Source of the DNA: Salsipaludibacter albus
GTDB taxonomy: Bacteria; Actinomycetota; Nitriliruptoria; Nitriliruptorales; Nitriliruptoraceae
NCBI RefSeq assembly: GCF_019798055.1
Contig: NZ_JAHOPH010000035.1
Span: 1 to 40,868 of the forward strand
Reading direction: 5' to 3'
Length of the DNA: 40,868 bases
The stretch's first letter is position 1. Every line of letters begins with the position of its first letter. The notes under the pieces are model-generated. The model worked only from the letters and a program-made list of their open reading frames with translations. It had not been told where the DNA came from and did not search any database. The position numbers and the translations under genes were made by a program. Positions 1 through 40,868 of the stretch are shown piece after piece.

Positions 1-198
1 CACCACACGACCCCCACCACCCCCACCGCCGAACGCCACCCACGGCACCACCGGGACGTGGTCGAGGCCGCCGGTGCGCACGGGCGGCGCTGCACGACGG
101 ACGTGGACAGTCGACGAAGGCACGGTCGGACGACTCCGCGACGTCGTCCCACAAGTACCCTTCCGGGCGGATCACCCGGCGACGAGGAGACCCGCCCG
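1..198 (+). promoter_or_regulatory. Upstream region of the fha-pknB operon with a candidate -10 box
   Basis: No convincing gene is seen before fhaA. A TACCCT hexamer at 156-161 fits the actinobacterial -10 pattern TANNNT and would start a transcript near 168, giving a leader of about 30 nt. The Shine-Dalgarno GAGGAGA at 184-190 precedes the ATG at 199. No good -35 is visible. The open frame reaches back to 58, but its first 47 codons are Arg-rich without family character and lie before this Shine-Dalgarno. Confidence 0.35.
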
Positions 199-1002
199 AT
201 GGGCGTGCTGAAGGGCTTCGAACGGCGGCTCGAAGGGGCCGTCGAGGGCATGTTCGCGCGCATCTTCAAGTCCGGGCTGCAGCCGATCGAGCTTGCCCAG
301 GCGATCCAGCGCTACGCCACCGACCACCGTCATGTCACCAGCGTCGGGGTCGTGGTGTGCAACGACTACCGGATCTCGATCCACCCCGACGACGTCGAGC
401 GCCTGTCGGGCTACGGCTCCTCGTTGGCCCGCGAACTGGCCAACGTGGTCACCGAGACGGCCGCCGACCACGGTTGGCGGGTCCCCGGGGACATCAGGAT
501 CACCACGGTCTCCGACGCCGACATCGACGTGGGGCGCTTCGAACTGGTCGGACGGGTGCACACGCCCGACACCGACCCCACGGCCCAGCCGGTCGCGACG
601 CCACGGGCTCGGCAGGCCGCCGCACCCGGCCCGGGGGCCACCACGAACCGTCCCGACGCGACCGCCGCCATGCCGGCCCCGACGGCCGGCGACCCGGGAG
701 CGCCCTCGGCCCCGCCCGTCGCCGACGTGCGGCTGGAGGTCGTGGCCACGGGCCAGGTGCTCGACCTGGTCACCGGGCGCTACACCATCGGCCGGCTCGC
801 CACCTGCGACCTCCCGGTCGACTCCACGACGGTGTCCCGCGAGCACGCCGCACTGCTGAAGCGCAACGACACGTGGTGGGTCGTGGACCTCGGCTCCACC
901 AACGGCACCCGCGTCAACGGCGTCCGGGCGTCCGAGCACCCGGTCCGGCCCGGCGACACGCTCAAGGTCGGCACCATCGAGATCAACGCGCGGAGCATCT
1001 AG
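199..1002 (+). CDS. fhaA: FhaA, FHA domain protein with N-terminal DUF3662
   Basis: 267 residues. The N-terminal ~110 residues, beginning MGVLKGFERRLEGAVEGMF, are the DUF3662 domain typical of actinobacterial FhaA. A Pro/Ala-rich linker follows, then a C-terminal FHA domain (about 177-267) with the phosphothreonine-binding pattern: GR, SREH, and STNGT followed by VNG. In mycobacteria FhaA binds PknB-phosphorylated proteins at the cell pole and septum and modulates peptidoglycan precursor export with MviN. The ATG at 199 was chosen because GAGGAGA sits 8 nt upstream and the conserved domain starts there. It is first in the fhaA-fhaB-pstP-rodA-pbpA-pknB operon, so a role in the same signalling pathway is expected. 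Confidence 0.93.
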   Translation: MGVLKGFERRLEGAVEGMFARIFKSGLQPIELAQAIQRYATDHRHVTSVGVVVCNDYRISIHPDDVERLSGYGSSLARELANVVTETAADHGWRVPGDIRITTVSDADIDVGRFELVGRVHTPDTDPTAQPVATPRARQAAAPGPGATTNRPDATAAMPAPTAGDPGAPSAPPVADVRLEVVATGQVLDLVTGRYTIGRLATCDLPVDSTTVSREHAALLKRNDTWWVVDLGSTNGTRVNGVRASEHPVRPGDTLKVGTIEINARSI

Positions 1003-1024
1003 ATGGCCCCACGACGACGTCCGC

Positions 1025-1050
1025 GCGCCCTCCCGGGACCGGGAGGGCGC
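1025..1050 (+). promoter_or_regulatory. Perfect 12-bp hairpin covering the fhaB ribosome binding site
   Basis: Arms GCGCCCTCCCGG (1025-1036) and CCGGGAGGGCGC (1039-1050) are perfectly complementary around a GA centre. The right arm contains GGGAGGG, the only Shine-Dalgarno candidate for the fhaB ATG at 1055. There is no T-tract, so intrinsic termination is unlikely. If folded, it would block initiation at fhaB unless ribosomes leaving fhaA (stop at 1002) or a factor opened it. The complementarity is seen; the regulatory role is inferred. Confidence 0.6.
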
Positions 1051-1054
1051 TGAC

Positions 1055-1519
1055 ATGCCCGTCGCCGTCCTCACCGTCCTCAAGCTGGTCCTGCTGGTCC
1101 TGCTGTACGTGTTCCTGCTGCGGGTGACCCGGGTCATCGCGGCCGACCTGTTCGGGCTGGGTCGTCCCAGCCGCCGCACCCAGCGCCCGGCCGTCACCAC
1201 GGCCCCACCGACCCGCAAGGTGCGCCGGCATCCCCGCGAACTGGTCGTCCACCCGCCCAACGGCGAGTCCGTCGAGGTCGCCATGAACGGCGCGACCATT
1301 ACGCTCGGGCGTTCGAACACCGCCAGCATCCGGGTCGACGACGTCTACGTCTCCGACGAGCACACCCAGATCGTGTCGACCGACGACGGCTGGATGGTCC
1401 GTGACCTCGGCTCGACCAACGGCACCTTCCTCAACGGAGCCAAAGTGACCCAGCCCACCCCGCTCGCCCACGGAGACCACCTCCGCCTGGGAAAGACCCG
1501 AGTCGAGGTGAAGCGCTGA
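1055..1519 (+). CDS. fhaB: FhaB, membrane-anchored FHA domain protein
   Basis: 154 residues. One N-terminal membrane segment (about 6-24, Leu/Val-rich) leads through a basic linker to an FHA domain (about 65-154) with GRS near the start, SDEH for phosphate binding, and STNGT then LNG. This matches FhaB/FipA of actinobacteria, which reads phosphothreonines made by PknB and links division proteins such as FtsZ and FtsQ. The stop codon overlaps the pstP start by one base (TGATG at 1517-1521), indicating translational coupling. Its Shine-Dalgarno lies inside a perfect hairpin (1025-1050). Confidence 0.92.
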   Translation: MPVAVLTVLKLVLLVLLYVFLLRVTRVIAADLFGLGRPSRRTQRPAVTTAPPTRKVRRHPRELVVHPPNGESVEVAMNGATITLGRSNTASIRVDDVYVSDEHTQIVSTDDGWMVRDLGSTNGTFLNGAKVTQPTPLAHGDHLRLGKTRVEVKR

Positions 1520-2736
1520 TGATCCGGGTGCAGGCGATCGGGCGAACGGACGTGGGACGGGTCCGCGACGCCAACGAGGACGCGTTCCTGGTCGGGGACT
1601 CGTCGTTCGCCGTCGCGGACGGGATGGGCGGCCACCTCGCCGGCGAGGTCGCCTCGGCCACGGCGCTGGGCCCGGTCAAGGACCTCGACGGTCGCGTCTT
1701 CTCCGACTCGGTCGACGCCACCGCGGCGCTGCGCGACGCGGTGCTCATGGCCAACCGGGCCGTCGCCGACAAGTCCGCCGCCGCCCCGTCCTACCGGGGC
1801 ATGGGCACCACGCTGACGGCGGTGATGATCGAGGGTCGCCGCGCCCACATCGCCCACGTCGGCGACTCGCGCGCCTACCTGCTGCGCGACGGGATGTTCA
1901 GCCAGCTGACCACCGACCACACGCTGGTCCAGCGCCTGATCGACGAGGGACGGCTGAGCGAGGAGGAGGCGGCCAACCACCCCCAGCGCTCGGTCATCAC
2001 CCGCGCCATCGGCGTCGAGTCCGACATCGACGTGGACGCGATGACCCTCGAACTCCTGCCCGACGACCGCCTCCTGCTGTGCTCGGACGGCCTGACCGGC
2101 CCCGTCACCGACGAGGCCATCGCCAAGCTGCTCGGCGGCAGCGACCTCGACCGGATCCCCGACGACCTGATCGACGCGGCCAACGACGCCGGCGGCCCCG
2201 ACAACATCACCACGGTCGTGCTGGCCTTCGACGAGCTGCCGACGGCGCCGTCACCCCGCCGCACCACCGGCCGCGAGCCCGACCCGAACATGGTCGTGGT
2301 GCGCACGCGGGACGACGACACCGACAGCGACTGGGCCGGACGTCTCGGCCACATCGGCTCGCTCAACCCCCATCCGGAGTCCTCGGCCTCCACGGGGACC
2401 GGGCGCGCCCGGTCGATCCTGGTCTGGGCCGTGGTCGTGGCGGTGCTGCTCGCCGCGCTGGTCGTGGGTGGGCGGGCGCTGCTCGGCCGGTCCTTCTACG
2501 TCGGCGTCGACGACGCCGGCCAGGTGGGCATCCACCAGGGCGTGCCGGTGGACATCGGCCCCCTCCCGCTCCACTGGGTCTACCGCACCACCGCGTACAC
2601 GATCGACGACGTCCCCACGATCGTGCGGGACGAGGTCGAGGCGGGCCTGACCGCACAGGACGCCGCCGACGCCGAACGGATCATCGCCAACTTCGACGAG
2701 CTGCGTGACGAGGACGAGACCACGGGCGCGAACTGA
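1519..2736 (+). CDS. pstP: PstP, PP2C-family Ser/Thr protein phosphatase
   Basis: 405 residues. The cytoplasmic PP2C domain (about 1-240) shows the metal-binding motifs in order: RDANEDA, DGMGGH, GDSRAY, a CSDG motif and GGPDN. A linker follows, then a single membrane helix (about 298-322) and a short extracytoplasmic domain of about 80 residues. It is the cognate Mn-dependent phosphatase that reverses PknB phosphorylation. The ATG at 1519 overlaps the fhaB stop, and the gene ends at the start of rodA, so fhaB-pstP-rodA are tightly coupled. Its length is slightly below that of mycobacterial PstP (about 515) because the extracellular part is short. Confidence 0.95.
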   Translation: MIRVQAIGRTDVGRVRDANEDAFLVGDSSFAVADGMGGHLAGEVASATALGPVKDLDGRVFSDSVDATAALRDAVLMANRAVADKSAAAPSYRGMGTTLTAVMIEGRRAHIAHVGDSRAYLLRDGMFSQLTTDHTLVQRLIDEGRLSEEEAANHPQRSVITRAIGVESDIDVDAMTLELLPDDRLLLCSDGLTGPVTDEAIAKLLGGSDLDRIPDDLIDAANDAGGPDNITTVVLAFDELPTAPSPRRTTGREPDPNMVVVRTRDDDTDSDWAGRLGHIGSLNPHPESSASTGTGRARSILVWAVVVAVLLAALVVGGRALLGRSFYVGVDDAGQVGIHQGVPVDIGPLPLHWVYRTTAYTIDDVPTIVRDEVEAGLTAQDAADAERIIANFDELRDEDETTGAN

Positions 2737-2737
2737 C

Positions 2738-4066
2738 GTGGACCTGACGGCAGCCTCATCCGCCTCTGCCGAACGGCGCCTGCTGGTCGGTGCCGTCCTG
2801 CTGCCCGCTGCGGCCTTCGGCCTGCTGCACCTCGGACGCGACGTGACCCTGCTGGGGCGCGACACGCTGGTCCGCATGGGCGTGCTCCTGGCCGGCGCGA
2901 TCGTCCTGCACCTGGTGGTGCGACGCCTGGCCCCACGTGCCGACCCGGTGCTGCTGCCGCTCGCGGTCCTGCTGAACGGGCTCGGGCTGGTCATGGTGCA
3001 CCGCATCGACCTCGGCCGGACTCCCCCGACCTCGCTGGCGACCTCCCAGGCGACGTGGACCATCGTGGGCATCGTCGTGGCGGTCGCGACCCTGGTGGTC
3101 GTGCGCTCCCACCGGGACCTGACCCGCTACCACTACACCATCGGGTTCGTGACGCTGGTGCTGTTGCTGCTGCCGCTGCTGCCGGTGATCGGCCAGCGCA
3201 TCAACGGCGCCCAGCTGTGGGTCGACTTCTCGCGCCTGGGCGTCCCGGTGGGGTTCCAGCCGGGCGAGCTCGCCAAGATCGGGCTGGTGATCTTCCTGGC
3301 CGGCTACCTCGAGCGCAAGCGTGCGCTGCTGTCGGTGGCGACCAACCGCATCGGCCCCCTGATGCTGCCCGAGACCCGTCACCTCGGCCCCGTGCTGCTG
3401 GCCAGTGGGCTGTCGTTGGCGATCGTGGTCTTCCAGCGCGACCTCGGGTCCGGGCTGCTCTTCTTCGGCGTGTCGGTCACGATGCTCTACATCGCCACCG
3501 GCCGCATCGCCTACGTCCTGATCGGGTCGATGACCTTCCTCCTCGGCGCGGTGCTGGCCTGGTGGCAGTTCGGCCACGTGCGTGACCGCGTGGCCATCTG
3601 GCTGGACCCGTGGAGCAGCATCAACGACGCCGGATGGCAGCTCGCGCAGGCCTCGTTCGCGCTCGGCACCGGTGGGCTGACCGGCACCGGGCTCGGGCTG
3701 GGGCGGCCCACCGACATCCCGTTCGTCGAGACCGACGCGATCTTCGCCGCGATCGGGGAGGAGCTCGGCCTGCTGGGCGCGACCGCGCTGATCGTGGTCT
3801 ACGTGCTGATGGTCGCCCGCGGCTACCGGATCGCGCTCAACGCCACCGACCAGGTCGGCTCGCTGCTGGCCGCCGGGCTGACCACCGTGCTGGGCCTGCA
3901 GGTCTTCGTGATCATCGGGGGCGTGACACGACTGGTCCCGTTCACCGGGATCACCCTCCCGTTCGTGTCCTACGGCGGGTCGTCACTGGTGGCCAACTAC
4001 ATCCTGCTGGCCCTGTTGCTGCGGGTCTCCGACGACGCGAACACCGAGCGCGGAGCCCGGACGTGA
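2738..4066 (+). CDS. rodA: RodA/FtsW-type SEDS peptidoglycan glycosyltransferase
   Basis: 442 residues with about 10 to 12 hydrophobic segments. SEDS-family signatures are present: GAQLWVDF, FQPGELAKI, FQRDLGSGLLFF, and near the C-terminus LPFVSYGGSSL. The protein polymerises lipid II into glycan strands together with a class B PBP, here pbpA immediately downstream. The GTG at 2738 lies one base after the pstP stop. A GTG at 2705 in the same frame is possible but would overlap pstP by 32 nt. The last codon overlaps the pbpA start (GTGA at 4063-4066). RodA rather than FtsW is chosen from operon context. Confidence 0.93.
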   Translation: MDLTAASSASAERRLLVGAVLLPAAAFGLLHLGRDVTLLGRDTLVRMGVLLAGAIVLHLVVRRLAPRADPVLLPLAVLLNGLGLVMVHRIDLGRTPPTSLATSQATWTIVGIVVAVATLVVVRSHRDLTRYHYTIGFVTLVLLLLPLLPVIGQRINGAQLWVDFSRLGVPVGFQPGELAKIGLVIFLAGYLERKRALLSVATNRIGPLMLPETRHLGPVLLASGLSLAIVVFQRDLGSGLLFFGVSVTMLYIATGRIAYVLIGSMTFLLGAVLAWWQFGHVRDRVAIWLDPWSSINDAGWQLAQASFALGTGGLTGTGLGLGRPTDIPFVETDAIFAAIGEELGLLGATALIVVYVLMVARGYRIALNATDQVGSLLAAGLTTVLGLQVFVIIGGVTRLVPFTGITLPFVSYGGSSLVANYILLALLLRVSDDANTERGART

Positions 4067-5505
4067 ACGGCCAGATCCGGCGGGTCGCCCTGGTCATGAT
4101 GGTGGTGTTCGCCGCCCTGCTGGTGAACCTCAACATCCTGCAGCTCGTGCGTGGCCCGGACCTGGTCGACAACCCCGCGAACCGGCGGGTGCTCGTCGCC
4201 CAGTACGGGATCGAGCGGGGCCCGATGCTGGTCGACGACGCGGAGGTCGCCCGCTCGGTCGAGACCGACGACGACCTCGAGTACCAGCGCGAGTACCCCG
4301 AGCCCGAGCTGTACGCCCACGTCACGGGCTACGACTCGTTCGTGCAGGGCCGAACCGGCCTCGAGGAGACCTACAACGACGCGCTGATGGGTGCGCCCAG
4401 CGAGATGCTGGCCCAGAACCTCACCGAGCTGCTGATCGGCCGGGACGCCCGGGGCAACACGCTGCGGCTGACCGTCGACCCCCGCGTGCAGGAGGCCGCC
4501 CGGACCGCGCTGGCCGACCGCACCGGCGCCGTCGTGGCGATCGAGCCGGGCACGGGGCGGGTGCTGGCCGCCTACGCCAACCCGACCTACGACCCCAACC
4601 GCCTGTCGTCGCACGACGGCGGTGCGGTCCAGGACGCGTGGGAGGAGCTGCGCCTGGACCCGGACCTGCCCCTGCTGGACCGCTCCACGCGGGTGCTGTA
4701 CCCCCCGGGGTCGGTGTTCAAGATCGTCGTCGCCGCCGCGGCGCTCGAGCAGGGCCTGCAACCCGAGACCGCCTTCGACAACATCGAGTCCTACACCCCG
4801 CCCGGCACCGAGCGCGCCATCACCAACAGCGGGGGAGGCACCTGCACCGACGACGAGACCATCACCCTGGCCCGTGCCCTCGCGGTGTCCTGCAACACGG
4901 TGTTCGCCAAGCTCGCGGTCGACCTGGGCGACGACGTCGTCATCGACACGGCCCAGCGCCTGGGGTTCAACCGGGCCATCCCCTACGACCTCCCGGTCGC
5001 CTCGTCGGCCATCCCGACCGAGATGGCCGACCCTGCACTGGCCCAGTCCGCGATCGGGCAGCGCGACGTGCGGATGACGGCCTTCCACGCCGCGATGACG
5101 GCCGCCACCATCGCCAACGCCGGTCGGGCCCAGCGCCCCTTCGTGGTCGCCGACGTGCGCAGTCCCAGCGGCCGGCTGGTGCAGGGCCCCGCCGACGGGG
5201 TGTGGCGGGAGGCGGGGTTCTCCGAGCAGGCCATCAGCGCCCGGACCGCCAGCCAGCTGCGCGACATGATGATCGGCGTGGTCGACCAGGGCACCGGTGG
5301 TCCGGCCCAGATCGGCGGCAGCGAGGTGGGGGGCAAGACCGGGACGGCCGACGACCCCAACCTCGAGGGCTCGATCGCGTGGTTCGCCGGCTTCGCGGGC
5401 AACGACATCGCGGTGGCGGTGGTGCTGCCCGACGTCGAGGGTGGCGGTGGTTCACTGGCCGCACCGGTCGCGCGGGAGGTGATGCTGGCATGGCTCGAGC
5501 AGTGA
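4063..5505 (+). CDS. pbpA: Class B penicillin-binding protein (PbpA), peptidoglycan transpeptidase
   Basis: 480 residues. A single N-terminal membrane anchor (about 8-29) precedes a non-catalytic domain and a transpeptidase domain carrying the three active-site motifs: SVFK (S217, K220), SCN (276-278) and KTG (425-427, in GGKTGTAD). It crosslinks peptidoglycan and partners RodA. The start GTG at 4063 overlaps the rodA stop; the open frame runs further upstream inside rodA but that part is a shadow of rodA. The length fits mycobacterial PbpA (491). The 64-nt gap to pknB is the largest spacing in the operon. Confidence 0.95.
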   Translation: MNGQIRRVALVMMVVFAALLVNLNILQLVRGPDLVDNPANRRVLVAQYGIERGPMLVDDAEVARSVETDDDLEYQREYPEPELYAHVTGYDSFVQGRTGLEETYNDALMGAPSEMLAQNLTELLIGRDARGNTLRLTVDPRVQEAARTALADRTGAVVAIEPGTGRVLAAYANPTYDPNRLSSHDGGAVQDAWEELRLDPDLPLLDRSTRVLYPPGSVFKIVVAAAALEQGLQPETAFDNIESYTPPGTERAITNSGGGTCTDDETITLARALAVSCNTVFAKLAVDLGDDVVIDTAQRLGFNRAIPYDLPVASSAIPTEMADPALAQSAIGQRDVRMTAFHAAMTAATIANAGRAQRPFVVADVRSPSGRLVQGPADGVWREAGFSEQAISARTASQLRDMMIGVVDQGTGGPAQIGGSEVGGKTGTADDPNLEGSIAWFAGFAGNDIAVAVVLPDVEGGGGSLAAPVAREVMLAWLEQ

Positions 5506-5569
5506 GGCGGGCACGTCCCGTCACCCAGGGCCTGCGGCCACGTCCCGACGTGTCCGTGGGGGGACGACC

Positions 5570-7393
5570 GTGAGCGGCGACCGGGTGCTGGCCGGCCGGT
5601 TCCACCTGCGTCGGCCGCTGGGCAAGGGTGGCATGGCCGAGGTCTGGGAGGCCTACGACGCCAACCTCGACCGGGCCGTGGCGATCAAGGTGCTGCTGGG
5701 CCGCTACCAGGAGGACGAGGAGTTCCAGGAGCGCTTCGCCGAGGAGGGTCGCCGGGCCGCCGGCCTGAACCATCCCAACATCGTGACCGTGCTGGACACC
5801 GGCACCGACCGCCAGACCGGGCTGCGCTTCATCGTGATGGAGCTGATCCGGGGTCGCTCGCTGGCCGAGGCGATCGCCGCCGGCGGGCTGACCGAGGACC
5901 GTGCCCTGGAGGTCACCGCCGACGTGGCCGCCGCGCTGGAGTACGCGCACGGCCAGGGACTGGTCCACCGCGACGTCAAGCCGGGCAACATCCTCGTGGC
6001 CGAGGACGGCACCGTCAAGGTGACCGACTTCGGCATCGCCCGGGCGATCGACTCCGACTCCAACGTCACCCAGACCGCGGCCGTCCTGGGGACCGCGGCC
6101 TACCTGTCGCCGGAGCAGGCCCAGGCCCGCGCGGTCGATGCCAGGTCCGACGTCTACTCGCTGGGCGTCGTGCTCTACGAGCTGCTGACCGGCGCCCAGC
6201 CCTTCCAGGGCGAGACCCCGGTCACGGTCGCCTACCAGCACGTCCAGGAGCCTCCGCGTCCGCCACGCGACCTCGAGACCTCGGTGTCGGCCGCTGGCGA
6301 GGCGATCGTGATGCGGGCCATGGCCAAGAACCCGGCCAACCGCTACCAGTCGGCCGCGGCGATGCGCGACGACGTGTTGCGGGCGATGGTCGGCGAGGCG
6401 ATCGACGCCCCGGCCGTGCTCCGGGCCGAGGACACCGCGCTGCTGGACCCGGTCGGCGGGGCACGGCCGACCGACTCACCACAGCAACGACGCCGACGCG
6501 CCCTGGGCTACGTCCTGCTGGGACTGGGCTCGATCGCGGGTGCCGCCCTGCTCGTCTGGCTGCTGCTCCAGCTCGGCGGTGGCCAGGAGGCCGTGCAACG
6601 AACCGTGCCCAACGTCATCGGGTCCTCGGTCCCGGACGCCCAGCAGCTGCTGGCGTCCCAGGGCCTCCAGGGTGACCCGATCGACGAGGTGGCCTCCGAC
6701 GAGATCGAGGCAGGGCTGGTCGCGGGCCAGATCCCGGAGGCCGGCGAGGAGGTTCCCGAGGGGGCGCTGGTACAGCTGTCGGTGTCGTCCGGACCCGAGG
6801 TGGTGGCGGTGCCCCAGATCGTCGGGGTGACCGAGCTCGATGCGCTCGAGCTGTTGCGCCGCGCGGGGTTGCGGGTCGGTGGCCGCGAGCCGATCTTCTC
6901 GGCGGAGGTGCCGGCGGGCAACGTGATCGAGTCCAACCCGGCGCCCGGGGACGAGGTGGCCGTGGGCACCGCCGTGGACCTGGTGATCAGCGAGGGCGAG
7001 CAGCTGATCCGGGTGGCCAACGTCGAACTGCAGTCGGAGGCGTCGGCTCGCCAGGTCCTCACCGGGCAGGGGCTGACGGTGCGGGTCGAGCGGGAGTTCT
7101 CCGACTCGGTCGCGCAGGGCGTCGTGATCCGTCAGGACCCGCAGGCGGGCGAGGACCTCCCGGCCGGCTCCGAGGTCCTGATCGTGGTGTCGCGCGGTGC
7201 CAGCGGGAGCACCGACGAGCCCGACGACCCCGACCCGACCCCGACCGACGGGAGCAACCCGTTCCCGTCCCCGACGCCCAGCCCGACGCCGCCGCCCCCG
7301 CCGCCGCCACCGACGCCGTCGCCCACCCCGTCACCGACGCCGTCGCCGACGCCGCCGGCCAGCCCGACACCCAGCGTGTCGCCCCGTCCCTGA
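5570..7393 (+). CDS. pknB: PknB, transmembrane Ser/Thr kinase with three PASTA repeats
   Basis: 607 residues. The kinase domain (about 11-275) shows the glycine loop LGKGGMAEV, AIK (K40), HRDVKPGN (D135) and DFG (153-155). A basic stretch and one membrane helix (about 313-335) lead to three extracellular PASTA repeats (about 345-408, 412-475, 479-543) that sense muropeptides or lipid II. The last 64 residues form an unusual Pro/Thr/Ser tail with many PTPSP units and eight consecutive prolines. The GTG at 5570 follows GGGGGGAC at 5557-5564. Mycobacterial PknB has four PASTA repeats and no such tail, and a separate PknA is absent here. Confidence 0.96.
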   Translation: MSGDRVLAGRFHLRRPLGKGGMAEVWEAYDANLDRAVAIKVLLGRYQEDEEFQERFAEEGRRAAGLNHPNIVTVLDTGTDRQTGLRFIVMELIRGRSLAEAIAAGGLTEDRALEVTADVAAALEYAHGQGLVHRDVKPGNILVAEDGTVKVTDFGIARAIDSDSNVTQTAAVLGTAAYLSPEQAQARAVDARSDVYSLGVVLYELLTGAQPFQGETPVTVAYQHVQEPPRPPRDLETSVSAAGEAIVMRAMAKNPANRYQSAAAMRDDVLRAMVGEAIDAPAVLRAEDTALLDPVGGARPTDSPQQRRRRALGYVLLGLGSIAGAALLVWLLLQLGGGQEAVQRTVPNVIGSSVPDAQQLLASQGLQGDPIDEVASDEIEAGLVAGQIPEAGEEVPEGALVQLSVSSGPEVVAVPQIVGVTELDALELLRRAGLRVGGREPIFSAEVPAGNVIESNPAPGDEVAVGTAVDLVISEGEQLIRVANVELQSEASARQVLTGQGLTVRVEREFSDSVAQGVVIRQDPQAGEDLPAGSEVLIVVSRGASGSTDEPDDPDPTPTDGSNPFPSPTPSPTPPPPPPPPTPSPTPSPTPSPTPPASPTPSVSPRP

Positions 7394-7425
7394 CCCGGTC
7401 CGATCCTGGCCCGGTCGCCGCGGTC

Positions 7426-8550
7426 TCAGGTCGTCCCCCGCATGGCCGCGTCGCCCGGTCCGTCCGGTCGCACCGGTCCCGCGTCGGCGACGGCCTGCTC
7501 GCCCCCACCCGGCACGAGGGGACGTGAGAAGAGATCCTTGAGCCCGGCCGCGATCGCGCCCAGCCCGGTCCCGACGGCCAGTCCGATCGCGATCCGCACG
7601 AAGGACGACGGCAGCACCGCCGGGGGCACGATCGGTGCGGTGACGGCAGCCACCTGGCTGATCCCCCACACGACCAGCGGGATCCCCGCCGCCCCGGCCA
7701 CGACGCCGCCCGCCGCCGTCCGTCCCCGGACGGCCAGCCCGGCGACGGCGACCAGCAGGGCGACTCCGGTCAGGATCAGCGGGAAGGGCTGGCCCTGCAC
7801 ACCCGGTGGCAGCCCGACCGACCCCGCGATCCCCACCGCGCCGGTCACCACGACCCCGATGCCCACCAGCACGGCGATCGTCGTCGTGGTCGTGGTCGTG
7901 ACCAGCAGCACGGCGGCCAGCGCAAGTCCGGCCAGGGCTGCCAGCACGGTGGGCAACGGACTGGCGGGCGGGACCCAGGTCAGCGTGCCCACCACCTCGA
8001 CCGTCTCGCCGTCCACCACCAGGGGCACCGGCCACTCGTAGGCGACCTGCCGGTCGGTCGAGGTCGGGTCGACCTCGCCGGGCAGTGACGACGGCGACAT
8101 CCAGTGGATGCGGTGGTCGTGCCAGGCGTACGTCCCGTCGTCGGACACCTGCTCCCACCGGGGCGGCTGGCCCGGCCCGGCGTCGGCCGGGACCTCGGAG
8201 TCCTGGATCGAGTAGCGGGCACTGTTCTGCCAGTGGGTCGCCGAACGGAGGTTGACCCAGACGGAGCCGTCCGGATCGAACCGCAGGTACTGCTCGCCCT
8301 CGGCGTAGCCCGGGACCCCCACCTCGTGGCCGCCGGGATTGCGCACCTGCAGGAACGCGTCACCGCCCAGCACCTGGACCTCCAGGCCGTCGACCTGAGG
8401 GGTGATGGCCACGACCTCCGAGTCGTAGTTGGTCGGGCCCGGCGGGTCCGCCGCGGCAGGTCCCGCGGTCACGACCAGCACCAGCAGGGACAGCAGCGCG
8501 ATCCGACCGACCCGGGTCGGCGTGCGACGGACGGTGGGCCGACGGCTCAC
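7426..8550 (-). CDS. Exported multi-pass membrane protein of the copper operon, possibly metal-binding
   Basis: 374 residues. A signal peptide (about 1-35, ending AGPAAA) is followed by an extracytoplasmic domain of about 170 residues and then five or so hydrophobic segments (about 205-340). The exported domain contains the motif WHDHRIHWM (near 143-151), rich in His, Met and Trp and well suited to metal binding. I do not recognise a named family. The GTG at 8550 overlaps the stop (8547-8549) of the YcnI-like frame as GTGA, so it is translationally coupled to the CopCD/YcnI genes. A role in copper handling is inferred from this position and the motif. Confidence 0.7.
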   Translation of the reverse strand: MSRRPTVRRTPTRVGRIALLSLLVLVVTAGPAAADPPGPTNYDSEVVAITPQVDGLEVQVLGGDAFLQVRNPGGHEVGVPGYAEGEQYLRFDPDGSVWVNLRSATHWQNSARYSIQDSEVPADAGPGQPPRWEQVSDDGTYAWHDHRIHWMSPSSLPGEVDPTSTDRQVAYEWPVPLVVDGETVEVVGTLTWVPPASPLPTVLAALAGLALAAVLLVTTTTTTTIAVLVGIGVVVTGAVGIAGSVGLPPGVQGQPFPLILTGVALLVAVAGLAVRGRTAAGGVVAGAAGIPLVVWGISQVAAVTAPIVPPAVLPSSFVRIAIGLAVGTGLGAIAAGLKDLFSRPLVPGGGEQAVADAGPVRPDGPGDAAMRGTT

Positions 8551-9034
8551 GAGCCGGACCCCGGGGTGGCGGGCCCGTCGGCCGGGGGATCACCGGGGCC
8601 ACTCGACCCGGCGGCGTCCCCTCCACCACGGTCAACCGGACGGCCGGGTCCCCGTCCTCGCCGTCGGCGGCCGCCCAGCGGTAGGACTCGCCGTCGGCGC
8701 ACTCCTGGTAGACGGCGACGTCGAGCTCCGTGCCGACGGGGGCGCCCACCTCGACCAGCGCCGGCAGCAGCAGCTCGTCGGTCGTCCCCCCGTCCACGGC
8801 CTGCCATCCGAACGCGCCGTCCTCCGCCCGGACCTCCCAGCCAGCCGTCGCGGCGGGCGCCAGCACCAGCTCGTCGGACTCCTGGACCAGGACCAGGACG
8901 GTCGGGGACGCGTCCTCCGCGCCGTCGTCTCCTCCGCAGCCGTGCGGGACCACCAGCTCGACGGCCACGGGCCCTCCGGCCGGGACCTCGGACGGGCGGA
9001 ACCCGGGATGTGCGAGGGCCGTGATCGGGTCAGG
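8547..9034 (-). pseudogene. YcnI-like (DUF1775) domain, reading frame broken at both ends
   Basis: Reading 9034 to about 8630 gives a YcnI/DUF1775 domain: AHPGF, VPAGG, the hallmark PHGCGG, a WEVRAEDG segment, GTELDVAVYQEC and RW. No signal peptide precedes AHPGF, and the frame has no start codon before a GTG at 8968 inside the domain. Near 8630 (GGAGGGGAC) the domain frame runs into unrelated sequence, while the -1 frame continues with a plausible Gly/Pro-rich tail ending at TGA 8549-8547, which overlaps the next gene's GTG. That terminal frame is also the frame of copCD. The gene therefore contains one or two single-base indels (real or assembly), or was once fused to CopCD. Confidence 0.65.
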
Positions 9035-10913
9035 ACGGGTTCACCACGACCTCCACGTCGACCCGTTCCTCGGTGAACCGGTCGAGGGCGACGACCGTCG
9101 TGACCTGCCACGTGCCGGGCACGACCAGTTCCGACCCGGTCAGCACCCAGTGGCCGGGTCCGGCCGGCAGCGGCGTGCGTTCGATCGGACCGATGTCCTC
9201 GTCGACCTGGGTCAGCTCGAACCGGACCTCCTCGACCGCGTCCAGGGGTCGCCCGGTGTCGTCCAGCACGTAGGCATGGATCTCGTTCGCCCCGGCACGG
9301 TTGGGGTCCACCACCACGTTGACGTCGATGTCGTCGGTGAGCGCGACGACGGTGTCGAACGCCCCGCTGATGCCGGCGTCCTCGGCGGCGGGTCGCGTGT
9401 TGACCAGCACGGCCGTCACTCCGAGGAGCACGACGAGGAGCACGACCTCCAGGCGGACGGTGGTCCGGAGCTGGCGTCGCGCCGCGGCCTCCTCGGCGCC
9501 GGCCGCGGTCACGGCCGGCACGAGCCGGAAGCGGTTGTAGGCGGCCACGAGGACGATCAGGCCGACGACCGTCACCTTGGCGACCAGGATCCAGCCGTAG
9601 TCGGTCGTGACCAGGGCCCGGGGCTGGCGGACCAGCGCCCAGGACATGGCACTCCCCGCCACCGCCACCACCAGCATGGCCCACAGGGCACGACTCGAGA
9701 AGGTCGCGAGGAAGCGGGCGTTCTCGGCCGCGGTGTCGACCTGCTCGTCGGGCGTGGCGGCGGCGTGGTCGTGCAACGGATCCTGCTCGACCGGCGAGGT
9801 CGTGTCGGGATCGCCGTCCGTGCCGACCGGCGCGACCGGCCCGCTGCCGCCGGCGACCGGGACCACGCCACCGTCGCCCGACCGGTCCGACGGCTCGCGC
9901 ATGTCGGTGCGACGATCGCGACCGGTCAGGACGCGCGCGAGGACGACGAGGCCACCGGCCCACACCGCCGCTGCTCCCACGTGCACCAGGTCGCCGACCA
10001 GCATCACCCAGGCCGGTTCGACCGTGCGCGTGTGGCCGTCCAGTGCGAGCGAGCCCAGGGCCAGCACGGCACCACCGACCAGCCCGGCGGCGGGTGGGAC
10101 CGGGCGGCGCTCCGGCGGACGCTCCAGCGTCACCACGGTCGCCACGACCAGCGCCAGGCCGGCCAACCGCGTGAAGGCCGCGATCCCGACACTGGAGGTG
10201 ACCGCGTCACCCATGACCGACATCGAGCCGAACACCCCCAGGCCGAGACCCGAGGTCTCCATCGCCTGCAACGGGACGGTGAGGATCGTGGCCACGACCG
10301 CGGTCCAGGCCGCGATCTCGGCCGTCTGGGTCGCCAGGCGGCGCTGTCGGACGGTCGTGGCGGCACCCAGGGCGGCCAACAGGGCGCCCACGGCCACCAG
10401 GGTCGCCCCGAGGTCGATGCCGCGGACCACCGTGGCCACGATCGGGACCGGACCCGAGCCCCCGCCGAAGAGCGCCGCCACGGTGTCGTCGTCCAGCGCA
10501 GCGCCGGCACCGACCCGGAAGGTGATCGCACCGCGGATCACGTGGCCGTCGGCGGACGTCACCCGGAAGGTCGCGACGTAGCCGCCGTCCGCCAGGTCCC
10601 CCAGCCCGACCTCCACCCGGTCCGGGGCGGGCTGGACCTGGACCCCGTCGTCGACCCGGGCGCCGGCACCGTCGAAGACCCGCAGGGCCCCCGTGGTGGC
10701 CTGGACCTCCTCGTTGAAGGTGAACGACACCCGGTCGGGCGCGGACGCCAGCGACTCGCCGTCGGACGGCGAGGACGCGCGCAGCGAGGCGTGCGACCAT
10801 CCCGGCGCCTGGACCGCGACCACCAGCACGGCGACCGCGGCGAGCAGCGCCAGGACCAGCCGCACGCGGCGGTCCGGGGCCGTCCGGGTGGTCGGGACGA
10901 GGGCGGGCCTCAC
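9030..10913 (-). CDS. CopC-CopD fusion, copper resistance/uptake membrane protein
   Basis: 627 residues. After a signal-anchor (about 18-38) comes a CopC domain beginning SHASL, with H41 at the predicted mature N-terminus and the ADGH motif (D122, H124) as copper ligands. A CopD domain with about eight membrane helices follows (about 155-500), containing a His/Asp-rich hydrophilic loop. The C-terminal ~110 residues form an extracytoplasmic beta-type domain ending VEVVVNPS. The fusion is common in actinobacteria and mediates copper import or periplasmic copper handling. The GTG at 10913 overlaps the anti-sigma stop (GTGA); the open frame extends upstream but is a shadow of the anti-sigma gene. 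The stop codon touches the YcnI-like segment. Confidence 0.9.
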   Translation of the reverse strand: MRPALVPTTRTAPDRRVRLVLALLAAVAVLVVAVQAPGWSHASLRASSPSDGESLASAPDRVSFTFNEEVQATTGALRVFDGAGARVDDGVQVQPAPDRVEVGLGDLADGGYVATFRVTSADGHVIRGAITFRVGAGAALDDDTVAALFGGGSGPVPIVATVVRGIDLGATLVAVGALLAALGAATTVRQRRLATQTAEIAAWTAVVATILTVPLQAMETSGLGLGVFGSMSVMGDAVTSSVGIAAFTRLAGLALVVATVVTLERPPERRPVPPAAGLVGGAVLALGSLALDGHTRTVEPAWVMLVGDLVHVGAAAVWAGGLVVLARVLTGRDRRTDMREPSDRSGDGGVVPVAGGSGPVAPVGTDGDPDTTSPVEQDPLHDHAAATPDEQVDTAAENARFLATFSSRALWAMLVVAVAGSAMSWALVRQPRALVTTDYGWILVAKVTVVGLIVLVAAYNRFRLVPAVTAAGAEEAAARRQLRTTVRLEVVLLVVLLGVTAVLVNTRPAAEDAGISGAFDTVVALTDDIDVNVVVDPNRAGANEIHAYVLDDTGRPLDAVEEVRFELTQVDEDIGPIERTPLPAGPGHWVLTGSELVVPGTWQVTTVVALDRFTEERVDVEVVVNPS

Positions 10914-11557
10914 GCAGCACCCGGGTGCATGTGCAGCCGTCCGACCGGCGACCGGTCGAGCCACCACAGCACGGCAGCACCGATGGCGGGCACGACGTGG
11001 GAGAACTCCGCCACGAGGTTGGTGGCACCGTCCGCGACGTCGATGACGGCGGCTCCCAGCACGATGCCCGCGGCGAGCGTCACCAGCGGGAGCATCCCGT
11101 GGGCGAGGCGGTCCGGACGCCATGCCGCCATGACCAGCGCGATCCCCAGCGCGATCTCGAACGCGGCGACCTCGCGCACGGCGTGGACCGGTTGTGGGCC
11201 CATCGCTCCGGCCAGGGCCACCAGGACCTGGACCAGGCCGGCCAGCCCCAGCACCAGCCGGGCCTCGCGACGCCGGGACAGCGGTCCGGCCGGCTCGGGG
11301 ACGTCGACGTTGGCCACGATCCGGTCCCGCAGGTCGGGCACCGCGGGCGCGGGGGCCACCCGCAGGCGCCGATGCAGCTCGTGGGACCGCCCGGCGAACG
11401 AGGTGCAGGCCGCGCACCCGGCGAAGTGGTCGTCGACGTCGAACGACACGACACCCTCGACCTCGCCATCGAGCCGTGCCGACACCACGTCCCGGGCCGC
11501 TCGGCACGTCTCGTCCACCTGGCGATCATGACGCCACGGGCGGTGGGGCGAGGTCAC
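10910..11557 (-). CDS. Membrane anti-sigma factor-like protein with zinc-finger (zf-HC2) domain
   Basis: 215 residues. The N-terminal domain has an early Cys (ETCRAARD), a LDGE segment and the H-x3-C-x2-C zinc motif HFAGCAAC, the pattern of ZAS/zf-HC2 anti-sigma domains. About five hydrophobic segments follow (about 95-200), so it is an integral membrane protein with a metal-responsive-looking cytoplasmic head. It lies head to head with the ECF sigma gene at 11904 and first in the copper operon, so it probably sequesters that sigma factor. The GTG at 11557 has AGGAG 7 nt upstream. It ends overlapping copCD. The His-containing C-terminus (LHMHPGAA) may also bind metal. Confidence 0.82.
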   Translation of the reverse strand: MTSPHRPWRHDRQVDETCRAARDVVSARLDGEVEGVVSFDVDDHFAGCAACTSFAGRSHELHRRLRVAPAPAVPDLRDRIVANVDVPEPAGPLSRRREARLVLGLAGLVQVLVALAGAMGPQPVHAVREVAAFEIALGIALVMAAWRPDRLAHGMLPLVTLAAGIVLGAAVIDVADGATNLVAEFSHVVPAIGAAVLWWLDRSPVGRLHMHPGAA

Positions 11558-11573
11558 GATGGATCTCCTGGGT

Positions 11574-11624
11574 GAGTCAGGGGAGCGAGTCAGGGGGGCG
11601 AGTCAGGGAGCGTGTCACGGGGGA
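11574..11624. repeat. Four tandem 12-13-bp repeats in the leader of the anti-sigma gene
   Basis: Plus-strand units GAGTCAGGGGAGC (11574-11586), GAGTCAGGGGGGC (11587-11599), GAGTCAGGGAGC (11600-11611) and the weaker GTGTCACGGGGGA (11612-11624) lie head to tail. On the coding (minus) strand they place CTGACTC boxes just upstream of the AGGAG Shine-Dalgarno of the anti-sigma gene. They could be an iterated binding site for a regulator or sRNA, or simple slippage repeats. Confidence 0.75.
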
Positions 11625-11735
11625 GTTCGTCGGTCGGGCGTGGCCGGATGGGCTGCCGGGCGGGCCGGTCTGCCCGACCCGTCCGTCCCAGCAGTCGTCC
11701 GACGGCCGGGTGGAGTTCCCGGCTCCACGGAATTG

Positions 11736-11741
11736 TACGCT
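11736..11741 (+). promoter_or_regulatory. Candidate -10 box for the ECF sigma gene
   Basis: TACGCT fits TANNNT and lies in a locally AT-richer patch (GGAATTGTACGCTGAC). Transcription would start near 11748, upstream of an ATG at 11806 and of the first in-frame GTG at 11904. The rest of the 346-bp divergent gap (11558-11903) holds the tandem repeats at 11574-11624 and nothing else recognisable. Confidence 0.3.
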
Positions 11742-11903
11742 GACCGCGCATCCAGCCGTCCCGCCGTGGCGACCGGTGCCTCCCGCCCGTCCCGACCACG
11801 CCACGATGCCTCGCGCCCCTCCTGATCGGTCCCCGGAATCGACGACGCCACGGCCTCGCTGCTCGCTGCCGCCCGGGGTGATCGTGCGGCGCTGGGCGAG
11901 CTC

Positions 11904-12506
11904 GTGGCGCAGACCCAGGCGGACGTGTGGCGGTTCTGCGCCCACCTCGTCGACGTCGCGAGCGCGGACGACCTGGCCCAGGACACCTACCTGCGGGCGA
12001 TGGGCTCAATGCACCGGTTCCGCGGGGACGCCAGCGCCCGGACCTGGCTGCTGGCGATCGCACGCCACGCCTGCGCCGACGAGCTGCGCCGACGAACCCG
12101 GCGCCGACGTCGCGAGCACCGGCTCGACCCGACCGACCTCGAGGGATCGGTCGCGGACGACGCGCACCGGGAGCCGTCCTCGCTCGGGATCCCGGACGAC
12201 CTGGCCGCGGCCGTGGACGCACTCGACGTCGACCGCCGCGAGGCGTTCGTGCTGACGCAGGTGCTCGGTCTGTCCTACCGCGAGGCCGCCGAGGCCGCCG
12301 AGGTCCCGCTCGGCACGATCCGTTCGCGGGTGGCACGGGCCCGTGGCGACCTGGTGGCGCGGCTGGCGCCCGAGACGGACGTGCACGATGCCGACGGTCG
12401 GGAGGCTCCGGACGTCAGCGGCGGTCACGTCACCAGCGCAGGAGCGCACCGACCCCCTGGTACGCCGCGAACTCCCGACCGGCGTCCTCGTCGTCGAGGC
12501 GCGTGA
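11904..12506 (+). CDS. ECF-family RNA polymerase sigma factor (N-terminus uncertain)
   Basis: 200 residues as called. Region 2 is visible (DVWRFCAHLVD, ADDLAQDTYLRAMGSMHRFRGDASARTWL split over about 8-52), as is region 4 (DRREAFVLTQVLGLSYREAA then VPLGTIRSRVARARGDL, about 108-155). It probably directs transcription of itself and the divergent copper operon. The GTG at 11904 is the first canonical start in frame, but similarity clearly begins earlier: the codons upstream read DDATASLLAAARGD...ALGEL, the usual first sigma-2 helix, back to a TGA at 11823. One missing base in the CCCC run near 11832 would join this to an ATG at 11806. The 3' end overlaps the convergent baeRF gene by 77 nt. Confidence 0.85.
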   Translation: MAQTQADVWRFCAHLVDVASADDLAQDTYLRAMGSMHRFRGDASARTWLLAIARHACADELRRRTRRRRREHRLDPTDLEGSVADDAHREPSSLGIPDDLAAAVDALDVDRREAFVLTQVLGLSYREAAEAAEVPLGTIRSRVARARGDLVARLAPETDVHDADGREAPDVSGGHVTSAGAHRPPGTPRTPDRRPRRRGA

Positions 12507-13596
12507 CCCGACCGCCGGTCGACAACACTCGCTCGACCACGCGCTCGACCAGGAACGGCTCGGGCTCCATGGCGAGGTCGGCCTGGGCACCGGTCCCACC
12601 GACCGAGGCGTGCAGGGACCCGTCCTCGGCGACGTAGCCGTCGACCTCGGCGCCGCGGACGAAGACCAGGTGGTCGACCCGGCCGAGGTTGGACGCGGGT
12701 GTCACCCGGTGGATCCCCATGACGGCCGGCCCACCCGACATCGCGACGTCGCGGACCCGCTCGGCCAACCGCTGCTCCCGGCGGGCGTGGCCCGAGCGGA
12801 GCACCGGCCAGACCTTCTGCGCGACCTGTCCCGGGCTCGCGTCCTCCCAGGCCTCGTCGACGGTGTGGATCTCGACGCCCCCACCGTCCAACAGGTCCTC
12901 GACCCGGCCACCGATCCGGTTCGACCCCGACACCACGACCCGGTCCCACGACCGACGCCGCGCGAGGTCGCCGACGACGGCCGTGACCTCCTTGAGGAAG
13001 CGCTCCCGGTTCGCGTCCACCCGGTCGGCGAACGCCTCGCGGTGGCTCGACGACTGCTGGCCGCGGGCCGGGTTCACCGCCGCGGGACCGCCCTTCTCGC
13101 CCGCGAGGACCTCCGGGTCCAGCTCGAAGGACAGTTCCGACAGCACCCGCACGCCCCCGGCCGACCACTCCAGCACGCGCGCCCCGGCCTTCGTCGCGAC
13201 CACGATGCCGGCCGGGCGGCCCTCGTCCAGGGCCGCGATGAGCGGTCGCAGGTAGGGCCGGGGCCGCAGCACCACGCGATCGGCGAACGGCGTGGCGACG
13301 TCGAAGCGGAGCAGGTCACCGGACGCGACCCCGACCACCAGCGCCCGGCCACCGGCGGGTCCACGCGGGTCGAGCAGCGACTCGATGTCGTCGTCGATCG
13401 CGGCGACCCGTTCCTCCAGGGCCTCGAGGTCGCCTCCCTCGACGGTCTTGCGGACCTCGCGGAACCGGTTCTTCCACTCGATGCGGGCGGCCTGGCCAGC
13501 GTCACCGGTGGGCGTGAAGCCGGTCGTGACGGTCAACACCCCCACCTCGTCGGTCAGGTCCAGCAGGTGGGCGATGGCGCGATCGTCGAGCTCCAA
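12430..13596 (-). CDS. baeRF-type protein (bacterial homologue of archaeo-eukaryotic release factor 1)
   Basis: 388 residues. The order of segments fits the bacterial eRF1-like (baeRF/VLRF1-related) families: an N-terminal part with TVTTGF, a middle eRF1-like domain (ALVVGVASGDLLRF, VLRPRPYLRPL), and a C-terminal Rossmann-like part (RVVVSGSNRIGG, HRVTPASNLGRVDHLVFVRG). The position expected for the GGQ peptidyl-tRNA hydrolysis motif reads ARGQQSSSHREAF, so the Gln is kept but the first Gly is Arg. Relatives act or are thought to act in rescuing stalled ribosomes or in tRNA-linked stress. The start is a TTG at 13596 with AAGGG 7 nt upstream and a TACGGT -10 at 13630-13625. The exact subfamily is uncertain. 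Confidence 0.75.
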   Translation of the reverse strand: MELDDRAIAHLLDLTDEVGVLTVTTGFTPTGDAGQAARIEWKNRFREVRKTVEGGDLEALEERVAAIDDDIESLLDPRGPAGGRALVVGVASGDLLRFDVATPFADRVVLRPRPYLRPLIAALDEGRPAGIVVATKAGARVLEWSAGGVRVLSELSFELDPEVLAGEKGGPAAVNPARGQQSSSHREAFADRVDANRERFLKEVTAVVGDLARRRSWDRVVVSGSNRIGGRVEDLLDGGGVEIHTVDEAWEDASPGQVAQKVWPVLRSGHARREQRLAERVRDVAMSGGPAVMGIHRVTPASNLGRVDHLVFVRGAEVDGYVAEDGSLHASVGGTGAQADLAMEPEPFLVERVVERVLSTGGRVTRLDDEDAGREFAAYQGVGALLRW

Positions 13597-13624
13597 AGTG
13601 CGGCCCTTGTCGTGGGGGCCTTCA

Positions 13625-13630
13625 ACCGTA
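13625..13630 (-). promoter_or_regulatory. Candidate -10 box of the baeRF gene
   Basis: On the minus strand the hexamer reads TACGGT (TANNNT), 28 nt before the TTG start at 13596, leaving room for a short leader with AAGGG. It sits in the divergent gap with the protease gene, whose own -10 is at 13706. Confidence 0.4.
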
Positions 13631-13705
13631 GATGGGCCGCATGCGGCCTGTCTGCCGATCCGACGGCCCGATCGGCCACCAGCCGTGCCCGAGACCACGT
13701 GGCGA

Positions 13706-13711
13706 TACCGT
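13706..13711 (+). promoter_or_regulatory. Candidate leaderless -10 box of the protease fusion gene
   Basis: TACCGT is followed by exactly 7 nt and then the GTG at 13719. This spacing places the transcription start on or next to the start codon. It supports GTG 13719 over the ATG at 13632, which would begin with an untypical 29-residue extension. Confidence 0.45.
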
Positions 13712-13718
13712 CGCGCGC

Positions 13719-15500
13719 GTGATTCCTCGTGACGTGACCCTCGCCCGGGTCGGCGGCGTGCCCGTCCGACTGCACGTGTCATGGCTCGTGGTGGCCGTCG
13801 CGGTCGTGTGGAGCCTGTCCACGACGATGGACCTCCCCGACGGCCCGGTCGTGCGCTGGACGGCGGCCGTTGCCGGCGCGATCGGCTTCTTCGCGTCCAT
13901 CCTGGCCCATGAGGTCGGACACGCGATCGCGGCGCGCCGTCGGGGACACCACGTCCACGCCGTGACCCTGTTCGTCTTCGGCGGCGTGACCGAGATCGAC
14001 GACGACGCCCGCCGGTGGCAGGACGAGTTCGCCATCGCGGCCGTGGGTCCGTGGGTGTCGCTGAACCTCGCCGCACTGCTCGGGCTGGTGACGGCCGGGC
14101 TGGACTGGTACCAGTTGCTGCCCACGGTGGCGACGGTCCTGGGCATGCTCGGCTGGCTCAACCTCGCGCTGGCGCTGTTCAACCTCGTGCCGGGCGCGCC
14201 GCTGGACGGCGGGCGGGTCCTGCGCGCGCTGCTGTGGCCGGTCCTTGGCAGCCGGCGTCGTGCCAGCCGGGTCGCCGCCGCGATGGGCATCCTGGTCGGG
14301 ATCGGGTTGTGGGCGCTCGCCGGGCTGTTCGCGGTGACCCAGCAGGGCGCCCTGCTGTCCGCGCTGTGGCTGACCCTCGTGGCCGCGTTCATCGTCGCGA
14401 TCGCGTTCGGTCAGTGGCGCGCTGCCCGCCCCGCCGCCGCGACCGCCGACACGTCCCGGGATCCGACCGCGGCCACGGGAGACGACGTCACCACCGATCG
14501 GGCCGCCGGCAGGGGCGTGGTCGTGGGGAGGTGGGTGCGCTCGGGGCTGTCGGTCGCGCTGGTGGTGCTCGCCCTGCTGGTCGTGCCGATGCCGCTGATC
14601 GAGGAGTCGCCGGGGCCGACCTTCGACGTCGGGCCCACGATCGAGCTGTCCGGGGACACCACGCCCCTGGACGGCGAGTTCGTGATGCTGACCGTGTTCG
14701 TCCGCCAGCCGGGGATCGCCGAGGTCGTGCGGGCCCGCTTCAGCGAGGGACGGACCCTGCGCCCGATCGGCGAGGTCGTCGCGCCCGACCAGGGCACCCG
14801 GGACTTCTTCTCCGAGCAGGGCGAGCTGTTCGCCACCTCGTTCGAGCAGGCGGCGGCCGCCGCGCTGGAGGCCGCTGGCGAGGACGTCGTCGTCGACGAG
14901 GACGTCGTGGTGGCACACGTGCTCCCGGACGGGCCGGCAGCCGACGTGCTGCGGGCCGGCGACGTCCTGGTCGAGGCGGACGGCAGCCCGGTGGGCAGCG
15001 CCGAGGACCTCGCCGCACGCACCGCCACGATGGAGGCCGGCACCAGCCTGCCGCTGGTCGTCCGGCGTGACGACCGCGAGGTCGACCTGGACGTCGTGGT
15101 GGGCGAGCTGCCCGGAGGTGAGCGGGTCGGCCTCGGCGTGACGGTCGGCATGCAGTTGGGTGACCTGGGCCTGCCCCGGGAGGTCACCCAGGGCGACCTG
15201 CGCATCGGTGGCCCCAGTGCCGGCCTCGTCACGGCCCTGACGATCTACGACCGGGTCGCCGAGGAGGACCTGTTGGCCGGTCGCACGATCGCGGTCACCG
15301 GCACGATGGGTGTCGACGGCACCGTCGGGGCGATCGGGGGCATCGACGAGAAGGTCGAGGGGGCGGTGGCCTCGGGGGCGGAGCTGCTGCTGGTCCCGCT
15401 GGCCCAAGTCGCGGAGTTCGAGGCAGCCAGTGACGGGCGCGTCCCGGTCATCGGCGTGGCCACCCTCGACGGCGCGATCAGCGCCCTGCGCGGCACCTGA
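13719..15500 (+). CDS. Fusion of site-2 metalloprotease and YlbL-type PDZ/Lon-like serine protease
   Basis: 593 residues. Residues 1-235 are an M50/S2P membrane protease: several helices, zinc motif HEVGH (H64, E65, H68) and the third ligand in NLVPGAPLDGGR (D163). A linker (236-270) leads to a second signal-anchor (about 274-291) and then a YlbL-like exported protease: PDZ domain (about 395-455; AHVLPDGPAADVLRAGDVL) and an S16 Lon-type domain with catalytic S500 (GGPSAGLVT) and K545 (GGIDEKVEGA). Both halves have intact catalytic residues. YlbL is normally a separate protein of about 340 residues, and S2P relatives of this kind usually carry CBS domains here instead. Likely role: regulated proteolysis at the membrane. 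Confidence 0.9.
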   Translation: MIPRDVTLARVGGVPVRLHVSWLVVAVAVVWSLSTTMDLPDGPVVRWTAAVAGAIGFFASILAHEVGHAIAARRRGHHVHAVTLFVFGGVTEIDDDARRWQDEFAIAAVGPWVSLNLAALLGLVTAGLDWYQLLPTVATVLGMLGWLNLALALFNLVPGAPLDGGRVLRALLWPVLGSRRRASRVAAAMGILVGIGLWALAGLFAVTQQGALLSALWLTLVAAFIVAIAFGQWRAARPAAATADTSRDPTAATGDDVTTDRAAGRGVVVGRWVRSGLSVALVVLALLVVPMPLIEESPGPTFDVGPTIELSGDTTPLDGEFVMLTVFVRQPGIAEVVRARFSEGRTLRPIGEVVAPDQGTRDFFSEQGELFATSFEQAAAAALEAAGEDVVVDEDVVVAHVLPDGPAADVLRAGDVLVEADGSPVGSAEDLAARTATMEAGTSLPLVVRRDDREVDLDVVVGELPGGERVGLGVTVGMQLGDLGLPREVTQGDLRIGGPSAGLVTALTIYDRVAEEDLLAGRTIAVTGTMGVDGTVGAIGGIDEKVEGAVASGAELLLVPLAQVAEFEAASDGRVPVIGVATLDGAISALRGT

Positions 15501-15518
15501 CCGCTCGCACCGGTCAGG
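15496..15518. terminator. Hairpin between convergent protease and pabA genes
   Basis: CCTGACCG (15496-15503) and CGGTCAGG (15511-15518) form a perfect 8-bp stem with a 7-nt loop. It includes the TGA of the protease gene and the stop of pabA on the other strand. A T-tract is absent, as is usual in such GC-rich genomes. Confidence 0.55.
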
Positions 15519-16140
15519 CCGAGGCGGCCGCCGGCGTCGGGCTGGCCGCCCGGACCATGGCGAGGAAGTTGGCGAGCAGGTCACGCCCGGACCCGGTCAG
15601 GATCGACTCCGGGTGGAACTGCACACCGTGCACCTCGACCTCGCGGTGCGAGACCCCCATGACCACGCCGTCCGACGTCTCGGCGGTGACCCGCAGCACG
15701 CTGGGGAGGTCGTCCCGGCGGGCGACCAGCGAGTGGTAGCGCGTGGCGTCGAACGGACTCGAGATCCCGGCGAAGACGCTGCCACCACGGTGGTAGACCA
15801 GGCTGGTCTTGCCGTGCACCAGCTCGGGAGCGTGCACGACGGCGCCGCCGTAGTGGGCCACGATGCACTGGTGACCCAGGCAGACCCCCAGCAACGGGAC
15901 GCGCCCCGCCGCCATGGCCAGCACGTCCATCGACTGCCCGGAGTCGTCGGGTGTCCCGGGGCCGGGCGAGATGACGACCCCGTCCGGGAGGTCGGCGTCC
16001 AGCGCGGCCAGGTCGACCTGGTCGTTGCGGACCACCTCGACGTCCGCCCCGAGCACCCCCAGCTCCTGGACCAGGTTGAAGGTGAACGAGTCGTAGTTGT
16101 CCACCACCAGCAGGCGGGGTCGGGCACCGTCGCTGCTCAT
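15514..16140 (-). CDS. pabA: PabA/TrpG, glutamine amidotransferase subunit (aminodeoxychorismate/anthranilate synthase component II)
   Basis: 208 residues, the normal length. Class I glutamine amidotransferase: DNYDSFTFNL at the N-terminus, oxyanion strand ISPGPGTPDDSG, nucleophile C87 in GVCLGHQ, and catalytic H176/E178 in FHPES. It releases ammonia from glutamine for 4-aminobenzoate (folate) or anthranilate (tryptophan) synthesis with a PabB/TrpE partner that is not in this window. Actinobacteria conserve this gene beside pknB, sortase and crgA. The ATG at 16140 overlaps the stop of the upstream adenylation-like gene (ATGA). The trpG name is equally possible, as one protein often serves both pathways. 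Confidence 0.93.
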   Translation of the reverse strand: MSSDGARPRLLVVDNYDSFTFNLVQELGVLGADVEVVRNDQVDLAALDADLPDGVVISPGPGTPDDSGQSMDVLAMAAGRVPLLGVCLGHQCIVAHYGGAVVHAPELVHGKTSLVYHRGGSVFAGISSPFDATRYHSLVARRDDLPSVLRVTAETSDGVVMGVSHREVEVHGVQFHPESILTGSGRDLLANFLAMVRAASPTPAAASA

Positions 16141-17504
16141 CGCGACTCCTGTCGTGGCTCCGGACGTGCGGGCCCGGGCGGCTGGTCAGGCTGCCAGGTC
16201 GTGCCGATCGGGCGGTCGGCGGGCGACCCGGGTCGGGCGACGTCGCCGGTGACCACGCCCAGCGGCAGGTCGTCGTCGAGCGGCGCCCAGCCGTCGTCGG
16301 TGACCGGCGGGACCTGTGGCCCGTGGGCCCACGTCCCGTCGTCGTGGACCGCCAGCACCGTATCGACCAGGGGCACGGCGCCGGGGTCGCCGGCCAGGCG
16401 ACCGTAGACCGGCTGGGCCAGCACCGGGCCGACGGTGGTGTCCGGCTGCCAGAAGTGGCGCACCCGGGCTCCCTCGGTCGCCGTGACCAGGCCGGCCGTG
16501 GCCGTGTCGTCCAGTGCCCGGGTCCCGGGCCGGACCACCACGCCGGCCAGTCGCAGCTCGGTCCCGGTGGCCTCGCCGCGTCGTCGCCGCACGATCCCCC
16601 GCCAGCCACCACCGGAGGCGAGCCCACGCCACGTGGCCGGCTCCGCGAACGCCAGGGTCGCCCCCGGGATGCTCGCCACCAGGTCGTCGGCGTCCGCGAC
16701 CCGGCAGGTCCCCGCGCTGAGCGCCGCCAGCAGGAAGCCCATCACCAGGCCACCGGGGCGCCACCAGCCGGTCGACGTGGCCACGACCTCCGAGCCGGTC
16801 GCGACGTCCGGCACCCACAGCCGGACCTGGAACGTGGCCGCGACCAGCTGGCGCTGGGTCGCCGTGACCATGCCACCATCCAGGGGCAGCTCCAGGGCGG
16901 GTGCGTCGGGATCGACCGGTCGCAGGCCGGCCTGGCCCGCCTCGTCCACCAGGGTGCTGAGCACCGAGCGGTCGTGTCGGCGCAGCCGGCGACGCACGGC
17001 GTGCACGGCACGGCCCAGAGTGGACCGCCCGGTGCGTCGTCGGACCAGCCGCTCGACGTCGGCGCGGACGACGTCCGCCGCGGGCACGCCCGTCCGCGCC
17101 CGTCGCCGGTCGACGACCACGAGCACCACCTCGTCGCCGTCGGGGATCGCCGCCCCGTCGAACTCCGCGTCACGGCCGGGGATCACCTCGCCGTCGGACG
17201 TGGCGTGGTGGTCGAGGTCCCCGGTGCGCCCGACGTGCGGATCGCGGACCTCCAGCAGGACCCCGGCACGCCAGGTGGCCAGCGCGACCACGAGGGCGGC
17301 CAGGCCACCCTCGCAGTCCAGGACGACGCGATCGGGGTGGCGACTCGCCAGCCCACGCGCGACGTCGTCCACGACGGCACCCAACTGGACCCAGGTCAGC
17401 GCGTGGCGGTCGTCGACCAGCGCGATGCCCTCCGGGACGTCGCGGATGGCGTCGGTGACCAGTCGCCACGCCCCGACGGCCGGGTACTGCCAGCCGGTGG
17501 GCAC
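16137..17504 (-). CDS. Degenerate acyl-adenylate-forming (ANL superfamily) homologue
   Basis: 455 residues from the first canonical in-frame start (GTG 17504). The layout follows acyl-CoA synthetases: ALTWVQLGAVVDDVARGLA, then LAALVVALATWRAGVLLEV, then VTATQRQLVAATF in the place of the usual THRNL stretch, then PGGLVMGFLLAALSAGTCRV. The TSGTTG-type phosphate loop is not seen, the YGxTE motif position reads HFWQPDTT, and the C-terminal lid domain is missing. Catalysis by the normal mechanism is therefore unlikely. The frame stays open upstream to a GTG at 17843 through a (PTPD)n region, without a start between, so the true N-terminus is unresolved. It is coupled to pabA by ATGA. Confidence 0.6.
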   Translation of the reverse strand: MPTGWQYPAVGAWRLVTDAIRDVPEGIALVDDRHALTWVQLGAVVDDVARGLASRHPDRVVLDCEGGLAALVVALATWRAGVLLEVRDPHVGRTGDLDHHATSDGEVIPGRDAEFDGAAIPDGDEVVLVVVDRRRARTGVPAADVVRADVERLVRRRTGRSTLGRAVHAVRRRLRRHDRSVLSTLVDEAGQAGLRPVDPDAPALELPLDGGMVTATQRQLVAATFQVRLWVPDVATGSEVVATSTGWWRPGGLVMGFLLAALSAGTCRVADADDLVASIPGATLAFAEPATWRGLASGGGWRGIVRRRRGEATGTELRLAGVVVRPGTRALDDTATAGLVTATEGARVRHFWQPDTTVGPVLAQPVYGRLAGDPGAVPLVDTVLAVHDDGTWAHGPQVPPVTDDGWAPLDDDLPLGVVTGDVARPGSPADRPIGTTWQPDQPPGPARPEPRQESR

Positions 17505-17600
17505 GCCCGGCGGCCACGAGGCGAGCCAGGGTCGCGGCGCCGCGTCCGGCGAAAACGTCGGCGGACCGTGCCCATCGACGTCGGCCTCGGAGTTGGAGGT

Positions 17601-17657
17601 GGGGTCGGGGTCGGGCGTGGGGTCGGGCGTGGGGTCGGGCGTGGGGTCGGGCGTGGG
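17601..17657. repeat. 12-bp tandem repeat GGGGTCGGGCGT
   Basis: Four perfect copies (17607-17618, 17619-17630, 17631-17642, 17643-17654) follow a partial unit from 17601. Read on the minus strand they encode a (Thr-Pro-Asp-Pro) repeat in the open frame upstream of the ANL-like domain. The unit length is a multiple of three, so copy-number change would not break the frame. Confidence 0.85.
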
Positions 17658-17785
17658 AGCGTCCGCCGGCTCGACGTCCGCATCGGGCGTCGAGCGGGCG
17701 TCCCGGACGGGTGGGTCGTCCCCACCAGGTGCGGATGCGGCGGCGGCAGGCAGGACGATCTCGCTTGGACGGAACGACGCGGCGG

Positions 17786-17795
17786 AGTCTACCGT
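17786..17795. promoter_or_regulatory. Overlapping divergent -10 candidates
   Basis: TACCGT at 17790-17795 (plus) faces the polyprenyl synthase, with a weak TTGGAC at 17765-17770 as possible -35 (19-nt gap). TAGACT at 17791-17786 (minus) faces the ANL-like gene. The two hexamers overlap by two bases, so the two transcription units may compete. Confidence 0.35.
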
Positions 17796-17888
17796 CGGGG
17801 GCTGACGGGCCGACCGCTGGTTGCAAGGGACCCGGCCCCCCACGCCCGGCACCGCCCGTGCCGGTGACCTCGTCGACAGGCATCGCCC

Positions 17889-19004
17889 GTGGCCGCTGCA
17901 CCCTCGACACCGTCTTCCCGCGCCCCCCACGAACCGCCTCCCGGTGCGTCCTGGGGCGAACTGGTGGGCGACCGCCTGGACCGCGTCGAGACCTCCCTCC
18001 ACCAGACCGTCGAGGAGGCTGCCGCACGCTTCGGGGCCATCGATCCGGACCTCGCGGCGGTCGCCGACGAGGTCGTGGCCTTCGTCGCGACCGGCGGCAA
18101 GCGGCTGCGTCCCCTGCTGGTGCTGCTGGGCCACGAGCTGACCGGGGCCGACGGCGACGTCGTGCCGGCGGCGGTCGCCGTCGAGCTGGTCCACACGTGG
18201 GCGCTGGTGCACGACGACGTCATCGACGGCGACGCGACCCGACGGGGACGGGCGACGACCCATCGTGGGTTCGCCGAGCGCCACGCCGCGCGTGGCTGGG
18301 CCGGCGACACCGATCACTACGGCATCGCGATGGCGATCCTGGTGGGGGACCTGGTCGCCGTGCTCGCCGACCAGTCCTTCGAGCAGACCGCGGCCGATCC
18401 GGCCCATCTCGCCGTCGCGCGGGCCGAGTTCACCGCGATGCGGCTGGAGGTGATGGCCGGCCAGGTGCTGGACGTCCAGGTCGCGGCCGAGCGCACCACC
18501 GACCTGGACCGGTCCCTGCGTGTCGCGACCCTCAAGTCGGGGCGCTACTCGGTCACGCGCCCCCTGCAGCTCGGTGCACGGCTCGGTGGGGCGTCCCCGG
18601 GGTTGATGGACCACCTCGCGCGGGTCGGGGACGCGCTGGGGGTGGCCTTCCAGCTGCGCGACGACCTGCTCGGCGTGCTCGGCGACCCCGCGCGCACCGG
18701 CAAGCCGGTGGGTGGCGACCTCCGGGAGGGCAAGCGCACCGTGCTGGTGGCCGAGGCGGCGACGCGGCTGGACCCGGCGTCACTCGCCCGGCTGGAGACG
18801 ACCCTGGGCGACCAGGCGGCCGACGACGAGACCGTCCGGCGCTGCATCGCCGACCTGGTCGACAGCGGGGCGGTCGACGCCGTCCAGGCCCGGGTGGACG
18901 ACCTCCTGGCCACGGCGTCCGCCGAGCTGGACGACCTGGCAGGTGGCTCGGCGGCCAGTGCCCTGCACGCACTGGCCGCCGAGTTGGGGTCCCGGACGCA
19001 CTAG
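17889..19004 (+). CDS. Polyprenyl diphosphate synthase (GGPP/heptaprenyl type)
   Basis: 371 residues, all-alpha trans-isoprenyl synthase. GGKRLRP (69-75) binds IPP. The first Asp-rich motif is DDVID (109-113), the second FQLRDDLLGVLGD (255-267). MAGQVLDVQ and KSGRYSV are also typical. It condenses IPP with allylic diphosphates for geranylgeranyl or longer chains used in menaquinone, carotenoids or membrane lipids. Chain length cannot be fixed by eye. The N-terminal ~20 residues are a Pro/Ser-rich extension after the GTG at 17889. The gene stands alone between divergent and convergent neighbours. Confidence 0.92.
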   Translation: MAAAPSTPSSRAPHEPPPGASWGELVGDRLDRVETSLHQTVEEAAARFGAIDPDLAAVADEVVAFVATGGKRLRPLLVLLGHELTGADGDVVPAAVAVELVHTWALVHDDVIDGDATRRGRATTHRGFAERHAARGWAGDTDHYGIAMAILVGDLVAVLADQSFEQTAADPAHLAVARAEFTAMRLEVMAGQVLDVQVAAERTTDLDRSLRVATLKSGRYSVTRPLQLGARLGGASPGLMDHLARVGDALGVAFQLRDDLLGVLGDPARTGKPVGGDLREGKRTVLVAEAATRLDPASLARLETTLGDQAADDETVRRCIADLVDSGAVDAVQARVDDLLATASAELDDLAGGSAASALHALAAELGSRTH

Positions 19005-19029
19005 GCGTCTCGGGGCCCTGGCCGGGTCC

Positions 19030-19194
19030 TCAGATCCACCAGGTCACGACTCCCACCGCCGGGTTGTACCACCGGGATTCCACCCAGGGGAAGACGAACT
19101 CGAACAGCAGCCAGACCACGACGATCGTCACCACGACGCCCACCAGCAGGCGGACGAGACGGGTGGGCCGGCGGGCAGGACGGGTCTCGCTCAT
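19030..19194 (-). CDS. 54-residue single-pass membrane protein coupled to the sortase
   Basis: A short basic head (SETRPARRPTRL) precedes one long hydrophobic helix (about 14-36) and an aromatic tail ending VVTWWI. The ATG at 19194 overlaps the sortase stop (ATGA at 19194-19191), so it is translated after the sortase. I recognise no family. It has no sorting motif and no secreted domain. It could be a sortase partner or a small membrane regulator; this is guesswork beyond the operon link. Confidence 0.7.
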   Translation of the reverse strand: MSETRPARRPTRLVRLLVGVVVTIVVVWLLFEFVFPWVESRWYNPAVGVVTWWI

Positions 19195-20021
19195 TCGTCC
19201 GCCCCGGCCGCGGTCGCCGCGTCGCCGACCCGCAGCTCGCCGAAGGCCACCAGTCGCTGCGCGGCCGAGTACTTCGGGTGGCACGTGGTCAGCGTGATGC
19301 CGTGGGTGATCTCGCGGTTGAGCGGATCGGGGTCGACGACCCACACGTCGGTCGGGGCCACGGCGCGCAGCTCGACGAAGTCGTAGATCCAGTGGCGCCC
19401 GTCGAGGTCGACCACGTGGATCTCGTCACCCGGTTCGAGCAGGTCGAGGTTGTGGAACGGGTGGCCGTAGGTCGTCCGGTGACCGGCGACCGCGAAGGTG
19501 CCCTCCCCGCCGGGCGGGGACGTCTCGGGGTAGTGCCCCGGTCCGCGGGCGAGGAAGTCCAGCGTGACGCCCTCGACGACGGCGTTGATCTCGTCGTCCA
19601 CCACGAACTGCCCGTCTCGCTCGAACCACAGCAGGGCGTAGGAGCCACCGGGGTCCCCGGGCACCGCGATCCCGGTGCCGGTGTCGGAGGTGTCGGACGT
19701 GGCCGTTGCGTCCCCGGACGACCCCGTGGAAGCCGGGAGCGCCTCGGTCTGGGGCGGGATGTTGGCCACGTCACTGGTCGAGGTCGGGCCGGACTCGACC
19801 GCGGCCTCGGGCAGGATCACCTCGTCCCACTGCCGGGTCAGGACCGCCTGGTCCGCCGCGTACTCACGATCGGTCCAGAACAGGAGGTAGACGATGAACA
19901 GGACGATGACCACGCCGACAGCAACCAGGACCATGCCCAAGATCCGCAGTGCCGTGGTCCAGGCAGGCGGACTCGGGGGGTCCTCCGGGGCACGCTCGGG
20001 TGCCAACACGCTGGTCGCCAC
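19191..20021 (-). CDS. Class E sortase
   Basis: 276 residues. An N-terminal signal-anchor helix (about 24-48) is followed by a Ser/Thr-rich stalk (about 75-118) and the sortase fold with catalytic H181 (FAVAGHRTTYGHPF), C247 (TLTTCHPKY) and R256 (SAAQRL). The TCHPKYSA motif marks class E enzymes, which in actinobacteria anchor proteins bearing LAxTG-type signals to peptidoglycan. The GTG at 20021 has a GGGAGGG Shine-Dalgarno at suitable distance; a longer frame upstream lacks one. A sortase of this class lies between crgA and pabA in many actinobacteria. I see no LAxTG/LPxTG protein in this window. A TACGTT hexamer at 20119-20114 is a possible -10. Confidence 0.9.
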   Translation of the reverse strand: MATSVLAPERAPEDPPSPPAWTTALRILGMVLVAVGVVIVLFIVYLLFWTDREYAADQAVLTRQWDEVILPEAAVESGPTSTSDVANIPPQTEALPASTGSSGDATATSDTSDTGTGIAVPGDPGGSYALLWFERDGQFVVDDEINAVVEGVTLDFLARGPGHYPETSPPGGEGTFAVAGHRTTYGHPFHNLDLLEPGDEIHVVDLDGRHWIYDFVELRAVAPTDVWVVDPDPLNREITHGITLTTCHPKYSAAQRLVAFGELRVGDAATAAGADE

Positions 20022-20198
20022 GTGCGTCCCTCCCTCCCGGACCCGGTGATGGTCCACGACTGCGGCGCCCTGCGTACTCGCGGGGCCGCCGTCCTCGCCC
20101 GTGTCGAGCGATCAACGTATCACCGGGTGGGGTGGCGTCCACGGGCGCACGGTGGGACCGCACGGGTCGCGGCGAGGGCCGTGTGCTCGCCGACGACC

Positions 20199-20204
20199 TA
20201 GACT
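20199..20204 (+). promoter_or_regulatory. Candidate -10 box of crgA with leader hairpin
   Basis: TAGACT fits TANNNT and would give a crgA leader of about 100 nt. The leader begins with a stem GGAGGGG (20205-20211) / CCCCTCC (20226-20232). The crgA ATG at 20313 is preceded by GAGG at suitable distance. No clear -35. Confidence 0.35.
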
Positions 20205-20312
20205 GGAGGGGCACCGGCGCCCCCACCCCTCCGTGGGTCGGCAGGGCCGGGGGCGGGAGCCACACGGTCCCGTCACGCCGCACGCCACACCCGCCAGTCG
20301 TTCGAGGCCGTC

Positions 20313-20582
20313 ATGCCCGAGTCCACGCACAACCGCAAGGGGAAGAAGCGTCCCCGCCCGACCCGCGAGGCGCCCCCTCCGGTCAACCCGAAGCCGAGCC
20401 CGGACTGGGTTCCGCGACTGGGTGTCGGGCTGCTGGTGTTCGGCCTGCTGATCATCATCGCGGGCTACGTGGGACTGGGGGACGTGACCGCCTCGTGGCC
20501 GATCCTGGGGCCCAACTGGCCGCTCGCGCTGGGCTTCGTCGCCCTCCTCGGCGGGTTCTGGACGCTCACCAAGTGGCAGTGA
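20313..20582 (+). CDS. crgA: CrgA, septation membrane protein
   Basis: 89 residues, the family length (about 85-93). A basic, Pro-rich cytoplasmic head (NRKGKKRPRPT) leads to the conserved segment starting SPDWVPRLGVGLLVFG, then two membrane helices (about 33-52 and 66-84) separated by a short loop with LGPNWP, ending FWTLTKWQ. CrgA recruits FtsZ, FtsQ, FtsI and CwsA to the septum and coordinates growth and division in actinobacteria. Its position near the sortase, pabA and pknB block is the conserved arrangement. Downstream lies the DnaA-box cluster. Confidence 0.93.
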   Translation: MPESTHNRKGKKRPRPTREAPPPVNPKPSPDWVPRLGVGLLVFGLLIIIAGYVGLGDVTASWPILGPNWPLALGFVALLGGFWTLTKWQ

Positions 20583-20587
20583 TCCCG

Positions 20588-20784
20588 TAACCACACAGGT
20601 GTCACTTCTCCCCATGTTTGTCCACAGCCTGTGGGCAAACTCGTGGCTTCCACTCCCACATCGCCAACATTTCCCCCAGATTCCGCAGCGCTGTCCCCAG
20701 AAACTGTGGACAACCTGCGGATGAGTTGCGGACGACCGCGCGACGGTTGTGGAAAACACGGAATCCGCAGCAGCCTGTGGACAA
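20588..20784. other. oriC: Candidate replication origin: cluster of DnaA boxes
   Basis: Within 200 bp without a gene lie three exact copies of the actinobacterial DnaA box TTGTCCACA: 20618-20626 (+), 20705-20713 (-) and 20776-20784 (-). TTGCCCACA (20630-20638, -) and TTTTCCACA (20748-20756, -) differ by one base. Weaker forms are CTGTCCCCA (20691-20699, +) and GTAACCACA (20588-region, +). The stretch is visibly less GC-rich than its surroundings. In other actinobacteria oriC lies between dnaA and dnaN, which are not in this window, but the fha-pknB/crgA block is a known origin-proximal neighbour. It could instead be a DnaA-titration site. Confidence 0.6.
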
Positions 20785-20849
20785 CGCCCGGGGCGGCGTG
20801 TTCACCTCGCCGCAACCCGCTCTCGCGGTCGTCGAGGGCCCCTGGGGCG

Positions 20850-21173
20850 CTAGTTGCGGGGCACCTCGTCGCGGGCGTGCATGGCCGTCGCACAGTGGCG
20901 CGGGGCCTTGCCCGTCCCGCGGGTCATGAGCAGCAACTCGGTGCCACAGTCCTCGCACCAGTAGAGGGTGCGCTCGGCCGGTTCCACGACGACCGGCTGC
21001 GGCTGGTCGAGGGCTGCCTGGGTGCGCTCGCCCACGGCCATGGAGCGCAGCGACCCGATCGCCCAGCGGATGAACAGCCAGCCCAGCAGCGGTGCGAGGA
21101 CCCAGCGCCAGCCCCAGGTCGACCCGATCACGACGGCGCCGCCAGCGGCGGCGAGCAACAGCAGGATCCGCAC
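20850..21173 (-). CDS. Small membrane protein with C-terminal zinc-ribbon-like motif
   Basis: 107 residues. Two short hydrophobic stretches near the N-terminus (about 3-19 and 21-39) are followed by a cytoplasmic tail with YWCEDCGTELLL...RHCATAMHARDEV: C-x2-C, then a His-Cys pair, an incomplete zinc ribbon common in actinobacterial small proteins of unknown role. The GTG at 21173 has GAGGAGG 6 nt upstream, a strong Shine-Dalgarno that decides the start. It runs toward the DnaA-box cluster and shares its upstream region with tRNA-Ala. Confidence 0.75.
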   Translation of the reverse strand: MRILLLLAAAGGAVVIGSTWGWRWVLAPLLGWLFIRWAIGSLRSMAVGERTQAALDQPQPVVVEPAERTLYWCEDCGTELLLMTRGTGKAPRHCATAMHARDEVPRN

Positions 21174-21222
21174 GCGCCACCTCCTCGACACCGGGTCGCG
21201 ACTGGTCCGTTCGATGGTCCGC

Positions 21223-21232
21223 ACGGTACCGT
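21223..21232. promoter_or_regulatory. Palindromic divergent -10 candidate
   Basis: ACGGTACCGT is a perfect palindrome that gives TACCGT on both strands. It lies about 47 nt before the tRNA and about 50 nt before the zinc-ribbon gene start, so one site could serve both directions. Confidence 0.35.
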
Positions 21233-21278
21233 TCGGGTCCACGAGCCCGGCCGTGCCGCGCTCGTCCTCCCCACCCCC

Positions 21279-21351
21279 GGGCCCGTAGCTCAGTTGGCAG
21301 AGCGCCGCCTTTGCAAGGCGGATGTCGTCGGTTCGACTCCGATCGGGTCCA
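21279..21351 (+). tRNA. tRNA-Ala (anticodon TGC)
   Basis: 73 nt cloverleaf. Acceptor GGGCCCG (21279-21285) pairs with CGGGTCC (21344-21350) with one G-U pair, discriminator A at 21351. D-arm GCTC/GAGC. Anticodon stem CCGCC (21305-21309)/GGCGG (21317-21321) around loop TTTGCAA, anticodon TGC at 21312-21314. T-stem GTCGG/CCGAT around TTCGACT. The 3' CCA is not encoded. Confidence 0.97.
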
Positions 21352-21517
21352 CGTGCATCCGTCGATGGCGAAGTGCTGCGGACCCGTCGACATCCGGATG
21401 CAATGGAGTCTTGCTCGCAGGCTCGCAAACTCCAGCGCTCCCGGCCGACCGACTCCAGGTGCCGATCGACTTCAGGTGTCGGGTCGGTGGCCCTCTCCAC
21501 ATGCATCCGCCGATGGC
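21348..21517. repeat. 22-bp direct repeat starting in the tRNA-Ala 3' end
   Basis: Copy 1 (21348-21369) begins with the last four bases of the tRNA (TCCA) and continues past it. Copy 2 (21496-21517) matches at 20 of 22 positions; shared cores are TGCATCCG and CGATGGC. An inverted CGGATGCA lies between them near 21395. A repeat touching a tRNA 3' end resembles an integration footprint, though the overlap with the tRNA is very short. Confidence 0.55.
21405..21433. repeat. Extragenic hairpin repeat, copy 1
   Basis: GGAGT (21405-21409) and ACTCC (21429-21433) enclose a stem continued by TTGC/GCAA and a loop with TCGCAGGC, followed by CCAGC. A similar element (GGAGT, TCGCAGGC, ACTCC, CCAGC) lies at 40698-40724. 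Two extragenic copies suggest a REP-like dispersed repeat. Confidence 0.5.
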
Positions 21518-21584
21518 CGGTTCCTTCTCCGGACGCGTTCGCTCCTCGCGGATCGGCACCGTCCGTTGTAGGCGGCTGGGTCCT

Positions 21585-21661
21585 GATGTGAGTTCGCTGC
21601 AGCGATGTGGATTCGACGCGAATGGGCGCGCAACTCACATCGGGATCGACAACTCACATCG
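21585..21661. repeat. Cluster of nested palindromes and direct repeats
   Basis: GATGTGAGTT (21585-21594) is inverted as AACTCACATC at 21632-21641 and again at 21651-21660. The last two are parts of 12-bp identical copies CAACTCACATCG spaced 19 bp apart. Between the arms lie the palindrome CGCTGCAGCG (21595-21604) and ATTCG/CGAAT (21611-21623). The gap 21352-21769 has no gene; these repeats, the hairpin and the terminator are its visible contents. Function unknown: operator array or recombination site are possibilities. Confidence 0.6.
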
Positions 21662-21708
21662 CGTCGGGGGGATCTCGCGGGGTCGGGCCATCGGCGAGGA
21701 CACAGGGA

Positions 21709-21737
21709 CGCGGGGGCGACCAGTGGTCGCCCCCGCG
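21709..21737. terminator. Strong hairpin downstream of the DoxX-like gene
   Basis: CGCGGGGGCGACC (21709-21721) and GGTCGCCCCCGCG (21725-21737) form a perfect 13-bp stem with a 3-nt loop, 32 nt beyond the stop of the minus-strand gene at 21770. Confidence 0.65.
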
Positions 21738-21769
21738 GGTGGTGCCCCCAGGTCGGGGACGGGTGTCGG

Positions 21770-22360
21770 TCAGCGCAGTGCGTGGAAGCGCGAACCGACG
21801 CGGTCCTCCCACCAGCCACCGAACCCCCAGGTCCGGTCGGCTGCGGCCCATGCGAGCCCGAGGAGGACCACCGAGTAGATGACGTGGTCGTCGAGGAAGG
21901 GGTGGTGCTCCGGCAGCAGCGCCGCAGCCCACATCAGCATCAGCATCGTGGCGCCGGCGTACGCCGACAGGCGCATCGCGAGGCCGAAGGTCAGGCCGAC
22001 ACCGATGCCGAGCAGGCCCACCATGAACAGCCAGTCGGCCCAGCCGGCCCCGGCGAAGGACTGGAAGAACCCGGCGAACGGGCCGGTGGTCCCGAAGGCG
22101 AGGAAGCCCTCGGTCGGGCTGCCGCCGTTGAGCCAGGCGGCGTCACCCATGACGTCGATGGTGCCGTCCTCGAGACGGCCGGTCGTGAAGCCCAGCGCGA
22201 ACAGCTTGTCCACGAAGGCCCACAGGAAGATCAAGCCGATGCCGATGCGGGTCGCGGCGAAGGCCTTGGCGGCACGCGAAGGGTTGCCGGCGATCGGCGC
22301 GACGCCCTCGGCGTCGATGAGGTGGTCGTCGTGGACCACGTGGCGGGTGAGGGTGGCCAT
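21770..22360 (-). CDS. DoxX/TQO-like integral membrane protein
   Basis: 196 residues with four hydrophobic segments (about 38-55, 88-106, 112-133, 150-172). The pattern RIGIGLIFLWAFVDKLFALGF near the N-terminus, followed by a loop with GGSPTEGFL and FFQSFAG, and a C-terminal HHPFLDDHVIY segment, matches DoxX-family proteins related to the large subunit of thiosulfate:quinone oxidoreductase. The actual substrate is unknown; no sulfur-oxidation partner is present here. The ATG at 22360 has GAGG at suitable distance. It is transcribed on its own toward the terminator at 21709-21737. Confidence 0.8.
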   Translation of the reverse strand: MATLTRHVVHDDHLIDAEGVAPIAGNPSRAAKAFAATRIGIGLIFLWAFVDKLFALGFTTGRLEDGTIDVMGDAAWLNGGSPTEGFLAFGTTGPFAGFFQSFAGAGWADWLFMVGLLGIGVGLTFGLAMRLSAYAGATMLMLMWAAALLPEHHPFLDDHVIYSVVLLGLAWAAADRTWGFGGWWEDRVGSRFHALR

Positions 22361-22427
22361 GGTGGGACCTCGCTTCCTGGGTCTGGTGCGTGGTCCGGCG
22401 TCGAGTCTGTGCTCGGCGTCCGACCGG

Positions 22428-22455
22428 GTGACCGAGTCACGATCACCGTGGTCAC
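22428..22455. promoter_or_regulatory. Palindromic operator-like site upstream of the DoxX-like gene
   Basis: GTGAC-CGA-GTCAC (22428-22440) is followed directly by GATCACCGTGGTCAC; the outer GTGACC and GGTCAC also pair as an inverted repeat. It lies about 70-95 bp upstream of the ATG at 22360. The symmetry suggests a regulator site; nothing identifies the regulator. The rest of the gap 22361-22576 shows no gene. Confidence 0.3.
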
Positions 22456-22576
22456 AGTGTGGCCCCGGGACGTTGGATCGGCCCCGGAGACCGGCCCCGC
22501 CTGCTGGTGCCCGAGGTCCCCGGTTCGGACCCGTCGGACCGGGACCATCGACCCCGTCGAGCCGGGACCTCGGGAG

Positions 22577-23659
22577 CTACCAGGGGCGTTCGGCCTGCTC
22601 CTCGGTGAGGTGGCCGGTGGGCAGTTGCGAGGCGTCGTCGTCGACCAGGTCGGCGAGGCGGTCGATCAGGACACGCAACTGGCCGAAGCTGCGACGATCG
22701 AAGTGCAACCGGAGCCGCTCGAGGTCGACGCAGTCGTCGTCGGCCACCTCGGCCGGGGTCGCCTCGACCCGCCGGATCTCGCCGCTGGCCAGGATGCCGG
22801 CGAACTCGCGGTTGTAGGCCGCCAGTTGGTCGTCGTCGGGGGCGTGGCGCATCCGCATGACCAGCTCACCGTCGACGAACCGCTGCGAGTGGTAGTTGGC
22901 GTAGAAGCGCTTGATCTCGTGGACCGCGGCGTCGGCGTCGGTGCACAGCTGGACGAGGTTGGTGTCGTCCGGACCGATCAGGCCCTTGCCACCCAGCACC
23001 GCGCTGACGCCGTCGAACACCGACGCCCAGTAGTCGGTGCCCGGGGCCTCGACCAGCACGATCGGGTGCATGTCGGACTTGCCGGTCTGGATCAGGGTGA
23101 TGAGCTCGAAGAACTCGTCCAGGGTCCCGAAGCCACCCGGGAAGATGGCGAACGCCTGGGACTCCTTGACGAACGCCAGCTTGCGGGTGAAGAAGTACTT
23201 GAAGTTGACCGTGCGCTCGGGGGCGAGGTAGTCGTTGGACGACGACTCGAACGGCAGCCGGATCGCGACCCCGTAGCCGTGCTCGACCCCGGCACCCCGG
23301 TTGCCGGCCTCCATGATCCCGGGGCCTGCGCCGGTCAGCGTCGCCCACCCCTGCTCGGCCATCTTCGCCGCGAACTCCATCGCCAGCCGGTAGTTCGGGT
23401 CGTCCTCGTGCAACCGGGCCGAGCCGAAGATCGTCACCTTGGGCTCCTCGCTGCGCGAGAACACCAGGTCGGAGTAGCGCATCTCCTTCAGGGCGGTGTT
23501 GATCAGCTTGAGGTCACCCCGGGCCGGGGCGTCGCGGTGCAGCTTGAGGGCGGTGGTGATCAGCTCGCCGACCAGGTCCGCGTCGTCACCGCCGCCGGCA
23601 TCCGCCACCAGTTCCGCGATGCGTCGGTCGAGGTCGTCGTTGCCGAGTGAGTAGGCCAT
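22577..23659 (-). CDS. LOG-family Rossmann protein (putative nucleotide-binding/phosphoribohydrolase-like)
   Basis: 360 residues. The LOG core (about 73-270) has VTIFGSARL, GAGPGIMEAGNRGA (from residue 110) and the signature PGGFGTLDEFFE (174-185), which in cytokinin-activating LOG enzymes binds AMP and holds the catalytic Glu. N- and C-terminal extensions of about 70 and 90 residues make it longer than plant LOG (about 215), as in the large bacterial LOG-like/TIGR00730-related group. The substrate is unknown. TAGCCT at 23673-23668 lies 8 nt before the ATG at 23659, indicating a leaderless transcript. It is divergent from the DUF1704 gene. Confidence 0.87.
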   Translation of the reverse strand: MAYSLGNDDLDRRIAELVADAGGGDDADLVGELITTALKLHRDAPARGDLKLINTALKEMRYSDLVFSRSEEPKVTIFGSARLHEDDPNYRLAMEFAAKMAEQGWATLTGAGPGIMEAGNRGAGVEHGYGVAIRLPFESSSNDYLAPERTVNFKYFFTRKLAFVKESQAFAIFPGGFGTLDEFFELITLIQTGKSDMHPIVLVEAPGTDYWASVFDGVSAVLGGKGLIGPDDTNLVQLCTDADAAVHEIKRFYANYHSQRFVDGELVMRMRHAPDDDQLAAYNREFAGILASGEIRRVEATPAEVADDDCVDLERLRLHFDRRSFGQLRVLIDRLADLVDDDASQLPTGHLTEEQAERPW

Positions 23660-23667
23660 GGCCCCGG

Positions 23668-23673
23668 AGGCTA
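23668..23673 (-). promoter_or_regulatory. Leaderless -10 box of the LOG gene
   Basis: On the minus strand TAGCCT is followed by 8 nt and the ATG at 23659. The spacing matches that of the boxes at 13706 and 37546. Confidence 0.45.
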
Positions 23674-23744
23674 TCGAGTGGGCCGCTCGCTCCCGCCGGT
23701 CGGCCGGTGAGGTCGTCGCGTGGTGGTCCGGTCGTCACCACCCG

Positions 23745-23774
23745 TTGACCAGCACGGTCGCGAGGCGTCATACT
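23745..23774 (+). promoter_or_regulatory. Sigma-A-like promoter of the DUF1704 gene
   Basis: TTGACC (23745-23750) and CATACT (23769-23774) are separated by 18 nt, the best -35/-10 pair in the window. Transcription would start near 23781 and give a leader of about 45 nt before the ATG at 23827. Confidence 0.55.
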
Positions 23775-23826
23775 CAGGACCTCGACGCCGTGTCGAGGAG
23801 GACCCGCCGGCACCCCGGCGGACGAC

Positions 23827-25110
23827 ATGCCCGCGAGGCCCACCGTGGACGACGACCGTGCACGGATCATCGAGGCCTCGGACCTCCTGGCGGCGGCCGC
23901 GGGTCCCCTGCGGGTGCTGACCCACCTGGCGTGGCCCGCCGAGGTCCGCGAGACCTTCCTGTCGAGCGGAGCCAGCCACCTTCCCGCGGTGACCTACCCC
24001 TCGATCGACGTGGCGCCGACCATGGACCTGGTGGCCCGGGCTCGCGCGCTGGTCCCGGGCGACGACCCGATCGACCGGTGGCTGCGCGAGACCGCCGGCC
24101 AGGTCGAGACGACCGTGCACATGATGGCCGCGGCCGGCACGCCCACGTTCCACCAGCACGCCGTGAGCCTGTACGGCGCGCCGACCTCGCCGCTGCCACG
24201 CGCGACGGTGACGCCGCTGGACCTCGCCGAGGACGTCCACGAGGTGCTGGGCCACCTGGCCGCGTTCGAGATGGGGCTGACCGAACCGCCGTCGCACACC
24301 GCCGACGAGGTGGCGACCACCGTGCGCGCGGGCCTGGCGGTGGTGTTCGGCGCCGACGCCCCACCGGTCACGATCGTCGACCAGTTGTCGGCCAACGCCG
24401 CCGCGTCGGCACGCGGCATCCGGATCCGGCGAGACGCCCTGTTCACCGACCGCGACGCCGCCCAGTTGCTCCAGCACGAGGCCTACATCCACGTCGCCAC
24501 GTCGCTGAACGGTCGCCGCCAGCCGCTGAAGCTCCTCGCGGTCAGCCGACCCGGAACGGCCCGCGCCCAGGAAGGCCTCGCCGTGTTCGCGGAGCTGGCC
24601 AGCGGCACCGCCGAGCTCGACCGCATGCGACGCCTCGCCGACCGGGTGCTGGGCATCCAGGCGGTGGTCGACGGGGCCGACTTCGTCGAGCTGTTCCGCT
24701 GGTTCCGCGAGCGGACGCCCGACGACGTCCAGGCCTACGAGTCGGCCCGCCGGATCTTTCGGGGCAGCCCCGTCACCGGGGGCCACCCCTTCACCAAGGA
24801 CGTGGTCTACCTCTACGGCCTGCTCGAGATCGCCAGCACGGTCCGGACGGCGTTCGCGGCCGGGCGGATGGACCTGCTGCGCCTGCTGATGGTCGGCAAG
24901 CTGCCGGTCCGGGCGCTGCCGGCGCTGGCCCACTGCGCACGGATGGGGCTGGTCGAGCGCCCGGCCTTCCTGCCGCCGTGGGTGGCCGACCCACGCGGGA
25001 TCCTCGCCCTGCTCACGCTGAGCACCTTCCTGGCCCGCATCGACCTGCCGGAGATGGTGGCCGAGCTCGGCGACATCCTCGACGCCTCGCCCGTGGTGAG
25101 CTGGGACTGA
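23827..25110 (+). CDS. DUF1704 protein, QEGLA-motif putative metallopeptidase
   Basis: 427 residues. The family hallmarks are present: H217-E218-x3-H222 in LLQHEAYIHVATSLNG and the QEGLA motif (248-252), whose Glu is the likely third zinc ligand. Related DUF1704 proteins are named flavohemoglobin expression-modulating QEGLA proteins, and eukaryotic relatives (MATCAP) are tubulin tyrosine carboxypeptidases. The bacterial substrate is unknown. All motif residues look intact, so a working enzyme is likely. The ATG at 23827 has only a weak Shine-Dalgarno, but a good promoter lies upstream. A hairpin follows the stop. Confidence 0.85.
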   Translation: MPARPTVDDDRARIIEASDLLAAAAGPLRVLTHLAWPAEVRETFLSSGASHLPAVTYPSIDVAPTMDLVARARALVPGDDPIDRWLRETAGQVETTVHMMAAAGTPTFHQHAVSLYGAPTSPLPRATVTPLDLAEDVHEVLGHLAAFEMGLTEPPSHTADEVATTVRAGLAVVFGADAPPVTIVDQLSANAAASARGIRIRRDALFTDRDAAQLLQHEAYIHVATSLNGRRQPLKLLAVSRPGTARAQEGLAVFAELASGTAELDRMRRLADRVLGIQAVVDGADFVELFRWFRERTPDDVQAYESARRIFRGSPVTGGHPFTKDVVYLYGLLEIASTVRTAFAAGRMDLLRLLMVGKLPVRALPALAHCARMGLVERPAFLPPWVADPRGILALLTLSTFLARIDLPEMVAELGDILDASPVVSWD

Positions 25111-25131
25111 CCCGGTGGGGCCACCACCGGG
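25111..25131 (+). terminator. Hairpin after the DUF1704 gene
   Basis: CCCGGTGG (25111-25118) and CCACCGGG (25124-25131) form a perfect 8-bp stem with a 5-nt loop directly after the stop at 25110. Confidence 0.5.
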
Positions 25132-25166
25132 GCGGACGGACAGCGGATCGGCCGGGAACCGCCGAG

Positions 25167-25172
25167 TACGGT
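25167..25172 (+). promoter_or_regulatory. Candidate -10 box of the aconitase gene
   Basis: TACGGT fits TANNNT and would give a leader of about 34 nt containing GAAGG before the ATG at 25212. Confidence 0.35.
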
Positions 25173-25211
25173 GGACTGCGACGACTTTCCCACCGACGAA
25201 GGCACGACCTG

Positions 25212-27200
25212 ATGGCCCGCAACGTCGCCACGAAGATCCTCGAGGACCACCTCGTCGAGGGTGAGCTCACCCCCGGGACGCCGATCGCGCTGCGCATCGA
25301 CCAGACCCTGACCCAGGACGCCACGGGCACCCTGGTCATGCTCGAGCTCGAGGCGATGGGGCTCGACCGGATCAAGACCGAGGTCTCGACCCAGTACGTC
25401 GACCACAACCTGATCCAGGAGGACCACAAGAACCCCGACGACCACAAGTTCCTGCAGTCGGCGTCGGCCCGGTTCGGCCTGCACTTCTCGCGTCCCGGCA
25501 ACGGCGTGTCCCACCCGGTCCACCAGCAGCGCTTCGGCCGGCCCGGCGCGACCCTGGCCGGCTCGGACTCCCACTCCCCCGCCGCGGGCGCGATCGGGAT
25601 GATCGCGATCGGCTCGGGCGGGCTGGACGTGGCGATGGCGATGGCCGGCGAGCCCCTGCGGATCAAGGCGCCCGAGATCTGGGGCATCGAGCTGACCGGT
25701 GAGCTGCCCGACTGGGTGTCGGCCAAGGACGTCATCCTCGAGATGCTGCGACGCCACGGGGTCGACGGCGGGGTCGGTCGGATCATCGAGTACCACGGCC
25801 CGGGCCTGGACGGCCTGTCGGCGATGGACCGCCACGTCATCGCGAACATGGGTGCCGAGCTGGGCGCCACCACGACGGTCTTCCCGGCCGACGAGACCGT
25901 GCGCCAGTACCTCGCCAGCTACGGCCGCGAGGACGACTTCACCGAGATCGTGGTGGACGACCCCACCTACGACGTCACCGACGCGATCGACCTGTCGACC
26001 CTGGTGCCGCTGATCGCCGAGCCGACCTCGCCGGGCAACGTCGTCGAGGTCGAGTCGATCGCGGGCAAGCCCATCAGCCAGTCCTACATCGGGTCGTCGG
26101 CCAACCCGGGCTACCGGGACGTCGCGATCGTCGCCCAGGTGCTCAAGGACGCCGACGCCAAGGCCCACCCGGACGTGTCGCTGGACATCAACCCGTCCTC
26201 GCGCTCGATCCTGGCCGACCTGATCCGCGACGGCCACCTCTACGAGCTGGTCTCGCGTGGTGCCCGCATCCACCAGGCCGGCTGCAACGGCTGCATCGGC
26301 ATGGGCCAGGCCCCGGCGACCGACACGATCTCGCTGCGCACCACGCCACGCAACTTCCCGAACCGGTCGGGCACCAAGGAGGACCGCGTCCACCTCTGCT
26401 CGCCCGAGACGGCCGTCGCCTCGGCCATCACCGGCGTCATCACCGACCCGCGCACGCTCGCCGACAGCCAGGGGATCTCGTACCCATCGGTCAGCGAGCC
26501 CACGAACCCGACGATCGACGACGACCTGCTCCAGGCCCCGCCGTCGCCGGAGGAGTCGGCGGCGACCGAGATCGTCAAGGGCCCCAACATCGACTCGCTG
26601 CCCGAGCTCGAGTCCCTGCCGGACAGCCTCGACGTCCCGGTGCTGCTGAAGGTCGGCGACGACATCTCGACCGACGAGATCCTGCGCGCGGGCACCGAGG
26701 TGCTGCCCTACCGGTCCAACATCCCCAAGATCGCCCAGTTCACCTACGACGTCGTCGACGAGACCTACCCGTCGCGCGCCGAGGCGCAGCGGGACGCCCC
26801 GGACGACGGCCACGACTCGGGCCACGCGATCGTCGGGGGCACCAACTACGGCCAGGGATCGTCGCGGGAGCACGCCGCGATCGCCCCGCGCTACCTCGGC
26901 CTGCGGGTCGTCGTCGTGAAGGACTACGCCCGGATCCACTGGCAGAACCTGGCCAACTTCGGGGTGCTGGCCCTGGAGTACGCCGACCCGTCCGACCACG
27001 ACCGGCTCGAGCAGGGCGACGTGCTGCACCTGGCCGGCCTGCGCGAGCTGGTGGAGTCCGGCAACGAGGTCGAGGTGTCGATCACCGGTGCCGACGGCGC
27101 CGACAAGGGCAGCTTCACGGCCCGCCACACGCTGTCGGACCGCCAGCGTGCCTACGTCGCTGCCGGCGGCACCACCAACTGGATGCGCGACCGCATCTAG
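25212..27200 (+). CDS. acn: Aconitate hydratase, short Aquifex-type
   Basis: 662 residues, shorter than AcnA (about 890) and fitting the putative/Aquifex-type aconitases. It isomerises citrate to isocitrate in the TCA cycle with a [4Fe-4S] cluster. The catalytic part has GSDSHSPAAGA, YVDHNL and PRNFPNRSGT. Cluster cysteines are C358 and C361 (GCNGCIGMG) and probably C396 (HLCSPETA). The usual Cys in the GSCTN motif is replaced by GSSANPG, which I believe is normal in this subgroup. The swivel domain (from about 475) has DDISTDEILRAG and GGTNYGQGSSREHAA. It is a single gene with its own promoter and terminator. Confidence 0.94.
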   Translation: MARNVATKILEDHLVEGELTPGTPIALRIDQTLTQDATGTLVMLELEAMGLDRIKTEVSTQYVDHNLIQEDHKNPDDHKFLQSASARFGLHFSRPGNGVSHPVHQQRFGRPGATLAGSDSHSPAAGAIGMIAIGSGGLDVAMAMAGEPLRIKAPEIWGIELTGELPDWVSAKDVILEMLRRHGVDGGVGRIIEYHGPGLDGLSAMDRHVIANMGAELGATTTVFPADETVRQYLASYGREDDFTEIVVDDPTYDVTDAIDLSTLVPLIAEPTSPGNVVEVESIAGKPISQSYIGSSANPGYRDVAIVAQVLKDADAKAHPDVSLDINPSSRSILADLIRDGHLYELVSRGARIHQAGCNGCIGMGQAPATDTISLRTTPRNFPNRSGTKEDRVHLCSPETAVASAITGVITDPRTLADSQGISYPSVSEPTNPTIDDDLLQAPPSPEESAATEIVKGPNIDSLPELESLPDSLDVPVLLKVGDDISTDEILRAGTEVLPYRSNIPKIAQFTYDVVDETYPSRAEAQRDAPDDGHDSGHAIVGGTNYGQGSSREHAAIAPRYLGLRVVVVKDYARIHWQNLANFGVLALEYADPSDHDRLEQGDVLHLAGLRELVESGNEVEVSITGADGADKGSFTARHTLSDRQRAYVAAGGTTNWMRDRI

Positions 27201-27212
27201 CGCTCGCCTCCC

Positions 27213-27248
27213 GGGGATCCCACGACGCATGTGGCCTCGTGGGACCCC
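27213..27248 (+). terminator. Rho-independent-type hairpin after aconitase
   Basis: GGGGATCCCACGA (27213-27225) pairs with TCGTGGGACCCC (27237-27248) over 12 bp with one bulged A and an 11-nt loop, starting 12 nt after the stop. The rest of the gap up to 27508 shows no gene or recognisable site. Confidence 0.6.
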
Positions 27249-27508
27249 TGCGCCACGGTGGTCGACGCCGGCGTGGTCCAGCAACCTCCCGCCACGTCCT
27301 CCACGGACCCGCCACGAACGCACACGGCGGCACCGCAGCGGGCAGCGTGACGCACCCGCCACGGGCGACCGGGCGTGGTCGTGCGCTGGGCGGGGAGCGT
27401 GGGCCGATCCGTCGCCAACCGTGGACCCTCGTCGACGTGCTGGGCACACTCGTCGACTCCCCGGGCCGGGCCGGCCGACGGGTGTCGAGCAGCGAGGAGC
27501 ACCCGACC

Positions 27509-28420
27509 GTGCCGTGGACCACGACCCTCGCCCAGGCCCTCGACGACGTCCGGGTGCACACCGAGGGCCTGCCCGAGCGCGGGTGGGAGCGCGACGGCCT
27601 CGCCACTGGCTTCGAGTCCCTGGACCGGGTGCTGACGGGGCTGCGGCCGGGCGAGGTGACCGTCGTGGCCGGACTGCCCGCGGTCGGGACGACGTCGTTC
27701 GCGGTCTCGATCGCGCGCCACGTGGTCGGACACGGTCGGCGTGACGTCGTGTGGGCGTCGGTGGACGAGGACGTCCCCGCCGTGGCACGCAACTTCCTGT
27801 CCGCCCAGGCCCTGGTCACCACGGAGCAGCTCCGCCTCGGGGCACTGTCGGCCACCGAGCGCGCCCGGTGCGAGGCGGCCATCGCCCACCTGACCCGCTC
27901 GAGCCGGCCCGGCCAGCCCGCGCTGCACGGGTTCGAGGCAGACTGCAACCCGCTCGACATCGTGGCCGGGCGAGACACCACCACCGCCGACATCGCCCGG
28001 GCCGTCGAGGCGCTGCCCGGCACGGACCTGCTGGTGGTGGACGACCTCAAGCGGCTGCTCTACAACGACCACGCCGCGCACCCCGACCGGGACCTCGACC
28101 ACGTCGACGCCCTGGTCATGCGCGAGCTCGGGCGGCTGGCCACCACGCACCGGCTGCACGTGCTGGCGACCGCCCGGCTGTACCGCACCCACCAGCGGTC
28201 GGGCGAGCCCGGACCCAACGACTTCCGCCCGTTCTCGGCGTTCCACGACCAGGCCGACAACGTCGTGGGGGTGTGGCGCGACGACCTGCGCGACGACGAC
28301 AGCCCCGAGTGCGGCATCATGCGCGTGGGCCTGCTCCGCAGCCCCGGTGCCGGCCGCTGGGAGGGCCGCCTGGCCCACGTGCTGGACCGCCGGCTGGTCG
28401 CGAACCTCGCCCGGGGCTGA
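27509..28420 (+). CDS. DnaB-helicase-C-like RecA-fold protein with altered P-loop
   Basis: 303 residues. The segment GLATGFESLDRVLTGLRPGE (residues 30-49) followed by VTVVAGLPAVGTTSFAVSIA matches the start of the DnaB/KaiC-type RecA domain. The Walker A position reads GLPAVGTT (55-62), with Thr in place of the invariant Lys. A Walker B-like DLLVVDDLKRL, a later HVLATARL strand and an FRPFSAFHDQADNVV segment also follow DnaB. The N-terminal DnaB domain is absent, so it is not the replicative helicase, and normal ATP hydrolysis is doubtful. The GTG at 27509 has GAGGAG 9 nt upstream. It is first in a three-gene plus-strand group. Role unknown. Confidence 0.75.
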   Translation: MPWTTTLAQALDDVRVHTEGLPERGWERDGLATGFESLDRVLTGLRPGEVTVVAGLPAVGTTSFAVSIARHVVGHGRRDVVWASVDEDVPAVARNFLSAQALVTTEQLRLGALSATERARCEAAIAHLTRSSRPGQPALHGFEADCNPLDIVAGRDTTTADIARAVEALPGTDLLVVDDLKRLLYNDHAAHPDRDLDHVDALVMRELGRLATTHRLHVLATARLYRTHQRSGEPGPNDFRPFSAFHDQADNVVGVWRDDLRDDDSPECGIMRVGLLRSPGAGRWEGRLAHVLDRRLVANLARG

Positions 28421-28468
28421 CACCGGCGGCACCACCATCACCCACCCCCGCGACACGGGAACCACGTC

Positions 28469-29701
28469 ATGCAGGGACCGTCCACCACCGACACGGCACG
28501 CCTCCTCGACCTGCTCGGGGACGCCGATGCCGACGTGCGCCTGCAGGCGGTCCTCGACCTGGGGCAGGCACGGCACGGACCGGCCGCCCCCGCACTGGTC
28601 GAGCGCTTCGCCCGGGAGTGGGACTTCCAGGTCCGCGAGGCCCTGACCTGGGCGACCCTGCGGATGGACGACACTGCCCTGTCGATGGTTCGCACCGCGC
28701 TGGGCGATCCCCGGTGGCCAGCCCGTCTCCAGGCCACCCACACCCTCAGCAAGGTCGGCGCCCCCAAGGACACCGTTCGACTGCTGCCGGTCGTCGACGA
28801 CCCGGTGGACTGCGTCGCCGCACGGGCGTACTGGGCCGTGGCGCAGTGCGGTGACCCGGTCGCGGTCCCGGCACTGGTGGACCAGCTCGCGCGGGGCACG
28901 TCCGAGCATCGCAACAGCCTGCTGGTCGCCCTCGACGCGTTCGGCGGGGAGGCCGTCCCGGCGCTGGTCACGGCCCTGCGACATGCCCCGGCAGGCGGGG
29001 CGCGGCGTCATGCCGCCGACGTCCTGGCGTTCATGGGTGCGCCCGTGGCCGACCCGGCCGAGCCGGCCCTGGTGGCTGCGCTCGACGATCCCGACGAGTG
29101 GGTCCGGATCGCGGCGCTCAACGGCCTCGGCCAGCTGCGGACCACGACCGCCTGGGAGACCGTGGAGTCCCGGACCGGGTCGGACGGCCGCCCCGGCCTG
29201 CTGGCCCGTCGGCTGGTGGAGCGCCGACCGCCCGACCGCGTGCTGGCCCGTCACCGGGTGCGCACGGACCCACGGGTCGACGACGCGGTCGGTCCGCCCC
29301 CGACCGCCGACCCGGGACGCTGGCCGGAACCCGACCACGACCTGGTCACCCACTCCGGTGGCCCGCTGGCCGACCGGCTCGGCCCCATGCTGGCCCTCCA
29401 GGTCGCGGTCGCCCGCCCGGCGTACCTGTCCCGTGCCGAGGTCCCCGTCGCCGTCCTGGGGGCGGTCCACGACGACGCCCACCGCGCGGCGATCGACGAC
29501 GGGCGTGACGCCGTCGCCGCGGGTCGCGTCGCCGCCGGAGCCGTGGAGCAGTACGTCCACGACCACGTCTTCGAGGAACAGATGTCCGTGGCAGACCCGG
29601 GCAAGCTCGTGAAGGACCTGCTCCGGGGCACGGAGGTCGCGATCCTCGACTTCGTCCGGGCACCGGCCCCACGCACTCCCCCCGGGCCCACGACGTGGTG
29701 A
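28469..29701 (+). CDS. HEAT-repeat protein fused to an EF-Ts-like C-terminal domain
   Basis: 410 residues. Residues 1-225 are HEAT/PBS-lyase-type repeats: LLGDADADVRLQAVLDLG, DDPVDCVAARAYWAVAQCGD, LDDPDEWVRIAALNGLGQL and others. After a polar linker (about 230-300), residues 306-398 resemble the dimerisation/C-terminal part of elongation factor Ts: MLALQVAVARPAYLSRAEVP corresponds to the EF-Ts stretch ending PxYLxREdVP, and SVADPGKLVKDLL with EVAILDFVR corresponds to the EF-Ts end (xxDPxKtVxxLL...EVxxFvRf). The EF-Ts N-terminal UBA domain and core are missing. I know of no such fusion. It may bind EF-Tu or a similar partner. The stop overlaps the next gene. Confidence 0.75.
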   Translation: MQGPSTTDTARLLDLLGDADADVRLQAVLDLGQARHGPAAPALVERFAREWDFQVREALTWATLRMDDTALSMVRTALGDPRWPARLQATHTLSKVGAPKDTVRLLPVVDDPVDCVAARAYWAVAQCGDPVAVPALVDQLARGTSEHRNSLLVALDAFGGEAVPALVTALRHAPAGGARRHAADVLAFMGAPVADPAEPALVAALDDPDEWVRIAALNGLGQLRTTTAWETVESRTGSDGRPGLLARRLVERRPPDRVLARHRVRTDPRVDDAVGPPPTADPGRWPEPDHDLVTHSGGPLADRLGPMLALQVAVARPAYLSRAEVPVAVLGAVHDDAHRAAIDDGRDAVAAGRVAAGAVEQYVHDHVFEEQMSVADPGKLVKDLLRGTEVAILDFVRAPAPRTPPGPTTW

Positions 29702-30693
29702 CGCCGGTGCCGACGGGCCGGACCACGCTGCTGACAGCCGGACTCACCGGCCTGGGCGGCCTGGGCTGGGCGACGAGCCGAGCGCGGGGCCGCACCCGGC
29801 GCACCGCGGCCGACATCGCCGAACTCGACCCGCAGACGCAGGCCCGGGAGATCGTCTGGCTGCTGTCGACCCACGAGTTCCCATGGGACCTCGAGACGGC
29901 GCTGTCGTTCGCCCTGTTCCGGACCTACGCGTCGCCCGACATCGCGGTCGTGCTGGACGCCACCGGCGAGTTCGGGCACCGGGCCAGAAAGCGCTACGAC
30001 GACACCGAGCTGGTCATGGCGTGGATGGCACGCGACGGCCTGGACGGCCGGCTCGGACGCACTGCCCTGCGACGGATGAACGCGATGCACGCCGCGTTCG
30101 AGCTCGACCCGGTCGACCTGCACTACGTGCTGACGACGTTCATCTGCGAGCCGCTGCGGTGGATCGAGCGCTGGGGCTGGCGACCGCTGACCGATGCCGA
30201 GGTGGCCGCGAGCCTGCGCTGGTACCTGGACCTGGGACGTCACATGGGCCTGCGTGACCTGTCCGAGGACCTCGCCGACCATGATGCGTTCAACCGGGCC
30301 TACGAGGCCGAGCGCTTCCGGTACCACCCCGCGAACCGCCGGGTCGCCCAGGCCTCGGTGGACATGTTCCTGCAGGCGCACCTTCCCGCGCCCGTGCACC
30401 CTGCAGGCGAGGTGGCGATCCGCGCCCTGCTGGATCCGCCGCTGCTGGCCGCGTTCGGGTGGGAGCCGGCCCCGCCGGCCGTCGTGACCGCGGTCCACGC
30501 GGCCCTGCGTGCACGAGCGTGGGTGCAGCGCACCCTCGTGCCGGAGCGGCGAACGCCCCACGACTTGACCCGGGTCGATCGGCCGACCTACCCCACCGGC
30601 CACCGGGTGGAGCAGCTCGGCACGTTCCCGACCGAGGCGGACCGTGCCCGGGTGGCCTCCGCCCGCGAGGACCTCGACGGCCACCGCACCTGA
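29698..30693 (+). CDS. DUF2236/MpaB-type oxygenase-like protein
   Basis: 331 residues. All-helical DUF2236 pattern: HEFPWDLETALSFALFRTYA, GEFGHRARKRYDDTELV, RRMNAMHAAFELD, YVLTTFICEPLRWIERWGWR, and FRYHPANRRVA near 200-210. The family includes the rubber oxygenase Lcp and fungal MpaB; His residues bind heme in Lcp, but the ligand here cannot be told. An N-terminal Gly/Leu-rich stretch (about 10-25) may be a weak membrane segment. The GTG at 29698 overlaps the stop of the HEAT gene as GTGA; a GTG at 29695 in the same frame is equally possible. Coupling to the previous gene suggests shared expression. Confidence 0.8.
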   Translation: MTPVPTGRTTLLTAGLTGLGGLGWATSRARGRTRRTAADIAELDPQTQAREIVWLLSTHEFPWDLETALSFALFRTYASPDIAVVLDATGEFGHRARKRYDDTELVMAWMARDGLDGRLGRTALRRMNAMHAAFELDPVDLHYVLTTFICEPLRWIERWGWRPLTDAEVAASLRWYLDLGRHMGLRDLSEDLADHDAFNRAYEAERFRYHPANRRVAQASVDMFLQAHLPAPVHPAGEVAIRALLDPPLLAAFGWEPAPPAVVTAVHAALRARAWVQRTLVPERRTPHDLTRVDRPTYPTGHRVEQLGTFPTEADRARVASAREDLDGHRT

Positions 30694-30747
30694 TCGACCG
30701 GGTGCCGGTGGACGGGCGGGTGACGGGTGGCGGGCCGATGCGGATCG

Positions 30748-31782
30748 TCAGCTGGCGGGCTCGATCACGGCCAGGCCGGCCGTGCGGGTCCCGACGGCGC
30801 CGACCATCGCCACCGCGCCCTCCTCCAGGGTGAGCCGATCCCCGGCCAGGTGCTGGGGGACCAGCGCACCCTCCGCGACCGCGTCCAGCACGTCGGCGAC
30901 CCGGGCGGCGGTCACGCCGTGGGTGCCGAGGATCCGCAGTTCGCGACCGATCACCTCGTCCATCGGGACGTGGCTGCCCGCCGGCAACAGCCCGACCTGG
31001 GCATGGCGGCCGCCCTCGGCCAGGCCATGCAGGGCGTTGGCGACGGCCTCCTCGCTGCCGACCGCGTCGATCGACACGCTCGTGCCACCCCCCGACACCT
31101 CGCGGAGTAGCTCGACGAGGTCCTCGGCGTCGGCCGCCAGCACGACCTCGGCACCGGCGGCGCGGGCCTGCTCGAGCCGCGCCGGATCGAGGTCGACCGC
31201 CACGATCCGCGCGCCACGGGCGCGGGCCACGAGGATCGCGGACAACCCGAGTCCCCCGCAGCCGTGCACCGCGACCCACTCACCCTGGGCGACCGCGGCC
31301 TGGTCCACGACCGCGCGCCAGGCCGTCGTGACCCGGCAGCCCAGCCCGGCCGCGACGGCCAGGTCGAGCTCGTCGGGCACGTGCACCAGGTTGCGGTCGG
31401 CCCGCGGGATCGCGACCAGCTCGGCGTGGCTGCCCCACCCGTCGAACCCGGGCTGCCACTGGTCCAGACAGACCTGCGGGCTGCCGTCACGACATGCACG
31501 GCAGGTCCCGCACGCCACGACGAACGGCACGGTCACCCGGGCCCCGACCGACCACTGGGTCACGCCCGGCCCGACCGCCACGATCGTGCCCGCCAGCTCG
31601 TGGCCGGGGACGTGGGGCAGCGTGGTGATGGCCGGGTCGTGGCCCATCCACCCGTGCCAGTCGCTGCGGCACAGGCCACTGGCCGCGACCTCGACGACCA
31701 CGCCGTCGACGGGGACGGCCGGGTCGGGCACGTCGGCCACCTCGACCGTGCCGGAGAACTGCTCGTAGCGGATCGCGCGCAC
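30748..31782 (-). CDS. Zinc-dependent alcohol dehydrogenase (MDR family)
   Basis: 344 residues, normal MDR length. Catalytic zinc ligands C38 and H61-E62 (GHE), structural zinc cysteines C91, C94, C97 and C105, and a Rossmann motif GCGGLGLSA, followed by VAVDLD whose Asp favours NAD over NADP. It oxidises alcohols or reduces aldehydes; the substrate is not predictable. The GTG at 31782 starts MRAIRYEQFSG, the usual family N-terminus, with GAGG upstream; the longer open frame is not supported. It lies 116 nt downstream of the PxKF gene on the same strand and converges with the DUF2236 gene. Confidence 0.9.
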   Translation of the reverse strand: MRAIRYEQFSGTVEVADVPDPAVPVDGVVVEVAASGLCRSDWHGWMGHDPAITTLPHVPGHELAGTIVAVGPGVTQWSVGARVTVPFVVACGTCRACRDGSPQVCLDQWQPGFDGWGSHAELVAIPRADRNLVHVPDELDLAVAAGLGCRVTTAWRAVVDQAAVAQGEWVAVHGCGGLGLSAILVARARGARIVAVDLDPARLEQARAAGAEVVLAADAEDLVELLREVSGGGTSVSIDAVGSEEAVANALHGLAEGGRHAQVGLLPAGSHVPMDEVIGRELRILGTHGVTAARVADVLDAVAEGALVPQHLAGDRLTLEEGAVAMVGAVGTRTAGLAVIEPAS

Positions 31783-31898
31783 CGTCTGCCTCGTCGGTCG
31801 GTGCGTCCAGTGTGCTCGTCGCGTGGGCGGGCTGCTCCGACATGCCCCGGATCCGTCCGGACCAGCGGGTCGTGGCGGAGTCCGGCGGAACCGGGTGC

Positions 31899-33719
31899 TC
31901 AGCGCAGCCGGAAGCGGGCGGTGATCGTCTGGCCACCGACGAGGTGCGCCGTGACCTCGCGACACTGGCCCGAGGTCCGCGGGGTCTGCCAGTTGAAGAC
32001 GAACTGCTCGTCCTCGTCGTCGTAGCGCAGGCCCGTGCCACCGGTCGCCGCGGCGTCGCCCAGGTCGGCGCCGCCGCCGTCACCGGCGTCACACGCCACC
32101 AGGGACAGCGTGATCGCCTCGACCACCGCGACGTCGGTCACCGGCTCGTCACCGGCCAGCACCCGGAACTTCAGCGGCACGGTGCGGCCACCCTTCACGG
32201 TGTTGAGCGTGTCCGGGTCGACCGGTCGCAGGAAGCCCTCGAGGGTGTAGCCGACGACCTCGTAGGTCGCGGTCGCCGTGCCGACGTTGCCCGCGAGGTC
32301 GGTCGCGGTCGCCACGATCGTGTGGGTGCCGACCTGGTCGGACCAGCCGTCGTCGACCGTGCATGGACCGTCCAGCCCGGACAGGGCGTCACTGGCCGTG
32401 CAGGTCGGGGCGGCCGGCACCTCGTGGGGGAAGTAGGTCGCGCCGTCCTGCGGGCCTCCCACCAGGACCACCTCGGGGGCGGTCAGGTCGATGTCGATGT
32501 CGTCGACGGTGAACTCGGCGGTGTTGTCGGCCAGGTCGACCGCGGTCCCGGTGACGGACTGGTCCGCGCCCTCGGTGTCCAGCACGACGTCGGGGCCACA
32601 GGTGCGGATGCCGGACAGGGCATCGGCGCAGGTGAAGGCCACGGTGACCGGCGTGTTGTTCCACCCGTTGGCGTTGGGTGCGGGGCTGGCCGTGCCGGTG
32701 ATCGTCGGCGCGGTCAGGTCGATGTCGACGTCGTCGACGGTGACCTCGGCGGTGTTGCCGGCCGCGTCGACGGCCGTGCCGGTGGCGGACTGGTCGACGC
32801 CCTCGGTGGCGAGCACGACCGGGTCGGTGCACGACACGATCCCGGACAGCGCGTCGTCGCAGGCGAAGGTGACCGTGACGGCCTCGTTGTTCCAGCCGTC
32901 GTCGTTGGCAGCGGGGTCGACGGTGGCGGAGATGGTCGGGGCGGTGGCGTCCCGCGAGATGGTCACGCTGGTGCTGGAGGTCCCACCTGCCGAGGTCACC
33001 GTGCAGGTGAAGGTGGTGACCTGGTCGGTGGTCAGCACCTGGTCGACGCAGCCCTCGTCGACCACCCAGTCGGACTCGGGGTCGGTGACGATCCAGGTCA
33101 GCGACACGTCCGACACGTACCACCCGTTGGTCCCGTCCGGCACGGTCGGGGCGAGCACGACCTCGATGACTGGCGAGGTCGGGTCGTCCGGGATGCAGTC
33201 CTCCACGGTTCCGGTGATGGCGACGCTGTCGGAGGCCGTGACCGTCGGCGACGACCCCCCGCCGGAGCCGGGCTGGCGTGGCCCGGTGGCCTGGATCGTC
33301 ACCGTGCCGTCGACGATGCGGGGGACCGACGTGTCGAGGGTGACCGCCACGGGGACGGGCCCGGCGAGCTTGCCGTTGTCGGTCGGCGCCGGGCCGGTGA
33401 ACCAGTTCGACGGGATCGGGATGGCCGCCGTCCCGACGCTGACCCCGGCCGGGCCCACCCCGCTGACGGCGGCGCTCGAGGAGTTGGCGAAGACCAGTCC
33501 GTTGCCGGCACGCCGCAGTCGGACCTCGACCGTGCTCGACGCGGGATCACCGACGCAGACCGTGCCGAAGTCGACGCTGGACAACGCGTCGAGGTCGTCG
33601 TCGAGCAGCTCGACCTCGTCGGCGAGGGCGGCCGTGCCGGTCAGCACGAGCAGCGCGGCGGCGAGGGCGGCGGTCGGCCGGAGGGCACGACGCAGGAACG
33701 AGGGGACGGGGGGACGCAT
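31899..33719 (-). CDS. Secreted repeat protein with C-terminal PxKF domain
   Basis: 606 residues. A signal peptide (about 1-35, ending GTAALA) is followed by an acidic segment (VDFGTVCVGDPASSTVEV) like choice-of-anchor domains, then Ig-like/HYR-type modules. Two near-identical repeats share the frames TAPTI..., GWNN, ...VTFAC/FTCADALSGI and TAVDxAxNTAEVTVDD (about 280-420). The C-terminus carries the PxKF motif NTVKGGRTVPLKF. Cysteine pairs per module suggest disulfides. Probably an adhesin-like or surface-associated protein; no sortase motif or C-terminal helix is seen. The ATG at 33719 has GGAG at good distance; a GTG at 33731 is the alternative. Confidence 0.85.
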   Translation of the reverse strand: MRPPVPSFLRRALRPTAALAAALLVLTGTAALADEVELLDDDLDALSSVDFGTVCVGDPASSTVEVRLRRAGNGLVFANSSSAAVSGVGPAGVSVGTAAIPIPSNWFTGPAPTDNGKLAGPVPVAVTLDTSVPRIVDGTVTIQATGPRQPGSGGGSSPTVTASDSVAITGTVEDCIPDDPTSPVIEVVLAPTVPDGTNGWYVSDVSLTWIVTDPESDWVVDEGCVDQVLTTDQVTTFTCTVTSAGGTSSTSVTISRDATAPTISATVDPAANDDGWNNEAVTVTFACDDALSGIVSCTDPVVLATEGVDQSATGTAVDAAGNTAEVTVDDVDIDLTAPTITGTASPAPNANGWNNTPVTVAFTCADALSGIRTCGPDVVLDTEGADQSVTGTAVDLADNTAEFTVDDIDIDLTAPEVVLVGGPQDGATYFPHEVPAAPTCTASDALSGLDGPCTVDDGWSDQVGTHTIVATATDLAGNVGTATATYEVVGYTLEGFLRPVDPDTLNTVKGGRTVPLKFRVLAGDEPVTDVAVVEAITLSLVACDAGDGGGADLGDAAATGGTGLRYDDEDEQFVFNWQTPRTSGQCREVTAHLVGGQTITARFRLR

Positions 33720-33816
33720 GGGGTGCTCCACGGGGGGTCGGGGGGACCGCGTCGGGTCGTTGGACCGGGGCCTCCCACGGGCCCCCGGATGCGACGCCGG
33801 CGTGATGTCGGCCGGA

Positions 33817-33822
33817 ACGCTA
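33817..33822 (-). promoter_or_regulatory. Candidate -10 box of the PxKF gene
   Basis: On the minus strand TAGCGT fits TANNNT and would give a leader of about 90 nt before the ATG at 33719. The leader contains an imperfect CCGGGG/CCCCGG stem near 33765-33790. The gap 33720-33956 has no gene. Confidence 0.3.
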
Positions 33823-33956
33823 GCCAGCCATCGGCCCGCGCCGGCGACGCGCCGACGAGTCGGGACGCGCGTCCGCCATGATCGCGACCATGGTCCCCCA
33901 CGGGTGGTCGTGCCAGCACGGTGGGCCCCGGGTGCTGCCTCCCGGTCCGGACCAGC

Positions 33957-36900
33957 TCAGGGGGTGACGGGTCGGGCGACGTGCCCGAAGCGGTGGACGT
34001 CGTGGCTGATCGCCTGCTCGCGCAGCAGTCGTGGCAGGACCACGCGTCCCGACGCCACCAGCGGGCGGTGCTCGACGTGCACGCCGACCGGCAGCGCCCC
34101 CAGGTCCCGCTCGCCGACCAGTTGGACCCGGGCGTGCGAGCCGGCCCGCTCGGTCGCCGCGACGGTGTCCTCGACCACGACGGTGAACCGTGGGCCGGCC
34201 TGGTCGACCGCGCGGCGCACCACCTCGGCGACGCCCGGGCCGTCCCGGTCGTCCGCCTCGGCCACGCTGACGACGGTCGGCACGTCCGCCAGGACGGCCG
34301 CACACAGGGCGCGGACCACGGCGACGTCGGCACCGCCGGCACCCACGCGGACCATCCACGACGGCAGGGGTCGGTAGCGCAGGACGTTGGACTGGGTCGC
34401 CAGCCCGGTCGGGTCGTGGGCGACCCCGAACTCGTGGGCCCACCACCACGCGTCGGAGCCGGTCGCCGCCGTGAGCCAGGCGGCATCGTGGTCGGTCGCA
34501 CCGTCGCCCGACTTGGCGTGGTCGCGCAGCACGCCGGCGATGCGGTCGACCGCCGCCGACACGTCGTGCAGCCGCGACGGCAGCCCGTCGTCGTGCCACG
34601 CCCCCAGCGACGGGACCATCTGGGGGCCACCGGCCTTGGCGCCCGGCCCGACCACCGAGGCCTTCCAGCCCCCGAACGGCTGGCGACGCACGATCGCCCC
34701 CGTGATGTGACGGTTGACGTACGCGTTGCCCACCTCGACGCCGTCCAGCCAGCGGGTGACCTCGTCGCGGTCGAGGCTGTGGATCCCACCGGTCAACCCG
34801 AACGCGACCGCGTTCTGGACCGCGATCGCCTCGTCGAGGTCCGACACGGCGATGATCCCGAGCACCGGGCCGAAGCACTCGGTCTCGTGGAACCACGAGC
34901 CGGGCTCGACCCGGTCGCGGATCCCGGGCGACCACAGGTGGCCCGAGTCGTCGAGCTGGCGGGGCTCGACCAGCCACCGCTCGCCCGGCTCGAGCCGCGT
35001 CAGGCCACGCAGCAGCTTGTCCGACGGCGCCGGCGTGGTCGGGGTCATGTCGGTCGCGACGTCGTCGGCGGGGCCGACCGTGAGCGAGTTCGTGGCGTCG
35101 ACCAGCTGGCGGCGGAACCGCGACGAGGTGGCGACGTCCCCCACCAGGATCGCCAGCGACGCGGCCGAGCACTTCTGGCCGGCGTGGCCGAAGGCCGAGG
35201 TGACCAGGTCGTGGACGGCGGCGTCGAAGTCCGCGTTCGGGGTGACCACCAGCGCGTTCTTGCCCGAGGTCTCGGCATGGAGGTGGAGGTCGTCGCGCCA
35301 CGAACGGAACAGCTCGGCGGTCTCGGTCGCCCCGGTCAGCACGACCGCGTCGACGTGGTCATGGGTGACCAGCCGCCGGCCGGCCTCGTCGTCGTCGGTC
35401 GGCAGGAACACCACGGCGTCGTCGGGCACGCCGGCGTCGACCATGATGCGGTGGGCCAGGGCGGCCACGGCGCGGGTCTCGGGCGCCGGCTTGAACGCGA
35501 CCGTCGCGCCGGCGGCGAGGCTGGCGAGCACGCCGCCGACCGGGATCGCCAAGGGGAAGTTCCACGGGGGCGTGACCGCGACGACCCGGTAGGGGGTGAA
35601 CGTCGCACCGTCGACGTCACCGAGCCGCCGGGCGCAATCGGCGTAGTAGCGCGCGAAGTCGGCGGCCTCCGAGACCTCGGGGTCGGACTGCTCGATGGTC
35701 TTGGCACCGTCGGCGGCCATCACCCCGACCAGGTCGGCCCGGTGGGCGTCCAGCGCGTCCGCCACGGCCTCCAGCACGTCGGCCCGGGCGTCGGGGTCCC
35801 GGTCGTGCCAGTCGGCGGCGGCGAGGCGTTCGACGGCGGCGTCCACGTCGGCGACGGTCGGTGGAGCGGCCACCTCGACCGTCGGCGGGTCGGTGATCGC
35901 CGCGACCAGGGCCGCCCGAACGTCGGGATCGGTCGGGTCGGCATCGGGACGGTTGACGAACCCCGGGTCGTCCACGCCCGAGGAGGTGGGGGCGATCGGA
36001 TGGGCGATGGGCGTCAGCGTCGCGGCCGGCTCCGACTCGCCCTCGCGCAGGGGCAGGGTGGGGAACTCGGGGGTGTCGGGCCGCCCCGTCCAGCGGCGTG
36101 AACCCTGCGCCACCTCGCCACGGTCGGCGACGGCCGTGCGGAACCGGTCCGCCTGGGCGAGGAACTCGTCACTGCCCGAGGTGATCGAGAAGGCCTTGGT
36201 CAGGAAGTTCTCCGGGGCCGTGTTCTCCTCGAGCCGGCGGAACAGGTAGGCCACGGCCGCGTCGAAGTCGTCGGAGCCGACCACCGGGAGGTACAGACGC
36301 ACCGGTCGGTGACGCACGATCACCGCGGCCTGGGCCGAGGCCATGCCCGACAGCATCTCGAAGACCACGTCGTCGGACACGCCCCGCTCCGCGGCCAGCA
36401 GGTCGGCCAGCGCGAGGTCGAACAGGTTGTGGGAGGCCACCCCGATCCAGGCCGGGCCGAGCCGGTCGGGTCGCAGGGCCAGGTCGAGCAGGTGCTTGTA
36501 GTTGGCGTCGACGACGGCCTTGGACGGCAACGGCGCCGGTGTCCAGCCGTGCGTGGCCGCCTCGAGGTGCTCCATGGCGAGGTTGGCGCCCTTCACCAGT
36601 CGGATCTTGGTACGACCGCCGGCCGCGGCGTGGCGCTCCGCGGCCCAGTCCAGCAGGTCGTCCAGGACCGGGCCGGCGTCGGGCAGGTAGGCCTGCAGGA
36701 CGATCCCGGCGTCGAGGTGGGCGAACTCGTCACGTTCGAGCACCCGCTTGAACGCCGCGACGGTCAGGTCGAGGTCGCGGTACTCCTCCATGTCGAGGTT
36801 GACGAACACCGGGTCCGGCCGGTCGATCGAGGCCGCGAACATCGCCACCAGGCGGTCGGTGATGCGGTCGAGGTTGGCGTCGAAGGCCCAGTGGTGCAGC

Positions 36901-37469
36901 TGGCTGGCCACCGCCGAGATCTTCACCGAGACGTAGTCGACCTCCGGACGGCCCAGCAGCTCGACCAGCGACGCGAGCCGGCGCTGGGCCTCGTCCTCGC
37001 CCAGGACGGCCTCGCCCAGCAGGTTGACGTTGACGCGGAAGTTGCGGTCGCGCAGTCCCTGGAGCTGGCGCTTGAGCGGGGCGGGCTCGGCCCGCCCGAT
37101 CAGGTCGCTGAGCATGGCCCGCACCCGGCGCTGGGCCAACGGCATCACGACCCGGGGGAGCCACGGCGCGACCGTTGCCCCGGCGCGGACCAGCGCCTTG
37201 TCGGTCGGGGCGAGGAAGTCCGGCAGTCCCCGGGTGGCCACGAGGTCGTGGAAGACCTCGGCGGCGAGGTCGTCGTCCTCGACCCGCATGACCCGGTCGA
37301 CGAACACGCGGGTGAACGCCACGCCCTCGTGGGACCCGATCAGCCGTTGGAACTGCTCGCGCTGGCGACGTTGCGACGCCGTCTCGGACGCGTCGGCGGC
37401 GTCCAACCAGCGGCCGGCCAGCGCGACCGCGTCGTCGACCAGGGCCTCGGGCTCACGAGCTGGTGGCAC
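33957..37469 (-). CDS. putA: PutA, bifunctional proline dehydrogenase / P5C dehydrogenase
   Basis: 1170 residues. Residues about 1-470 are the FAD-dependent proline dehydrogenase barrel, with KISAVASQLHHWAFD, DMEEYRDLDLT and the proline-binding motif RRLEEN (411-416). The rest is the NAD-dependent L-glutamate-gamma-semialdehyde dehydrogenase with E733 (HAETSGKN), nucleophile C767 (GHAGQKCSAA), PWNFPLAIP and ECFGPVLGII. Together they oxidise proline to glutamate with channelling of the intermediate. No DNA-binding RHH domain is present at the N-terminus, so it should not act as a repressor. A C-terminal part of about 150 residues after the ALDH domain is less conserved. The GTG at 37469 has GGAGG 6 nt upstream. 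Confidence 0.95.
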   Translation of the reverse strand: MPPAREPEALVDDAVALAGRWLDAADASETASQRRQREQFQRLIGSHEGVAFTRVFVDRVMRVEDDDLAAEVFHDLVATRGLPDFLAPTDKALVRAGATVAPWLPRVVMPLAQRRVRAMLSDLIGRAEPAPLKRQLQGLRDRNFRVNVNLLGEAVLGEDEAQRRLASLVELLGRPEVDYVSVKISAVASQLHHWAFDANLDRITDRLVAMFAASIDRPDPVFVNLDMEEYRDLDLTVAAFKRVLERDEFAHLDAGIVLQAYLPDAGPVLDDLLDWAAERHAAAGGRTKIRLVKGANLAMEHLEAATHGWTPAPLPSKAVVDANYKHLLDLALRPDRLGPAWIGVASHNLFDLALADLLAAERGVSDDVVFEMLSGMASAQAAVIVRHRPVRLYLPVVGSDDFDAAVAYLFRRLEENTAPENFLTKAFSITSGSDEFLAQADRFRTAVADRGEVAQGSRRWTGRPDTPEFPTLPLREGESEPAATLTPIAHPIAPTSSGVDDPGFVNRPDADPTDPDVRAALVAAITDPPTVEVAAPPTVADVDAAVERLAAADWHDRDPDARADVLEAVADALDAHRADLVGVMAADGAKTIEQSDPEVSEAADFARYYADCARRLGDVDGATFTPYRVVAVTPPWNFPLAIPVGGVLASLAAGATVAFKPAPETRAVAALAHRIMVDAGVPDDAVVFLPTDDDEAGRRLVTHDHVDAVVLTGATETAELFRSWRDDLHLHAETSGKNALVVTPNADFDAAVHDLVTSAFGHAGQKCSAASLAILVGDVATSSRFRRQLVDATNSLTVGPADDVATDMTPTTPAPSDKLLRGLTRLEPGERWLVEPRQLDDSGHLWSPGIRDRVEPGSWFHETECFGPVLGIIAVSDLDEAIAVQNAVAFGLTGGIHSLDRDEVTRWLDGVEVGNAYVNRHITGAIVRRQPFGGWKASVVGPGAKAGGPQMVPSLGAWHDDGLPSRLHDVSAAVDRIAGVLRDHAKSGDGATDHDAAWLTAATGSDAWWWAHEFGVAHDPTGLATQSNVLRYRPLPSWMVRVGAGGADVAVVRALCAAVLADVPTVVSVAEADDRDGPGVAEVVRRAVDQAGPRFTVVVEDTVAATERAGSHARVQLVGERDLGALPVGVHVEHRPLVASGRVVLPRLLREQAISHDVHRFGHVARPVTP

Positions 37470-37545
37470 GCACGTCCTCCATCAGGCGTTCGGGTGCCCG
37501 CGACCGTAGCCCCCACCGCCACCCCCCAACCATCGCGGGCACCCA

Positions 37546-37551
37546 TAGGCT
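37546..37551 (+). promoter_or_regulatory. Leaderless -10 box of the aminotransferase gene
   Basis: TAGGCT is followed by 7 nt and then the ATG at 37559. No Shine-Dalgarno is seen between, which fits a leaderless mRNA. The same spacing occurs at 13706. Confidence 0.5.
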
Positions 37552-37558
37552 TGGTGGC

Positions 37559-38812
37559 ATGATGATGGACCTGACTGCGACCGACCCATCCGCTCCGGCT
37601 GCCGGCGTTCCCCCCAGCCGGCCACGCCGCGGACGGGGAGGCGACGTGGTCCGGTCCCCCGGGGCCGCACGCATCGGCGGGCTCGACGAGACGATCTTCG
37701 ACGAGATGTCGGCCCTGGCGGTCCGCCACGACGCGGTCAACCTCGGCCAGGGGTTCCCCGACGTCGACGGGCCCGACGAGGTGGTCGAGGCCGCCGTCGA
37801 CGCACTGCGGTCGGGACGCCACAACCAGTACGCGCCGGGCGGTGGGATCCCGTCCCTGCGGATGGCCATCGCCGGGCACCAACGACGCTTCCACGGCCAG
37901 GAGGTCGACCCCGACACCGAGGTGCTGGTGACCACGGGCGCCACCGAGGCCGTCGCGGCCGCGCTGCTGGCCATGGTCGACCCCGGTGACGAGGTGGTGG
38001 CGCTGGACCCCTACTACGACTCCTACACCGCCGGGATCGCCCTGGCCGGTGGCATCCGGGTCCCGGTGACCCTCCCGCCGCCGGACTTCGCCTTCGACGT
38101 CGACCGGTTGGTGGCAGCGATCACGCCACGCACCCGCCTGCTGTTGCTCAACTCGCCCCACAACCCGACCGGCATCGTGCTGTCACGCGACGACCTGGCC
38201 GCGATCGCCGAGGTCGTCGTGGAGCACGACCTGCTGGTCGTGACCGACGAGGTCTACGAGCACCTGGTCTACGACGACCACGAGCACGTCCCCATCGCCA
38301 CCCTGCCCGGGATGGCGGAGCGCACCCTGACGATCTCGTCGGCCGGCAAGACCTTCGCCCTGACCGGCTGGAAGGTGGGCTGGGCGGTCGGTCCCCCGCC
38401 ACTGGTGAAGGCGACCCGGGCGGTCAAGCAGTTCCTGACGTATTCGTCCGGGGCTCCGCTGCAGCCGGCCATCGCGGGAGCCCTGGACCTCCCCGACAGC
38501 TACTTCGCCGGGCTGTCCGCGACCATGGAGCGCCGACGCGACCTGCTGGTCGACGGACTGGTCGGACTGGGCATGGAGGTGACCGTGCCGGCCGGGGGCT
38601 ACTTCGTGTCGGGCGACATCCGACCCCTGGGGTTCGACGACGGGCTGGCGTTCTGTCGCATGCTGCCCGAGCAGGTGGGGGTCGCCGCGATCCCCCACCA
38701 GGTGTTCTGGGACGACCCGGCGACCGGCCGACACCTGGTCCGGTGGTCGTTCGCCAAGCGGTCCTCGGTGCTGGAGGCCGGCCTCGACCGCCTGGCCGCG
38801 CTGGCGGGCTGA
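37559..38812 (+). CDS. Class I/II PLP-dependent aminotransferase
   Basis: 417 residues. Fold-type I signatures: VNLGQGFPD, YAPGGGIPSLR, substrate strand LLLLNSPHNPTGIV, TDEVYEHLVYD, the PLP lysine K264 in SSAGKTFALTGWKVGW, and VRWSFAK near the C-terminus (Arg for the carboxylate). GQGFPD and the overall pattern resemble the kynurenine/glutamine and N-succinyl-diaminopimelate (DapC-like) aminotransferases. The true substrate cannot be fixed by eye. Three ATG codons follow each other at 37559; the first fits the leaderless promoter. The ~30 N-terminal residues are an extension before the conserved core. It is divergent from putA. Confidence 0.9.
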   Translation: MMMDLTATDPSAPAAGVPPSRPRRGRGGDVVRSPGAARIGGLDETIFDEMSALAVRHDAVNLGQGFPDVDGPDEVVEAAVDALRSGRHNQYAPGGGIPSLRMAIAGHQRRFHGQEVDPDTEVLVTTGATEAVAAALLAMVDPGDEVVALDPYYDSYTAGIALAGGIRVPVTLPPPDFAFDVDRLVAAITPRTRLLLLNSPHNPTGIVLSRDDLAAIAEVVVEHDLLVVTDEVYEHLVYDDHEHVPIATLPGMAERTLTISSAGKTFALTGWKVGWAVGPPPLVKATRAVKQFLTYSSGAPLQPAIAGALDLPDSYFAGLSATMERRRDLLVDGLVGLGMEVTVPAGGYFVSGDIRPLGFDDGLAFCRMLPEQVGVAAIPHQVFWDDPATGRHLVRWSFAKRSSVLEAGLDRLAALAG

Positions 38813-38838
38813 CGAGCCCCGGTTCCGACATGGAACAC

Positions 38839-38875
38839 CCCGGTCGCCGAGGTCATGGCGACCTCGGCGACCGGG
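38839..38875. terminator. Bidirectional terminator hairpin, perfect 16-bp stem
   Basis: CCCGGTCGCCGAGGTC (38839-38854) pairs perfectly with GACCTCGGCGACCGGG (38860-38875) around loop ATGGC, between the convergent aminotransferase and fasciclin genes. No T-tract. Confidence 0.75.
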
Positions 38876-38984
38876 CGATGCGTGTGCGTCCCCTCGCGGG
38901 GCGAGTGGCGCACACAGACCCCTGCGTCACCGGGGCGGGCCGACCGACGTGGTCGTCACGCCCCGACGACGCGATGGGGCGGGG

Positions 38985-39569
38985 TCAGGGAAGGAGCACG
39001 AAGTCGATGACGTGGATGCCACCGTCAGCGGTCTTGATGTCGGGGGCGACGATCGTCGCGTCCGAGTTGTTGCCGTCGATCATGCCAGCGCTGCTCACGC
39101 TGATGGTGCCGCCGTTGGCCATCTCGACGACCCGGTCACCCTTGCCGTTCAGCAGGCTCGGGGACGGACGCCAGCCCTCGGTCACGTGGTAGAGCAGGAT
39201 GTCGGTCACGCCGTCGACGCCGAAGGCGGCGACCGCGGTGTTGAAGGCCTCCTCCTCGTCGGTGATGTCGACCCCGGCGACGGCGCTCACGGCGTCGAGG
39301 AAGGCCTGGTCGGTGGGCGCGAAGACGGTGTAGTCGCTGCTGCCGTCCAGGATCGCGTCGGCGCCGGTGGCGACCACGGCCGCGACGAGGATGTCGAAGT
39401 CACCAGCGTCGTCGTCGAAGTCGAAGGGCGTGCCGGACAGGGCGACGGCGGTCTCGACGGTCGTCGTGTCGAGGCCTGGTCCGGCGAAGCCGGGCTTCTC
39501 GGCCGAGGCCGTGCCGGCCAGGGACAGGGTCAGGGCTGCTGCGGCAGCCAGGGTGATCATCTTGCGCAT
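38985..39569 (-). CDS. Secreted fasciclin (FAS1) domain protein
   Basis: 194 residues. A signal peptide (MRKMITLAAAAALTLS, cut after about residue 23 at TASA) precedes one FAS1 domain: FDILVAAVVATG, the H1 motif YTVFAPTDQAFL, ILLYHVTEGW, and the H2-type end GGIHVIDFVLLP. FAS1 domains mediate adhesion or matrix interaction. No anchor or sorting signal is seen, so it is probably released or loosely surface-bound. The ATG at 39569 has AAGGGG 7 nt upstream. A palindrome lies about 80 bp upstream at 39651-39662. Confidence 0.93.
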   Translation of the reverse strand: MRKMITLAAAAALTLSLAGTASAEKPGFAGPGLDTTTVETAVALSGTPFDFDDDAGDFDILVAAVVATGADAILDGSSDYTVFAPTDQAFLDAVSAVAGVDITDEEEAFNTAVAAFGVDGVTDILLYHVTEGWRPSPSLLNGKGDRVVEMANGGTISVSSAGMIDGNNSDATIVAPDIKTADGGIHVIDFVLLP

Positions 39570-39650
39570 GGAGTTCCCCTTGCATCGTTGGTCGGTCAGT
39601 TGCGCATGCCCCCGCAGCGCCACGCTCCGCGGACCGTCCGCCTCACGTGA

Positions 39651-39662
39651 TTGCATGTGCAA
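39651..39662. promoter_or_regulatory. TTGCA-N2-TGCAA palindrome upstream of the fasciclin gene
   Basis: TTGCATGTGCAA is a perfect inverted repeat in the AT-richer patch of the gap 39570-39824. It lies 82 bp upstream of the fasciclin ATG, a usual place for an operator. No regulator can be assigned. Confidence 0.3.
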
Positions 39663-39815
39663 CCAATACTGCCGTCCCGTGGACTGGGGTGTCAACGGCA
39701 TCCGGGGCCCGGCCACCGGCCGAACGGACAGGGAACAGGGTGCATCCACGCGACGGTCTGCGGGCAACGCGAGCCGCTGGTCGGACACCGTCGTCGGGGG
39801 GAGCGGGAACGGGGT

Positions 39816-39835
39816 CGCGCGCGCCTACGCGCGCG
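39816..39835. terminator. Alternating (CG)4 hairpin at the DUF2277 stop codon
   Basis: CGCGCGCG (39816-39823) and CGCGCGCG (39828-39835) flank CCTA, which contains part of the TAG stop of the minus-strand gene. The two arms pair perfectly. The alternating run could also adopt left-handed DNA. A terminator role is likely but no T-tract follows. Confidence 0.45.
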
Positions 39836-40091
39836 GGCGGCGGACCGGCTTCTGCTCGGCACCGGGGACCACGACGACGGGCTCGCGGCCACGCACGTCC
39901 AGGGACTCCAGCAGGTCGGTGGTGGCCTCGGTGATCCGCGCGATCGCGTCGTCGAACACGTCGCGGTTGGCATCGGAGGGATCGCGGAAGCCCGACACCT
40001 TGCGGACGTACTGGCGGGCGGCCGCGACGACGTCGCCGTCGTGGACCTCCTCGAGGTGCGGGGGGCGGAGCGTGCGGATGCTGCGACACAT
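39825..40091 (-). CDS. DUF2277 family protein
   Basis: 88 residues, the family size. The diagnostic start MCRSIRTLRPP, then EVHDGDVVAAARQYVRKVSG and the FRDPSDANRDVFDDAI segment match DUF2277, a small conserved bacterial protein of unknown function. Relatives often act near DNA-repair or stress genes, but nothing here defines a role. The ATG at 40091 begins the conserved motif; the open frame continuing upstream is a shadow. It is divergent from the CBS gene with a shared gap of 135 bp. Confidence 0.9.
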   Translation of the reverse strand: MCRSIRTLRPPHLEEVHDGDVVAAARQYVRKVSGFRDPSDANRDVFDDAIARITEATTDLLESLDVRGREPVVVVPGAEQKPVRRPRA

Positions 40092-40183
40092 GGAGGTCTC
40101 GCGGGGTCGACGTCGAACAGGTGCCACGAGTGTGCCCTGCACCGAATCCTCGCGGAAGCGCCACCGCGACGACGTCCGGCAAC

Positions 40184-40189
40184 TAGCGT
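40184..40189 (+). promoter_or_regulatory. Candidate -10 box of the CBS gene
   Basis: TAGCGT fits TANNNT; transcription would begin near 40196 and give a leader of about 30 nt with GGAGG just before the ATG at 40227. Confidence 0.4.
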
Positions 40190-40226
40190 CGGGGGTGGCC
40201 CTGTCCCCGCTCCCACGGAGGCTCCC

Positions 40227-40673
40227 ATGGCGATCACCGTTTCCAGCATCCTCGCCGCGAAGGGCAGCGACGTGGCCACGATCGGCCCGGACGCGACCCT
40301 GGCCGAGGCGTCCGCCCGGCTCGCCGAGCGCAACATCGGCGCGCTCGTGGTCTCGACCGGCGACCAGTCCGTCGACGGGATCCTGTCCGAGCGCGACATC
40401 GTGCGACGACTCGACAGCCACGGCGAGGGCTGCCTCGGCCACGCGGTCCGCGACGTCATGACGGCGCCGGTCACCACCTGTCACGGGCCCGACACCGCGG
40501 ACCAGCTGATGGCGAGGATGACCGAGGAACGGTTCCGCCACCTGCCGGTGGTGGACGACGCCGGGCTGCTGGCCGGGATCATCTCGATCGGCGACGTCGT
40601 GCGCTCGCGCATCGACGAGCTCGAAACCCAGGCCCAGAGCCTGCGCGACTACGTCACCGGCTCCTCCTACTAG
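40227..40673 (+). CDS. CBS-domain-pair protein (HRP1-like)
   Basis: 148 residues made of two CBS domains (about 5-65 and 75-135): ATLAEASARLAERNIGALVV and GILSERDIVRRL in the first, then VRDVMTAPVTTC, RFRHLPVVDDAGLLAGIISIGDVV in the second. Such stand-alone pairs bind adenine nucleotides or related ligands and act as energy or stress sensors; mycobacterial Hrp1 is a hypoxia-induced example. GGAGG precedes the ATG by 6 nt. Hairpins follow the stop. The effector or partner is not evident. Confidence 0.92.
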   Translation: MAITVSSILAAKGSDVATIGPDATLAEASARLAERNIGALVVSTGDQSVDGILSERDIVRRLDSHGEGCLGHAVRDVMTAPVTTCHGPDTADQLMARMTEERFRHLPVVDDAGLLAGIISIGDVVRSRIDELETQAQSLRDYVTGSSY

Positions 40674-40697
40674 ACACGCCTGGCCGTCGGTCAGTTC

Positions 40698-40739
40698 GGA
40701 GTTCGCAGGCCGGCACACTCCAGCTCTCTCCGGAGGAGG
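40698..40739 (+). repeat. Extragenic hairpin repeat, copy 2, and possible terminator of the CBS gene
   Basis: GGAGT (40698-40702) and ACTCC (40717-40721) enclose TCGCAGGC, as in the element at 21405-21433, and are again followed by CCAGC. A second stem CTCC/GGAG (around 40728-40735) inside a larger CCAGC...GCTGG pairing follows. The pair may end transcription of the CBS gene. Confidence 0.45.
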
Positions 40740-40765
40740 CGCTGGACGTTCCGAGTTGCCCTGTG

Positions 40766-40868
40766 TCAAGCTGCGGTGGTGAGGTGGGCTTTCGCGTTGC
40801 CGTGGCGGGTGGGGTCGTAGGCGGTGTGGTCTTGCCAGCAGCGCCAGATGACGCGGAGCCAGGCACGG
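40766..40868 (-). mobile_element. C-terminal end of an IS110-like transposase, cut by the window edge
   Basis: Reading from the right edge, 34 codons give RAWLRVIWRCWQDHTAYDP then TRHGNAKAHLTTAA and a TGA (40768-40766). The pattern RVIWRCWQDxxxYDPxRH is typical of the last residues of IS110/IS116-family transposases. The rest of the element lies outside. Because only the end is visible, intactness and family remain uncertain. Confidence 0.65.

Follow-up and report, generated by a model that had tools for sequence, protein, structure and literature searches.

The closest known counterparts of the protein analyzed here are an actinobacterial EF-Ts, a truncated phage EF-Ts and two groups of MerR-associated HEAT proteins described below. 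The EF-Ts of Mycobacterium tuberculosis (the long actinobacterial type, PDB 7VMX) contacts EF-Tu through R13, K24, D77, N82, H149, R151 and D154, of which R13, N82 and H149 are indispensable, and its subdomain C strands span residues 144-149, 157-166 and 259-267 (PMC9529903). Its complex with EF-Tu is 1:1 and without EF-Ts pairing, whereas dimeric EF-Tu-EF-Ts complexes are noted for E. coli and T. thermophilus (PMC9529903). Few EF-Ts pieces encoded outside tsf have been described; one is gp247 of phage Colossus, a truncated EF-Ts of 98 aa (PMC3556154), which resembles the present protein in being an EF-Ts piece outside tsf but what it retains is the opposite piece, subdomain N with F81, without the dimerisation domain or HEAT repeats. 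In a 40,868-nt stretch of DNA from Salsipaludibacter albus (hereafter the window, meaning the whole stretch analyzed), a single gene joins a HEAT scaffold to the last third of EF-Ts, and this fusion is real.

A gene joining HEAT repeats to the C-terminal part of EF-Ts

The 410-aa open reading frame (ORF) that carries the fusion was verified for frame, coordinates and both domains, and is composed as follows (positions are those of the window).

28469..29701, + strand: HEAT-EF-Ts(C) fusion gene, 410 aa (ORF and translation; full-length relatives in three genomes)
28505..29188, + strand: HEAT-repeat region, about residues 13-240 (Pfam HEAT_2, HEAT_PBS and HEAT)
29189..29320, + strand: variable linker, residues 241-284
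29321..29365, + strand: family-specific motif WPxPDxxLVTxxGGP, residues 285-299, directly N-terminal to the EF-Ts-like domain (alignment of four members)
29375..29659, + strand: EF-Ts C-terminal-part domain, residues 303-397 (Pfam EF_TS; profile matches 7vmx, 1tfe, 1aip and 1efu)

An earlier note on this DNA had read the gene as a HEAT-repeat protein with an EF-Ts-like C-terminal domain, and both halves are borne out. The HEAT region is recognized by HEAT_2 (E 4.2e-22, in four stretches), HEAT_PBS (6.2e-8) and HEAT (2.6e-6), and G+C by codon position is coding-like in the HEAT, linker and EF-Ts parts. Residues 303-397 align with positions 105-199 of the 204 in Pfam EF_TS (E 7.3e-10; its 39.2 bits exceed the cut-off of 27). 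When the single domain was searched against solved structures it retrieved EF-Ts chains only, the best being M. tuberculosis EF-Ts (7vmx, 3e-7), and a profile of the domain from four members again placed 7vmx on top (E 1.4e-14), followed by T. thermophilus and E. coli EF-Ts, with all EF-Ts structures ahead of the first unrelated chain (E 0.19). Profile-profile comparison of the domain with EF-Ts (hhalign) gave 99.3%. An EF-Ts profile constructed for this analysis gave the window protein 41.6 bits (42-58 bits over all four fusion proteins), as compared with a best score of 7.2 bits among 1000 shuffles of the window C-terminus. The full-length tsf model TIGR00116 gave 22.7 bits for the window fusion, far under its cut-off of 104.05, and 28.4-42.7 bits for the relatives. 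AlphaFold models computed without an alignment, whose confidence is too low for a verdict on the fold (pLDDT 45 for the whole window protein, 46 for residues 285-402 alone), place helices at the EF-Ts helix and hairpin positions. The fusion is a new domain architecture built from known parts; a literature search found no paper describing a HEAT-EF-Ts fusion.

What the EF-Ts tail keeps and lacks

By profile alignment, the retained segment corresponds to residues 173-267 of M. tuberculosis EF-Ts (numbering verified on a 271-aa relative); it takes in the helical hairpin and the last strand region together with the C-terminal part of core subdomain C, and has the same short loop preceding the last strand. 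Unlike M. tuberculosis EF-Ts, the fusion has no UBA domain and no subdomain N, in whose place the HEAT repeats stand; of the subdomain C strands, the first two (144-149 and 157-166) are either missing or degenerate, and no EF_TS match was found before profile position 104 in the fusion proteins. The TDFV motif, which contacts EF-Tu domain I for GDP release, is absent from all four fusion proteins, and the seven M. tuberculosis contact residues all fall before the retained segment, R13 and K24 being contacts of the N-terminal UBA-like domain and H149, R151 and D154 contacts of subdomain C. The UBA domain is therefore missing, as the earlier note had it, while its view that the core is missing as well does not hold for the C-terminal part of subdomain C and the hairpin. 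Its suggestion of EF-Ts mimicry, taken as nucleotide exchange, is not supported: since the UBA domain, TDFV and the seven contacts lie outside the retained stretch, exchange on EF-Tu in the manner of EF-Ts appears very unlikely from sequence. The interpretation in the note is partly supported, the architecture being right; its mention of stress finds no support. With the parts that EF-Ts uses on EF-Tu missing, the tail is probably a binding or pairing module.

Distribution, constraint and origin

Among 66 genomes of the host class searched for EF_TS, four (the window's and G057, G058 and G059) have, besides a normal EF-Ts, a second and weaker match restricted to positions 104-203; the host carries a separate intact tsf. 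The survey for the same fusion proposed in the earlier note returned full-length copies in the latter three genomes, probably Euzebya, whose proteins of 399-405 aa are 55-57% identical to that of the window; no fusion was found in G060, which belongs to the same genus. No other copy occurs in the 35 genomes of the window's family (which include its own and the congener G029, 87% complete), and no further full fusion was detected in 396 genomes of the phylum with a full-length profile (at most four candidates scored per genome), nor in two small classes of the phylum. Neither IMG/VR, queried with the protein, its family alignment and EF-Ts, nor PHROGs gave a match, and peptide patterns run on GTDB contigs retrieved no close relative, just a distant HEAT protein of Verrucomicrobia. 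A separate candidate, G015:C37 (L034, 3-1529), is a single frame that begins permease-like, continues with an N-terminal EF_TS fragment with SETDFVA and ends TssC-like; it was set aside as a probable chimera.

Across the fusion lineages, identity is 58-65% in the HEAT part and 55-64% in the EF-Ts part, both more conserved than the linker (37-49%), which indicates that both parts are under constraint. For the window protein against the other lineage alone, the values are 58-61% (HEAT), 55-60% (EF-Ts) and 37-49% (linker). Within the motif WPxPDxxLVTxxGGP, the residues W, P, P, D, L, V, T, G, G and P are invariant in 4/4 fusion members. In the phylogeny, the four EF-Ts pieces group together (support 1.0) as a long-stemmed clade that falls outside the short-type EF-Ts of the host class itself, their exact placement being weak because of the small number of positions (about 95). 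The short loop before the last strand is common to the fusion pieces and the long EF-Ts of other actinobacteria. A single fusion event, with either loss or transfer after it, would account for this picture, and the data favour neither of the two.

HEAT relatives beside and within MerR regulators

A MerR helix signature is adjacent or fused at 21 of the 23 loci of the HEAT family, as opposed to 0 of 18 tsf control loci, whose length is about that of the 13 chromosomal HEAT loci (12 of the 13 being MerR-positive); one of the two MerR-negative HEAT loci encodes the distant Verrucomicrobia protein. A tblastn search of a plasmid collection recovered HEAT relatives at 1e-19 and 1e-29. Those of Tsukamurella and Streptomyces are small proteins encoded directly before a MerR regulator with HEAT repeats of its own, 38-41% identical to the HEAT half of the fusion over 163-188 residues; they are without the EF-Ts piece, whereas the fusion genes are without a MerR signature nearby. 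On Deinococcus plasmids the relative is the C-terminal part of a single MerR-TipAS-HEAT polypeptide (a second copy was also found), 39-44% identical to the fusion's HEAT half over about 209-248 residues and similar at E 8e-43 in a small set comparison; these regulators carry an N-terminal DNA-binding domain, whereas the fusion instead carries a C-terminal EF-Ts piece. Since MerR is adjacent or fused at most loci of its relatives, the HEAT half stems from a regulatory setting, and in the host class it is found with the EF-Ts piece in place of the MerR partner.

None of the four fusion genes, that of the window included, has a MerR signature in its vicinity (0/4 loci), so that a regulatory role for the fusion would be extrapolated from its HEAT relatives. 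In G059, a gene of the HTH_17/excisionase type ends 5 bp upstream of the fusion gene. The phage collection yielded a single HEAT relative, whose gene lies in divergent orientation to a MerR gene on a gut contig without annotation; the contig is probably bacterial, as ligA- and dapA-like genes, read from translations, are also present.

As an observation in its own right, small HEAT proteins and MerR-HEAT regulators are widely encoded as pairs, in Streptomyces, Tsukamurella and other actinobacteria, and are fused in Deinococcus (loci L037, L038, L043-L055, L070-L074 and L086); a literature search found no paper on this arrangement.

Possible roles of the fusion protein

The reading that we tentatively favour, with slightly less than even confidence, is that of a single-origin HEAT adaptor from a regulatory family whose tail is an exchange-deficient EF-Ts pairing or docking module. 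The N-terminal 240 residues would be the adaptor, derived from a family that works beside MerR-type regulators elsewhere, and the C-terminal 110 residues a truncated and fast-diverged EF-Ts piece that has presumably lost the nucleotide-exchange parts. This piece may act through self-dimerisation, or through binding of a partner without exchange, and could thereby position the HEAT scaffold in a regulatory complex. Because the piece is conserved even though the exchange motif and known EF-Tu contacts are gone, it also offers a clean natural test of what the helical hairpin of EF-Ts is capable of by itself. Docking on EF-Tu or EF-Ts, judged from sequence, is possible but unsupported by known contacts; if the tail still finds either of them, translation would be tied to a regulator.

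A more specific proposal, which we regard as unlikely, is that the EF-Ts piece docks without exchange on EF-Tu, at the side of domain III, so that the HEAT scaffold is recruited to EF-Tu or the ribosome and the state of translation is coupled to a regulator. The fusion segment VLLEQxSVxDPGxxVKDLL is strongly EF-Ts-like, and V234-M235 of E. coli EF-Ts, which have reportedly been studied as EF-Tu contacts, fall within this stretch; however, the seven contacts reported for M. tuberculosis EF-Ts are all outside the retained segment, and charged EF-Ts positions, such as those of the ERxI and EGKPE stretches, are lost in the fusion.

Alternatively, the fusion might heterodimerise with the host EF-Ts, or compete against it, via the helical hairpin, and so tune translation, which seems to us improbable. 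Within the retained piece lies the region through which two EF-Ts molecules pair in E. coli and T. thermophilus, and the host has its separate tsf as a possible partner. Yet pairing of this kind is absent from the 1:1 complex of M. tuberculosis (PMC9529903), and the host's own short-type EF-Ts is not the nearest to the fused piece in the phylogeny.

The EF-Ts piece may also be a structural relic or folding cap without a binding role, the HEAT scaffold alone being functional. The HEAT relatives that exist elsewhere without such a piece are in keeping with this, but the chance that it is so appears small, as conservation of the piece across a deep split is close to that of the HEAT part, and a family-specific motif is kept ahead of it. 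Distinctly improbable, in our estimate, is that an EF-Ts-derived module without exchange reads the occupancy of EF-Tu or EF-Ts and relays it via the HEAT scaffold to a transcription regulator; if true, such an occupancy-reading adaptor would couple gene control to translation elongation directly at the protein level. Finally, a chance match, assembly chimera or frameshift product, to which the absence of the fusion from the other 34 family genomes searched might point, is refuted by the three relatives with the same fusion in independent assemblies, together with EF-Ts scores far above those of shuffles, and retains a negligible probability.

Genomic neighbourhood

The genes on either side of the fusion gene are the following.

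27239..28420, + strand: upstream neighbour, a DnaB_C-like ATPase without a full DnaB (Pfam DnaB_C 1.1e-20; 48 bp gap to the fusion gene)
29695..30693, + strand: downstream neighbour, 332 aa, overlapping the stop codon of the fusion gene (ORF)

The true start of the upstream gene is probably further in, and the downstream gene has no Pfam or NCBIfam match. Gene neighbourhood differs among the fusion loci, and neither window neighbour adjoins the fusion in the three other genomes; in G059, a putative immunity protein (Imm5_like; L031:3285-3797) is encoded two genes upstream of the fusion. Elsewhere in the window, a 621-aa ORF at 13632-15497 (+) combines an M50 (site-2-like) membrane metalloprotease, a SepM/YlbL-like PDZ domain and a Lon_C serine protease, i.e., two proteases in one chain.
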